Program-made: the position numbers and the translations under genes
In this document: positions 1 to 64,000 of the stretch, one piece after another
Position numbering within the stretch: the stretch's first letter is position 1
Layout of the letters: every line of letters starts with the position of its first letter
From: Massariosphaeria phaeospora
Lineage: Eukaryota; Ascomycota; Dothideomycetes; Pleosporales
NCBI GenBank assembly: GCA_011032825.1
Contig: JAADJZ010000007.1
Coordinates: 1,240,001 to 1,304,000 of the forward strand
Direction of reading: 5' to 3'
Length of the DNA stretch: 64,000 nucleotides
Notes under the pieces: model-generated
Databases searched by the model: none
Told to the model about the DNA's origin: nothing
What the model saw: the letters and a program-made list of their open reading frames with translations, nothing else

Positions 1-60
1 TCACGAACCACTTCTATTCTTACTACAACGTGCTTCATGGATAGGGCTGGATTTACCTAG

Positions 61-363
61 GAGGAGCACTTCTCCTCCGACCTCGGACTAGGAACAGTGA
101 TAGGATCAGTATGTATTTTCCTGTTCGGGTTCTTTGGGCATCGCTTTATCAAAAAGAGATACCCGGGATCCCAAGACGATATGATGAGGCGCAACGTTGT
201 TCTTCTGGAACATATCGTTGTCAACGGAGTCGGTCCGGGCGCGTTGCCCGCTAATTACGTTGCCCTGCAGACCGCGCCAACTGAACACTACATTGGCCCT
301 GTCTACCAATGCATATGCCAAGGGCTATACAATGGTACGGATCACGGAGAAACTCCTGGCTAA
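61..363 (+). CDS. Possible 3' exon of a membrane protein (partial, edge of window)
   Basis: An open frame runs from a plausible splice acceptor (TTTACCTAG ending at 60) to a stop at 361-363. It encodes about 100 residues. A glycine-rich hydrophobic segment (LGLGTVIGSVCIFLFGFFG) is followed by a basic stretch (HRFIKKRY), as expected for a membrane helix with a cytoplasmic flank. The rest shows no motif I recognise. Any upstream exons lie in the first 60 bases or outside the window, so the start cannot be set. It could equally be a chance frame, since codon bias is unremarkable and degenerate repeats follow. Confidence 0.2.
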   Translation, partial: EEHFSSDLGLGTVIGSVCIFLFGFFGHRFIKKRYPGSQDDMMRRNVVLLEHIVVNGVGPGALPANYVALQTAPTEHYIGPVYQCICQGLYNGTDHGETPG

Positions 364-560
364 CTGCACTGCGTAGCATGGGCATTCCATTGGGCTCGAG
401 TCCGGTGGATGTAAGTCCCACCTCAGAAAGCAAGCTCCCACCTTTACGTGGTTCTGGGGATAAGTACGCTTCGAAGCGGAAACCAAGAGGAGCTACGGAA
501 GATGAAGACTCGATTGGCCCCAGCCGTAAATCCCCACTTGAATCCACCGTTGCAGCGTTG

Positions 561-1160
561 GCTGATATCGAGCAAAGCAGTCGAATTCGAAGTCCCCCCC
601 GATCACTGTCACCGCGCCTGGTGATCTTCACAAAACCCTGTCAAGTCAGGCACACGGGACAATGCCTTAGCCAGACCTACCTACGGTCGGTGTTCTAGAA
701 AACGGCAGTCTATCTCTAGGATCTAAGCCGTGAGTGCTTATTTGACACCTTTAGATGGCATGGGCTGATATCAAGCAAAGCAGTTGAATTCAAAGCTCCC
801 CAATCGCCGATCACCAATCACCCCTACCGCGCTTGGCTACCTTCACAAAGCCCTGTCATGTCAGGCACACGGGACAATGCCTTGGTCAGACCTACCTGCG
901 GTCGATGCTCTGGAAAAACGCAGTCCATCTGGAGGATCCGAGCCGTAGGTGCTCGATTAGCACTTTTTGGACAACATGGGCTGCTATCCAGCTTATAGCA
1001 GTCGAGCTCGAAGTCCTCACTCCCGATCGCCAACCACCGATCACCGTCACCGCGCCTGGTCATCGCCTTCACAAAGCCCTATCGTATCAGGCACACGGGA
1101 CGATGCTTGAACCAGGTCTACCTACAGCCGGCGCTCTGGAAAAACGCAGTCCAGCCCAAG
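561..1160 (+). repeat. Three degenerate tandem repeats of about 200-217 bp
   Basis: Three head-to-tail units begin near 561, 763 and 980. Each opens with a variant of GCTGATATCGAGCAAAGCAG. Each continues through an ACAAAGCCCTRTC-GTATCAGGCACACGGGAC block and a CCAGACCTACCTACGGTCG block, and ends with GGAAAAACGCAGTCCA in units 2 and 3. Point differences and small indels are spread along the units, so the array is old. The long frames across it are not supported as genes. A related single block lies at 26,151-26,198. Confidence 0.75.
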
Positions 1161-1649
1161 AATCCAGAACAGACTGCGACTCTGCGGGCTTCCGTGCAAG
1201 GTTACATGGGCCTCCCTACCTAGACGACTACACCGTTGGAGTCTTCATTCTTGGCCATCGTGGGCATCATGGACAACTGGGGCTATGAAAGTGGACCACG
1301 ATGCGTTGGTCGGAGATGTCTTCGAGAAGTTGGCGGAGGATGGAAAATACGAGGCGGCTACAGGAGGGACAAGGACACAAGATTCTTGTTCAGACATTCG
1401 ATTAGTGCCGTCATCAATTAGGATTCTGTCTTATTCAATCGATTCATTTCGCCCTCTGTGCCTGCTTGACAAATCTGTGCATCTATCTCTCGACTCTGAC
1501 AGCATGGGTGCTACTAATCTCACGCAGACATCTGGCTAAGCCGATAACAGGCTACCTCTCTACTCATCTTGTCTCGCCCTATCTTCTCACTCCCGAGGAT
1601 CCATGTTGTATACGCTTGCAAAGAGCGGAGCCACCGCTGGCATACAACC
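1161..1649. other. Intergenic, nothing recognised
   Basis: This stretch lies between the tandem repeats and the 3' end of the minus-strand coiled-coil gene. Short frames exist on both strands, but none has splice signals or a recognisable domain. Confidence 0.4.
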
Positions 1650-4605
1650 TCAATTGTTCTGGGCGTTGTACAAGTCCTTCCGATCGCGGGCAAACCCTTC
1701 ATGGGCCTCCTTCCCTTTGCCGTGCGTAGCCCTCTCCACGCCCGTGAGCGGGAACATGAAATTGGTGGTCTGCTGAGGGCGTCCACTACCCTGGTTTGGG
1801 GCAATGGCGTTAGCGCGGCGGTTCGTAGCAGGGAGGTTGCTGTGCTGGGGGCGACGAGCACCCTTCACGGCAGCAGTTGCGTATGTCGGCAGGTTCCTCG
1901 TAAGGGCTGTTGCAGGAGCTTTGTGTAATGGTTGTACCTGATTGGAGTTAGACATAAGGGGAATAGCAAACTAGACTTTTGTGTGCAACCCGGGCTTACC
2001 TTTTGTTTCTTGGACGACTGCGATGGTGCGGGAAGACTGGGGAATGAGAGCACATTGGAAGCCATGGCCTCGTCACTTGATCGTTTGCGTATGCGCGGCG
2101 GTGGTTCTGGCTGCCGAATAGGCAATGTAGCTGTGAAGACCGGCTGTAAAAGGCGTGCTGGAGAAGCCGAATTCCCACCAGGACCGTCCGTATGCTGATG
2201 TAGATGGTGCTGACCGGTCGCAGCAGAGACAGCTGGCTGATTATCGAGCTCATCGGGGTCCTGGTCTTCCTTCTTTGTATCCGCGACCTTGTCCTTGGTG
2301 GTTGCCAACTCGTCATTGGTCTTAGCTAATTTCTCTTTTGCCGCTACGATCTGGTTCCGTTTGTGTTCGATTTGGCTTCTCAGATGATTCTTGTCGACCA
2401 TAGCGTCCTGGGGTCTAACGATGACCGGTCCAGTTGGTCGAGGTGAGGGTGGACGCTTTGCCCCTCCATTTGCTTCTAAAGCCTCGAGTTTTTGTTGGAG
2501 GACTTCGCGCGACTCGCGCTCAGCTTGGAGTTGGCCCTGAAGCTGCGCGATCTCTTCTTTGTGATCGGCATCCTCGATTGTAAGGCTGTCAACTTCCGCG
2601 ACCGTTTGGTTGTAAGCCAACTCGAAATTCTTCCGTGCAGCTACCGCTTCTTGCTTCGCTACCTCGCCAGTTTTGAATCGCTCTTCTAGGTTCTTGATAA
2701 CGTTCTCAAGCTGTGCAATCTCGCCCTGGCGCTTCGTAAGCTCTTGAAAAAGCTCAGCTCTCTCCGTCGTGGTGGTTTTGTATAGTTGCAATTGTCGCGT
2801 AGCCTCTTCCTTCTCCCGGCGCACGGTCGCCTTCTCGGCGCTGAGCTGAGCCTTATCTTTTTCGATTTGCTTTCTGAGCCTATTGTGCTTGTCGCGTTCT
2901 TTCTCTAGCTCCTTATTGAGACGCTCAAATTTCTTGGTGTTTTCGGTCTCTTGCTCTACGGCCTTTTCTTGCAACCTGTCCTCAGAAGTCTCAGCGTCCC
3001 ACAATATGTCCTCAACCTTTGCTTTCAATTCTGTGTGTTTCCTCTCATTATCTTGCAAAAGAGACTCTACAATCTGGTGGCTGGCTTTTGAGCGTTCCAG
3101 CTCCGTTTTAGCACGAGCAAGCGCTGTCAATCGTTAGTGAACATCCTACCCCAATCGGTATGAGACGACAAAACAGCGTGAGAACCGGGAGTAGACACAC
3201 CAATCTCAAGTGACTTTCTTGAGTTTTGCTGCCAACATAATGGTATGAGAACGCCTTTTTGGAACGCAACCTCAAGACGCGTCGTTTCTTCGTCTTTCTT
3301 CTTCTGCTTGTCCGTAGCTGCGGAGATCTGTTCGAGAATTTGCGAGTGCTCCTGCTGTTTCTCTTTGAACTCCTCGGCATCCACGTCGGACTGTTCCTCC
3401 AGTGTCTTCACCTGTTTCAGAACGCGTTCGCAGCGACGTTGTTTGATCCAGATATCCGTCTTCAGCGCGTAATTAGATTCGGCCACCTGGTCAATACCAT
3501 CTATGAAGAGCTTGGCTTCGTCGTGCAGATATTTCAGACATCCCTGCAGCCTCCCCAGGCCATCGTCGTCGATTCCCGCGTTTCCGAGCCATTCGAACAG
3601 GACTTCAAAGGTCTTGATAGACTCTGTGGCTTTTGCTGCTCCTTGACTCATAGCGGTATGTTTTTTCTTTATCTGCAGATATTCGGCATAGGAATCAGGA
3701 TCCAGGACAGGCGAAACTCCAAGATAAGAGCTTGTGATAGGATTGAAGCCTCCCGAGGAAGTTCCACCGAAAAGCGGGCGGCCAGTCTGCGTGTTTTCTC
3801 CTGTGGTAGTATTCCCGGGCTCGAACAGACCGTGATTGTCTTCGAAAATGGATTTCGGATGGCCCCGGGAATTCTCCTGGGAATCGGAAACTAGGTTGTA
3901 CAAGTTACCCTTAGGATGGCCCTGGGAAAACTCCTGGGAACTAAGAATCCGGTTGAATATGTTGCCCTTAGGAGGCAGGTTCGGATGGCCTCGGGAATTC
4001 TCCTCCTGGCGATGCATCAGGTCGAATATGTTATCATCAGGAGGCAGGTTTGCCTGGTCATTGAAAAGACCTTCGCCAAAACGGAAAGAGTCGTCTGATG
4101 GAGTCCACCTACCGCCTAGAGATCCGCTACCAAATAAAGGTGTGTTACCAAATAAAGGTACGTTGCTCTTAGGCGGCTCAAACCGCTGGCGGTGAGAAGG
4201 TATGTTTTCGAGTCCACGGTGGAGGAGATCTTTCGCTTTGGCTGGCTCTGGGGGCGAAAATAGGCCAGGCATAGTTGAAATGGCCCGATTGCTAGCCGTG
4301 TTGACTTTCGAAAGTGCTTCCGTAAAAGGAGACGCTTTCTTGCTGTCTGGAAGTGTCTTCTTAGGCGTAGATGGCCCGAGTCCAAAGTCAGGTGTTGAGG
4401 ACGGCCTACCTCATATGTCAGTGGCAAATCCATAATATCGTGACGAACTCGGGAGCCTTAGTGTAGGGAAAAGATAGATGACATACATAGCTGGGCGAGA
4501 AGATTCTGTTCCGAGCCTTGACAAGAAGCCGCCTTGTTGTGTAGAGACTACTGCGGCAGCCTTCCCCTTCGCGTGGTTGTCTTTCAGCGCCCGCGTAGGT
4601 GCCAT
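1650..4605 (-). CDS. Large coiled-coil protein, function unknown
   Basis: Four exons read complement(1650..1937, 2000..3123, 3201..4405, 4487..4605). The introns of 62, 77 and 81 nt have GTAAGC, GTGTGT and GTATGT donors, all phases agree, and the product is 911 residues. Residues 1-160 are low-complexity and Pro/Ser-rich, with an FG-like patch (PLFGNTPLFGSGSLGG). Residues about 164-227 hold three copies of a 20-25 residue motif of the type GNIF-x5-QE-x-S-x-GHPK. Residues about 330-710 are a long heptad-rich coiled coil. A Pro/Ser-rich, basic tail follows. Overall it looks like a structural or tethering protein (spindle pole, pore or septum are possibilities), but no diagnostic domain is visible. 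I chose the start because it is the first ATG of the exon that splices in phase. Confidence 0.7.
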
Positions 4606-5308
4606 CCAGCTGGGCACTTCGCGATAAGTTGCAGGCTCCGGATGTCTGGCTTGCCGAAATGCAGAAATATGAATCCCGACAGGACGACAGAAGACTGCCA
4701 GAGGTGGCACGGGTCAACGCGCGCGGCAGGATATACGCTGGATGTGCGCGATGAGTGTAGTTGATGAGTTTGTAGTGGAGTACGGTGGTTGCGAGTACGG
4801 GGTGCGGTGGTATCCTAGTTTGCGAGAGCCTGAGCAGGTACCTATGTAGTTAGTGCGCGCGCGTTTGTGTGTTGTGTGTTGTGTGATGATCGCGCTGCGC
4901 TGCGTTGCCCTGGAACCGAATATCAACACAGCGACAGCAGCGCCAATGGAAAGGCGGCGCCGAATCGCGCGCCACGGAAACAAGCCTGCGCTGACTAATT
5001 AGCGAAAGCTGGAGAAGAGGTAGATAATTTGTTCACCCTGCGTATAAGCCCGCCGCTTGTTTGCCAAGACTTCATGCCTACCTTATTATAGACCCTCCAA
5101 ACCCTCCATACCCGCACCTGAAGGACAACCGACCACTTCGCTAATCGCGTACGAAAAGCTCATGCGCTGAGCTGCCTGTGCTTTGTACCGACTTCTTTCC
5201 GAACAATCCAGGCCATAGTCAAGCACACCCGCCCGTACATTCCGACAGCTCGTAGGTCGGCCGCCGTTTTCGCTACCATCATCGACTCAAGTGTCCAGAT
5301 ATCTAGAC
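4606..5308. promoter_or_regulatory. Divergent intergenic region
   Basis: These 703 bp separate two divergently transcribed genes and so hold both promoters. A GT-rich simple tract lies at 4863-4886. No TATA box or known binding site stands out. Confidence 0.4.
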
Positions 5309-6615
5309 ATGCATCCGAACATGGAGGGCGATGAAGCCGTGGACCAGAGAGAAACCAAGCAGAGCGGAAGCGGACCCGGCGACACGACAACCCACTTTGC
5401 TACATCGCCCAAACACGAACAAAAGAGGGCTGGTCCATATACCGTCATAGCCAGCAACTTTGCTCCTCGAACCACATCCGGGGACATTGAGACTGTCATG
5501 GGGCCCCACGCCGGAGTAGTACACAGTTGCCGACTCTTAACGTCTACCCCGACTGTTATAGCAGAACTCGTGCTCGACACAAAGGAGGGTGCCGACAATA
5601 TTGTCGCTACTTTCAACAACAGGAAGGTTTGTAGGCTCTGTAATCTAGCGGCAAACATTACTAACTTTTGGAAGGCCGATGGCAGACTCCTCTACGTATA
5701 CGTGGAGACGACACCGACACCCAATGCAAAGCAAGCGGCTAGGAGAGAGACAAACGAACCGCGCATATCTGGTAAGCACACTTTCATCGCATGTTGAGTA
5801 GAAGACTAACACGAGATCCAGAGAGCACCTCTGCAGCACCTTCGTCCTCGACGCAGGGTATGAACATGGTCGACAAAATCAATAATCTGTTGGCGAGACC
5901 TGCACGCGGTATTGACAGCGGCAGCGAGAACCCGACTGATGTTACAGCATCAACCGGACCCGATCATGGGAGCACTACTGGCGCAGCGAGTAGCCTCTCG
6001 CATCATTCCGAGCAGCGTACCAGGAAAAGCCACGGTGGATATGGTAAATGCACTTGCGTCTACTGCAGGTGCAAGTTCTGCGCCAATCCAGACCTGTTCA
6101 TACGATGCGATGACGAGGCCGATTGTCCAATTTGCAAGAACATGAACAAGCTAATCAACGAGTTCAACGAGGTCTGGAAAGGCGAGATCATTGAGATTAC
6201 AAGGAAAAACGATGAGGAAACAGAAAAGTTGCAGAAGAATCACCTCAAAGTAGTGAGTCCGAGCGCCCTCTCCCACCCAAGACAATATGACCAACGTGGC
6301 ATGAAGCTCCAAGATGCCGTGCAGGAGGTTCACGATCAGAAGAACGAGGAAATCGTCCGCTTGACCGAAGAGCTCACCGCCCGCCTATCGACCGAGGAGA
6401 AAGATCTACGAGAAGAAGCGGAGCTAGAGGAATTGCAAGGCACTCTGAGTGACCTCGACTGGGAGCTCCAGGCGATACTGCAGGAGAACAAGGACAAAGA
6501 GCTAGATCTGGAGATGGAACAGAAGAACTTGAAGAAGAAGCTGGAGAACCAAATTAGACCCGATATTCCATTCTTGAAGGTTAAGAAGCCCAGGAACAGG
6601 TCTAAAAAGAGGTAG
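5309..6615 (+). CDS. RRM-like protein with Cys-rich motif and C-terminal coiled coil
   Basis: Exons 5309..5626, 5675..5771 and 5822..6615 (introns 48 and 50 nt, the second phase 1) encode 402 residues. Residues about 45-120 fit an RRM fold: YTVIASNFAPRTTSGDI, then a loop, then the end FNNRK-ADGRLLYVYV, which is formed only after the first intron is removed. The aromatic RNP1 residues are weak, so RNA binding is inferred. A Ser/Thr-rich linker follows. Next is a cysteine cluster CTCVYCRCKFC with a later C-x5-C-x2-C, a possible zinc site, and then a coiled coil of about 170 residues ending in a basic tail (KKPRNRSKKR). A GTGAGT at 6254 and an AAG at 6305-6307 bound a possible additional 54-nt in-frame intron. 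I left it coding. Confidence 0.7.
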
Positions 6616-7134
6616 TGGATCGTGGCAGACTAGTGGGCGCACATATTGAAGGCTATGCAAGGGCCTATCTGCTTTGCTTGTTTTGGGTTGCCTAGCATAA
6701 ATCACCGAGGTGAGGATCACAGCAGGCGGCTGCTGCAATAGGCAGTAGATCTTAATCCGGCTCAAAGCGGCGTCATCCGCGAGTAGTAGAACTTAGTTAC
6801 TCTCACCCAAGGGTGTTGAATATATTGCGTGGTTGAAGCTGATGAGCCATTGCGTCGGAATGCCGGTGAAAGATGAGAAGGCGAAGAGGTGAAAGCAGAA
6901 TTGACGTTGGGAAAGCGCTACGGCTAAACCTCGGCCGCAATGTGATTGGCCGAGATGCACTCACTCTAGAAGAGACAGATGTGCACAAAAGGTTTAGTTG
7001 GAGAAGATCAAATTATTTGATTGCTATATACATACGCATCATTTCAACAGTTCGTAACCGATTACCACCGCCATCTATCCCTAGAGACACTATACCACCC
7101 CTTTCTAATCATCTTGAACGAGCATCTCCCCAAC
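6616..7134. other. Convergent intergenic region
   Basis: These 519 bp lie between the ends of two converging genes and so hold their 3' UTRs. No RNA gene, repeat or extra coding exon is seen. Confidence 0.4.
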
Positions 7135-9524
7135 TCACACAATCAGCGCGGCGAACATGCCGCCCATAACCGGCCTCGCTAAGAAAACCATATGCACGTC
7201 GCCGAAAACAGCGTCCACATGTTTGCCACTATTGGTATCATAGAGGTCGATAAACGGTCTGCTCGTTGGCGTCTCGTTCACCCACTTGGCGAGATCCGCA
7301 ATGAACATGTCTCTCGTCTGCTCACTCGCAACGGCAGCGCAGAAGATCTCCCAATCGCCCTTCGTCTGGTACGGATGTCTGGTATCGAGCGGCACGCCGT
7401 ACTTCTGGTTGACGGTGGGGTAGAAGGCCGACTGCATGTCGTAGACGGACTGGGGGACGAGGTTCGTGTTGAGGAGTTTGTCGCTGTACAGGTTGTAGAG
7501 AAGACCGTGGGAGCTCCAGTTCCCGTAGTTGAGGATTGTGTGCGGTGGGTTGTCGCCTTTGTTGATTGCAAGGTCTTGCCATTGGGTGATGTAGTCGTGG
7601 GCCTTGTCGGTGAAGTATTTCGCGTCGGCGTCTTGGCCGGCTATCGTGGAGATCTTGGACATTGCCTCCAAGCCGATCATCCCTTTGAGGGCAAGGTTGG
7701 TTTGGTTCACCATGTGCCCGGCAAAGTCATCTGTGGACAACTGGTACGCGGGGTAAAGGCTGTCTGTTACTAGAAAATCTGCCCATTGCTTGAGGATGGC
7801 GTAGTGCTGTTTGATATAATCATTGTTTCCAGAGCGCTGTACGTACGCTAGGACCATGATGAGGAGGTTCCCACATTCTTCTATAGGCATATGCTCGTCC
7901 CCACCGTCCTCATGGCCAGTGGCATTGGGATAATGCGCGCCAAGATCGTGAATCGCCCATTTGTGTGGGTAATGCCCACTCTCTGTCGAATGTCAGACAT
8001 ATATTGGATTGAACAGCGGATGAAACACATACCTTGGTTGTCAAAATGTGGATCTAACATCATTCTGACAAGCTCTGGGTTCGTATAGTAAAAGATTGGC
8101 GACGCTGGAAATATGACATCTATAGTTTGAGTATTGCCGTTGGAAGAGATCTCTTTGAGAAAAAGGAAGGGTTTTTGTTCCGTCCCAACTAACTGAGTCC
8201 CCGCGAATGCCTGCCGTGCGGCTAAACTGGTCAGAATTGCGTAGTCATCACCTGCTTTGTTAGTAGAATCACCGAATATCTTGGCGTCGAGATCCGACGA
8301 AAGTTTGTTCGACTCCGGGAAGTCTTTGTGGAAGAAAGACAGCTACGTAAAACAAAGTTAGCATAAGGATACTGTCGAGTATAGTGGAGTACTTACAGCT
8401 GCAACATCATCCGGGAAATAGCTTTTCCACAATGAGTGCAAGTTAGTCAGACCATCCTTCCCTAGAAACTGCATTGCCTCGTCTTGGCAAAGACCCATAG
8501 AGAACACAGTAGAGGTGGGCGAGGCACCGACCGAGCCCAACTCAACCGCATAGCCGAACACAGGCCAATCAGATCTAATGGCACGGTAATTTGTGTCGGC
8601 GGAATTGGTGAGCTTTCCTTCTCTCGTAAACTGACGGCGAACGTCAAGGTCGGAGCCAGATTGGTGAGACAAATGGTAGAGTTGAGAGTCGGTTGCGTAA
8701 TACTGTACTTGTTAGTTTGCTGTATCAACAATTCGCGCGGAGCAACATACGAAGTTACCCCATTCAGCCCGATCACCGACTTCATTAAATAGCTGCTGAT
8801 TCTGCTTCCAAATTTTATGATATGAGATGTCACCTGCGGTGCCGAAGTCCCACTGTGCCACTGCGTTTAAATCGCCAGAGACCCATTCTGTTGTAAAGTC
8901 AGTCCCACGAACTCTACCAACGAAGACACGACGGATCATCGCTGTGACACACTATGGCTGTTCTGTGATTGAACCGGACGTACCTGCGGATATATCCGTA
9001 TATAGCTGAACATCATGGTTCGCACCATCCAAAGACGATACTTCAACCTGAAGGTAGGAGAAGATGAGGGATTGGCGTTTGAGGTCATTTGGAGTAAGGG
9101 GTGAGAGGAAGGTGGCTTTCAGTTGGACCTTGTGGTCGACTTCGATTGTGAAGATGGACTTGGTGGATGTATACTCAAAGGCCACCTGGTACGCGGCTTC
9201 GATATCCTTCGGGAGACCCATCCAGGTAAACGTTTTGCCATCGACGCGTACTAGTCCAGTCCATCCAGTGATTTGGCCCCTTTATTCGATGTCAGCTTAG
9301 AATCACATGCACGCTAGCGACAAGGGAACTTACGTGTAGAAGGTGGGCCATTGTCCCGGCAAGTATCCACCATTTCCTCCTTCACTCCCTGCAGGGAACC
9401 ATGTGTTCAGATACGGACTCTTGACTGCCAGTGGAATGGAAGGAGGACGAGCAGGGGTGAACGTCGACTGAGCAGCTGTACTGCTTATAAGGCTACCTAG
9501 AACACTTAGATATGAAAGATGCAT
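7135..9524 (-). CDS. gtaA: Secreted glutaminase A (GtaA family)
   Basis: Six exons read complement(7135..7982, 8033..8342, 8397..8702, 8751..8887, 8984..9279, 9334..9524) and give 695 residues, the usual size for fungal GtaA. Residues 1-19 form a signal peptide ending in STAAQS, so the enzyme should be extracellular or wall-bound and release glutamate from glutamine. Family landmarks are intact: RPPSIPLAVKSPYLNTW near the N terminus, YTDISA-EWVSGD across the second intron, and GHYPHKWAIHDLG with HYPNATGHEDGGDEHMPIEE in the last exon. Introns are 54, 96, 48, 54 and 50 nt and their phases restore these motifs exactly. It converges on the upstream RRM-like gene. Assignment is by family resemblance of the whole protein. 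Confidence 0.93.
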
Positions 9525-11454
9525 CGTTAAAGACAAAGGTGTATAGGAATTGGCGAGCGGATAGATGGGGTCCTTGATTTGGGTGGAGTTAATATATACG
9601 CGTTGTTCCTTGCGGAACCACTTCCCATCCTGAGAAGAAGACTCGGCGGAACAAGACGGCAAGGTACATGCTAGAGTCGACCGATGAAAACGAGCCACAT
9701 GATGGAAAAACAACCACCTACCTAATTAGCTTACTACTAATTCCCTTAAGAATGATGGGCCAGTTGATTTAGACGCCAGTACGTATCGGAACTTGCGAAT
9801 TAACTGGACGGAACATGGATCCCAACAGCGACAGTGGCCGCTCAGCGCTAATGAACGAAATCTAAAATCTGGACAGCCGATCTACTGGGAAGGTGCGAGT
9901 TGGAGATATAAGCATAGGGTCCGTGGAACGGAAGAGGCTTGGCGAGCAACTATGATCTCTCTCACGCATCAGACGTTAAAGAATATGCGAAAGCGGCGGC
10001 TATGCCGCACGAGCATTGAGATGCAGCAGAAGATGGTCTAGAAGATCTGACTTGACGGAAGGAGAGAAATGCCGCTTAGCTTACCAAAACTGGGGATGCT
10101 CCGAAACGGTCGTAGAGAGCTTTTCAGATTGTAGAGCCTAGTCTCTAGTTTCTAGTTAAAAAGGTAGTAGTCTACACGGGGTGTAGAAATGAAGCTCTAA
10201 ATCTGCAATTGCGTAAGTGGGAAAGGAAAACATTTCGTCCAGAGATAGGTGGGCATACTCACGATGCAGTAATAGAATTGCCCTGCTTCAACTCTCGGTG
10301 GTCTCATCGATGGGCGATGAGAACTCTCTAGAACCGCAGTGCGTCCTTAGGAGTGGATCAGGGAGACTGATACTAACATGTGATAGCCAGTTGCAGTCCT
10401 GGAATAGTCTCGCATGATGCGGCTCCGCACATGGTAGAGGACGGGGACCCCACGATCCCCGGATTGCCTCTTCACGGCGTTGCCGCGACGCCAGCCAGCA
10501 TCACGGCCATAAGGCCATAACCCCCAAGCAAGCACCAACGGCGATGCGGTAGGGGATTCTCAATCATGGGATCAAAGTCCGAGAGTACAGAAGCGTGTAG
10601 GTAACAGGAAGGCGAAGCGCGAGAACCTATCGTTAGGAGAATTGAAGTCGTCGCATGCCCAAGTGACAGATCCAACATGCCAAACAGCACGATGAAGAAG
10701 CAATTAGCGGAGCGGGGTGCGGATTTGATGCTTCGGGGGAACGGCAGACGGTGTGGGAGACTAGGTAAGCATCTGACCGCTGAGCGGACGTGCCACCCCT
10801 GCAACCGATCTCGTCCCAACTCGTGCGCATCGAAAAATCCTGGTTATGCCACGACGCTTCCTAGGCTAAGGTGTGAGAGGCAACTTACCCGCCCACTCCT
10901 TCCGCATCACTGTGGAGGTCTAGCAGATCCAACGTCCAACTTTAACTGACGCCTTTGTCTGCGCGCGTTTAGCATGAGCTGGCGGAAATCGCGGACGCAA
11001 CACGGAAGGACGAACGAGGCTACGATGTGGGAGGCACTCAATTTCTGTAATTGAACCGGACGCCTGTGTATTGTATGAAAGTGTGTGTTACCACGAGCCA
11101 GCTAAGCTACCTATAGTTGGCTAAATCGCCCGTATGGTAACGCTCGAGGTGCAAGTCCAATCGATTCATCCATGAAGATTGGCCTACAAGAGAGATACAG
11201 TAGAACGCTGGATGAAGGAAGCCTTCCGTTTGTGGACTGCCTTATTTAATGTCGTACCACGTGAATCGTAAACTCCCGCAGCCAGACCATGACAGAAAGA
11301 TGCACGGATGGAAAAAACTGCGCAATGCGAACTTGAAGCGATGCAGCACAAACCGGGGTATTGAAGAAGCAACGAGAAGGGTATCCAAACCAACAAATTA
11401 ACCAAAACCAACTAAACCCAACCTGAAAAACAAAATCACTCGCGAGCAGACCAT
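9525..11454. other. Long intergenic region, no supported gene
   Basis: About 1.9 kb lie between the glutaminase start and the 3' end of the kinase gene. Frames up to 115 codons occur on both strands, but none has a recognisable domain or consistent splice signals. It must hold the glutaminase promoter. A weakly tRNA-like stretch at 11,090-11,175 was rejected. Confidence 0.4.
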
Positions 11455-13320
11455 CTACGAATCGGCAATCCAGGAGCGTGAGACGTGCTCATACCTCTGC
11501 ATGCAGCCCGTCAGCCATGAACACGAAAGGATATCATGAACGGTCCAGCGTTTCTCGGGGTTCATATCCAAACATCCCTTTACCAACTCAATCGCGTCTT
11601 CCACGCCAGCTTCCTGGACGGCCTCCGCGCCCCGAAGTGCTTCGATATCCCATTCGCCTCTCATGATTTTCATCCTGGTCTTAGCATCAAACCCTTCATT
11701 GAAGGGCAACTCAGCGGTGATAAGTGCGTATATAACAACTCCGAACGCCCATATATCGGCTGCCGGCGAAAACACGGGACCGAAGGCATCGAACATCTCG
11801 GGTGCGGCATATTGGAGACTTCCTGCTACAGAGGTACTGGTGTCGGCGGGACCAATGTTTTGGTTCGCCCCGATGGAATGGGGTTCTGGCCCATCGCGCT
11901 GATCGCTCACAATGAAGTCTGCCATGCCAAAGTCGCAAAGCTGCACGTCTCCACCTTCGAACTCCGCATCAGGCACTGTCATATCTACGAGACAATTTTC
12001 GAGCTTGATGTCCCGGTGAACGACCATAACGTCGTTATGGAGATAGCGCAGTGCAGACGCTAGCTGGTACGTATAGCGTTTGACAAGGTGTTTCTCGAGT
12101 CCTTTCTTTTTCTGTTTACGCGTGTTCCGAACAATATCAAACAGAGTCCCGCCCTTGTTCAGTCTCGTGATACAAAAGGTAGCGAAGTCCGTCGTGTATA
12201 CTCTCAGAAGTGGGAGGATATACGGATGTCGCAGAAAACGCCAGATTTCCACCTCGTGATCGAACTGGGTCTGGATTTGATCGTTTTCTAGCTCCGACTT
12301 GTCTCCATATTGTTTGCGTACGATCTTCACGGCGTTGATAACGCGCTTTCCGTCCTCGATTGTAGTAACCTCCTTCACAACACTGAATCCGCCAAATCCA
12401 ATCTGTTTGCCAATGATGTACTCGCCGTGATAGCCGATGCCTTGGCCTTCGTCATCTGGCTCCGTAGGCTTTAATGGGGTATCCGTTGCCTTGTATCTTG
12501 CGAGAAATGATGCAGCTGGAGACATGGAAGACAGGGAGCGGCCCGAGCGAGCTGATGAGCGGCGGCTAGGCCGCCGTTGCCTGCTTTCTCCATCCAGATT
12601 TGAGCGGTAGCTCCAAGAGCGCTGTGGTGCCGTCCGCTTAGACAAAGAGGAGGGAAATTCGACAGGGGACGAGCTGTGCAGTGGCGATAATAGATACTCT
12701 GACGGTACGTCTAGAGGCGTCTGTATTTCGTCCAGCGGCGGAGAGGCAGTGGTTTCAGTAGTCAGGGAAGCAACATGGTCGTCGTACTCGCGGCTTGTCG
12801 CGAGGTCATCAACGGTAGATTGAAGCAGCGGATATCGCGCTTCACCAACCTGGTGCTGTGAGTGTTTCCGCCGATCAATGGGAATCTCGAGGTAGTCCTG
12901 CTCAGAGCCGTCGTCGCCATCAGACGACTCAAGCCGTGCCTGTCGCGGGGCAGGCTTTGGAAGAGGCTGCTCGAGAGAAAGTCGCTTGCCGCTCTCAAGT
13001 GTGACAGCGTTGTCGAAGCTTATGGAGGTTGTGCGGTTGCGGAACTTAGTCTCCAGATCATCCTCGTCGCTGCAGCTGCCGATAGCAAGCGCAGGCTCTT
13101 CGTATGATGCTAGGCGACCGTCGGACTTCCCGTTTACGCCGTTAGAGTAGTAGTGATGACTTGCGTCGGCGCGATCTGCAGCGATATGCGACGGTCTTTG
13201 GCCATTCTGTTGGGAGTCATGGCGAATCGAGGCGAAAGTAGAGGCGACGGGCTTGGGTGGCGCCGAGGTATCGAGCTTGAGCTTCTGGAAAAAGTGTGAG
13301 GATGGCGGATATGGGGCCAT
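11455..13320 (-). CDS. Serine/threonine protein kinase
   Basis: A single uninterrupted frame of 621 residues. Residues 1-295 are a disordered, Ser/Arg-rich regulatory region (for example PSRRSSARSGRSLSSMSP). The kinase domain covers about 301-604. It has a glycine loop GFGGFSVV (308-315), an ATP-binding lysine in AVKIV (332), a catalytic loop HRDIKLEN (435-442), DFG (463-465), AAPE (505-508), and DIWAFGVV in subdomain IX. All catalytic residues are present, so it should be active. A short insert lies between DFG and APE. The tail ends a few residues after the domain. It belongs to the CAMK/KIN-like fungal kinases by general appearance, but I cannot name an orthologue. It is divergent from VAC8. 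Confidence 0.88.
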   Translation of the reverse strand: MAPYPPSSHFFQKLKLDTSAPPKPVASTFASIRHDSQQNGQRPSHIAADRADASHHYYSNGVNGKSDGRLASYEEPALAIGSCSDEDDLETKFRNRTTSISFDNAVTLESGKRLSLEQPLPKPAPRQARLESSDGDDGSEQDYLEIPIDRRKHSQHQVGEARYPLLQSTVDDLATSREYDDHVASLTTETTASPPLDEIQTPLDVPSEYLLSPLHSSSPVEFPSSLSKRTAPQRSWSYRSNLDGESRQRRPSRRSSARSGRSLSSMSPAASFLARYKATDTPLKPTEPDDEGQGIGYHGEYIIGKQIGFGGFSVVKEVTTIEDGKRVINAVKIVRKQYGDKSELENDQIQTQFDHEVEIWRFLRHPYILPLLRVYTTDFATFCITRLNKGGTLFDIVRNTRKQKKKGLEKHLVKRYTYQLASALRYLHNDVMVVHRDIKLENCLVDMTVPDAEFEGGDVQLCDFGMADFIVSDQRDGPEPHSIGANQNIGPADTSTSVAGSLQYAAPEMFDAFGPVFSPAADIWAFGVVIYALITAELPFNEGFDAKTRMKIMRGEWDIEALRGAEAVQEAGVEDAIELVKGCLDMNPEKRWTVHDILSCSWLTGCMQRYEHVSRSWIADS

Positions 13321-14872
13321 ATGAACGGAGGGTGAGTATCACAGTGAAAGCGACCCTGGCCGCGCCAACCGCTCAGTATTAATACTGCTGTACCGGGGGA
13401 TCGTGGGGTGGGGTTGTGCGGTCGCTCGGCGAGGGTAATGTCGGAGGGTAATAAGAATGGAAAAGGTCTACGGATAGGTGAGCGGCGAGGGCAGGGTCAC
13501 TAGCGGGGCTGCGCAAATGCGACCGCGCTGAGCGCAACGTCCTTTGCGGTCGTGGACGGCCGAGGAGCAAGAAGCAGAGTAGACGGGCGTGCTGGCTGCC
13601 ACAGCGGTGCGCTGAGACAAAGTGGGAGAGCGGTGGAGCGGTCGAAGCGGAAGTCTTTGTCTGCTGAAGACGCGGCGCGAAGCGTAATAAACTCACGGCA
13701 GGCAACCCCCCCCACGCGCACCGGCAGCCGGCGAGAATCGGGTGACGAGCAGATTTCCGCCCATTCTCGAGGGCTGCACGTGAGCCGAAAACGGCGGGGC
13801 CGCCATTTGCTTATTGCCTCTGACTGTGGGAACAAGACAAGATGCTGCGCCAACATGCGCGCCCACCCACCCTCACACCTGCAGTGACGAACGCCGTTGA
13901 GGTTTGTGGTAGAGCTGCACAGCGCCGGCGGCGAACTCGCGCTCCAGGCTGCTCGGATGTCTGTCCGTCGTGGGCGGTCCCACGGTACATGGTGTGACGG
14001 ACCGCTGGCGGCACTCTCTTCCCCTCACACCCTCACTTGCTCGCCAGTCTGGCCTGCCCCGCCCTGGCGACGGTGTAGCCAGTGCCTAACAGCAGCTTGA
14101 CAAAAGGTTGAAGGGTCCATATGCAGGGCCGGCTGTCCAGACGCCGGCCCGCTAGTCCGTGGGTGCTGGACTGGTAGGTATGCAGCGGTGCAGGCTGCGG
14201 GGCGAGTAGAGGCTGGACACGAGTGTGAGCCAGCTCAGGGACGACGAGGTGTAGGTATGCAGCGGCAGGCTCTCTGTTTGGCTGCCGTGGTGTGCTGGGC
14301 AGCGGCTGGCGTGGGCAAACCATCCACCCATCCCGTCCATCCATGACGTCGGCGCTCTGGGGAAACGCGTCGTCCCACGCGGACCGGAGGGTGAGACTGC
14401 GCCAACACGATGCCCGGGCTGCGCGTTGCAGCCGTCGCGCCCCCCTCTCACCACCTGCTCGTAGACATGTAGGCCGTGCAAACAAGCGCAGAGAAACAAA
14501 CGAGTGTGTTTCGCAGCCTCGCAGCCAGCCTCGTAGCGTGAACCATCCGCCGGCCGACGAGACGAGGCGGCCCCGACAGCGCCTTGCCCGATCAGGCGGC
14601 CGCCGTCTGCGAGAGCGCAGCCAAGGACTCGCCAACCGCTGGTCTTCACCTGTCGTCGTCGTTCCCGGTTGTCGTTGACAACGTCGAGAACTGCATAGCT
14701 ATTATCGCAACCCGGCCCGCCGACATCCTATCGCCTCGCATCGCCGCCTGCCCGCCCGCCTTGCTCTCGTCTCGACAGCTGCCCATCGCCTCGAGTGTGC
14801 GTGGTCCTCTCGCTCGAGTGCCGACGTCAACATCCCCGTGCGGTGGCCGCTGGGCCTCGACGTCTGTCCGCC
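13321..14872. promoter_or_regulatory. Divergent GC-rich intergenic region (kinase / VAC8)
   Basis: About 1.55 kb separate two divergent starts. From about 13,900 to 14,870 the DNA is strongly GC-rich, which creates many long frames on both strands without stop codons. Their products are Arg/Pro/Ala-rich and overlap one another, so I treat them as artefacts. Pyrimidine-rich tracts just upstream of VAC8 suit a promoter and 5' leader. Confidence 0.45.
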
Positions 14873-16877
14873 ATGGGCCTCACCAGCATCTGCTCGAGCC
14901 TGTTCGGGCACTGCTGCGGCGGTAAGCTCTGCCATGCTGCACGACGGAATCGGGCCACTGCTAATCTGCACTCTAGCACGCTCAAGGGACAGTGTTTACG
15001 ACCCGGTGCTAGCGGACAGCGAGCGGGAAGCTGTCGCCGACCTACTGGGCTTCCTCGAGAACGTACGCATACCCGTATGCTGCATCTGCATTACCGCTGA
15101 CAATCGCCATAGCGAGCCGAAACCGACTTCTTCTCCGGAGAGCCTCTCCGCGCATTGAGTACCCTTGTATACTCAGACAATATCGATTTACAAAGATCGG
15201 CGAGCTTGACCTTTGCTGAAATCACCGAACGAGGTATGGTTTTCCGATGGGTACATCAGCGCAAAGCTAACATGGCAATCTGGTAGATGTTAGGGAAGTC
15301 GACCGCGATACGCTGGAACCGATCCTTTTCCTGCTCCAAAATCCCGATATAGAGGTGCAGCGTGCAGCAAGCGCGGCTCTGGGCAACCTGGCCGTGAACA
15401 GTATGTGCTCCTTCAGACATGCGCGTAAATATTCATACTGACGGAACTCAGCGGAGAACAAGGTCGCGATCGTTGCTCTCGGCGGGCTTGCCCCGTTGAT
15501 CAAGCAGATGAACTCTCCGAATGTAGAGGTCCAGTGCAACGCTGTCGGATGCATAACAAACCTCGCGACACACGAAGACAACAAGGCGAAAATAGCAAGG
15601 TCCGGTGCCCTGCAGCCCCTCACTCGGCTCGCAAAATCGAAGGACATGCGCGTACAGAGAAACGCAACGGGAGCCCTACTGAACATGACACATTCAGGTG
15701 CGCCCCAAATACCGTGACTCGAACCTAAGATTATAGCTGACATGCCTGGTAGATGATAATCGGCAACAGCTCGTCAACGCTGGCGCTATCCCTGTACTTG
15801 TTCAGCTACTTACTTCTTCGGACGTCGACGTGCAATACTACTGCACCACTGCTCTTAGCAATATTGCGGTTGATTCCAACAACAGGGCTAAACTAGCCCA
15901 AACAGAGGGTCGATTGGTCCAGTCATTGGTCCATCTGATGGAGTCGTCTTCTCCAAAGGTGCAATGTCAAGCTGCCTTGGCATTACGGAACCTCGCCTCC
16001 GACGAAAGGTATCAGCTTGATATTGTGCGCGCTCGTGGCCTGCCTTCGCTCCTCCGACTTTTACAATCGTCTTATCTTCCTCTCATCCTCTCCGCAGTTG
16101 CTTGTATACGGAATATTTCCATTCATCCCGCTAACGAATCTCCAATAATCGATGCCGGCTTCCTCCGACCCCTCGTAGACTTGCTTGGGTCTACCGAAAA
16201 CGATGAGATACAATGCCACGCCATCTCCACGCTTCGCAATCTGGCAGCAAGCTCGGACAAGAACAAGCAGTTAGTACTGGAAGCGGGCGCCGTGCAGAAG
16301 TGTAAGCAACTCGTCCTGAATGTACGCCTGCCTGTGCAGTCTGAGATGACTGCTGCTATTGCGGTACTCGCGCTGAGTGACGAACTCAAACCGCACCTTT
16401 TGAACCTTGGTGTCTTTGATGTTCTTATCCCACTCACGGAGTCGGAGAGCATTGAAGTGCAAGGTAATAGCGCTGCAGCGTTAGGGAACTTGTCATCAAA
16501 AGGTAAGCATAACATGCCATCTTGAGTACCTTCATTGACAGTCCACAGTAAATGACTACACGATTTTCATTCAGAACTGGACTGACCCCGCGGGGGGAAT
16601 CCATGGCTACCTTCGGCGCTTTTTAGCGAGCGGGGACCCCACTTTCCAGCATATCGCTATCTGGACACTGCTGCAGCTTCTTGAATCCGAGGATGCCCGG
16701 CTTTTGGAGCGCATATCGAGATCGGACGACATTGTCCGCATGGTCACTGACATCGCCGAGCGCAACATTGAGTCCGATGATGAGGATAACGAGGACGGGG
16801 AAGGTGAGGTCGTCAGCCTTGCCCGCCGGTGTCTCGAGATTCTAGGCAAAACCCCAAAAACCCTTGTGGAGGGATGA
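14873..16877 (+). CDS. VAC8: Vacuolar armadillo-repeat protein Vac8
   Basis: Seven exons (14873..14921, 14977..15062, 15113..15233, 15287..15400, 15452..15697, 15753..16502, 16549..16877) encode 564 residues. The six introns are 46-55 nt. The N terminus [16 protein letters not shown] has the glycine for N-myristoylation and cysteines for palmitoylation that anchor Vac8 to the vacuole membrane. An acidic helix ([22 protein letters not shown]) and about twelve armadillo repeats follow. These include [18 protein letters not shown] and [18 protein letters not shown]. Vac8 binds cargo and tethering partners in vacuole inheritance, fusion, nucleus-vacuole contacts and Cvt/autophagy. The first ATG is fixed by the lipidation motif, which is split from the rest by the first intron. 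Complete and typical in length. Confidence 0.96.
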
Positions 16878-17571
16878 AACATTGACCCATTTGTTATACC
16901 CATTAATGGATTCCTAACCGCTCTGTTTCTTACCCTCATTCGTTGTTTTTTCTAATGCTTGTTTATGCCACCCTCTTCTTGAGGTCGTGCCTTGGCATGA
17001 TCTTCCGACGGCTGGCGTTTTGGTGGGCAGATTCTGTATCTCCAACATTTCTAGCGAGCATGGGTGGAGCAGGGCTTTCCAGTGTTTTTGGCGGCATACC
17101 ACGTTTTCTTTATGGCTTCGTCCAGAGATAGCTTTGACTCGAAGACTGTAATCCTTATACATCGGATCGATGGACCTAGGTTCATGCTAAGCTTCATGAT
17201 CAGCTTTGCAGTTCAAATAGAATGAGGATACGATGGCAGAGCAACTCCTGAGCCATTTGTCGGTGAGTTCATCACCTCCGAAATCTCCGAAGCGCATATA
17301 TTGCTACCGTATAATCTCAACCAAGGGGCCGTCCCGAGTCCTTTATTAGATCTCTTGCAATCGATCACGTCTAGTTGCCCCACTTATGGTAGCTTGGCTT
17401 AGCCCCTGCTAGCGTTCTTTTACCCTGGTAAGATTGTCATTATGCGGTAGTGGCGTCATGCAGCGTTATGTGCCGAATTTCACCCGCTATCGATAAGCGC
17501 AAAGCGGTGTTTCTAAATTTCGTTCCCGCTCGCACTTTGCGACACTCACCACAAGAAAACTCTGACTACTA
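16878..17571. other. Intergenic, VAC8 3' region and RPC4 promoter
   Basis: These 694 bp lie between two genes on the same strand. No additional coding exon, repeat or RNA gene was recognised. Confidence 0.4.
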
Positions 17572-19525
17572 ATGCCGCCGAAAGCAAGAGGAAGGGGAGG
17601 ACCTCGTGGTCGGGGTAGCGGTAGAGGAGGGGCCGCCTCGAGCCGCTCAACAGCATCTAGCACCGAAACGCCAACAACTTCCCCACCAAGCGTAGAGGCT
17701 CGAGAGGAACAGGTCTTCGAAGCATCTGCTGGGAATGATCCGGCTATTTCAACAACTATCGAACCTCAACTAGCGCCCTCGGGGGTTGCCTCGTACGGCC
17801 GAACCTCTCACCTAGCCTTTTTTGCAAGACGCTAACCACTATGCAGCTCTATGTCTTCGCCACAGACTCTAGCAGATTCCCCCGCTCAACCCTCTGTACC
17901 ACGTCTAGAGAGCCTAAAGAGCAACGCGCCGTCTTCAAGGTCTGCTTCCCCTTCCGTACGTCGTGGAACCTCTCGTGGCAGGAAGCCCACAATCCGGCCT
18001 ACAACTATAACTCGCCGTAACAAGGAAGAGCGAGAAGCTCGAGAGAAGCAGGATCGGGATCGGGAAAAGGAGCGAAACAAGGAGCGTGATGCAGCTATCA
18101 ACGACAAACTGAAAAGAGAAAAGTTCCGGCTGAATAAACAATCTAGCAGAAGTCGAGGAGGCTATAGCGGTGTGGTTAGCGGCCCGTTTTCTTTGGGAAG
18201 CTCAGCGCAAGGTATATACATCCCATTCGGAGACTCGACTAGCACTCACTTTTCTCACAGATAAGCATGGATCGAAACAAAGGTTCTCTGGATCTGGGTT
18301 CGCTACCGGATCTAGCTCTTCCCAGGTGCGGATCAAACGTGAAGACGGACCAAATACTGGAGTGGTTCACAAGTCCACCGGAGGCACGTCGGTCAAGAGA
18401 GAAGACGGTGGCTACGTGTCGTCCGAAGATGAAGAGACCGAGGAGTTTCCACGAAAGGATATAGACACGATCGAAGTCTCTTCTGACGAAGAGGAAAGAG
18501 ACCGAGCGCGACTACCCGTACGTATTGGCAGGAAAGAACATCACGAACGCACTATCGGTATCAACACAGAAGCTAGCTCTGACACAGCTGCGAAGATTCT
18601 CCAACAGGCCGAAGCATCTGGCAAGGCGCCAACGGCAGAACTTCTGGAAGGGACGTCCCGAAAAGGCAAAGCCAAGGCAAAAGACGTCCAAAGCACAGAT
18701 GCACAGAAGCCATACAAAGGCGTATGGCAGGACGACGATGAGTCAATGGCGAAGATCAAGGCGGAACCCGACAGTGGGGACGAGCTCATGGTCGATGCAG
18801 AGCAGGTCGGCCTGAACGGGTCCCTCGATGGAGCAGGGGGTATTCAGGCGCAACAACTTCCAGAATCAAATGGCAAGGCCAGAACCCGTATAAAGAGCCT
18901 TGCGGAGCCAGTGTTACAAACGGACGAAGACCGCGCAGAGTGGAGACGTTTCCAGTCCAACATGAGCCACATGAGAGCTGAATTGGGACCGGATCAGTTT
19001 GTCTCTGTGACGGAAACAGATGGCAATTCTAACATCGTCTCCAGGTCGAAGCAATCAGTCCGAGACAACAACGTCTACATCTTCCAGATCCCGCCCATCA
19101 TGCCAGAGCTTGTTGCACACAAAGTGAAGGAGGAGCCTGTCGATGCGGAAAACAGTGCGTCAAACCCCGTTACAAAAACCGAGCCGACACCCGTGAAAGC
19201 GGAACCAGGTCTTTCACAGCCATCTCTTGGAGTATCTCCAGGGCCTCGATTTGCTAGCGGACTGGTCGGCAAACTGCGCGTCCATGAATCCGGTCGCACA
19301 ACACTGGATTGGGGTGGGACGAGCTATGAGCTGAAGCCGGGCCTCAGGACATCGTTTTTGCAGGAGCTCATGGCTGTTGACATAGTCCCAGCAGAGCAAC
19401 GTGTGGCTGAAGAAGACGCAGGTGGAGCAACCTCGTATGGCCGCATCAAGGGGAAATTTATCGTGGTTCCGGATTGGGATCAAATGCTTGTGGCCGATAA
19501 GCCCTCTAGACGCTCCAGGGTGTAG
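17572..19525 (+). CDS. RPC4: DNA-directed RNA polymerase III subunit RPC4 (C53)
   Basis: Exons 17572..17792, 17847..18211 and 18261..19525 (introns 54 and 49 nt) encode 616 residues. The N terminus is an RG-rich segment (RGRGGPRGRGSGRGG) and then a charged, disordered region with a strongly basic helix (KEEREAREKQDRDREKERNK). The conserved part is at the C terminus: LRVHESGRTTLDWGGTSYEL, SFLQELMAVD and GRIKGKFIVVPDWDQML, as in the RPC4 family. With its partner subunit it forms the TFIIF-like heterodimer of Pol III that acts in termination and reinitiation. Several VKREDG / VKAEPG sites resemble SUMO acceptor motifs, which is an inference only. Longer than yeast C53 because of the linker. Confidence 0.92.
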
Positions 19526-20433
19526 TTTGCCGCATTCTCGATGGTAAAGATAGCAAGGCGTTCTATACCTGTAGTGCATACGGATACAATTTCGGCGTTG
19601 TGCTATATGATGTTCAATTCAGGACGCGTTCTCGAAACCGATAGACATGGAATGAATTTCTCTCCAGAAAATTTGTATACTGAAAGACGTCTGTGTGACG
19701 AATCTAGTGGGGAGCATCTCACGGCCCGGTACGGAGTACGGAGTATCAAAATATTCAGAACTGGGTGGTGTAGAGTGGCTGGGACAGCTCCGATTTCGCG
19801 CCCGAAACATATTTCCAAGCAATGATGCAGACTGAATCAGCCACTAGCAGAGCTGCGACTCCGAACGGCACGGTTACTCCAAGTGGGATATCACGTAATG
19901 TACTGTCATGGGTGGGGCTGGCGAACGGGAACGCGTTTCCAAGGAAGGTTGCGACAAGGCGCGTCTGCACGGACTGTTTGTGCGCCGCGCAGGCCGTGGC
20001 TGGGAGACCGCGAAGAGCATCGTGGAAACCACCTTTGCAAGATCCAGACGAAAGAGAAATACCACATATGGGTATGATTGTGATGAGCGCAAGGCATTGG
20101 TTAATACAGGCTTCATAATTGCTAGAGTTAGGGAGAGAGATGCTCAGATCTGGCGCGATACTGCAGCGTGCGCGATCGTCGGAAGTCATAGCTTCTGCTG
20201 CACCCCGGGCCCTGCACCTGCACGGGCAGGCGCGAGGGGCAGCCCTGCAGGCTAGTGCGTGCGCACGTGACCCGCAAGTCGCGTCCACAGGTACTTTAAA
20301 GGCGCGTACTCTCTCTTTGTTCTCCGTCAATCCACAACATCATCAACTACTTCCTTGCCACAGCATATTCTTGCCATAAACTCCAGCGTTCCACTCCATT
20401 GAGCACAGCCAGCGCAGCATCCCCCACCTCACC
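19526..20433. promoter_or_regulatory. Upstream region of the ribonucleotide reductase gene
   Basis: These 908 bp hold the RPC4 3' region and the promoter of the RNR small subunit. An ACGCGT element lies within GGGAACGCGTTTCC near 19,928. A CACGTG box lies at 20,264-20,269, about 165 bp before the start. ACGCGT is the core of the G1/S MluI cell-cycle box, so a cell-cycle role is possible but inferred. Minus-strand frames here were rejected as genes. Confidence 0.4.
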
Positions 20434-21855
20434 ATGTCTGCCATCCAGATCACACCCTCCAAGCAGGTTAGTCCTCGCGATACCACTCAAAAACGGTGCA
20501 CGCGCATGTACTAACGCGCAAGCAGGCTGCCTCGGCCATTGACACTCTCAAGATGTCGGACTCGCCCACAAAGAAACTCAACCTCACGTCCGCGAACAAG
20601 GAGAACAAGGAGAACATTTATAAACCCATTGTCGGCATTCCTGACCTCCTCGACGACGACGCGTCCATCATGAAACCTTCGGTCGCGGTTACGATTAGAT
20701 CGGAAGAGGCACACGAACCCATCCTACAAGAGAACCCAGGGCGTTTCGTGATGTTCCCCATCAAGTACCACGATGTAAGTCTACGCGTCTTCGCGCATTA
20801 CGCGTAAAGTGGTATGTGCAACGCTAACCTGTGTTGGCGCATCAGGTCTGGCAAATGTATAAGAAGGCTGAGGCCTCCTTCTGGACTGCAGAAGAGATTG
20901 ATCTCTCGAAAGATCTCCACGACTGGAACAAGCGCCTCAACGACGACGAACGCTTCTTCATCTCCCACATCCTCGCCTTCTTCGCTGCGTCCGACGGCAT
21001 CGTCAACGAAAACCTAGTCGAACGATTCAGCAGCGAAGTACAAATACCCGAGGCTCGATGCTTCTACGGATTTCAGATCATGATGGAGAACATACACTCG
21101 GAAACATATTCGCTTTTGATCGACACGTACATTAGTGAACCAAAGCAACGTACCTACCTTTTCAACGCCATCGACAACAGTAAGTCATACATAATACGTC
21201 CAGAAAGACGCGTCTAACATATTCGATAGTCCCATGCATTCGCAAGAAAGCAGATTGGGCGCTCCGGTGGATCTCCGACAAGAAATCCACCTTCGCGTCG
21301 CGCCTGGTTGCTTTCGCTGCTGTCGAGGGTATCTTCTTTAGTGGAGCCTTCGCTTCCGTCTTTTGGCTGAAGAAGCGTGGCCTCATGCCAGGATTGACAT
21401 TCTCCAATGAGCTCATTTCCCGCGACGAGGGCATGCACACCGACTTTGCCTGCTTACTCTTCTCTCTTCTCAAGACACGCCCCAGTCAAAAAGAAGTAGA
21501 GTTCATCATCACCGAAGCCGTCAAGATCGAGGAGGAGTTTTTGACCGACGCTCTGCCCTGCGCACTGCTCGGCATGAACTCTACCCTGATGTGCCAGTAC
21601 ATCGAATTCGTTGCCGATCGCCTGCTATTGGCCCTCGGAAACCCCAAGGTTTACAATGCCACCAACCCTTTCGACTTCATGGAAAACATCTCGCTTGCCG
21701 GCAAGACCAACTTCTTCGAAAAGCGCGTCGGTGACTACCAGAAGACCGGTGTCATGGCCAGCACCAAAAAGCACGAAAACCCAGATGGCTCATCGTCGCC
21801 CGTAGAAGAAGCGAAAGGCGTGTCTGGCGACTTCAGCTTCGAAGATGACTTTTAG
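20434..21855 (+). CDS. RNR2: Ribonucleoside-diphosphate reductase small subunit (R2)
   Basis: Four exons (20434..20466, 20526..20774, 20846..21179, 21230..21855) encode 413 residues. R2 holds the di-iron centre and tyrosyl radical used to reduce ribonucleotides to deoxyribonucleotides for DNA synthesis. Class Ia motifs are complete. [13 protein letters not shown] supplies the first Asp. [17 protein letters not shown] carries a Glu and His ligand and the radical Tyr. AVEGIFFSG and [11 protein letters not shown] hold the remaining Glu and His ligands. The C-terminal peptide FSFEDDF is the typical docking tail for the large subunit. The first exon is only 11 codons ([11 protein letters not shown]), and the N-terminal region contains [10 protein letters not shown]. 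Length and order match other fungal R2 proteins. Confidence 0.97.
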
Positions 21856-22846
21856 ACCCTCGCGTTTTCTGTCTGCATCATATTCACACTGCCTCTTGTA
21901 TACCTGTCCTAACTTAAAGTGTCCGACTACCTCTCTTCTCTTCTTGCATCTGTTCGACTTTCTGCATTGTCAAAAGTCGGGCCGCATCTGATCTGCGGGC
22001 ATCCTTAGAAAAACGCTTGCATGTCTTCTTTTGATACCTCTTTTTCACTCTGGCCTTCTGGAGTAACGGCGTTCGAACTGGGCAACTCTTGGATAAGATA
22101 GGTGTGGGTGGATAGGTGGATGGGTGGATGGGTGGGCAGCTCAGGTAGCTCTTGGATATGTCATGGCTGTCAAGATAATAATGAATTCAACTATCAACAC
22201 AAATTAACCTCGTCTTATGCAACCCTGGAACTATCTGTATGCGACGTCTCTTACCATTGCCTGTTCCTTGACGCAGCCATTTTCCACGCCCGATTTCTCG
22301 TTATGCTATGCAGCCAGCCATGTCACATTAGCTGCTTCAAGTAATTGTAACGGTCAAAGTAGGATATAATGTTACCTCCGTGCCTTTCTAGCTGAATGGT
22401 TGCGTGTTGTGCTAGCTGTGAGAGCCAGGGTCCGGTTACGTCATTGTAGATACGCGACCTCGATACAAGGCCGTGCAACCACGGTGTCTTATTCCATACG
22501 TACCAAACGCCGGGCACTCTCCCGCAGTACCGCATGGAAAACTTCAGCTAGACTTATCGATAAAGCCTCTGTTTCTCTATCGCCGTTTATCTTACAAATC
22601 CCATCCGATGCATCCCGCATCATCCGTTCGTCGCACCCACCGGACAACGCTCCGAGCCTTTGGGCTCTCAATATCTTCTCAAACCCTCTTATAGTGTATG
22701 CGACGGCAGACTCTGTCCTCCAGCTCCCGCTCCGCAAGCCGAAATCCCATTATATCCGCCGCTGCCGTGCCGTTTCAGCTATTGTACAGCTCCGAACCCA
22801 CCATATGGCATCTAGGTCCGCCTACGAAGGGTGTGACATATAGATC
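21856..22846. other. Intergenic region with a GGTGGAT simple repeat
   Basis: About 1 kb between the RNR and WD40 genes. A short imperfect (GGTGGAT)n tract lies at 22,103-22,137. A D-arm-like stretch near 22,393-22,440 does not fold as a tRNA. Nothing else is recognised. Confidence 0.45.
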
Positions 22847-25800
22847 ATGGCCGAAGCCGTCCCGAATATACGGGTGACAGACCCACACAATAGAGATGCA
22901 AGCCCTCTGGCAAGGCAGGATACGGGAAAATTCTCAGTCCAAGGAGAGGGTACGTCGTACATGCGCAGGCAGCCGACCATGAAATATACATAATACTCAT
23001 ATCGAACCCCGTAGGACCGCCGCCAAACGGCAAGCTGGCCGCGAAATTACGCAGTCCCCAGACCTCGTCCACGCAATTGATCGAGCCGACGTCTCAGAAT
23101 GAAAGTACTGAAAGCCAGGCGCTGTCTGAGGCGGCCATGGACCCGCTCTCGCAGGTATGCCTGACAGAGAAGCCACCTAAGTCACCGGCGGATGCTAATT
23201 GAAACGTGTGGATGTGTAGCAAATCCTGCAGAGAACAAATACCTTCAATGCGCTTCCGCGATTACGAACGCAGACCGCAGATAATGCCTCAAACCAAACA
23301 CCGACGCCACCGAACGACACGTACGCGGATTCGAAGCAGAGTGAGGCAGTACGAGAGGTGAACGGATCTAACAACAAGGCGGACAAAAAGTGAGCCTGAT
23401 GTTTTTCTCTTCGCGACGTACCCACCACCCTTTTAAGTGCGTGTCAGGCGTGAAATAAGGCTTAGCGCATCCATCGTATTCGCAACCATCACCATATATT
23501 GTAATGCGATTCCTGCTCTAGTTGGGCACGGCCGCGATAAAGCCGCGTTATCGAGACGAAAATTTGCCGAGGCTAACTCGGTGATTTACCACAGGAAAGG
23601 CGTGTCATTTCTCAGTCGATTTATTGGAAATAAGAAAAAGGGTGTCCTCGATGGAGGCGGCGAAGATGGATCCGATATTGGGGATACTCGGCCAGAGGGT
23701 ATGGACGCGCAACTTTTCAGTCACACGGTCGACAATCTTGGGTTCAATCCGAAGCTTCCACAACCTCCAGCGTACATCAAAGTCCGCGCGAAATTCAAGA
23801 AAGAGAAAGAGTTCGATTCTCTGTTTCTGGCACAGCAATTGCGCTTCGGTGCAGACAAAAACAGTATTCCAGCAGCGGGTGCCAATCCAGCGCCACAATC
23901 CGGTTCGGCGGCCACTCAGAATCCGATCTGGGCTACCGAGTTCAGTAGAGATGGCAGGTTTCTTGCAGCTGGTGGACAAGACAGAATCGTTCGCGTATGG
24001 GCGGTGATAGCAAGCTCAGAAGAGCGGCGATCCCACGAGAAGGAGGAGAGTGGTCTGGGTGTTTCTGAAGGCGATGCTACCCATCTTAGTGCGCCAGTGT
24101 TTCAGCAGAAGATATTTCGACAGTATCACGGACATACATCAACTATACTGGACCTCAGTTGGAGTAAGGTATGTTTCCTCCTTCGGCACTTGACGCAGCC
24201 TGCGTATCTGACAGTGCTAGAACAATTTCTTACTCTCATCCTCTATGGACAAAACAGTACGCCTATGGCATATAAGCAGAAATGAGAACCTGTGCACGTT
24301 CAAGCATGCCGATTTCGTACCATCCATTCAGTTTCATCCGCAGGACGACCGCTTTTTCCTCGCCGGTTCGCTCGACTCAAAGCTGCGTTTGTGGAGCATA
24401 CCTGATAAGAGCGTGGCATTCTGGAACCAACTCCCGGACATGATAACAGCAGTGTCGTTTACTCCGGATGGAAAAACTTGCATTGCGGGGACCCTAGGCG
24501 GGCTGTGTCTGTTTTACGAAACCGAGAAACTGAAATATGTGACACAGATGCATGTCAAATCGACACGTGGGCAGAATGCTAAAGGTAGCAAGATTACCGG
24601 GATACAGGCCACCCACTGGCCACCTGGCGGCAAAAATGGCGACGTGAAATTGCTTATATCCAGCAATGATTCAAGAATTCGCATCTACAATTTCAGGGAC
24701 AAGAGCTTGGAGATGAAATTCAAAGGACACGAAAATAATTGCAGTCAGATCAGGGCTACATGTGCTGAGGATACTGGGTATATCATTTGCGGAAGCGAGG
24801 ACCGGAAAACTTACATCTGGTCTACTTCGGCACCCGAAGGGGAGAAGAAGCAGAGGCCGCTCGAAACGTTCGACGCGCACAATTCGCTCACCACATGCGC
24901 TGTATTTGCACCTTTAAAGACAAGACAGCTGCTGAGTGCCTCTGAAGATCCCATATTTGATCTCTGTAACCCTCCTCCTGTAACGCTGTTGTCCCGTGCC
25001 GAATCTGTTAATTCATCTCGGGCGCCTACAGATGCAGGCTCTGTTCAACCAACGCCTGTAGTTACAGAATCGAATTCCAAACGAGTCGCCGAAAGTCCGG
25101 CCTACATTGCTCGATCAGCACACACAGATGGCAATATCATCGTTACTGCCGACTATACCGGAGCACTGAAAGTGTTCCGCCAGGATTGCGCTTATATGAA
25201 ACGCATGCGTGCAGGCGATAACTGGGATGCATCGTCTGTTTTTTCGAGGAGGACAGGCTCAAAGCTAGGTCGGCCAAGCAGTATCATCTCTCGCGGAACG
25301 GGACGATCGAGGAGGGATAGTACGTCTACACAACCCCCAAACGATCGCATCATGTCTTGGCGTCAAGATATCTCGCATGGAAGCTTCGACTCAGTCAATG
25401 GCCCGGCTCCAAAACGGAGTCAAGCCCGCAGTTCATCGCCTCGCAAATCCGTGGGACGATTTAGCATGACATCTATCCTACCTGCCCCCAAGCCTGTGAT
25501 AGCAACTATGGATACGACCAACCCACGCCCTTTGTTAAACCCTAAGCCCTCGGCATCGATTGATCGCACGCCCGCCCACAGTTCACACGGGAGCACTCCA
25601 CCGCGCGACAATTCGCAAACCTCGAACATCGATCCCGCCAAGCAATTGGACCTCAAGCGGCAGGAGAATTCTAGTAACCCGTTATCGGTTTACAATGGGC
25701 AGTCGTGGGCTTTCTGGAACACCAACACGTGGAGGGAGCAGATGCAACGAGATTCACTCGCGCCACCCAATGAGAGACCTCAAGTGACGGGTAGACTAAG

Positions 25801-25969
25801 CACAGTCTCCAAGTTGAGCAGTGAGTTGAGTCATGAGGGCACCGAAGACGATGACATGCGGTGCAAACAATGCGGTGGTGATGAATTCAAGGTGCGGGTT
25901 AGAGCAATGGGCGGGAGTGAGGACAAGAGGTTGGTCTGTAGGAAATGTGGTACGCCGGCTGATTCGTGA
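22847..25969 (+). CDS. WD40-repeat protein, WDR44 / Dgr2 family
   Basis: Exons 22847..22949, 23015..23154, 23220..23389, 23595..24168 and 24221..25969 give 911 residues. The N-terminal 135 residues are disordered. A motif KKKGVSFLSRFIGNKKKG then marks this family and is rebuilt only if the 205-nt intron at 23,390-23,594 is removed. WD40 blades include WATEFSRDGRFLAAGGQDRI, SSSMDKTVRLWHISRNE, FFLAGSLDSKLRLWSI and CGSEDRKTYIWS. After a long Ser/Pro-rich linker the protein ends in a zinc-ribbon-like CKQCGGDEFKVR...CRKCG. Family members include human WDR44 (a Rab11 partner) and yeast DGR2/YMR102C, so a membrane-traffic or signalling role is likely but not proven here. The segment 23,450-23,594 is also open in frame and could be an alternative exon. 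Confidence 0.85.
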
Positions 25970-26470
25970 GAGAGCCTTTGGCATTGGGCCATGTACAAAT
26001 AAGTTTTGTATTAGCATTGATCCTACTGTTAAAAATATATTATGAACATGTTCCACAACCTCTAGAGCATCAACTTTCTTACCGAATGTATCATCCTCTT
26101 GACAGTATACGAGATTTCAGCGACGTGTAAAAGGATTGATAACATCTCTACAAAGCCCTGTCGTATCTGGCACACCGGGTAATACATTGCCCGGTTTATG
26201 TAGAGTAGAAGAGTGTGGTCAAGCCGATGTCGCCAATACTCTGTAGGGTCACGCAATGTTTTTCTTCTGATGGTGACAAATGCTGAGCTGGCTAGAAGCG
26301 CAAAGCAAACGGCGGAAGATTCCACAACATTCAGCAGTTGCGGGACAATACGTAAGTCCGCAACCAAAGCCCCTCGGCGCAATCAACCAACACACAACAC
26401 CACCAAGCCACCAAGCCACCGATCAAAACCCAACTGCAAACAACCAACTCCATAAACCGCCTTCAGAACC
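25970..26470. other. Intergenic region with a solo dispersed repeat
   Basis: These 501 bp lie between the WD40 and thioredoxin genes. Apart from the repeat block at 26,151-26,198, and a CACCAAGC-type tract just before the thioredoxin start, nothing is recognised. Confidence 0.4.
26151..26198 (+). repeat. Solo copy of the left-end repeat core
   Basis: ACAAAGCCCTGTCGTATCTG followed by GCACACCGGG matches the ACAAAGCCCTATCGTATCAG / GCACACGGGA block of the 561-1160 array with few changes. Just after it, ACCGGG...CCCGGT can form a small hairpin. Confidence 0.6.
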
Positions 26471-26941
26471 ATGCCGACAGAGATCTCTGCACCCCTCCAC
26501 TTCCGCACCCTCCTCACAGGCCACACGTACCTCATCGCCGACTTCTACGCAACATGGTGCCCGCCCTGCAAGACAATTGCGCCCATCTACGAGCAGCTCT
26601 CCACGGCTCACGCCGTCCCTGGGAAAATCGCTTTCGTCAAAGTCAATGTCGATGAGCAGCGCGAGGTGGCGGCACAGTATGGCATCACGGCTATGCCGAC
26701 GTTCTTGGTGTTCAAGGATGGGAAGGTGATGGAGGAGATTAAGGGGGCGAATCCGCCGGCGTTGAAGAGGGTGGTTGAGAGGGTTGCGGGGGAGGTGGGG
26801 AGGGAGAGGGAGAGTGTGGCAGAGAAGGTGGGGAAGAAGGAGGAAGAGGCTAAGAAGGATAGCGAGGTGAAGGAGGAGAAGACTGTGAGTGGGAGTTATG
26901 GGATGACCGGGGGCAATAATTGGAAGATGTCGTTGAACTAA
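26471..26941 (+). CDS. Thioredoxin with charged C-terminal extension
   Basis: An intronless frame of 156 residues. Residues 1-105 are a full thioredoxin fold: FYATWCPPCKTIAPIYEQL carries the redox pair in a CPPC active site, KVNVDEQREVAAQYGITAMP gives the cis-proline, and TFLVFKDGK follows. The usual CGPC is replaced by CPPC, which shifts redox potential in known variants. The last 50 residues are unusual: a Lys/Glu-rich helix (EKVGKKEEEAKKDSEVKEEK), then SGSYGMTGGNNWKMSLN. No signal peptide is seen, so it is probably cytosolic. It sits directly upstream of a PDI gene on the same strand. Confidence 0.9.
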   Translation: MPTEISAPLHFRTLLTGHTYLIADFYATWCPPCKTIAPIYEQLSTAHAVPGKIAFVKVNVDEQREVAAQYGITAMPTFLVFKDGKVMEEIKGANPPALKRVVERVAGEVGRERESVAEKVGKKEEEAKKDSEVKEEKTVSGSYGMTGGNNWKMSLN

Positions 26942-27277
26942 GGGCGTGTTTGGAGTGTGTGCAATGACTGTTAATACCCGCGTGACACTACTCCCGTCAA
27001 GATTGGGAGTAGGGATTAACTGAGCCTCTTAATCGTCAGATACTAGACTGAATACCTGTTCTAAGATCTAGATGCTTCTGCTCAACATCAAATAGGTACT
27101 TGGATTAATAAACCACCTGAAACTTGTATCTCAAAAGGACACGTTCCGCGCCAAGACATCCGCCACCATGGAACCCCAGCATTCAAGCAAGCTCTGGGAG
27201 CTCCCTCGCACAAATCCCACAACACCCGTAACCACAACAGAAGCCTCAATTCCCGAAGCTTCAGCAACACCACCAGA
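26942..27277. other. Intergenic, thioredoxin-PDI spacer
   Basis: These 336 bp hold the thioredoxin 3' end and the PDI promoter. No unfolded-protein-response element could be assigned with confidence. Confidence 0.35.
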
Positions 27278-28429
27278 ATGCTTTTCAACCGCGTGATCCC
27301 CGCGGCAATTGCCCTCCTTCCCGCCCTCACCGCCGCAGAGGCCGTTGTCGACCTCTCACCCTCGAACTTCGACTCGATCGTGCTGAACTCCGGCAAACCC
27401 GCTCTCGTTGAGTTCTTTGCCCCGTGGTGCGGCCACTGCAAGAACCTCGCACCCGTCTACGAAGAGCTCGCCACTACCTTCCAACACGCCACCAATAAGG
27501 TTACTGTCGCGAAGGTCGATGCGGATAACCACAAGGATTTGGGCAAGAAGTTCGGCGTGCAGGGATTCCCGACGCTGAAATGGTTCGACGGCAAGAGCGA
27601 TAAGCCTGCCGAGTACGACGGTGGCCGTGATCTTGAGAGTCTGCAAAAGTGGATTACAGATAAGACTGGAGTGAGGCCAAAGACGAAGGCGAAGTTGCCT
27701 AGCCAGGTGGTCATGTTGGACAATTCGAGCTTCAAGGAGAAGATCGGAAAGGACCAGGATGTACTCGTTGCATTCACCGCGCCATGGTGTGGACGTAAGT
27801 TGTCATTGTGGCATCATTGACTATCAGCTACCGGCATGATGCTAATCGGTGATACAGATTGCAAAAGTCTCGCCCCTACATGGGAATCACTCGCCACAGA
27901 TTTCGCCTCCGAGCCCAACGTTTTGATCGCTAAAGTCGACGCCGAAGCCGAAAACTCGAAGGCCATCGCCACGGAGCAGGGTGTCAGCTCATACCCCACG
28001 ATCAAGTACTTCAAGAAGGGATCCAGCGAGCCGCTCCCATACGAAGGTGCTCGCGCTGAGAAGGACTTTGTTCAGTTTATCAACACCAATGCCGGCACCC
28101 ACCGAGCTGTTGGCGGCGGTCTAGACGCTACAGGTGGCACGATCGAGGCTCTGGACACCCTTGTCTCTAAGTTCTCTGGCGCCTATGCCGACGGACTTGC
28201 GGAGGCTAAGAAGGCTTCCGCGACCCTGCAGGACAAGTACGCCAAGTACTACGTCAAGGTCTTCGAGAAGATCAGCGCCAATGCGGGATATGCTGAGAAG
28301 GAGCTTAAGCGTCTCGAGGGTCTGATCGGCAAGGGCAACCTTGCGCCGGAAAAGCTTGATGATCTTACCAGCCGGAGTAACATCTTGAGGAAGTTCCTCG
28401 GCAAGGAAGAGGACAAGAGCGAGTTGTAG
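27278..28429 (+). CDS. tigA: Protein disulfide isomerase, two thioredoxin domains plus ERp29 C-domain (TigA / Erp38 type)
   Basis: Exons 27278..27794 and 27858..28429 encode 362 residues. A signal peptide (about 1-20, ending PALTAAEA) sends it to the ER lumen. Two thioredoxin domains each have a CGHC active site: FFAPWCGHCKNLAPVYEEL at 51-54 and APWCG-HCKSLAPTW at 171-174. The 63-nt intron falls inside the second CGHC, between Gly and His. Residues about 255-360 form the helical ERp29 C-terminal domain (YAKYYVKVFEKISANAGYAEKE). It ends in KSEL, a degenerate ER-retention signal where KDEL/HDEL-type tails are expected. It should catalyse disulfide formation and isomerisation in secretory proteins. 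Confidence 0.94.
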
Positions 28430-28832
28430 ACGGAGGGTCGATTTTATATGGCTAGGACGCGCTTGGTTGTCTTAACGAGACTTCGGTCGTGAATGACTGA
28501 TGATGGCCCGGGTATAACGTAGGAGTTAAATTTACGTAGCCCATGTATTGTTAGGAGAATGATATGGAGTTAAGCTTGAAGCGAATCAAACAATTACAGT
28601 TCCGGGAATGGCCTGCCGGTCATATCACCTATGCCTAAAGTACGCCAGTAGTAGTCATGTTCCCTTAGTTTATGGTGAACCAGAACAAAGCGATCATGTT
28701 CCGCGAAGCACTACATCACTTGTAGACCCAGTCTTCATCCATCTTGATAGGTCGTCCTTTAGGAGCGTCGTAGTAAGGTATGCATGTGCTGCGACCCCAG
28801 TTTCTAAACAAAGCAAAAAGGTTGCGGTGCAA
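28430..28832. other. Convergent intergenic region
   Basis: These 403 bp lie between the PDI stop and the end of the HSBP1-like gene. Only short frames; nothing recognised. Confidence 0.4.
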
Positions 28833-29249
28833 CTACTTCCCAGATCCTGAGCCCGACCCTTTGCTGTCGCCGGCCTGGATAGTAGATTCAAGGTTGTCGA
28901 GGCGTCGGGACATATCGTCCACTACAGGTCTGGTCAGCCTAGTGCAAGACTCCCTCACTGTGCCATGACTTTCAGTTGCACCCAGACTTCCTTCTGTTTG
29001 GCAAGGTGCAGGCTTCCACAGAAAAGACAATCTTACTTTTCGAGAGCAGTTCGCTACTTATCGAGTTGAACTTTGAATTTAGTTGGTTCAGCAGGTCGTC
29101 TACCACCGCCGCGAGCTCGCCTGTTGAGTTGTCGCTCGCATTTGTAATAGACTGCGTGTCTGCATATTAGTAATAACCCAGGTGCGTAGAAAGGAAGAAC
29201 GTACGCCGGCTTCGCTTGTTGTGCGGTCGGCTGCTGGGCGGGTGGACAT
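28833..29249 (-). CDS. Heat shock factor-binding protein 1-like (HSBP1)
   Basis: Three small exons, complement(28833..28921, 29037..29151, 29205..29249), encode 82 residues. The 115-nt and 53-nt introns have GTAAGA and GTACGT donors. The family core is the short coiled coil ELAAVVDDLLNQLNSKFNSI followed by MDDMSRRLDNLESTIQ, which is assembled only after both introns are removed. The length matches HSBP1 proteins (about 75-90). HSBP1 forms trimers or hexamers that bind heat-shock factor and also act with the WASH complex in animals; the fungal role is less clear. The tail GDSKGSGSGSGK is low-complexity. Divergent from EBP2, with 355 bp between starts. Confidence 0.88.
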
Positions 29250-29604
29250 CTTGGGGGATCTGATAATTCTCAAGGTTTCTAGGTTGTTTGGGTGAGAAGT
29301 ATTGATCAGAGACCTTGGTGCAGATTTGGTTGTAGAGATTAGGTGTTTCGTGGAAGCGCGACAGTTCAACAGCTAACATCAACATGAGGAGCGTGAATGT
29401 TTGCTATCGATAACGGCCACGTGATAGTTGCCTCGGTTCTGCTGTAAGCGCAGGCGGTGAGGCTTAGCGCTGGCACTAAATATTTTCTGTGCCAAGATTT
29501 CGCAGTGGACCTCTTTTGCCTTTTGCTTCAATCAAGTGCAGTATCTGCATCACCTGCGCACGTATATCGACGACTTCTTGCACTGCACCCCTCCATTTAT
29601 CACA
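29250..29604. promoter_or_regulatory. Bidirectional promoter region, HSBP1-like / EBP2
   Basis: These 355 bp lie between two divergent start codons. A CACGTG box lies at 29,419-29,424, and a 37-bp U2-snRNA-like stretch lies at 29,511-29,547 in the likely EBP2 leader. Confidence 0.45.
29511..29547 (+). pseudogene. U2 snRNA-like 5' fragment
   Basis: CTCTTTTGCCTTTTGCTTCA followed by ATCAAGTGCAGTATCTG aligns with the 5' end of spliced U2 from the 58.1 kb locus (CTCT+CTTTGCCTTTTGGCTT, AGATCAAGTGTAGTATCTG). I count about five differences or gaps. Similarity stops right after GTATCTG, so stem IIa, the Sm site and the 3' part are absent. Confidence 0.55.
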
Positions 29605-30884
29605 ATGGGAAAACCGAAGCTCAAGTCCGCGCTGGACGAGCACAAGGGCCGAAACTTCAAGCTCGAGAAGCAGCGGAAAAAAGAGAAGGCGGCCAGGAAA
29701 CGGAAGGAGAATAATCAGCCGTTGAAGGAGGATACTGGGGACGAGGACGTGGACGTGGAAGTGGACGAGGACGAGGATGGAGGTGTACAACTGGATAATG
29801 CCGTGGACGTGGAAGTCAATGGCAAGGCAAAGAAGGGCAAGAAAAGCTCTCTCAAGGCTGCCCCGGCGGTGAAAGAACCCGAGTGGGAGACTGACGAGAG
29901 TGAGGGAGAGGACGACGAAGACGATATGCCAGATAGGCTCGCGCTAGACTTGGCGCGTCTAGAGGATAGCGATAGCGAGGGGAGCGACGATGATGACGCC
30001 CAGGATGAGGATGAGGAAGAGAACGAAGATGACATCCCACTTTCTGACATCGAGTCCCTCGCTTCCGAAGATCGCGGCGACGTGATTCCACATCAGCGCC
30101 TCACAATAAACAATACCGCTGCGCTGACGGCAGCCCTCAAGCGCATCCAGCTTCCGTACTCGAAACTCACCTTCTCCGAATACCAGTCGATGACCACAGA
30201 CGAAGCAGTCGAGATTCCAGATGTGGAGGATGACCTCAACCGTGAACTCGCATTCTACAAGCAGTCCCTGTCCGCTGTGAAGGATGCGCGGGAGAGACTC
30301 AAGAAGGAAGGCCAGCCGTTCTCGCGACCGACAGATTACTTTGCTGAAATGGTAAAGAGTGATGAGCATATGGGCAAGATCAAGGCAAAGTTGATCGACA
30401 CTGCTGCCGGCAAGAAAGCCGCCGCCGAAGCTAGGAAGCAGAGAGATCTGAAGAAGTTCGGCAAACAGGTTCAGGTGGCTAAGCAGCAGGAAAGGGCCAA
30501 AGACAAGCGGGATACAATGGACAAGATCAACGTTCTGAAACGAAGTACGCTATCTCTCTCCGCCCGTTCTAGGTACACTGATGCTAACATGATGCAGAAC
30601 GCCAAGGTGCCGACGTCACCAACACCAATGAGGAAGATCTCTTTGACGTGGAGCTCGATAAGGCGGCGAAAACCTCCGACCGTCGAAAAAGCGATGGGAA
30701 TCCACACGGTAAACGTCAAAAGAAGGACGCGAAGTATGGGTTTGGCGGCAAAAAGCGGCATGCAAAGAGCAACGATGCTGTCTCAACGAATGATGACCGA
30801 GACTACTCAGTGAAGAAGATGAAAGGAAAGCCAGGAGGTGCAGGTAAGCGGCTGGGAAAGGCTAGACGCGCAAAGCGGAATTGA
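29605..30884 (+). CDS. EBP2: rRNA-processing protein EBP2
   Basis: Exons 29605..30544 and 30598..30884 (53-nt intron, phase 1) encode 408 residues. The N terminus is basic (KLEKQRKKEKAARKRKE), then a long acidic Asp/Glu region, as in nucleolar assembly factors. The conserved core reads DDLNRELAFYKQSLSAVKDA, then SRPTDYFAEMVKSDEHMGKI, then a Lys-rich KKFGKQVQVAKQQERAKDKR. The C terminus has KYGFGGKKRHAKSND and KPGGAGKRLGKARRAKRN, typical of EBP2. The protein acts in 27S pre-rRNA processing and early 60S assembly in the nucleolus. I start at ATG 29,605, because upstream in-frame codons fall in the U2-like leader. Confidence 0.94.
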
Positions 30885-31268
30885 AGCCCGGCCATCGCAT
30901 TCAACGGCGTTCGAGGAGTCTATTTCAAGTTATGGCTAAAAATCCACGTGCCGACCTGGCTTATATGGAGGTCAAGTACTGTCGAACATGATAACTTCGA
31001 GATACCATTCACGTTCAAGTCAAATTCCTATATCATTTGTATCCTTGCAGTCGTTGCCTGGAGTGAAAGAGGGCATATATGCCAAGTAAAGTAGGCTCGG
31101 TGAGGTAATTTCACTATCCTAGTCACCGCTTCGCGCCTCGCCTGACTTGACTTGTTCCGCTCCGTTTGTAGACCCACACCTTTAACCTCACACCACAATC
31201 CGAGTTCCAGGCAAACCATACTACCTTCGACAGACAACCATCGGCTTTATCCTCGGTTACGCCTATCA
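30885..31268. other. Intergenic, nothing recognised
   Basis: These 384 bp lie between EBP2 and the next plus-strand gene. No motif or repeat was identified. Confidence 0.35.
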
Positions 31269-32003
31269 ATGGAGGACGAACTGTTTGTCGAGTATGCTCC
31301 ACAATCGAGCTCAACACCGAATCCACCTTCCCGCAGTGCTCCTCTAGAATCCGCGAAACCCACCGATGACTTCACCGTCCCTTCCACCTCAAAGTCCACA
31401 ATCTTCTACCTACTCGTCATAACCCCCCACACGGACTCTTTCGCCATCCACGGCCCCACGACAACCTTCGCGGCGCTCATGCCCAAGGTCCTGGACGTCG
31501 TATCCAACTCGCCCGCTGCCATCGAGAAACTCGACAACCTGAAAGCGGACAACGAAGACTTCGACGCCTCGGGCTTCAGCACCTTCGTCGTCGACGGCCA
31601 ACGCAACACCCACACCATCCTGCGCATCGTCCGCGAGGCCAACGCCCCCGTCCGCCGCATCCTGCCCGCCCCCGTCTATACCGTCACGGCCCACGGCCCA
31701 CTGCTGCACAACCTCGGCTCGTCGCTGCGCACCGTCTCCTCGGGCAAGCCGCTCGGCATGGCGACGACGTCGGGCTTGATTGGCAGCTTCGTCGACGCGG
31801 CGACAGCGGATAAGGCGGCGACGCGCGCGATGGATCAGATGATCAAGGACGAGAAGGGCGTTCACAAGACGATGACGCGCGAATCGGGCAAGAGGAGGGT
31901 TATCATGTTGGCGATGAATGCGAGGGCCGCGTGGGAGGCGAGGGTCTTGTATGATGATAGGGAGTTGGGGTGGGCGAGGGCAGTGGTCGGGAAGAAGAAG
32001 TGA
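31269..32003 (+). CDS. Conserved-looking fungal protein of unknown function
   Basis: An intronless frame of 244 residues from ATG 31,269. The first 40 residues are Ser/Pro-rich. The rest alternates strands and helices: STIFYLLVITPHTDSFAIHG, TTTFAALMPKVLDVV, FSTFVVDGQRNTHTILRIV, PVYTVTAHGPLLHNLGSS, then a helical, basic C terminus (ESGKRRVIMLAMNARAAWEA). There is no signal peptide, membrane segment or catalytic motif that I know. Strong GC3 bias like that of neighbouring genes supports real coding. I cannot assign a family. Confidence 0.65.
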   Translation: MEDELFVEYAPQSSSTPNPPSRSAPLESAKPTDDFTVPSTSKSTIFYLLVITPHTDSFAIHGPTTTFAALMPKVLDVVSNSPAAIEKLDNLKADNEDFDASGFSTFVVDGQRNTHTILRIVREANAPVRRILPAPVYTVTAHGPLLHNLGSSLRTVSSGKPLGMATTSGLIGSFVDAATADKAATRAMDQMIKDEKGVHKTMTRESGKRRVIMLAMNARAAWEARVLYDDRELGWARAVVGKKK

Positions 32004-32709
32004 GGGAGTGAGTGGCTTAGTGATATGCGGGCTTCTTGGTCGGTGATTGATTGATTGATTGACTGCGAGTGCTTTGGGGTTTACATGGGAGATGATAAAA
32101 TTGGATTAGATGCAGGTTAGACTATCAAAGCGGATGGTCGGAGGGATACACTACTGCGGCTCCTCTGGCTCTTTCTCCAGATCGTCTTTCCACTTTAGCA
32201 ACATCTGTTAGAGTAGCTACCCCTCCCTCACATCTGGGTGGTACCTCCCAATGCTCTATCGTCTATGAACTTGACATCGCGCCCTAGGATGACTTCCTTG
32301 AGGCATCCGTATCCAGCGTTGAACACGAACGTTCGGACTAATTCGGAGATTTCGCATATTTCCTTGTACGCAACAAGAAGCATTACCAAACCTAATGTAT
32401 ACTACAAAGTGGGTTTTGTCAAGTTCGATGTATACAGGGGACCGTGTCGAGGTTCGACGGGTTCGTCAGGAGGATTCAATCCTGCACTACTTTTCATTAG
32501 AGAATATACCGACAGAAGGTCTAGGTACTGAGATCTAGGCGATGATCCGTCGCCAGTTCCGCTATGACGTTATCCAACGTGGCAGATACAGTGCAAGTTT
32601 GTAAAAGTGAATCGATTATTTACTCTTATACTAAACTATCCTACAGTTGCTAGAGATCCACCTCTGACCACCAAGCCTAGCCAGCGTTCCGAGACTTCCC
32701 GCAAGACTC
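32004..32709. other. Convergent intergenic region
   Basis: These 706 bp lie between two converging genes. A short TGATTGATTGATTGATTGAC tract occurs at about 32,044. No gene or RNA seen. Confidence 0.35.
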
Positions 32710-34419
32710 TTACCGAGAGAGGTTCTTGCCAAAGCTACTACGTGCGACCTATAAATCGACATCAGTACGGAAACAGGCTGAAAGGTAGGCAGACACTTAC
32801 AAGACCACGGAACCTTTTCCCAAACACATAAGCCGGGATGGTTAATGCGCAAACCGCGAGGTTGATCACGGCGATTGTGTCAAACACGCCTCGGGGCCCC
32901 ATCTGAGCGAGCCATCCGTTGGCGTACGTCGTGGCCAAGAAAGTGAACACTGCCTTCGCGAAGTTGATGGTAACAAAGGCCTGGTTGGCGTCCTTGGGGT
33001 GGCAGTCGATGACGTAGGTAAGCGATGCTTGATTAGCGAATGGAATGGATAGAGAGTGTATGCACATGAATACGACGGGCCACACAAGAGGTGCGCCTTG
33101 CTGAACACTCATGCCGAAGCCCACGAACCCGACAGTGGCCAGTGGCGTCGCAACGAGCATGAGCGTAAGCCGAAACTCGGGTTCAAACACGCCGTTGTTC
33201 TTTCGCGCCATGAACTTTGCAACAGCATCGGCCATCCAACCCGATATAGGCGCGCCGATAAGACCAACAGCAAGGAGTGGCAGGTTGGTCAATCCAATTT
33301 GTGCAGGTCCGAGATTGTATGGTGGTGCAGAGAACACCGCGACGGAGAGGACGGAGGTTGTGAGCAGCCAAGCGAAGTAGGAGCCGTAAACAAAGGTAGA
33401 GAAGAGTACTGCTGGATAGGCGATTAGGGGTACTGGCTTCCACACGCCTTTCCAGAACGATTCATTTGACAGGCGACCATGAAATATGGCGAGCTTCCGG
33501 CGATATGTTTCCGCTTCTTCAGTGTCAACGGTGAAGAAGGAGCCTTTCTCTTCGAGTTCGACCTTGCCGTCTCGCGGACCGTTGTACGTCGTCTCTACTA
33601 CGATGAAGTACATGCCGCCTAAGATTGGGATGTAAATCAAGGCTGCGACGCCGAAAGCGGCCTCGAAAGAAAGATGCTCGATGATCGCGCCAGAAATGGT
33701 TTGGCTGCCAGTTGCGCTTAGATTAGATAACTGCCAGCATCTTATCAAGGGAGACGTACCCGAGCAGCACTCCGGATATAAGCATCATGCCCCAGATACT
33801 AAATCGACTACCTCGCTGATGAACGAAGAACATGTCGGAGACAGTGGAGGTAACGAGCGTCTCTAGAGGACCGGAAGCAATGCCCTGTATAACTCTCATG
33901 GCAGCCAAAGATACGAATGACTAAAGGGTATTAGTTGAGCCTGTCGAATGGTCATATGGGTCTTACAGTAGAAAAGCACCCCCAAATGTTCGTAATGAAA
34001 AGCAATACGGTAGAAATGATGAAGAAGGGTCGTTTGCCCCAGATATTGGCTCCCGAGGCGGTAAAGAACGTGGTAAAGCCGATCCAGAAGGCTGAAAAGC
34101 CGATAAGAACGCTGGCCACCAAGTCCAAACTAACTCCGTACTTCTCAGAAACCACGTGTAGGCCTGGGTTTATCATCGGGCCAAGGGATATTGTGACTCC
34201 CGAGCTGAAAGCAAGGACGATCAAGATGGACTCTTTCCACGCGCGGCTCCAGTTCAAAGGATCATTCGGGCTATCGGATGGCTGAGGTTGTAGAATGACA
34301 TTCCCGTCGCGCTTCAACGAGTCTGAATTTTTCCCCATGTCGACGTCATCTGATCCGCCGATAATTGCTGTCCCTGGAGGAGAAGCCATCTGACCATCCT
34401 CCAAGATTCCCCAACCCAT
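32710..34419 (-). CDS. MFS transporter, DHA1-like
   Basis: Exons complement(32710..32748, 32801..33716, 33760..33920, 33967..34419), with introns of 52, 43 and 46 nt, encode 522 residues. The N-terminal tail carries the PNDPLNWSRAWKE motif found before the first helix of fungal drug:H+ and polyamine/siderophore-like MFS proteins. About twelve membrane segments follow (for example ILIVLAFSSGVTISLGPMI and SVLIGFSAFWIGFTTFF). The loop 2 motif is GANIWGKRPFF, and LAAMRVIQGIASGPLETLV marks helices 4-5. A long cytoplasmic loop with an acidic ELEEKGSFFTVDTEEAE region separates the two halves. The last 13 codons come from a small exon chosen because GTAAGT at 32,800 is a strong donor. Without splicing it would read on 12 codons to a stop at 32,762. 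The substrate cannot be read from sequence. Confidence 0.88.
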
Positions 34420-35377
34420 ATTTGATAGCGTATTTGATAAACGTCAAGATAAACGTCAAGATAAACGTCAAGATGGTAAACGTAGAAATGAATAGACTGC
34501 CGGCAGTCCAAGAGAAATGAAGAGAAAATAAAAAGAAAGAATTGATTCTTAGTGAATGGGATGCAGAGGCCAGCTTGTGTTGAGCAGACGGAGCAGACGG
34601 AGCATCTATGTATCATATACTTTGACCACCATCTGAATATCAGTTGCGGTATGGCAACATGCGATCTGAAACCCGATTCTTGTATTCCGAAACAAGTATG
34701 GAAGTAGCAGTACGCAAGCAACACATAATCAGCCAACGTTGCCGGTTTCAAACGATTGTTTGTTGCCAGGGACTAGCTGCCGTGATTTGCACCTGCTCGC
34801 GGTAGGAATAGTTGTTGCTAGCAGCAAGTGCTAGAGGTTTGGCCTTGAGGCTTATTCCTAAACGTATGTCTCGCGCCCCTCGTTTGTCGACATGCAGCTG
34901 GAACGCTATCCGAATGTGGTTTGCATGACGTTGGTGTCGTAAGGTAGCGAGTCCGGACAATGAGCATCTCGATGATTGCCTAGCTATGCTTTTTGGTGGC
35001 GGTGGTATGGAGGTTTAGCGCGTGTTTGAAGACCAGAACGACACTAGCGCCTAGCGTCAACCCCAACCTCGCAACTTTACGATTCGCTCCTTTCAACATC
35101 AGAACTCATCCTTTTGCCTATGTATAAGATGTCAGCAATATGGAAGGAGACATCTATCTTAACACAGCCGCAACATATCTGCTACGCTATCTACTGTCCT
35201 AACAGAGCTACTGTTGTGCAGTCATCCCGCTGTCCACCTTGGCGAACGCCACCATGCGACTTCGTAGCCGAACAGCCTCGCGTGGATGCCTACGTTACGA
35301 AATCTCTAACCCCTCTCTCATCTTCCTATCTATCCACCCCAACTCCTAACTAACTGGGCAAATACCTCTGGTTTGCT
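34420..35377. promoter_or_regulatory. Divergent intergenic region (MFS / CorA-like)
   Basis: These 958 bp hold both promoters. Near the MFS start are three perfect 12-bp repeats (listed separately). GAGCAGACG also occurs twice in a row near 34,580. No other element recognised. Confidence 0.4.
34439..34474 (+). repeat. Three perfect 12-bp tandem repeats
   Basis: AAACGTCAAGAT occurs three times in a row, 20-55 bp upstream of the MFS start codon. A fourth partial AAACGT follows. Each unit contains a TGACG-type half-site on the minus strand (ACGTCA), so a bZIP-responsive leader element is possible but unproven. Confidence 0.8.
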
Positions 35378-36941
35378 ATGGACGCCGACCCTTTTGAGCA
35401 TTGGTATGGGAGTCAAATGGATGAAGACGAGGATACAAACTTCAAGGCCGATGAGTGGATATTTTCCACCATCAGCCACAACGTTGGATCAGTGTCAGAT
35501 GTCGTAGAGAAAGGCGCAGAACGAGAGAAAGTTGATATGTGGGTGGATTCCCAGCCGTCTTCAAGGTCACCTGGAGTTGATTTGATGTAAGTTGTCCAAT
35601 TTGCAGGACCTGTAACGCTCGCTCATATCAGTAGGCTAGTTCGGTATGCCAAAATGAATCATAAAAGCTTAAACGTATACTCATGGCTGCCATTTCGAGC
35701 ACAACACTTCCGGAATATCTTCCAGAGGCTGCATTTGCCAGCTCAGCACTTTCACCTACGCGCTACTGGCGGCGCGCATACTGGGGCTTTTGTCTTTCAG
35801 ACACACAGAGACAGTGTAGGAAAAGTAACAAGACTAGGTACACCTCGCATATTCTTAGCTCACATTCTCTAACTTACCTTTTTTAGATTTTCTTATCCGA
35901 GTAGGCCACGGCTCCTCCACCCGATTTAGTTCTAGGTGGGCTTTTGCTTTGACCTGGGATGCTTCACTTGGTCGTACGACTGGATTCCTGGAGGGATTAT
36001 CAGAAACCCACATGCTTGAGTTGAAAGCGCTTCTCAAATCGTGTTCTCCGCACCTCGGCCATCCACTCACTATTCCAGAGATCCTTCTACATATAGTCTC
36101 CGCAACACTCAATGAGCGCATTCGTATACCCAGAGAGAACGAATTTTACGAATTAGAACGGCGCACTGGCCTCACTCAGATGATGCAGACCTCAGCAGAG
36201 GAGCGCCACACCATGTGGGCTTGGAGTTTCCACGATTTCCAACGCACCACCACACAAGCAAACAAGTTCAATACTGTACTAGCGTACCTGAGACGAAGAT
36301 TCCGATTTGCTTCTCATCTCGCAGAGCGGTTACTCCAGATCAACGATGAGCTGAGCTTACTGGATTTTGAAGAGGTTGGCATGAAGATCACTAGGGAAGG
36401 TGGACATCAAAGGAGGGAGAGATTGGTAAACCGCATTGGACTACTTCAGTCCTATGAGCATCAAACTGAATGTGTACAAAAGCGGATTGACAATTTGAAA
36501 ACAGTGGTATGTTTGACCAATGTACAAGTCTGTCTTCGTGCTGATAAAATCTAGCTTTACACGGTCCTCTCACAAATCGACAGCAAGAACCAAGGCAAGA
36601 TCGCTAGAATCAATCTCCAAATTGCGCAAGCAGTTCGCAACGACAGCATTCCTATGCGCACTATTGCCTACGTCACCCTCCTCTTCTTGCCAGGCGCTTT
36701 CATTGCAGCTATCTTCGGAATGAACTTTTTCCAGTTTGACCCCCAGACCCGAGAACTCATCATCGCCAAGTCGTTTTGGCAGTTTTGGGCTCTGGTCATT
36801 TCTGTTACAATATTAGTGATTGTCATATGGAATGTCTGGGTGTATTTGGAGAAGAAAGCTGAGACGGACTTCAGGAAGAAGAAAGGTTTTGGGGAAGAAC
36901 TACAGATTGGAGAATCTGACGCAGACATACTCGAGATGTAA
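35378..36941 (+). CDS. CorA-like Mg2+ transporter family membrane protein
   Basis: Exons 35378..35586, 35632..35837, 35887..36506 and 36555..36941 (introns 45, 49 and 48 nt) encode 473 residues. The N-terminal two thirds are soluble and helical, including SWLPFRAQHFRNIFQRLHLP and RFSSRWAFALTWD, which recur in fungal CorA-like proteins. The C terminus has the diagnostic pair of membrane helices: TIAYVTLLFLPGAFIAAI (about 381-398) ending in the signature FGMNFF (GMN 400-402), then WALVISVTILVIVIWNVWVY. The basic tail KKAETDFRKKKGFG follows. True CorA channels use the GMN loop as selectivity filter. Fungal homologues of this divergent type lack a proven substrate, so Mg2+ transport is inferred. 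The short first exon is supported only by phase and a GTAAGT donor. Confidence 0.82.
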
Positions 36942-36947
36942 ACCTTG

Positions 36948-37040
36948 ACCATCGTACACATCATAGTGCGTAATAAATCGAATGAACCCAGTGAAGATGA
37001 GAAGTCCGGTTACATGGGGATAGTACAGACGATAGGTTTC
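36948..37040 (+). repeat. Inverted repeat, left arm
   Basis: This segment in the CorA 3' flank is about 75-80 percent identical to the reverse complement of 37,762-37,852. The best stretch reads AGTGAAGATGAGAAGTC then GGTTACATGGGGAT in both. The two arms enclose the small gene at 37,224-37,617. Confidence 0.75.
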
Positions 37041-37223
37041 CATTCGTGCAAACAAAGTTTTTCAACGTTTGCATTCTGGTTCCGCCTACAGATACTATCA
37101 TTTTGCACTGCTTTGTCTTAGTTGTGTCTGGTAGATGTGCGTGTCAAACAACTTGACTTACTTAATTGTATAAGAATCCCCCTAGCCGTTACTCTAGATC
37201 TACAGCTCTGACATAACCAATCC

Positions 37224-37617
37224 ATGAGTCCTTCAGCTATGGACTCTCTCACACAGCACATTTACAACATTCTGCACCCCTATCACGATGATCTTGGAGA
37301 GACGGCAGTTCGAAAAGTTTCTGGTACCTCCCGCGAGATGCTGTACATAACCAGCTGATAATAACATCATATTAGGAAATGTAGCATTCCTCACGCGCCA
37401 CCACTCCGGCTATAATGTGGAACCGACCAGTATTCCAATTCCGGTATACCGAAGAGCTATGGATTCGGGGTTACCTGACGCAATTGCTGTCGTCGTACAC
37501 TTGCCAGGACCAGGAGTTGGTAAAATCAAAGTTCTACTAGGAGAGGATAGAATCGGGAACAACATAATCGAAGCGTTATCAAAGGCGTTAGATCGTACAA
37601 TTAAGAGACTGCTCTAA
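37224..37617 (+). CDS. Small alpha/beta protein family, member 1
   Basis: Exons 37224..37323 and 37376..37617 (52-nt intron, phase 1 after codon 33) encode 113 residues. I do not recognise the family, but four other genes in this window share its layout. The N-terminal segment (MDSLTQHIYNILHPYHDDL) is predicted helical. The intron is followed by a strand NVAFLTRHHS, then VEPTSIPIPV, a strand AIAVVVHLPG, a strand GKIKVLLGED, and a closing helix ALSKALDRTIKRLL. There is no signal peptide or membrane segment, so it is probably cytosolic. ATG 37,239 in the same frame is an alternative start. An inverted repeat flanks the gene. Confidence 0.65.
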
Positions 37618-37660
37618 TTGGCGAGGTCTCTGTAACGGCATACCTAAAAATATCAGAAGT

Positions 37661-37759
37661 AGCTAGAATGTCTTACCCTGTCAAGAGGATCGCGTGTTAT
37701 GTCTCAAACCTGGAGATTTTAGGGCGGTAAACAAACAACCATACGCATATCTACTATAG
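37661..37759 (+). repeat. Direct repeat, copy 1
   Basis: AGCTAGAATGTCTTACCCTG then TCAAGAGGATCGCGTGTTA at this site recurs as AGCTAGAATATCTTACCTTG then TCAAGAGGATCGCGTATCA at 37,889. Both end with an ACGCATATCTACYATAGT block. Confidence 0.75.
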
Positions 37760-37761
37760 TA

Positions 37762-37852
37762 GAAACCTATCCTCAGTACCATCCCCATGTAACCAGACTT
37801 CTCATCTTCACTTAGTTCTTGCAACCTATTATGCACTATGCCGTATACGATA
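37762..37852 (-). repeat. Inverted repeat, right arm
   Basis: Partner of 36,948-37,040 in opposite orientation. Read on the minus strand it gives AAGTGAAGATGAGAAGTCTG then GTTACATGGGGATGGT. Both arms keep an open frame that would encode SEDEKSGYMG followed by an IGF. Confidence 0.75.
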
Positions 37853-37888
37853 GGTCTTTGTAACCGCAAACAAAAACTTGTTAGATGC

Positions 37889-38010
37889 AGCTAGAATATC
37901 TTACCTTGTCAAGAGGATCGCGTATCACGTCTTTAAAGTGGAAATTCTAGGAGGGTAACAGCGAGACCTAGACTTTGCTTACACACGACCAAACGCATAT
38001 CTACCATAGT
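37889..38010 (+). repeat. Direct repeat, copy 2
   Basis: Second copy of the 37,661 repeat, about 228 bp downstream, longer by an insertion of about 20 bp before the ACGCATATCTACCATAGT block. Confidence 0.75.
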
Positions 38011-38341
38011 GGCTCGTGATTGCAAAGGAACCAGCAGTTTGATACATTGCTACCATTTTCAAACAGAATGAGCCATAGAAGATTCTAGACGCGTCCCACA
38101 CCGCTTCGATGCATCGTGCCCTCGTGGAAAAGTCGCATGACGTAATGAACAGCAGCAACCTCACCTGCGCTGTACTTCAACAATAACAGTGCACCACCTA
38201 TTGTCCTCGCAGGCTGATTCAGTCTCGCTCGCGCCGCTCTCTTCAACCCGCAACCACCTCGTCGCGCCCACCCACGACATCATCCACAACAGCTAAAACA
38301 CCGACACCGATCCAATAACTCCACTCACATCTTCCTGCACG

Positions 38342-38769
38342 ATGAACACCTCACCCGTCGTCGTCGACAGGCTCTACGAACGCATCTTCAACCGTATCTA
38401 TGAGCTCCGCGGTAACTATCCAGAGCTCCACTGCCGCAACATCGCCGGTAGCCCGCCCCATCCTCCATTATTGTTACACGAAAAACGCATTCTAACCAGC
38501 TTCTCAACCTAGAAAGCATCATCTTCATCGTCCGCTACACTCACGGCCCCGGCGTCCACCCGGAGCACATCTCAATGCCGTTCATCATCACGGGGCAAGT
38601 CGAGGCCAAGATCTCAGTTGTGGTGCACAAGGAGGCCGGCCAAATCAGCACTGTGATCGAGAATCGAGTTCCGTGTGGTGGAAGGGTGCTCGATGATTTC
38701 GCGACAAAGTTGAACGATATCGTCGAGGGGTTGCTGGCGGCGGCGGCGGCGGCGGCTCCGAAGCAGTAG
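38342..38769 (+). CDS. Small alpha/beta protein family, member 2
   Basis: Exons 38342..38447 and 38513..38769 (65-nt intron, phase 1 after codon 35, with a weak GTAGCC donor) encode 120 residues. The layout matches member 1. The N-terminal helix is VVVDRLYERIFNRIYELR. After the intron come SIIFIVRYTHG, VHPEHISMPFIITG, KISVVVHKEAGQIS and a final helix LDDFATKLNDIVEGLL. Aligning the regions after the intron, H-x6-V-x-P-x-x-I-S/P-x-P and I-x-VVVH are shared. It ends in a run of seven alanines coded by repeated GCG triplets (38,740-38,757), a likely recent slippage. Function unknown. Confidence 0.65.
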
Positions 38770-39168
38770 AGCGATTGAGGTGATTGGGAGGGTCATCTGA
38801 TTGTGGCTAGTTGGTTATCTGGAGGCGAATGGATACCGGTGGTTACCATATAGAAGATCCGCACTTTCTTGCTTGTCTGCCAAGCAACGATTCAAAGATG
38901 ACTTCATACGTTCAGGTGCCCGATGCAATGTTTGTGACTTCCACTGAGCCGCAGTTGAAAAACTTGCCAGCCCGTTCATACACCTCTTGCTAGCTTCTTT
39001 TTTCCAGGAATATTACCCAGCTGGCAGTCAGCCTGGTTGCCACGCTTATCACTAACTTAGACATTTTCATTACCCTCGAAGGCGGACATACAAGCCTCTT
39101 TCCAAGGTCCATAGTAGCTTCAATGAACCGCCGTCTTGCAAATATTGACCATCGAGACGAACGTCCAC
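38770..39168. other. Convergent intergenic region between family members 2 and 3
   Basis: These 399 bp lie between the stops of two facing small genes. No further member or RNA gene was found. Confidence 0.35.
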
Positions 39169-39699
39169 TCATGCATACCCTAGATAATCCTTCTTCGGGC
39201 CATACACCATCTCTTCAACCTTAGTCTTAAGTCCTTTCAAAACCTTCTGCTTGACCTTCTGCGGCTCGCCTTCGATAATAAAGGTCTGAGCCACGCTTCG
39301 GATCGACACGGACGTCTTGAACTGTCCGTCCTGTTCTTGAGCAACGGAGACGTCGACGTTCTCGGGACGAGGAGTACGGCCTTTGAAGTCTTTGACGATG
39401 AGGAAGTGGATGTTGGCTGGAAGGTGTTAGTTAGTACACATCTGAGGGTAAAGGGCAAATGACAAGAGAGGAGACTGAGATAATCATATAGAAGAATTCA
39501 AGGGAAAATGTAGACGTCAACACTTACAAGCAAGCTGCCGTTTATCCTGCTCCGGCATCCCACAACCTTTGGTTTCGTCGACCTTTTTGAGGAGATCTTG
39601 GATGTGTTGCTTCGAAAACTCGTTGTACTGCGTCGCTATCCTCTGGTCTTCCGATATGAAGAAGGTCTCCTCCAGATCCTTGTATTGCGAGTGGCGCAT
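39169..39699 (-). CDS. Small alpha/beta protein family, member 3
   Basis: Exons complement(39169..39416, 39528..39699), with a 111-nt intron (GTAAGT donor, CTAACTAAC branch region, TTCCAG acceptor), encode 139 residues. The intron is again phase 1, after codon 57. The N-terminal part is longer and helical (QYNEFSKQHIQDLLKKVDE). After the intron come NIHFLIVKDFKG, RPENVDVSVAQE, FKTSVSIRSVAQTFIIEGEP and a helix KVKQKVLKGLKTKVEEMV. The FIIEGEP strand matches VLIEGDK of member 5 and LLIKGDP of member 4. This is the only member on the minus strand. Function unknown, and no targeting signal is seen. Confidence 0.7.
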
Positions 39700-40043
39700 G
39701 CTTTCGAGGTTGGTAGATAGACGATTGGAGGTTGGTAGATAGAAGGTTGGAGGTGTTGGTAGCCTACTAAAGACTATATCGAGGAACATATATACGAATG
39801 AATACTAGGTTAATACTGTAGAAACTGTGAAAGATACATAGTTGGGGTTGCGACATTTGAGATGGCGGGAGTTGCTGACACAGGGAACAGTGAATAGACA
39901 TAGGCTTGTTTCGGTAACAAGTGTGAACAATGTTAGTGAACAGCCCTAGGATTATGGTATTACCTTTTACACCCACCCAGTTTGCCTTTTTGTCTAAGCT
40001 CTATGACCAGAGGATATTCCATACTCAGATACCACGATTCATT
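39700..40043. other. Intergenic with small GGTTGGTAGATAG repeats
   Basis: These 344 bp lie between member 3 and acetoacetyl-CoA synthetase. GGTTGGTAGATAG-type units recur at 39,709-39,760, just upstream of the member 3 start. Confidence 0.5.
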
Positions 40044-42266
40044 TTAGTGTGCCTTAGCCCACTCTCTGTACCAATCCAAACATTCTGCGTTCGCCACGCT
40101 CGCACTCGTCTTGACGTTCATGCCGCAAAGGATCTGTTTGACCGCGCCTTCAACCCTGTACACGGTCAGTTTAGTACCATCATACGCCTCAAACTATCAC
40201 ATACTTCTTTCCATTAGTGGTGATGGGGACCTCAGGACACTCGTCCACGATCCCGGGGACGTGTCTCGCGCTGAGCGCTTTCCTGATCGCAACCTTGATC
40301 GCATCTGCCAGTTCCGATGAGAACTTTTGCCCCTCCTCCATTTTGAGAAATAGGCATACAGTCTCATCTGTGTCCTCTTCCCTTCTCTTCCCAATACACA
40401 ACGCATCTGAGACCTGGTTGGCGAAATGCTCGAGAATGACGTTGTATATCTCTGCCGATCCAAAGCGGACACCAGCGGGTTTCAGGATTCCATCGCTGCG
40501 TCCTAGCATCCACAAGCCGCCGGTTTCGGGATTGAAGCGCACAAAGTCACCATGATGCCACACGGGCTTGCCTGGTCCGTTATCAAACTTGTCGAAGTAA
40601 GAGCTCTGGTATTTTTTTTGGCCATCTTTGCCCCAGAAGCCGACGGGCTGGCAAATGAACGGCTCTGTGCAGACAAGGTCACCAGGTTCGCCTGTTGACG
40701 TAATATCCTCCCCCTTGTAATCGTATGCTGCGATTGCCATCCCAAGACCAGGTCCTTGAATCTCACCTTCATAGACAGGCAAAAGTGGATTTGGCGCTCC
40801 GAAAAGGGATATGATGTCTGTACCGCCAGTGATGCTACCTAGATTGATAGAAGGCCCAAATGCTTTGTAGACGTAGTTGAAAGTCGAGGGAGCTAGTGGG
40901 GAGCCGGTCGAGTAGATGGCTTCCAAAGTTTGGAGAGATACCTTGCTCGTCTTTGGAAAGACAGACTTTTGTTCCAAAACAGAGAGGTATTTAGCACTGG
41001 TTCCAAAATGCGTAACGCCAAATTCTTCGATAAGGCGGGGCATCGCTAGATCATCCGGAAGAGAAGTTGAAGGGTCTTTTCCATCTACATAGCGGAAAGG
41101 CGAGCCATCGTAAAGAACTAGCGTTGCGCCTGATGCAAGACCAGATACTAGCCAATGCCACATCATCCAAGTGCAGGTAGTAAAGTAGAAGACCTTCGAT
41201 TGAGGAGTGATAGAACAGTGCAAGATGTGTTCTTTCTTATGTTGGAGAAGTGTGCCAATCGCACCATGAACGATGCATTTTGGTGCTCCAGTGGTACCAG
41301 ACGAGTATAATATATATACGGGGTGATCCGCAGGAAGATATCTGAATGTGAGATTTGAGGTGCTCTTGAGAGAGCAGAACGTATCATAATCATATGCGGT
41401 TCCAGAAGGTACTTGTATGGACTCTGTAGAAATTTCAACCGAGGACACAGTGGGTAGAACGACGACAGCCTTGAGTGAGGGCAACGCGGAAGCGATCTCG
41501 CTAACCTTCGGGATGACTGGGTGGCTACGACCATTATAGAATGCGGCGTTGTCGGCAATGAGCAGTGTCGGTTCGATCTGTCTTAGTCTCTCCAGTACTG
41601 CATGCACCCCAGTATCTGGACTCATCGCGGTCCAGATCGCTCCCAGCGAAGTAGTAGCTAGCATTGCTACCAATGCGTTTGTATGGTTAGCCATATAGCC
41701 TGCAACTCGGTCGCCCTCCTTCAATCCCAGCGATATCATCCCCGACTGACATTTCTTGACCCTTTCTCTTAGCTCTTTCCAAGTGACTGTTTCTCTCGTT
41801 GTCTCCGTAACGGCGATTATTGCGGCACTCTCCGGATCAACCTCTTGCGTAGGAAACAGCAAGTTCTCGGCAAAGTTCAATGTTGCGCCCTCGAAGAAGG
41901 CTGGTCGTGGAAACATAGGTGCGCGGTCACATATGACCTAACCGATGTCAGTCGCATTCATACATGATACATACATGGAGTTTAGCCGGTAATGCACACC
42001 TTCGAAGCCTGCTTTTGGGCCCTAATGCCTACGAATGCCCAGACGCGGCCCCAAAACTTCGATGTGCGCTCAATGCTCCACTTGTGGAGCTCCTCATAGT
42101 TGGATAGCTGCAGGCCGTACTTCTGGTTCACGTGGTCTAGAAATGCGAACATTGAAGACTGCTTCGGCGCAGGATGCTTCCAGAGCATTCGTGAGCTACC
42201 AGCCGCTTTTTCGGCGCCTTCCGTACCATCGGCTCCGTTCGCGGTCTTTATTTCGGGACTGACCAT
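40044..42266 (-). CDS. Acetoacetyl-CoA synthetase
   Basis: Exons complement(40044..40155, 40205..41937, 42000..42266) encode 703 residues. The enzyme activates acetoacetate with ATP and CoA in the cytosol, feeding sterol and fatty acid synthesis. AMP-forming synthetase motifs are present: YSSGTTGAPKCIVHG (about residue 300, P-loop-like), GGTDIISLFGAPN, HHGDFVRFNPETGG and LGRSDGILKPAGVRFGSAEIY. The terminal GKKVEGAVKQI holds the adenylating lysine and is formed only by splicing the 49-nt last intron. The N-terminal cap WSIERTSKFWGRVWAF and MFPRPAFFEGATLNFAENLL are typical of the acetoacetate branch and separate it from acetyl-CoA synthetase. The start is the first ATG (MVSPEIK). Confidence 0.93.
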
Positions 42267-43204
42267 CTTACAATGGGGGTTGGGGTGAGGATGAATACTC
42301 AAGTGACAATGTCGAATATCGGGGAACTTTTCATCGTGTGAACTTGGTCCCTGTCCGGTGGTCCCGAGGTCGGGTCCCCACTATTATTTTTTGGCCCACC
42401 GCGGTTTAGTACAAGTTGGGCCTAGCTTTGTAACAGGCATACTGATCGAATTCACATTTCAATCTTCAGTCTACCCGGTTGCCCTTGTCCAGCAAAGACT
42501 ACCATCTTGCCCATCGCACCTCGTACTTGAAGTCGTCCATCGGAGCCTTATATTCGCGCTGTACAACCGTGATGTTGCCGTGGTTGTTGACCACTTCCAT
42601 CTCATCTTTGCAGATATGTCTACAATCTTCCCATTTCGTCTTCGTCTTAACTCGACTCCTCATCTTCATCATTAGTGGCCTTGGTCTTACCAAACCTCCC
42701 ACGCCAGACCCTAATCAGTTTCCCAAATCACGAACGATCGCGGCATAATCCTATGTAGCCACCTTGTAGCCTAATGACCAGTTCAATTATGCAACCTTTT
42801 GACGAGCCCCGAGCAGACTCGTGGCAAGCAGATGGAACTAGGTCGCCTTATGTAGCTACTATAACACTAGCCTACTACGATGGTTTCTGTGGAGATCTAA
42901 TGTGGGATGTCTGTCCAAGAGGATGAGTAAAAGAACCCGGACGGCTGGCTGTTGGCCTGCGCCTGTGAACCCGCTAGCCATTATTTTTATTTGATCAATT
43001 TGAGTCGTTCAGTCATTGCTGACTATGTTGACTACCCATTAATTACAATCTGTCATGTAATTGCTACACCTGCAAGCCACGGGATCTTTCGCGTCGGCGT
43101 CTGCGCGTCGAGTCAGTACCGAGCTTGGCAGCTCGCCGCGTGAGTCTCATAGATCCCGACCCCTGGGCAGTTTCGCCCCGTCACGGGCGCAACAGCATGG
43201 ACTG
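42267..43204. promoter_or_regulatory. Divergent intergenic region (AACS / bZIP)
   Basis: These 938 bp separate divergent starts. A GGTCCCGAGGTCGGGTCCCC segment near 42,358 contains a small inverted CCGAGGTCGG. No coding exon is supported. Confidence 0.4.
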
Positions 43205-44945
43205 ATGGAGCCAGCCGCCGCCCACGACAGTGACAGGGAGGGCGCCGACAGCCCGGAACTGGACGACGCAGGCCTGCATCCTCGGCGCGCAAAGAAGCGT
43301 CGCACCGCCGGCAGCTCGTCACGCGGTGTCGCCAACCTCACGCCTGAGCAGCTGGCCCGCAAACGAGCCAACGACCGCGAGGCCCAGCGCGCCATCCGCG
43401 AGCGGACGAAGGGCCAGATTGACCGCCTGAACCAGCGCATCCACGAGCTCGAGAGCCAGCAGCCGTACCGCGACCTGCAGCTGGTGCTGCGCGACAAGGA
43501 GGTGGTCGAGGCAGAGAACGCCGACCTCAGGAAGCGGTTGGAGGGTGTGGCTGCTCTCGTCCAGCCCGTCTTGAGGGCGCCCGACGGGCTCAATGGTATG
43601 TGGTGCCCGGGTCCCCATACCGCGAGAATGAGATAGCGAGGGCAGCAAGTCCATCCGGCTCACAGTCGTACACAGAACTGGCAGCAGCAGCAGAGGCGCA
43701 CCTGCCCGTTACTCATATACGACGCGAGGAGCCCACGTCACACGGACAACTCGAACCCCTCCAACACCCCTTCCACTCTCCCAGCCTGCTCGAAAACGCC
43801 GCGTACAATCAAAACGGCGGGCAGTCGCCAGTGCCAGTGCCAGCCGACGCCCGAGGTCAACACTGGCTGTTCCCCGGCAATGCGCCTACGATCCACGCAC
43901 AACAATGGTCCGGCGAGAGTGAGCAGTTCCCGCAAGACCGGCCATCCCATGCGGCTGCCCCGGCGGCGAACGGGACGCCGTTTGACGAGCGTCTCGGCGT
44001 CGAATTCTTGCTCGCCAACAGTGACCGTAACAAGCCGCTGGACCCCAATCTCTACGACGCACCCTCATCAGGTTATAAGGCGCCGTCCATGATACCTCAT
44101 CTCACCCTCCCGCGCAACGGCCCAGCGTCATGTGCCCTCGACGTCATCTTGTTGGAGTTCTTAGCTACCCAACAAGCACGCGGAGCCAAAGGCGTTCCTA
44201 CAAAGGCACTCGTGGGGCCTTTGTATCCAAACTTCACAGCACTCGTCTATCCAGAGCGCACCATGTATGCCCACCCTCTTTCACGGCTATTTACAGATGT
44301 ACTGCGTACCTTCCCCGACATCCGCCGCCTCCCAGAGCAAGTTGCAATTGTCTACATTATGTTCTTATTGATGCGGTGGTACGTCGAGCCGACCCAAGAA
44401 AATTACGATAGACTACCTGAATGGTGTACACCCCGGGCCTCACAGCTATTTGTCTCTCATCCCTTGTGGATTGACTATGTCCCGTGGTAAGTAGAGATGG
44501 TGTCGACAACTCCGCGGAATCGCGATCCTCTCTATGCTAAGTAGGACTATTGCTAATCTTTTTCAGGCCGCGCCTTCGCGATCGTCTGATAACTGTCTGT
44601 CCAGAGATTACTTTCGAGATCTTCTTCGTCCCTTACACAACAACCATCTCCCTGAATTGGCCTTATGAAGCCCAAGATTGTCTCCTCCCTGCGTCGAAAG
44701 TTCACTCTCCATCATCTTCAGCACCTGACGCTCTTTCGGCAACCGTGACTGCAGACTCACCACAACCATCTGACAGCATGCCAGGTGGTCTCGGTGATAA
44801 CTCGGCGAGAGAAGACGATCGCTGGGTCATCAACCCGGCCTTCGAGAGCCATTTGCGGGATCTGAACAACTGGAGTCTTGGCTCCGCCTTCAAAAGCGCA
44901 TTCCCCGCTCTTGTGGATACCGTCAGATTTGCGGCAGGTGTATAG
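43205..44945 (+). CDS. bZIP transcription factor with DUF3425 domain
   Basis: Exons 43205..43595, 43637..44486 and 44567..44945 encode 539 residues. The introns are 41 and 80 nt. A basic region LARKRANDREAQRAIRERTK (about 60-80) runs into a short zipper (IDRLNQRIHELESQQPYRDL). The bZIP Asn position is Asp here (DREAQRAIR), with Asn one residue earlier. The C-terminal half is the DUF3425 domain of fungal bZIP regulators. It includes LEFLATQQARG, ALVYPERTMYAHPLSRLFTD, IVYIMFLLMRWYVEPTQENY and WPRLRDRLI rebuilt across the second intron, and ends near FAAGV. Such factors regulate stress, virulence or secondary metabolism genes in other fungi; the target here is unknown. The first intron is near the minimum size. 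If it is retained, the frame stops at TAG 43,634-43,636. Confidence 0.87.
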
Positions 44946-45632
44946 CACATCACTGTGCACATGATCCTCGCAAACCCCCTTTCTAAGACGGACCACACCA
45001 CATCCACACGAAAGTAGAACCTCTGATGACTGTACTCATATCCTGCACATGTACAGAAAGATTATTCTCAAATGATTATTACTCAATAACTCGTTGTTGG
45101 ATCGTTAATCTGGCCGATCCGTGTGGACAATAAGACCTGCAGTTTTTCTACGGACTCAGCAACACCTGCAGAAAATATTTTTGCGCCCACAACGATCGTT
45201 ACGACAGATCCTACTCAGTTACTCTACAACTTACAGCTCCGCGCATCTAACGAGGTTGCTTTCTGTCTCAAATGTCTACCGGCGTTGTGCTAGGGGAAAG
45301 GGCTCCGGACGTTTCGGGATGTCCAAATGGCAAATTCTAGGTTACTAGGTCTCGAATAATGACGGATCGACCATCAAATCACATCGTATGGATAGAGCCG
45401 ATGTAGCAAGCTCGAAGCCTCAGTCAGACTTGGCTGCATTCGGCCGGAGTTGGCTCAGCCTTGTACCTTGATTGGACTATGATCTTTCGTAACTCTCGAT
45501 TCAGCCTGCTGTTGACCGGCGTTCGCCAAGGGTGGCTCAGCAAAGCTACATCTTCTGTCTCACTCAAAGGTTGTGAGTGCCCCGCTGTGCTGAGGAATCT
45601 TTCAGCTGCGTCAACCACTGTCACCATCCGGG
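44946..45632. other. Intergenic, bZIP-NACHT spacer
   Basis: These 687 bp lie between two plus-strand genes. Short frames only, with no repeat or RNA gene recognised. Confidence 0.35.
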
Positions 45633-48444
45633 ATGGAGCCGCTCGCTGCCTTCGGGTTAGCTGCCAATATTCTACAAGTCGTCGACTTTTCGGCCAAACT
45701 ACTTTCAGCCGGTCACCAAATCTATCAAGCTGGATCCACTGTCCAGAATGCGGAGCTGGCGCTGGTGGCCCAGGACCTCAGGTCACTCAACAACAAGCTC
45801 AAGATGTGGGCACGACCAGATCAAACGGCTCTAGGCCCACTCACGCAGGACCGCCAGGTAAACAATCTTGATGTATGTTCTTTAAGGTATCTGCTAACCA
45901 AACAAGGCTTTAGAGGAGCTCGCGTGCGAAAGCGAAAGCATTGCGCAAGAGCTAATCGCAATTCTCTCAAGCTTGCAAGTGGAAGGCAAGCGTACAAGGT
46001 ACAAAAGCTATCAGCATGCTATCAAGACCATGTGGAAGAGATCCAAGCTCGATGAAACCACTCGACGGCTTGAGTTTATCCGGGAACAGCTACAGCTTCG
46101 AGTTCTGGTATCCATGAAAACCACCGTGGATACAATCGCTTTACGCAACGATGGGAACTTGGCGTCGTTGGATAAAGGGACACAGGAAATCGTCAAGACT
46201 ATCTTGGATAACAGGGACAATTTGGCCGTTGTAGTATCAGCTCAGACAGAACATCTTGCGAAACAGCACGAAATTAGCGAAGCATCAGCGATTGCGCGAC
46301 ATAAAGAAGTAATTGAGAACTTCTCTAAGTTTTCCGGTAGCTCCAGGGACACCAGGGAAAAGCCAGAGGACACTTTGAGAGCCATAAAAGCTGGCCTTTA
46401 CTACTCTAGATTGACGGACCGATTCGACGATGTCGTTCAGGCACACCGCGAAACTTTTGAGTGGATCTACCGAGAGCCCCAAAAAGAGCAACCTTCTTGG
46501 TCAAATTTTGGTAAATGGCTTAGAGAAGAGAACGGAGTTTACTGGATTAGTGGGAAAGCTGGCTCGGGAAAGTCAACAATGATGAAATTCATCAGCCAAG
46601 ACCCCCGCTTAAAGACTAAACTCCAGGAGTGGGCTAGAGACACCCCGCTGGTGATTGCATCATTCTATTTCTGGAGTGCCGGCACGGAGCTCCAACGCAC
46701 CCAGGAAGGACTGTTCCGTTCTCTTTTGTTCGAGACTTTGACACAGCAGCCCTCGTTAGCCCCGGTACTTTTCCCCGAATGTTACGACGTCGAGGCACAC
46801 CGGCTTACATTTCCGACCTTCCATCAGCTGCGGAGAGCATTTCAGAGGTTGATGACTTATTCAACAACGCCATTGAAGGTGGCACTGCTTGTCGACGGAC
46901 TGGATGAGTTTGACGCTGTTCAGTTGACTATGACAGAACTCGCCGACATGTTCCTCATTGCAGGGCAATCCGAGAACGTCAAAGCCATTCTGTCGAGCAG
47001 ACCTCTATCAGCTTTCGAGTCGTCCTTCAAAAATCAGCCGAAGCTACGCTTACACGACCTCACCCGTGGTGACATAACCATATACGTTGAGGACAAGATC
47101 AGACGGCATGCTAGGGTTACTGAACTTTCAAGAGAAGATCCAACCGGGGCAGAAGAACTAGTATCTGAACTAGTAAGCGCTGCTTCTGGGGTTTTCCTCT
47201 GGGTGAAACTTGTTGTGCGTTCCCTACTAGAGGGTTTCCAGAATTACGATACCCTTTCGGACTTACGTCAACGCCTCAGCGCTTTGCCTCGTGAGCTAGA
47301 GGACCTTTTCACGGCTATGTTGCATAAGATACCAACTGAGTATAAAGTCGAATCCTCCAAAATGTTTCAAATACTTCGGTGTCATGGTATTGTGGTGCAG
47401 AGGAAGAGTCTTCGATTATCCCTCACTACTGCTGACCTCTTTTTCGCGCTCCTTGATCAGGCAATAGTCATCCAAGCCAAGACTGAGCCACTGACCCTTT
47501 CAGATTGCACGACTATCTGCGCTGAAGTCGAAGGAAAATTAAGAAGTCGCTGCGCTGGTTTGGTAGAACTCCGTCCCAGGCCGGGATTCTCCTCCGCTGG
47601 AACATTGAGCCTCGAAAGTGTCAGGGATCTTAATATTGTTCAATATGGACCAGAAGTGGGTTATTTGCATAGATCAGTCGCAGATTACATGGAAAACGAG
47701 GAAGCGTGGGCTGTCATCACAAATAGTACAAGAGGCAGCGATTTCGACCCGAATGTCGCCCTGTTACGCTCGAGCGTTATGAAAATCAAACGAAGCTACA
47801 CATCGGAGTTTACGGACCTATTTGTTATCCCATTTGGTCTCCCATTGGTGGTAGTCCGTAATACCGTTTGGTTCGCCCAGGCATCGGAAAAATCAACCGC
47901 TGCTGCACAAGAGGAACTTCTGGATGAGGTTGACATGGTCATGTCTATGTCTTATCAGAATATCTACCCAGTCGGCAGCGTACAGAATTCCGAACTGCGG
48001 CAGAGGAACCTCACAACCTGGTGCGATTCGTATAATAGTGTAACAGGCCAACGCATAAGTCTCTGCCATGATTCGTTCTTAGCTCTGGCTATCCAAGAAG
48101 GTTTATTCCATTATGTTTATGCGAAATTTTCGACACATGGCCCAAGCTTGATCAAGAAGGCTGGAAAACCGCTATTGCATTATGCTTGCCTCTCGTCTTG
48201 GCCCGATGAACAGGCTCGTTCGCAAATCGTTTTACTGTTGCTGCGAAATGGCGCGGATCCACTCGAGGTTTTTGACGATACGAATGTCCATGACGATACG
48301 CTTAAAATCCTTGTGGAGTATGTATCAACACTCCAAAAAGGTGACCTCAAGTCGGAAGTAAATCGATTCATAGTGCGGCTAGAAGGTCAACGCACAAAGA
48401 GAACCATCAGAGTGCCTGGATTCCTCAGAATGTGCTTCAAGTAG
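45633..48444 (+). CDS. NACHT-type STAND (NLR-like) NTPase
   Basis: Exons 45633..45857 and 45907..48444 (49-nt intron, phase 0) encode 920 residues. The N terminus MEPLAAFGLAANILQVVDFS, then EIYQ/IYQAGSTVQNAE, is the helical N-terminal domain common to fungal STAND proteins. The NTPase has a Walker A GKAGSGKST (about 291-299) after GVYWIS, the FYFWSAGTELQRTQEGLFRS segment, and a Walker B LLVDGLDEFD (about 403-412). It continues with ILSSRPLSAFESSF and a winged-helix region of the kind found in fungal NACHT proteins. The C terminus has one weak ankyrin-like unit (GKPLLHYACLSSWP, LLLRNGADPLEVF) and no repeat array. Such proteins act in non-self recognition and programmed cell death in fungi; that role is inferred. 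Confidence 0.87.
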
Positions 48445-48743
48445 TAGAAGACTCGGCCGCATGGCCGGTCATACACTTCAGCGAACGGACTATCCCTTTC
48501 TCCGACCAGTTAGATGCTTCTGGGGTCGACTCTTCAAGTAGAGGTGCAGAAGGAACTTGCACGCAAGAAAAGCATTATGGCTGGGATCGAACACGTATGT
48601 GAGTGCTCATAAACCATACCGTGACCAAGTGAAGGGCAACAACTAACAGCTGGATTTAGGTGTCCTTTTCTGCCACGACATCAACACTGCATCCATCGAG
48701 AATAATAAGCTTATCTACTCTATCCCCCACAACATTTGAATCT
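48445..48743. other. Convergent spacer, NACHT / LPMO
   Basis: 299 bp between two converging stops; nothing recognised. Confidence 0.35.
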
Positions 48744-49493
48744 CTACTTCACCCGCCCCTCAAGCACATGCGCCTCCCCCGTGCCCTCAGGCCACAATTT
48801 CGGTCCCGGCGCCGTGTAATTCGTGATCCTGCTCCAAAACTCCGGAATCAACACCCCCACCGAGTCCCACCGATACCCCCCCGGAAACCTAACCGTCGGC
48901 CTCGGCACCGCGCCCCCAGACCCCGTAACCCTGATCTGCGCACATGCAACGTAGAACTGCGCTTTGTCGGCCTTGTGCGCGGCATGTAGAGCCAGACCTT
49001 CGGAGCGTAGCAGGTATTCACCCGGCTGGAGGGCCGAGGGTAGCTGGAAGTTGAAAGTCTGCGCGCGGTGCGTCGCCCACTTCAGAACGCCATCGCTGCT
49101 GCCGTAGCTTGCGTTCAGCGAGTACGTCAACGTGTATATTTTCGCCCATTCACCCGAGCCGTCGTAGTCTGCTGCTGCTGCTGGCGCTCTCGAAATATAG
49201 ACTTGCTGCGGTCCAGGATGGCCGAATGTATCTGCGACGGCGAAGCCGAGTTGGTCGCCTGCGGCGACGGTGTACGTCTGTGTGTTGCGGCCTGTTGCGG
49301 CGCCCGAGTTGCAGCGCATGTCGGTCGAGTTTACATTCTGAAGGGGTACGTTTGAGTTATTGGTTCTGCGGACATATTGGTAGGGGTCGCCGATGACTTG
49401 GCCGTTCACAATTATGCGGTCGTAGTTCCAGTGCGCGAGGGCAGTGGGGGCGCTAGAGGCGAGGAAAAGGAGGGTTAGGAAGAACGATTTCAT
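48744..49493 (-). CDS. AA9 lytic polysaccharide monooxygenase
   Basis: An intronless frame of 249 residues. The signal peptide is 1-20 (ending TALA) and is followed directly by His21, which becomes the N-terminal His of the copper brace in the mature enzyme (HWNYDRIIVNG). The second copper His is His92 in TFGHPGPQQVYIS. The axial Tyr is Tyr181 in AQFYVACAQI, and the outer-sphere His is His170 in LALHAAH. The enzyme is secreted and cleaves cellulose or related glucans oxidatively. There is no CBM1 or GPI signal. It ends about where AA9 catalytic domains end. Activity is inferred from the intact active site. Confidence 0.94.
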   Translation of the reverse strand: MKSFFLTLLFLASSAPTALAHWNYDRIIVNGQVIGDPYQYVRRTNNSNVPLQNVNSTDMRCNSGAATGRNTQTYTVAAGDQLGFAVADTFGHPGPQQVYISRAPAAAADYDGSGEWAKIYTLTYSLNASYGSSDGVLKWATHRAQTFNFQLPSALQPGEYLLRSEGLALHAAHKADKAQFYVACAQIRVTGSGGAVPRPTVRFPGGYRWDSVGVLIPEFWSRITNYTAPGPKLWPEGTGEAHVLEGRVK

Positions 49494-49959
49494 CCTGGAA
49501 AAAGCGCGGCTCGGAGATGGGATAGGGGTTATCGAGAGCGATATAATTCAAGATCAGGTTTGGTATTCAAGAACCTCGGAAAATATCCGAGGGGGAATTG
49601 AGCGTTTTCAATCCAAGATTGTTCGTTTAAATTAACCCGTAGTTGAACCTAGGACACAGTGTTGATCATTCCCCCGTTGCCCGAGTTAGCGCTTTCTACC
49701 GCAATTGCGATATGAACCACTCTATTATATTCCCCTTTGCCGACGTCCGGGGTAAGGATTGTTTCGTTTTCACAGGTGGGATGCCGTACTAGTATTTGAT
49801 AAAGATAGTCAATAGCCAACTCTGGAAACAGTACCAGAGTTTTCCTATCATAAAGTATCTACTAACATACTGTAGGAGAAAGCCGCCACAGGCATGGCCG
49901 GAGAAAGGGATCACCACAGTCAACGACAGAGTTTCTGATCTTCTACACCATTCTATCAC
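49494..49959. promoter_or_regulatory. AA9 gene upstream region
   Basis: These 466 bp hold the AA9 promoter and the 3' end of the dihydroxyacetone kinase gene. No clear regulator site was identified. Confidence 0.35.
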
Positions 49960-51854
49960 TTACTGGCCCTTGAACCCCTCCAGCAGCCCCGCTAACCACA
50001 CACCTGCCGCATACGCCCCGGGATCCGGAATCTGACCCCTCGTCGCACCCATCTCATCTCCCACATACGTCGCGCGCCCAAACTTTGCCTTCATGTCCTT
50101 TGTCTGATCAGCCTTTTCTTGCGCCACCTTCACGCTCTTCTCCAGATCCAGTGTCCCTGTCAAGCTGTCGATGAACGGAATCAGCACATCCATGACTGTC
50201 CTATCGCCCTCGCGCGCTGAAGTGTAGTTCTTCAGATTCTCGAGCGCTTTGTGAGCAGAGTCGGAGACTGTGCTGATGTCGAGGGGCTTGGCTTGTTTGA
50301 TCGTGTTGTCGTGCAGTGCGTTGGTGAAGGCTGTGACGAGGATGGAGAGGATGGCTCCGAGGGAGCCGCCTACGTCTTCTACGTTCTCTGAAATGCTTTC
50401 TAGGAGCGTGACAAGTGGCGGTGGTGTCGAGGATATGGAGTCGAGATTTGCCAGTATTGATTTGCACACTCCCGCTACCGCTTCGCCACAGTCACCGTCG
50501 CCCATCAGGAGGTCATATTGAGTGATCTTCGGTTCGGCTGCCACGCCATCATTGCACGCTTTCCGAAGTGCTGGGATGAGTGATGTCGGTGTTGCGGGCC
50601 CTTTGTCACCGCTATCGGTATGTTCAGCCGCGGCGTTGGCCTTTTCGCGCAGTGCTTCTGTCTCTTTCGATATCTCAACAGGTCTGTATCCGTTCTTCGG
50701 CCAGGCGGGAGCATTGGTGGGTGCGTCCAGCAGTTCGATGATCTCGGCGTCTCTGAGGCCCATTGCTCGCGCCATGCCGGACATGTTCCCAAGCGTGATC
50801 GAGAAGCCCTGGCCGTTCAACGACCCCTCGAGGATCCCAGCGTAGATGCGCGAGGGCACTATTTTCCAGTCTCGCTTCAAGACAGTCAATGTCACGTTCA
50901 CTAGAGCATCGAACTCGAGCCCTGAAAGACCACCAAAGTTGTTGGCGAGTAGGACAACTTCGTCCTCGGGCTTGAATTCTACGAAGGCGCGGTCGGAGTC
51001 TTTCGGGTCGAGAAGGTATCGTAGCATTTCATTCACTATGTCTTCGGCCGAAGGCATGGGGGATATTGTTCGAAGACCCTGCATCGGTCAGAGGTTATAA
51101 TGACACTACAGAATCAGGCCATGCCTAGTACTTACAGGCTCGTTGTGAATACCCATCCCCAACACACACGCGTTCTCCGGTACTTGCTCGAAAGCATCTC
51201 GGCCTGGCACATGGCAATGATCCAAACTAGTGCCAATCGTAACCAGCTCTGAGTTCCCCAAATCACCAATCTTCCGACACTGCTCAAAAGACCAGTTCTT
51301 CTGTGACGCGGCGCCGATGAGTTTGATGACTTTTTTGTAACTGGTCAGCGGTATCCGAAAACAAAAGCGATATCGAGCATACCCAGCAGATTCCCAGCCA
51401 GCCCTCTCCGACCGACCTTCTCGCTCTTCTGCCGACCTAACGACGCATCTTCAGCCATGCTCACGACTTCGACCTTATACCCCAGCGCCTGCCCCTTTTC
51501 TCTCGCCAGACCGAAGTGCAGCATATCGCCCGTATAGTTCGTAATACAAAGTAACACTCCCTCGTTCGACGGCACATTCCGTATGCCAGACATGATCTGC
51601 TTCGTACTCGGCGAAGCAAAGATATCGCCACACACCGCAGCAGACAGCATGCCGTCGCCCACGAATCCAGACCAGGCCGGCTCGTGGCCAGAGCCACCTC
51701 CTGATATCACGGTGACTTGGTTGGGCGGATGCGTGCGCGAGTAGACGACGCGGTGCGTTTCGTCGAGGGCCATGTGTGCGTTGCGGGTTACGAGCGAGTT
51801 GAGCATGTTGACTACGATGCCCTCCGGGCTCGAGAAGAAGTGTTTCCGCGACAT
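49960..51854 (-). CDS. Dihydroxyacetone kinase
   Basis: Exons complement(49960..51078, 51136..51329, 51383..51854), with introns of 57 and 53 nt, encode 594 residues, a full two-domain ATP-dependent DAK. The K domain contains ISGGGSGHEPAW (His57), TIGTSLDHCHVPG and GMGIHNEPG. His219 in the last corresponds to the histidine that binds the substrate carbonyl covalently. The L domain carries the ADP/Mg site LLMGDGDCGEAV and DVGGSLGAILSILVTAFTNAL, then GDRTVMDVLIPFIDSL and GDEMGATRGQIPDPGA. It phosphorylates dihydroxyacetone (and glyceraldehyde) in glycerol use and methylglyoxal/osmotic metabolism. There is no C-terminal peroxisomal SKL-type tripeptide (ends FKGQ), so it is probably cytosolic. 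Confidence 0.95.
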
Positions 51855-52914
51855 GGTGGGTAGTTTTGAATGGGCGCGACTTCGGGGCAGAGATGTGGAT
51901 GGATGCTACGCTGTACTTCTACGTAGATGTAGATGGAGAATCGCTATTGTATCTGCAAAGTGTCAATAGATGCTACCCTTCAATTGAGTTTCCTGCTCGC
52001 CAACGCGCAAACCGGGAGCATGACGCGTGCTACAATCGATTCGAACATGCCATTCGCCCAAGCCAATCGAAGATCCAATCCACACAAACACAAACGTAAA
52101 TCTCGAACTCACCTTGCAAACAAACAGAACTCCAAAAATCGGTTCCAAAAGCAAGTCAAACCCAGCCCGGAAACATGGCGCGGCGAACCCCTCTCTATAT
52201 ACAGCTCTCCCCGCCTGCCCCGCCATGAGGGGCTCAATTTAGCCATCGAGCCGTACCCACCATGCGCCGTCTCCAAGAACGCCCCTCACAATACTCTTTC
52301 TCCTAGAGAGAGATATTCTGGAACACTGCCGGATATGGAAAGGTGAATTGGTAGCTAGTTAGGGGCCGGTATTACTGAAACGGGTATCCCGGAGGTGTGC
52401 CGGAGGAACTCTGAACTTCGCATCGGCGCCGATACCGATTATAGTGGAGTCTGGCTAACAGCTGAACGTCAGTTCACTGTAGTCATCAGAGGTCGGTTCA
52501 TATCCGTAGAGCCAAGTACTCGATGTCTTCGGAATGAAACTCCGGAGGATGGACATCACAAACGAGCACATGCCCACCCCTAGCAGAATTTATTGCTTGA
52601 TTGATAGAAACTATGATTAAGTTTTGCAAAGGGGCTAATATTGACAGGTGAATCGCTAAATATACTAACTATTACTATATATGTGTGGCTAAGGTATGTC
52701 ATCATTTTACAAAAGCTGTTCCCATGCGGGGTTTCCTACCCGAAGCTCCTCCTTTGAACACAAGTATTCACAGTGGTGCCATTCCAGTGCCCAAGAATCA
52801 TATCCAAAGCGATGCGCTTTATGCGCCCAAACTCCGCGCCATGCAAACGCACAAAGCGTGTAAACAGATGTGGTATTACGAGAAAAGGTCAGAACGACAT
52901 GCGAGAGAGGCCAC
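51855..52914. other. Intergenic region, no supported gene
   Basis: About 1.06 kb lie between the DAK start and the CHS7 3' end. Frames up to 137 codons exist on the plus strand but have no domain or splice support. It includes the DAK promoter. Confidence 0.4.
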
Positions 52915-54026
52915 TTAGTAGCCTACAGCGGAGTAGTGCGAGGCACGGGTGTGTGGCTGTTGGTATAGGGAGGCAGCATATTCGGACTCGTTGTAGACGG
53001 TTCCGCGCTTGTCTTCTTCGGGGATTAGTTCCTTGACTTCCCAGTTGTGTTGCTTGACGCCGACCGAGAACTCCAAGTCTTCGCGGGTAATTGAGTCCCA
53101 GTACTAATCATGACTGTTAGCGAGCCGACAAGTAGAAGGGTCGATGCATGGAAACGAACCTTGTATACCATCATGACGGCGAGTAGATTGCAGATGGTGG
53201 CAATAAACAGGCCGTCCAGGTAGTGTTGCACGCCGTTGCAGATGGTGTCGCTGAAAACATAAAGCATGACTTGGCCAATGACGAAGAAGAAAATGCCGAA
53301 AGCAATATCTCCCAGCGGCCAGCGGTCTTCAAGCGTCCCGACAACGAGAATGATCTGGCTGCACGCATAGATAAACAAGCAGATAGCGTTCACGATGTAT
53401 GTGACAACGAAGATGCCGACCGGGTTCTCCGGGTTCAGCCCAGCCCAGCCCTTGAATGTAAGGAGCGAGACGGCGCCGCCGACGATGAACATTGCGAGAG
53501 AGCATAGGCGCAGAAGCCAGACGGAAAGGGTGGTGCCGTCCTCGTAGAGCTGGAAGCCGACGAAGCCGTTGATCAAAAGGCAGGTGCAGAGGGCCGAGGT
53601 GAGTCCATTTTGCGCTGCGGCGAAGTACGGGTATGTGGCAGTTCCGGGTGCCGTCACGCCAGCGTCGAGGACGAGCGATACGGTCGTGAGAAGGAGGTAG
53701 ATGTAGAAGAAGGATGTGATCTCTTTGCGGCCTGGTCAAACGTGGTTAGCAAACTTCCACGGGTGTTCTTCAGTATCGGCGCACATACCGACAGCAGTGA
53801 ACTTGGAGCGCACATGCATGATCATGATGACCGTCATAACCAGAGCGCCAATGTGCATGACATCGTTGGCGCCCTGGAAAATGAGCGTGTTTGCCAGCTC
53901 AATCGTCCGCGAGTAGCACGACGCTTGTATGCCCGCGGCGCCGTTTATTTCGGAGGGAGGGCCGACGAGGGCGCAGAGCGGTATCGAGGCCTTGTCGCAT
54001 ATTGTTGTGAAGTCGCCGAAGCCCAT
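52915..54026 (-). CDS. CHS7: Chitin synthase export chaperone Chs7
   Basis: Exons complement(52915..53103, 53160..53731, 53789..54026), with introns of 56 and 57 nt, encode 332 residues. The start [20 protein letters not shown] is diagnostic for Chs7. About seven membrane segments follow, for example [49 protein letters not shown] and [20 protein letters not shown]. The C-terminal cytoplasmic tail begins [20 protein letters not shown]. In yeast, Chs7 sits in the ER and is needed for folding and exit of chitin synthase III, so this gene supports cell wall chitin synthesis. Length is typical. Confidence 0.95.
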
Positions 54027-54907
54027 CGTGGCGGCGGAACGGAGCGTCGAACGAGGATGGCGGTCGCTGTGAGGCTGGACAAGCAGAGCGGTACCCGACG
54101 ACGGCTGTGGTGTGGTGGTGAGGCAAGGTCGTCTCAAAGTACAGCCGGCGAGCGTGCAGGCGAGCGAGTGGAAGTGTGAGGGTCACACGGCAGCGAGGGA
54201 CGGGGGTCGTGGTTGTGGGGGTGGGCGTGGACGTGGAGGCGGACGGCGGGTCGACGGTTGTCAGGGCAGAAGGTGAGTTGTGGTTTCAGGAGCAACCGTC
54301 CGTGCCAAGCCGTGCACGGTCCAGATGCCGGTCCAGCACATCCGATGGACATCACCGCAACCGTACCTCCTCAACTTTCCACCCATCACCCATTTCGACA
54401 GCCTTGCTCTCGTCCAAAGGGGAACTCCGAAATCAAGGACTCTACCTGCGCACCTAAAATTATATACAGACAGCACAGTTCAGCAGGCTAGACAGTAGCT
54501 GTAGCTATTATGAGTACAGTATGACTACTCCGTCGACTGGGGCTGGAATCCATTCTCCAATCGAGAGCGTTAGAAAACTCAGTTGATGCCCTTAGCATCT
54601 TTCACAAATGCCTCGTACCCGGAGTCACCTGGTGCAGCTGGCCATCAAAACCCCAGGCTAGTAGCTTTGTACAGAGCAATTACAAGACACTTCTCCAAAG
54701 AGTCTGATTGCCTATGTCTTCATTGTTCACAAAGATCAAGCCTCGTCCAGCGTGTTCTCTGGTTATTCCATGTTTCTTCAGCAAACAACTCTTCATTTTG
54801 TATGTCTGTTTTGTACTATATAGCATGCAGAGGACGCCTCTGCACTCATCGGACTAGAAAGCAACTGGCACCATCTTGAACCAAATCTCACCATACCCAA
54901 CAATACG
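54027..54907. promoter_or_regulatory. Divergent intergenic region (CHS7 / family member 4)
   Basis: These 881 bp hold two promoters. A GT/GC-rich tract (GTGGGGGTGGGCGTGGACGT) lies at about 54,214. No further gene recognised. Confidence 0.4.
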
Positions 54908-55301
54908 ATGTATCCCGACGGCCACGCCCTCTACCGTCGCGCGCTTGAACTCATTGCCGCCATCTACCACTGCCCTCCATGCGGGCACAAGATCTTCGCA
55001 AGTAAGTTCACCAATGATTGTCCCTGCCTTCTCTTTCTTTCCCCATTCCCAGACCTTAGATTATACTAATTGCGAGTCTATCACGCTAGCCGGCATCACT
55101 CTCATCCTTGAGCACATAGAATGCATGCCCGAAGGGGGGGGATCCATCGTTCCAGAAAATGTGTTGCTTATTCCCGCCCGAACGCCTGAGGGCTCTTGTT
55201 TCCTCTCGCTCGTTGAGTACAATTACCAAACGCATGGAATGAAGCTGCTGATCAAGGGTGATCCGGCGGAAACACCTGAAGGGGCTTGTCTTGGATTGTA
55301 G
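54908..55301 (+). CDS. Small alpha/beta protein family, member 4
   Basis: Exons 54908..55001 and 55090..55301 (88-nt intron, GTAAGT donor, CTAG acceptor, phase 1 after codon 31) encode 101 residues, the shortest member. The N-terminal segment is MYPDGHALYRRALELIAAIY. The intron is followed by ITLILEHIE, VPENVLLIPAR, FLSLVEYNYQTHGMKLLIKGD and a short tail. The pair LSLVEYN...MKLLIKGD aligns closely with ISLVESK...AEVLIEGD of member 5 next door. Many cysteines in exon 1 (CPPCGH) are unique to this copy. Function unknown. The closing helix of the other members is missing here. Confidence 0.62.
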
Positions 55302-55656
55302 GCTGACGTCGAGAAGCAGTGCGGTTTTATAATGAAAGGGGCAAAGATGGGCTTGCCGTAAGGAGGCAGATTAACTTGGTTCTATCCCAGACGCTGTGGC
55401 CCTCTTGTGCTCGTCTCGTGTAGGTAACCAGGCCGACAAGCATGTTAGTTCTGAGTTTTTCTTTGCTTGTCATCTCTGTGTAATGTTTCCGTATGTCGGG
55501 GATTGTCAATCGTCAGTAATGGGTGGCAAATAAGGAAAGTAGATAGCTTGCACAAACCGCAGTGCTGCTCTATATAAGTAACACAGTACGGGCTTTCGTC
55601 TTATTCTAACCCACAAGTCTCTTTGAAGACCACACTGATCATCACGCCACCGCACC
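55302..55656. other. Spacer between family members 4 and 5
   Basis: 355 bp between two same-strand members. A TATATAAG box lies at 55,571-55,578, about 80 bp upstream of the member 5 start. Confidence 0.5.
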
Positions 55657-56086
55657 ATGTCTTCTCCACACGACAGCCATCCGTACTATCTCCGCTGTGT
55701 CCAGCTCTTATCAACCAATACGTCTCCCGCAAAGCCAGAAACGCACATGCTAGCCCGTAAAGTCTACAAAACACTGTCTCCCTCATATCATCACTAACGC
55801 TTACCTAGGCACCCTTACCGTCCTGCTCCAAGGCTGGATTCAGCACGAAATTTCAAAGGACAGGAAGTCTCTCGACCCCGTCGATCTTTCGCTTGTCATG
55901 TGCCGTCAAACCAACTCAGAGGAATGGTTTATCTCGCTCGTCGAGAGTAAAAACTGCGAAGCCGAGGTCTTGATAGAGGGCGACAAGAGGAAGAGTCGAG
56001 CAGAGGCTATAACTGGGTTTCAGACAAGGGTGGAGTGGTTGATGTGGAAAAGAGTGAGAGAGAAGAGCGGAAATCAAATATGGTGA
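55657..56086 (+). CDS. Small alpha/beta protein family, member 5
   Basis: Exons 55657..55756 and 55809..56086 (52-nt intron, GTAAAG donor, CACTAAC branch site, phase 1 after codon 33) encode 125 residues. The N-terminal part is polar (SSPHDSHPYYLRCVQLL). After the intron come TLTVLLQGWIQHEI, LDPVDLSLVMCRQ, WFISLVESKNCEAEVLIEGD and a basic C-terminal helix FQTRVEWLMWKRVREK. It is closest to member 4 and then to member 3. Its own TATA-like box and intron support a real gene. Function unknown. Confidence 0.66.
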
Positions 56087-56706
56087 TTTGGCCTTCCGCG
56101 TTGTAGAAAGGTATGTGCTTTGGTTGGCACAGTGATCTAGGGTTGAGCGCCATTTGATCATAGACGGCAGTGAACTCAATGAGTAGCAAATTATGTAGCA
56201 AATTATCAATCAAAGTTTCGAATGGGCGCAAAATACACAAAACGTGAAAACAACGACATGAGACAGATATTAATGTACGCCGGACGAACAGGTTGGTGTT
56301 CTTCAAGGGTTGTACAATCTTGCCCAACGGTTTTGCCGAGCGTCCTTTGACAGTAGAGCGTAATCGTGGGGAAAAGAGGTTAATAAAAAAGTTTGTGGGC
56401 GCAAGCTGACAATACTAATAGAATTAATACCAACCTGATCTCCACCTACCCTATAATTCTCTTCGGAAGAGACTTAAAATCGCCACTGGCGCTTTCTCCC
56501 CGGTTTGCGTGGTCTGTCGGATTAATCGATACGTGGTCTGAATTCTAACACGGTCTATTATCCTCCCGATAGGGTCCTTTGTGCCCGAGTCGAGATATGG
56601 GGTTCCTAGCCAAAAGGACGAGGGAAAAGGAGCTTCATGCAGTTATTGTGGGCGTCCTGGAAGAGCATAAGCCGTGTGAAGATGGGTATTACTCGTGTTA
56701 CTCCGA
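56087..56706. other. Intergenic, nothing recognised
   Basis: 620 bp between member 5 and the tandem repeats. No gene or RNA signal found. Confidence 0.35.
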
Positions 56707-57835
56707 CGTTACAAAAGCCACTCGGGCAGATGCGATAGGGTGATGTCGAAGTAAGTAGATCCGTAGGCCTTCAGCCAGATTCGCGTGCCTAGGCAAGAGA
56801 ATGCAGCAAATGGGGAGTGGTTCAGTTCGGGCTGTCGGTGTGGCGGAGGAGGGGAGGTCCGGAAGACAGCGCGGTATTGTAAGGGAGCAGCCCAGTTGAT
56901 GCTGTTCGTGATATCACGAAAGCCGCCCAGGCAGCTACGATAGGATGATGTTGAAGCAAGAAGAGCCTCATGGATCTCGGCCAAATTAGGGTACTCGAGC
57001 AAGAGGACGCTGAAGAAGCGGGGTTCTAGTATGGGCTCTCGATGTAACTAAAAGGAAGAAGTACGTACAGATGAGGGGTGTCGTGTCGGATGCTACTTCA
57101 TAGCGTTACGAAAGCCACCCAGACAGATATAATGGGATCAATGTTGAAGCAAGACGATGGTCGCAGGGCTTCGCCGATCTAGGGTACTCAACCAAGAGGA
57201 CGCCGACGAAATAACTCCATCAATCTAGGCTGTCGCTGTCGCTGTAGTACGGGTAGAGGGGAAGTGCGATATGAATTACTCGTAGCGCTACAATGGCCAT
57301 TTAGGTAGGTACGATAGAGTGATGTCGAAGCAAGCAGATGCTCGGGGCTTCTGGCCAGTCTAGGGTACCTAAGCAAAAGGAAGCCGACAAAACAGCCCCT
57401 GAAGATACGAGCTGTCGCTGTGACTGGGATAGAAGTAGTGGAAGTACGTGGGGTACTCGCGGCGTTACAATAACCACTGAGGTGGATACGATAGGGCGAT
57501 GTCGCAGCAAGCCGATGCTCACGTTTTTGTCCAGCTTGACGTACCCGGGCAACAGGACGCTGGTCAAAGGCTTCGTTCCGTTGGGGTGTTGTCGTGGATA
57601 GATAGATGCACTGAATGAGCATGTCAGCGTTCAACGAAGCCAACGAAGTAATTACTCGTAGGCATTACGACAGTCACTGTGGGAGATACGATAGGGCGAT
57701 ATCGAAACAAGAAGATGAGGGAAGTCTGGGCCAGATCGGCGTGTCTGGACAAGAGGATGCGTGGAAAGAGCTGCGGAGGGCTGCGGCTGCACACGAATTC
57801 GCGGTGGTGTGCACCGGCTCGGATCGTTATCGATA
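56707..57835 (+). repeat. About six degenerate tandem repeats of 177-207 bp
   Basis: Units begin near 56,707, 56,914, 57,104, 57,285, 57,462 and 57,663. Each contains a version of GCGTTACAA-AGCCAC, then GATACGATAGGGYGATGTCG, AAGCAAGCAGATG, and a GGGTACYYRAGCAAGAGGAC block, with GCTGTCGCTGT in several units. Divergence between units is high. Frames on the minus strand run through several units (SPYRIHLSGYC-like peptides) but carry no gene signals. Confidence 0.75.
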
Positions 57836-58046
57836 ACAAGTCCTTCTGGCCCTCTGCTCCCGGGGTCTTGCGTCGTCACCCGAGATGCCCGAGATGCTAG
57901 TCCCATTACGGACGCCGGGAGAACGTCGGGGCTTCCGGGAGAACGTCGGTGGCTCGCTTGTTTTTTGCTGAGTCACTAGCGCGAGGCCGTCGCGCAGCCG
58001 TATACAGTCCCCCCGCTCCCTCGCCCCGATCCTCTTTTTTTTCTCC
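57836..58046 (+). promoter_or_regulatory. Likely U2 snRNA promoter
   Basis: This region lies just upstream of the inferred U2 5' end. A TATACAG sequence lies at 58,001-58,007, about 45 bp before the start, followed by pyrimidine tracts. Two copies of GGGAGAACGTCGG lie near 57,917-57,950. Confidence 0.4.
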
Positions 58047-58386
58047 TTAGCTCTGTAAGAAATCTCCTCCCCCCCCTCTACGGTTTGATTGCTAACAATT
58101 TCCAGCTTTGCCTTTTGGCTTAGATCAAGTGTAGTATCTGTTCTTTTTAGTTGTAAGTGATCTCTGCCTGCTACCCTTTCCTTTGCTAACATGTCAGTAA
58201 TCACTAAAATGCCAATACGTTGGCTTTATGATTATTCCAATTTTTGCAAACGGGTCTCTTCTCCCTGGGCTTGCCTATAGTCGAGGCCACAGTGTCGCTG
58301 GTATGTTCTACTCTACTCTAACTTCTTCTCGTGTCAGAATGTTAACTCTATTTAGGTATTGCACTATCTCCAGCTGATGCGAACAC
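58047..58386 (+). ncRNA. U2 spliceosomal RNA gene interrupted by three introns
   Basis: The landmark GCCTTTTGGCTTAGATCAAG followed by TGTAGTATCTGTTCTTTT (58,110-58,148) is the conserved U2 5' domain with the branch-site-pairing GTAGTA. I infer exons at about 58047..58054, 58106..58152, 58198..58300 and 58356..about 58386, with introns 58055-58105, 58153-58197 and 58301-58355. Each intron has a GTAAGA/GTAAGT/GTATGT donor, a TAAC branch site and an AG acceptor. Splicing gives CTCT+CTTTGCC at the 5' end as in S. pombe U2. It closes stem IIa (TTTTAGT, loop TTAATC, ACTAAAA) and joins GCTG+GTATTGCACTATCTCCAGC as stem-loop IV. GCCAATACGTTGGC forms stem IIb, and AATTTTTG (58,239-58,246) is the Sm site. 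Summed exons are about 188 nt, the size of U2. The exact 5' and 3' ends are estimates. Confidence 0.9.
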
Positions 58387-58508
58387 CTTTTTTCATTGAC
58401 TTGGTTGCTCTTGAGCGATCAGTTGAAGAAGAAGATTTTGAGCTAGCTATGCGTGGCATTCCTACCATACGCTGCCTAACATTAGTGCGATACTTCTGCA
58501 GTAGGTTC

Positions 58509-58550
58509 GTGTCGCCAGTATTGCACTGTCTCTGGCTGACGCGAACAGCT
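58509..58550 (+). pseudogene. Second copy of the U2 3' stem-loop, intronless
   Basis: GTGTCGCCAGTATTGCACTG then TCTCTGGCTGACGCGAACAG repeats the spliced U2 3' end (GTGTCGCTG+GTATTGCAC, TATCTCCAGCTGATGCGAAC) about 150 bp downstream. No intron interrupts it. The stem is kept by paired changes (GCCAG/CTGGC against GCTGG/CCAGC). The flank downstream (TTTTCATTGA, TTGAAGAAGA) is duplicated too. Confidence 0.7.
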
Positions 58551-59058
58551 TTTCATTGAGACATCTGGCTTTGCCGGGTGCTTGAAGAAGAGTTATCTGG
58601 TGATTGGGCTGGCTGCGAGCTTGTTGGATTGTAGACAGCTATTTTGCTGTTTGTGGGCTAAAATTCGACTGCATTAAAACTCAGCTCCAGAGGCTTGGCT
58701 GGGCTGGACGACGATGAGCTGTAGGCTTCTTCTCAATAGACTGTGCTCTCAAGTCTTTCGCGCTTTCAATTTTGACAGCTGGTGTAGTGAGATCGGTGCT
58801 TCTGTATCTTGCGCCAGGACTCGCACAACGCGATGTTTAAAGCAGAGCGACGAGGCGACGCCGCAAGCAAAACGACACACCTTGAGATCTGCCATCCTCA
58901 GTTCATAGATCGGTAGACGGCTGCTGCGTCGAGATTTTGCGGACGTTGTGGCCGCACTCACTTTCTCGCTGTTGCGTTTGCTGCAAGCAACAACAAACAA
59001 CCTCACCCCACCAGCCCGCCTCAAACTCCGACAACCACGCCAAATCCCGTCAACCAAC
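58551..59058. promoter_or_regulatory. Intergenic, translin upstream region
   Basis: About 500 bp between the U2 repeat and translin. No additional gene recognised. Confidence 0.35.
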
Positions 59059-60080
59059 ATGGCCGCACAATCGGGCATGGTCGATCCGGCCATCTTCAAG
59101 GACCTTCAATCCATGGTGGACCAAGATGCGGCTCTCCGCGATGTGAGTGTGAACCCGTCCATCTACAGGTGATAGCGTACTGAGAGCACGACAGGAACTA
59201 CGGGACATCATCCAGGCATTGGAGAAGCACAGTATGGCTTTCTGGCACTACCCACGGACGCAATTGACATGATCTAGATCGCAACATCATGTTCGTCTTG
59301 TCGCGGGCGCATTCCACACCAGTCGCAAATCGTGAGTCGCCCGCCAGGATTGCAGATGGACACTCGCTCACCCGAATTGCAGTCTCCGACGTCCTCAAAG
59401 CAGCAGAAGAGCCAATTCAGAACGTTGTCGAGACAGTCTCCAAGCTCTCACAGTCAGCATCGAAGCTGCCGTACTACAAGTTCAACTCCATGTGGAGCCG
59501 CCAGGTGCAGGAAGCCGTACGTTCACTCGCTCACAGCGTCTAACCAGAAGATAACGAGTGTGCAGGTGTCTGGTATCTTGTTCTGGGGCTGGCTAGGTGG
59601 ACAGAAGCAAGACGGCGGTGAGAGCAAGTGCGGGCGTCTCTTGACCATTGAGGAGCTGGGCGAGATCTTGAAAGGTACACAAACCGAACCTTCTAGTGGG
59701 AATCTTTCTGACATGTTCCAGTCCCGGTCAATCTCAAAGATCGAGACGAGTTCCACCTCACTATCGAAGAATACCTGCAGGCGCTCATAACGCTCGTCGA
59801 GGAATTGGTACAGTTGCTATCATAAATCACTACTTTCTAGGCTAACGCATCGCAGGCCCGTCTGGCACGCAACTCCGTCACCCTCGGCGATTACGAGCGC
59901 CCGGTGCTCATCAACCAATTCATCAAGGACCTCCACGCCGGCTTCCAGATCCTCAACTTGAAGAACGACAGCTTACGGCGTAGGAGCGACGGTATCAAGT
60001 ACAGGGTCAAGGATGTGGAGGATGTCGTCTACGATCTGTCGCTGAGGAATCTGCTCCCGAAGAAAGAGGTTGAGAACTAG
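59059..60080 (+). CDS. Translin
   Basis: Seven exons (59059..59142, 59195..59231, 59278..59331, 59383..59516, 59566..59674, 59722..59807, 59856..60080) encode 242 residues, the usual size of translin. It is all-helical: DPAIFKDLQSMVDQDAALRD, ELRDIIQALEKHNRNIMFVL, LPYYKFNSMWSRQVQEA and VSGILFWGWLGG. These are followed by LTIEELGEIL, FHLTIEEYLQALITLVEEL and ARLARNSVTLGDYERPVLI, and the tail is RVKDVEDVVYDLSLRNLL. These order and length features match the translin core, including the LARNSVTxGDY box. Translin forms octamers with TRAX that bind RNA/ssDNA and degrade small RNAs (C3PO). No TRAX partner is seen in this window. Six introns in a short gene is a high density for this locus. Confidence 0.92.
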
Positions 60081-60429
60081 AAGGATATAAGTGCAATGCA
60101 GTCATCTACCATGTCCATCATGGAACGGTCCGCAGGCGAGGCGGGAGGATAACTAAAAATGATAGCGGCAGTATGGGCAGGCTCTCAAAATCACAATCAC
60201 GAATTGATGTATTATGCAACACGCTCTACGATCGGAAATGTGGATGCTGTGAAGCGAGAACATGAAAGGAACACAGCAATATCAGAAATACCACTCGTGA
60301 TGCGCAATTCAAGACGCTTTAATAAAAGCTCTTCGCCGTGGATATTTCGCGCACGGACACCGCGAACCCTGAAACTCCGACTTCAACCATCTCGGTGCCA
60401 ACTCACCCGTTACTAACTACACCACCCCA
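60081..60429. other. Intergenic, translin-GPI11 spacer
   Basis: 349 bp; nothing recognised. Confidence 0.35.
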
Positions 60430-61222
60430 ATGTCTATTACAAACCTAGCCGCAAAGCCGCGGCCGCCGGCGACCGCAATTGATATCCTGAACAATGACAC
60501 GGCGCGCCTTTACACGCACATCCACCCAATCCTCGTGCTCTCGCTGTACGCCTTCCAGTTCCGCTCGATCGTCGCGGACCCTGTACCCGCGCTCACAAGC
60601 ACCCTGATCCCGCTCTCGATACTGCAGGTGGCATACGTTGCGCTATGTCTGCCGCCGACGGGAACAGCCGTGCCTACAGAGAAGAAGAAACCCGGCGAGA
60701 AGAAAAAGCAGGCTCCGGGGAAGCTTGAGAGCGGCGTCAATGGCAAGATTATCGTAAGCCTCTCGTTTGTGCTTCACGTAACGAACTGCCGGAACAATGC
60801 TGATCGAGAACGTATAGCCCGCCTTCCTTTCCCTCGTACTCTCCGCCCTCGCCGCGACGCCCTTGGTCACCGTAACTCTGATCCTCTTCGGTGCGCCCAT
60901 ATCCACGCACCACGCGCACACCGTCCTCTGCGGCGCGCATCTCTCGCTACTCGCCATACTACCGCTAGTCTTTGTCCACGGCGTCGATGGTCAGACATGG
61001 AGAGAGACTGTCGCGTTGCTGCTGCCGATTGACGAGGTATACGGAGGCATGATTGGAACATTTCTGGGAGCTTGGCTCGGCGCTGTGCCGATTCCGCTCG
61101 ACTGGGACCGCGAGTGGCAGAAATGGCCTGTCACTATTGTGACCGGCGCGTACATTGGATATGTGGTCGGGAAGCTGATGGGTGGCACGTTGTTGAAGGG
61201 GAGGAAGATTATGTTTGATTAG
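60430..61222 (+). CDS. GPI11: GPI anchor biosynthesis protein Gpi11 (PIG-F)
   Basis: Exons 60430..60753 and 60818..61222 (64-nt intron, phase 0) encode 242 residues. Six membrane helices are visible: HIHPILVLSLYAFQF, IPLSILQVAYVALCLP, AFLSLVLSALAATPLVTV, ILFGAPISTHHAHTVLCG, HLSLLAILPLVFVHG and the last pair through VTIVTGAYIGYVVGKLMGG. The FGAPISTHHAHTVLCGAH and DREWQKWPVTIVTGAYIG motifs are typical of PIG-F. It is an ER protein that stabilises the transferases adding ethanolamine phosphate to the second and third mannoses of the GPI anchor. A lysine-rich loop (TEKKKPGEKKKQAPGK) lies between helices 2 and 3. Confidence 0.94.
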
Positions 61223-61765
61223 GATGCTGGAGCATGGAAAGAGCGTATATCTTGGTGGGGGAGAGTGCCGCAGCTAAATGGCTATATGTCTCCTAGACTG
61301 GCATCTTTACATGTCCGTTGAGTGCAAGTGCTTCGTTGTAGACAAGCAGAATCGTCTGCCACATGCCGATGGACGAGCCGCGGGCGTTGCCCAAAGTTTT
61401 TGGCTTCATTAAGACCGATTAGTCTGCCGGATCAGCTTCAGGTGGCACAGGTATCGCATTCTGATGTTATTTACGGTTCGCAGAGCCCCGAGGTTCGGGT
61501 GCTGCGCGTGGCGGAAAGGTTCCGCGACTGTCCTCAAAGGAGTCATCATCTTCGGAGCTACCCCTGGGCATGTAACACCCACTCCCAATGAACATGATCA
61601 AGGGTTGACCTGAGTTTCATGTCAGAGCGCACATATTCGTTGATCACCCAACTAACTTTCTCTCATCGTAGTTTCTTTAGTGCCGTCATAACAATTCCCA
61701 GATACCCCACGTTGTTTCTTAGTCACAATCACCAATCTCTGTCTTTTTCACTACAAGCTCTCAGC
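61223..61765. promoter_or_regulatory. Intergenic, monooxygenase upstream region
   Basis: 543 bp holding the GPI11 3' end and the monooxygenase promoter. No specific site assigned. Confidence 0.35.
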
Positions 61766-63802
61766 ATGCCCAAGAAAGTCGAAGTCCTGATCTGCGGTTC
61801 GGGCTCCGCAGGCATCCTCGCCGGGACCTGGCTGGCCCGCTACAACATCCCCTGCACCATCCTCGAGCGCCGCCCCGGGCCCATGGAAATCGGCCAAGCT
61901 GACGGTGTGCAATGCCGCACCGTAGAAATCTATGACTCGTTTGGTCTAGCAGAAGAAGTACTTCGTGAAGCGTACCACATCCTTGAAGTAGCGTTTTGGG
62001 GCCATGATGGCAAGGGCGGTATCGAGAGAAAGAGTAGGACGGTGGATACGGAGAAGGGGTTGAGCCACATGCCGCATGTCATCTTGAATCAGGCGAGGAT
62101 GAACGGGCTGATGTTGGGTGCGATGGAGAAAAGTAGTGGTGGGAAGCAGGGGGTTGAGTATGGGTATGAGGTTAAGAGCGTGGAGGTGAATGAGCAGAGA
62201 GCACGCGACCCGGAAGCATATTGCGTGCGGGTTGTTGCTGAGAAGGACGGGGTAGAGGAAGTGTTTCTGGCCAAATATGTTTTGGTGAGTAGACGGAAAC
62301 CTCCTGGAGCTATGCTTGTATTGAGGTGTTCGGCAAACACACTAACATCCTACACAAAGGGCTGCGATGGGGCCCACAGCATCGTTCGCAAATCCTTAGG
62401 CTTCCAAATGATAGGTGACACCTCCGACACCGTCTGGGGCGTCATGGACATGTACCCGCGAACAAACTTCCCCGACATCCGCCGCAAATCCACCCTACAC
62501 TCCCCCTCTGGCAATCTCCTCATCATACCCCGAGAAGGCAGCTCCCTCGTCCGCTTCTACATCCAACTCCCGCCGGGCCGCCCCGCCAAAGACGTGCAAC
62601 TCGCAGACCTCCAAGCCACAGCGCAGCACATCTTCCAGCCCTACACCATCGACTTCGCTGCTACACTTTGGTGGAGCGCCTACGCCATCGGCCAGCGCCT
62701 CGCCTCGCACTTCCACGCCCACCACCGCGTCTTCCTCACCGGCGACGCCTGCCACACGCACTCGCCCAAAGCCGGACAGGGCATGAACGCCAGCCTGCAG
62801 GACGGGTACAACATCGGCTGGAAGCTCGGACACGTGCTGCGCGGCTTTGCGCCGCCGTCGCTACTGCGCACGTATGTGCTTGAGCGCGGCAAGACCGCCG
62901 CCGACCTCATTGCCTTTGACCGCGAGTTTGCGCGCTCGTTTGGCGCGAGGGGGGATTCCGAGGGTAAGTTTGCGAGGCTGTTTGTTGAGAGTGGCAGGTA
63001 TATGGCGGGGCTGACGGCGCGGTATGGCGAGTCGGAGGTTACGGATGCCGGGAGGAGTAGGCAGGGTGTGGCGGGCGGAGCGCCGGTGGGGATGCGGTTT
63101 CCGAGTGCGCAGGTGGTGCGGTTTTGTGATTGTAAGGCGGTGCAGTTGCAGGGGGTGTTGGTGAGTGATGGGCGGTGGAGAGTTGTTGTGTTTGCTGGGG
63201 ATATTGGGAATGGAGATAGTAAAAAGAAACTGGACAAGGTGAGTTCGAGCCCCCTGGTACCGTTCGAAACGCAATACTCATGGCTTTGCGTACAGCTCGC
63301 AATATTCCTCGAACCTTTAGCCCGTAGATTCACACCTCCAGCGTCTGATATCGACAGCCTCCTCGAACCCATTGCCGTTCTGAGCAGCAAGTTTCTAGAA
63401 ACAGAGCAAGAGCATGTTCCTGGCTATTTTTGGCCCGCGACGGGAAAGTGGGGAATAAGAGGTACATTCCAGTGATCATTGGTATACGTACATATGTGCT
63501 AACTGTGTGTCTCACTCAGATCTGCACAAAGTATACATCGACGACGAACACCCCAATGCCGGCCACGGCCACGCGTACGAGAAATACGGCGTAGACCCGA
63601 ACGTGGGTGCCGTGGTGGTCGTACGGCCTGATCAGTGTGAGTTCGCTCTTACCCATCCAGTCTGTGAAGACAGCGCTTTTGCTCATACGTACCAGATGTA
63701 GCGAAGGTGACATGCCTCGACGACTTTGAGGGGATTCAGAAGTTCTTCGAGGGTTTCTTGGTTGAGCAGACAGGAGTGCGTGCGGAGAGTGCTAAGCTTT
63801 GA
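61766..63802 (+). CDS. FAD-dependent aromatic monooxygenase (phenol 2-monooxygenase type)
   Basis: Exons 61766..62284, 62360..63238, 63296..63461, 63520..63636 and 63696..63802 (introns 75, 57, 58 and 59 nt) encode 595 residues. The dinucleotide-binding motif GSGSAGILAG (11-20) starts the FAD domain and is followed by ILERRPGPMEIGQADGVQCR. GCDGAHSIVRKSLG comes right after the first intron, and FLTGDACHTHSPKAGQGMNA (about 298-317) binds the FAD pyrophosphate and ribityl chain. The C-terminal thioredoxin-like domain (LHKVYIDDEHPNAGHGHAYE, VGAVVVVRPDQY) is that of phenol hydroxylases. It should hydroxylate a phenolic substrate with NADPH and O2; the actual substrate is unknown. The last exon acceptor (CCAG at 63,695) was chosen to give YVAKVTCLDDFEG. 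Confidence 0.92.
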
Positions 63803-64000
63803 TAAGATGATGGATGGTGTTGATTCCTGCTGGACGCATATTCTTAAACACCAGGCTGTCCTTGTGTGTAATAAAAAACCAATAACAGCGTTCTCTTCTC
63901 TTCGCACATACTCATCCATCGATCAATGAAACAAAAAAAACCCAACTGCTCCAGGCAACCCTTGAAGTGTTCGTCTGGAAGGCGGACCCTTCTCCCCATG
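63803..64000. other. 3' flank at window edge
   Basis: 198 bp after the monooxygenase stop; no feature recognised. Confidence 0.3.

What the first reader, a model, noticed from the sequence alone, without database searches (positions are those of the whole stretch)
58047..58386. U2 snRNA gene carrying three spliceosomal introns
Seen: the conserved U2 5' domain, Sm site and stem-loop IV are present in order but separated by three segments of 51, 45 and 55 nt. Each has a canonical donor (GTAAGA, GTAAGT, GTATGT), a TAAC branch site and an AG end. Removing them restores the 5' end, closes stem IIa with a perfect 7-bp stem, closes stem IV, and gives about 188 nt. Known: mRNA-type introns have been described in a few fungal snRNA genes (S. 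pombe U6; several snRNAs in Rhodotorula). Inference: U2 here must be spliced by spliceosomes that already contain U2, a self-dependent loop. Introns sit in the stem I leader, the IIa loop and stem IV, all functional sites.
Basis: partly seen in the sequence, partly recalled or inferred. Interest (0 to 1): 0.92.

Follow-up and report, generated by a model that had tools for sequence, protein, structure and literature searches.

The report
Splicing RNA gene interrupted by introns
In this fungus a gene for U2, one of the RNAs that cuts introns out of messages, is itself interrupted by three introns, and no full-length U2 gene free of introns was found in the genome assembly, so making the splicing machine appears to need a splicing machine that already exists.

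Summary
Confirmed and extended. Window 58049-58385 (+) is a U2 snRNA gene with three GT..YTAAC..AG introns (51, 45, 55 nt). The host is very probably Massariosphaeria phaeospora (Pleosporales). Its 42-Mb assembly yielded four full-length U2 genes with 1, 2, 3 and 3 introns, spanning 234, 289, 335 and 337 nt; all four splice to exactly 186 nt, gap-free, with compensatory changes in stems IIa, IIb and IV. The stem IIa intron is in all four, and no uninterrupted IIa junction was found. The leader intron (which splits U2/U6 helix II) and the stem IV intron have exact empty sites in paralogues. Introns also occur in U1 (2 of 5 places, inside AUACUU^ACCU), U4 (2 of 5, inside U4/U6 stem II) and U6 (1 of 6), not in the single U5 match. 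mRNA-type introns in snRNA genes are a known kind (recalled). A filamentous ascomycete with several introns per U2 gene, no intron-free U2 and U4 introns did not turn up in my limited literature searches. Splicing is inferred: there are no RNA data, three of four IIa acceptors are not YAG, and unspliced pre-U2 might be partly active.

The parts
57967..57988 (+). snRNA promoter box GCTGAGTCACTAGCGCGAGGCC
   Evidence: A similar box (GCTGASTN(2-3)CTAGCGC) lies upstream of all four U2 genes and two of four U4 genes examined; sequence
58000..58006 (+). TATA-like element GTATACA, weaker than the TATATAA of the one-intron copy
58049..58054 (+). U2 exon 1, 6 nt (AGCTCT); 5' end inferred
   Evidence: the same letters lie directly before CTTTGCC in the copies without this intron (C7, C51)
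58055..58105 (+). intron 1 (51 nt), splits the U2 strand of U2/U6 helix II
   Evidence: empty site in C7 and C51
58106..58152 (+). U2 exon 2: most of stem I, branch-site-recognition GTAGTA at 58131-58136, 5' strand of stem IIa
58153..58197 (+). intron 2 (45 nt) in the stem IIa loop; this site is filled in all four U2 genes
   Evidence: no empty site found in the assembly
58198..58300 (+). U2 exon 3: 3' strand of IIa, stem IIb, Sm site (ATTTTTG at 58240-58246), stem III, most of the 5' strand of stem IV
58301..58355 (+). intron 3 (55 nt) in the 5' strand of stem IV
   Evidence: empty site in C51
58356..58385 (+). U2 exon 4: stem IV loop (TATTGCAC) and 3' strand; 3' end inferred
58393..58432 (+). 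3' element TCATTGA-hairpin-TTGAAGAAGA, shared with U1 and U4 genes; role in 3'-end formation inferred
58505..58591 (+). second, uninterrupted stem IV hairpin plus a second 3' element, also present downstream of the C7 U2 gene

Best explanation
The locus is one of four U2 snRNA genes of a pleosporalean fungus. It is transcribed as a roughly 337-nt precursor from an snRNA-type promoter. The ordinary major spliceosome removes three short mRNA-type introns to give a 186-nt U2. The introns sit inside the U2 strand of U2/U6 helix II, in the stem IIa loop and in stem IV. Because every full-length U2 gene found in the assembly carries at least the IIa intron, newly made U2 depends on U2-containing spliceosomes already present, inherited through the mycelium and spores. 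Shown from sequence: exons, introns, paralogues, empty sites for two of three sites, covariation. Inferred: transcription, removal of the introns, self-dependence.
For: Four U2 genes of span 337, 335, 289 and 234 nt all give 186 nt on removal of GT..AG introns. The mature sequences align without gaps at 155-166 of 186 identical. Of 40 pairs, 6 show changes on both sides (shuffled mean 3.3; 6 of 500 shuffles reach 6); covariation score 0.308 against a shuffled mean of 0.166 (0 of 500 reach it); slid structures score 0.129 or less. Covarying pairs 49-62 (IIa), 155-173 and 156-172 (IV) are separated by an intron. Intron 2 of the window copy is slid by 1 nt against the other three copies, yet the mature letters are the same. 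The U2 Rfam score falls with intron number: 133.7 (one), 104.8 (two), 87.0-91.4 (three). Paralogue empty sites are exact for the leader and stem IV sites and for the U1, U4 and U6 introns. All 14 snRNA introns are GT..AG with YTAAC, the branch A 8-17 nt before the end. No uninterrupted U2 was found. In duplex calculations on short pieces, removing the introns strengthens U2/U6 helix II (-5.8 to -12.9), U4/U6 (-10.6 to -23.0) and U1 with a consensus 5' splice site (-5.1 to -12.0 kcal/mol).
Against: No RNA data. Three of four IIa acceptors are AAG or GAG rather than YAG, and only 8 of 14 donors fit GTRWGT exactly (consensus from PMC5832005). U1 pairing with the three window donors is weak (-4.3, -6.2, -5.3 against -12.0 for the consensus), and U2 pairing with six branch regions gave only -0.7 to -5.2, weakest for the stem IV intron. 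The two three-intron copies have the weakest TATA elements among the U2 genes, so they may be minor or silent. 'Further pair types' did not exceed shuffles clearly (68 of 500), and two copies lose the innermost IIa pair. Four paralogues are few. Intron similarity between C49 and C51 at IIa is no better than shuffles (122 of 300). The fall of Rfam score with introns is not seen throughout U4: an intronless copy scores lowest (55.2). The assembly could lack an intronless U2.
Confidence: 0.87

Rival explanations
1. The introns are real and spliced, but there is no strict self-dependence: unspliced or partly spliced pre-U2 works well enough to start new spliceosomes, because the insertions lie at the 5' end, in a loop and near a stem tip, and leave the branch-recognition core intact.
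For: Exon 2 from stem I through GTAGTA is uninterrupted and the raw gene still scores 87 bits against Rfam U2. In the IIa and IV insertions most flanking pairs could still form around a larger loop (structure; not folded). That yeast tolerates changes in helix II is recalled, not tested.
Against: The leader insertion weakens U2/U6 helix II from -12.9 to -5.8 kcal/mol. The stem IV insertion separates the stem from its loop.
Confidence: 0.3
2. The three-intron copies are silent or decaying paralogues, and cellular U2 comes only from the C51 (one intron) and C7 (two introns) genes.
For: C51 has a TATATAA box and the best Rfam score; C49 and C1 have GTATACA and TTCATAG there.
Against: Both three-intron copies keep exactly 186 nt, the Sm site and stems, compensatory changes and the 3' element. 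Decaying copies should show indels in exons, and neither does. This rival keeps the IIa intron in every active copy.
Confidence: 0.2
3. The inserts are not introns but expansion segments kept in the mature RNA.
For: Some fungal snRNAs are enlarged by expansion segments (recalled). For IIa no empty site exists in this genome.
Against: All inserts begin GT, end AG and hold YTAAC near the end; paralogues lack five of the six sites' inserts exactly; the U1 insert would break 5' splice-site recognition; the inserts carry indels between copies while the U2 exons carry none.
Confidence: 0.03
4. An intronless U2 gene exists but is missing from the assembly.
For: The assembly has 51 contigs and its completeness is not given.
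Against: U1, U4 and U6 intronless copies were found in the same assembly. The U2 genes lie on four different contigs, not in a tandem array that would collapse.
Confidence: 0.08

Closest known systems
U2 snRNA gene of Rhodotorula hasegawae with an mRNA-type intron (Takahashi et al. 1993; recalled, paper not held)
   Same: mRNA-type spliceosomal intron inside a U2 gene, in a fungus that also has introns in other snRNA genes
   Different: One intron there, just downstream of the branch-recognition region (recalled); here one to three per gene, at the 5' end, IIa loop and stem IV, in a filamentous ascomycete
Introns in U6 genes of Schizosaccharomyces and other fungi (Tani and Ohshima; Canzler et al. 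2016; recalled; not held)
   Same: mRNA-type intron in a spliceosomal RNA gene; one of six U6 places here has one
   Different: U6 is made by polymerase III; here the introns are mainly in U1, U2 and U4 genes
Introns in fungal U3 snoRNA genes (PMC5832005; parts 1 and 2 of 3 read)
   Same: Small structured RNA genes with 5' spliceosomal introns; copies with and without introns in one genome, including a Dothideomycete
   Different: U3 is not part of the spliceosome, so no self-dependence arises
Introns in U1 and U5 genes of Rhodotorula hasegawae (Takahashi et al. 1996; recalled)
   Same: Introns in conserved functional sequences of snRNAs
   Different: Here U4 also has introns and the single U5 match found has none

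Membership tests
U2 snRNA (RF00004) | Score over the Rfam gathering threshold | tested here: met
   87.0 bits against 46 even unspliced
U2 snRNA (RF00004) | Branch-site-recognition GUAGUA in the conserved 5' domain | tested here: met
   58131-58136; 20-mer identical in all four full copies
U2 snRNA (RF00004) | Stems I, IIa, IIb, III, IV and Sm site | tested here: met
   40 of 40 pairs form in the spliced window copy; Sm site read from the sequence
U2 snRNA (RF00004) | Stable U2-length RNA in the cell | not testable with these tools
   No RNA data
mRNA-type (U2-type) spliceosomal intron | GT..AG ends, YTAAC branch site near the 3' end, fungal length | tested here: met
   14 of 14 snRNA introns are GT..AG with YTAAC (branch A 8-17 nt from the end), 45-76 nt long; 3 of 14 acceptors are not YAG, 6 of 14 donors are not GTRWGT
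mRNA-type (U2-type) spliceosomal intron | Exact absence in a homologous gene | tested here: met
   Leader: C7, C51; stem IV: C51. Not met for IIa, where all four copies carry it
mRNA-type (U2-type) spliceosomal intron | Removal from the transcript, lariat | not testable with these tools
   No RNA data
Self-dependent U2 (no intron-free gene) | No intronless U2 in the genome | tested here: met
   within the limits of a 51-contig assembly and of searches that score best candidates only

The most novel reading that the evidence does not exclude
This fungus has no U2 gene that can be expressed without splicing, so its spliceosome is transmitted in part as a self-templating ribonucleoprotein. The snRNA introns arose by reverse splicing at the spliceosome's own pairing surfaces (U1 5' end, U2/U6 helix II, U4/U6 stem II) and at least once moved from one snRNA to another (U1 and the U2 leader).
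Probability: 0.3. Interest if true: 0.88.

Novelty: new variant of a known kind. Interest (0 to 1): 0.68.

Why it matters
A cell with no intron-free U2 gene would be a natural case of a machine that is needed to make its own part, and a test of how such a loop starts, is kept and is regulated. U2 paralogues with one, two and three introns, beside U1, U4 and U6 paralogues with and without one, put filled and empty sites side by side in one genome. That makes the old reverse-splicing proposal for the origin of introns in spliceosomal RNAs testable. It also warns that annotation by uninterrupted RNA models will truncate such genes, as the U2 model does here by starting inside the first intron.

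Tried and rejected
Expansion segments rather than introns: rejected on empty sites and splice signals. Pseudogene: unlikely, no exon indels and compensatory changes. Shared origin of snRNA introns across sites: the best cross-site pair is U1 (C10) with the U2 leader (C49). Its score of 20.0 was reached by 16 of 2000 local shuffles, and the maximum over 79 cross pairs was reached in 2 of 300 shuffled sets. That is suggestive only: both are pyrimidine-rich, the other U1 intron with the same leader gives 600 of 2000, and the accepted leader pair C49/C1 does no better (17 of 2000). The 57 background introns were pattern-made candidates, not verified introns. A search with one intron (U1 of C10 with short flanks, 63 bases) found only the two intron-bearing U1 genes, so no sign of a mobile family for that intron; the U2 introns were not searched in this way. 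Relatives outside this genome: viral contigs 0 exact matches; genome contigs gave three stretches from two records. The two that I read are uninterrupted at IIa, look like eukaryotic contamination of bacterial bins, and are too distant to help. I could not score the spliced letters with the Rfam model, because that tool reads only held sources; the trend over intron number stands in for it. Window proteins served only to place the host; the PDB search of one of them had no match. Notebook entry 2 calls U1 single-copy and gives rough U4 and U6 intron lengths; supersede it.

Full report
What was checked. The raw window has one Rfam match over gathering score, U2 (RF00004) at 58098-58326 (+), 87.0 bits, E 7.8e-16. 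The match starts inside the first intron because the 6-nt exon 1 lies 51 nt upstream. Reading the sequence with splice signals gives exons 58049-58054, 58106-58152, 58198-58300, 58356-58385 and introns 58055-58105 (51), 58153-58197 (45), 58301-58355 (55), mature length 186.

Host. A phenol 2-monooxygenase-like gene in the window best matches a protein named as Massariosphaeria phaeospora (92% over 90% of the query; the next best hit is 67%) on a contig of 1,770,767 bases. That is the length of contig C49 on which the window lies. The species belongs to Pleosporales, Dothideomycetes. The assembly has 42.08 Mb in 51 contigs.

U2 genes of the genome. The Rfam search listed five places, four over the cut-off. 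The branch-recognition 20-mer was sought with up to 2 mismatches; the five places found all match exactly. Four of them are full U2 genes: C51 (one intron, IIa), C7 (two: IIa, IV), C1 (three) and C49, the window (three). The fifth, on C3, is a fragment of about 23 bases. The fifth Rfam place, on C34, has a promoter and the U2 3' half but a foreign 5' half. Spans of 234, 289, 335 and 337 nt all become 186 nt. Mature sequences differ at 20-31 of 186 positions with no indel. Introns at the same site are alignable above shuffles and carry indels in 9 of 10 pairs by my alignment or in length-balanced form in the tenth; the exception for similarity is C49 with C51 at IIa, not above shuffles (122 of 300).

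Evidence that the spliced form is the selected form. On the gap-free alignment of four copies and a 40-pair U2 structure, 98.8% of cells pair. Six pairs change on both sides (6 of 500 shuffles reach this), covariation 0.308 against 0.166 shuffled (0 of 500), and at most 0.129 when the partner is slid; further pair types are not clearly above shuffles (68 of 500). The structure was drawn on one of these sequences, which favours it over slid versions, and four rows are few. Three covarying pairs (49-62 in IIa, 155-173 and 156-172 in IV) have an intron between their halves. Two of the four copies (C1, C7) lose the innermost IIa pair, 52-59. The window's IIa intron is displaced by one base relative to the other copies (GTT^TAATC against GTTT^AATC), with the same mature letters there. 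U2 Rfam scores fall with intron number: 133.7, 104.8, then 91.4 (C1; 87.1) and 87.0. For U1 the intronless C8 and C26 score 47.7 and 46.3, the intron-bearing C49 38.3, and C10 is not listed; all are under the U1 gathering score of 69.5. For U6 the intron copy scores 63.0, the others 69.2-79.8. For U4 the trend fails: intronless 102.6, intron-bearing 90.0 and 89.3, but a diverged intronless copy 55.2.

No intron-free U2. The uninterrupted IIa junction TTYAGTTTAATCWCTRRAA, with up to 3 mismatches, has 118 places against 80 for the reversed control. The list, ordered by mismatches and cut short, begins with two places at 2 mismatches, so none has 0 or 1. The leader intron is absent from C7 and C51 and the stem IV intron from C51, each exactly. 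So splicing of IIa is needed for every full U2 copy found; splicing of the other two introns is not.

Other spliceosomal RNAs. U1: five places. C49 and C10 have a 52- and 51-nt intron between ATACTT and ACCTTC, inside the 5' splice-site-recognition sequence. C8, C26 and a diverged AT-rich copy at C49:1343358 read ATACTTAC without interruption. U4: five places over cut-off. C28 (57 nt, after AAGT) and one C50 copy (76 nt, after AAGTG) have an intron, again one base apart with corresponding mature positions. Another C50 copy and C34 have the empty site; C23 is a truncated copy that I did not score for the intron. U6: six places, one on C48 with a 54-nt intron (GTACGT..CTAAC..CAG) and five without. 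U5: one place, no intron; a loop pattern found that place and one 2-mismatch place in what looks like a coding gene. A U5 gene with an intron inside the loop could have been missed. In all, 14 introns at six sites: 14 of 14 GT..AG; 14 of 14 with YTAAC, branch A 8-17 nt from the end; 11 of 14 YAG acceptors; 8 of 14 donors GTRWGT. A survey of fungal U3 introns gives GTRWGT for nearly two thirds of donors, RCTRAC, YAG and a mean branch-to-acceptor distance of 15 nt (PMC5832005, parts 1-2 of 3 read).

Where the introns lie. The U2 leader intron falls inside an 11-pair U2/U6 helix II (AGCUCU^CUUUG with CAAAGAGAAGCU, one bulge): -12.9 kcal/mol spliced, -5.8 with the intron start in place. The U4 intron of C50 falls inside U4/U6 stem II: -23.0 against -10.6. 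The U1 intron of C49 falls inside the helix with the 5' splice site: -12.0 against -5.1. The U6 intron lies one base upstream of the U6 strand of helix II. These are duplex calculations on short pieces, not folds of whole particles. The same call gave weak pairing of U1 with the three window donors (-4.3, -6.2, -5.3) and of U2 with six branch regions (-0.7 to -5.2). The IIa and IV introns lie in a loop and in a stem. Four of six sites are thus in or beside intermolecular pairing surfaces; no significance test was made.

Gene anatomy. All four U2 genes and two of four U4 genes share a box GCTGASTN(2-3)CTAGCGC. The genes have a TATA element of varying quality. A 3' element TCRTTGA-hairpin-GARGAAGA was matched in 11 of 12 U1, U2 and U4 genes scanned (the pattern missed one U4 copy, and in C7 it took the second of two elements). 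The window and C1 copies have poor TATA boxes.

Mechanism and its limits. Most likely an ordinary polymerase II snRNA precursor is spliced by the major spliceosome before or during particle assembly. The supply of U2 is then self-dependent through the IIa intron, carried over generations by inherited particles. Transcription, splicing and dependence are inferred. A weaker form, in which unspliced pre-U2 has some activity, is not excluded.

Novelty. mRNA-type introns in U2, U1, U5 and U6 genes of Rhodotorula and in U6 of fission yeast are known (recalled; searches show that two of these papers are not held). [quoted passage not shown] My searches showed titles and starts of abstracts, often only a small part of the papers found (for example 20 of 1,270, 15 of 292; two searches found none). 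Among those listed I saw no report of U4 introns, of several introns in one U2 gene, or of a genome without intron-free U2. Three papers that mention introns in U6 or intron-containing U6 were not opened. The library lacks most subscription papers. I therefore call it a new variant of a known kind.

Noticed in passing
window 58505-58591; also L002 about 1894-1986: Downstream of the U2 gene lies a second, uninterrupted U2 stem IV hairpin with an extended stem (GTTCGTGTC..GACGCGAAC), a TATTGCAC loop and its own 3' element. It is also present downstream of the C7 U2 gene and by eye looks better conserved between the two than the spacer before it. It could be a tandem relic, an alternative last exon or a small RNA.
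   Followed up: partly
L005 about 1400-1680 (C34:1972084): A chimeric gene: snRNA promoter box and TATA, a foreign 5' half with a strong hairpin, then a U2-like Sm site, stem III, uninterrupted stem IV and 3' element (43.6 bits, just under cut-off). It has no branch-recognition sequence; possibly a new Sm-class RNA or a pseudogene.
   Followed up: partly
L017 about 1473-1640 (C9:113647): The only U5 match has a U6-like layout: TATATA about 28 nt upstream, a GGTTCGACCC B-box-like sequence and a T run downstream, unlike the U1, U2 and U4 genes. It may be made by polymerase III, or be a copy placed in such a context.
   Followed up: partly
L015/L016 (C48:1899366-1900900): Two U6 copies about 1.3 kb apart on opposite strands; one carries the intron, the other is diverged, with a broken T run and no TATA that I could see.
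   Followed up: no
L030 (C49:1343358-1343444): A strongly AT-shifted U1 copy, 77% identical over 87 bases to the C49 U1, looks like a product of repeat-induced point mutation.
   Followed up: no
L007 about 1494-1523 (C3:1183839): A bare fragment CAAGTGTAGTATCTGTTCTTTTC of U2 preceded by GAGCTCTC, as if a U2 5' end with stem I deleted had been inserted; too short to show splicing.
   Followed up: no
window about 56711-57775: Degenerate direct repeats with about 205-base offset (63% identity over 902 aligned bases) upstream of the U2 gene.
   Followed up: no
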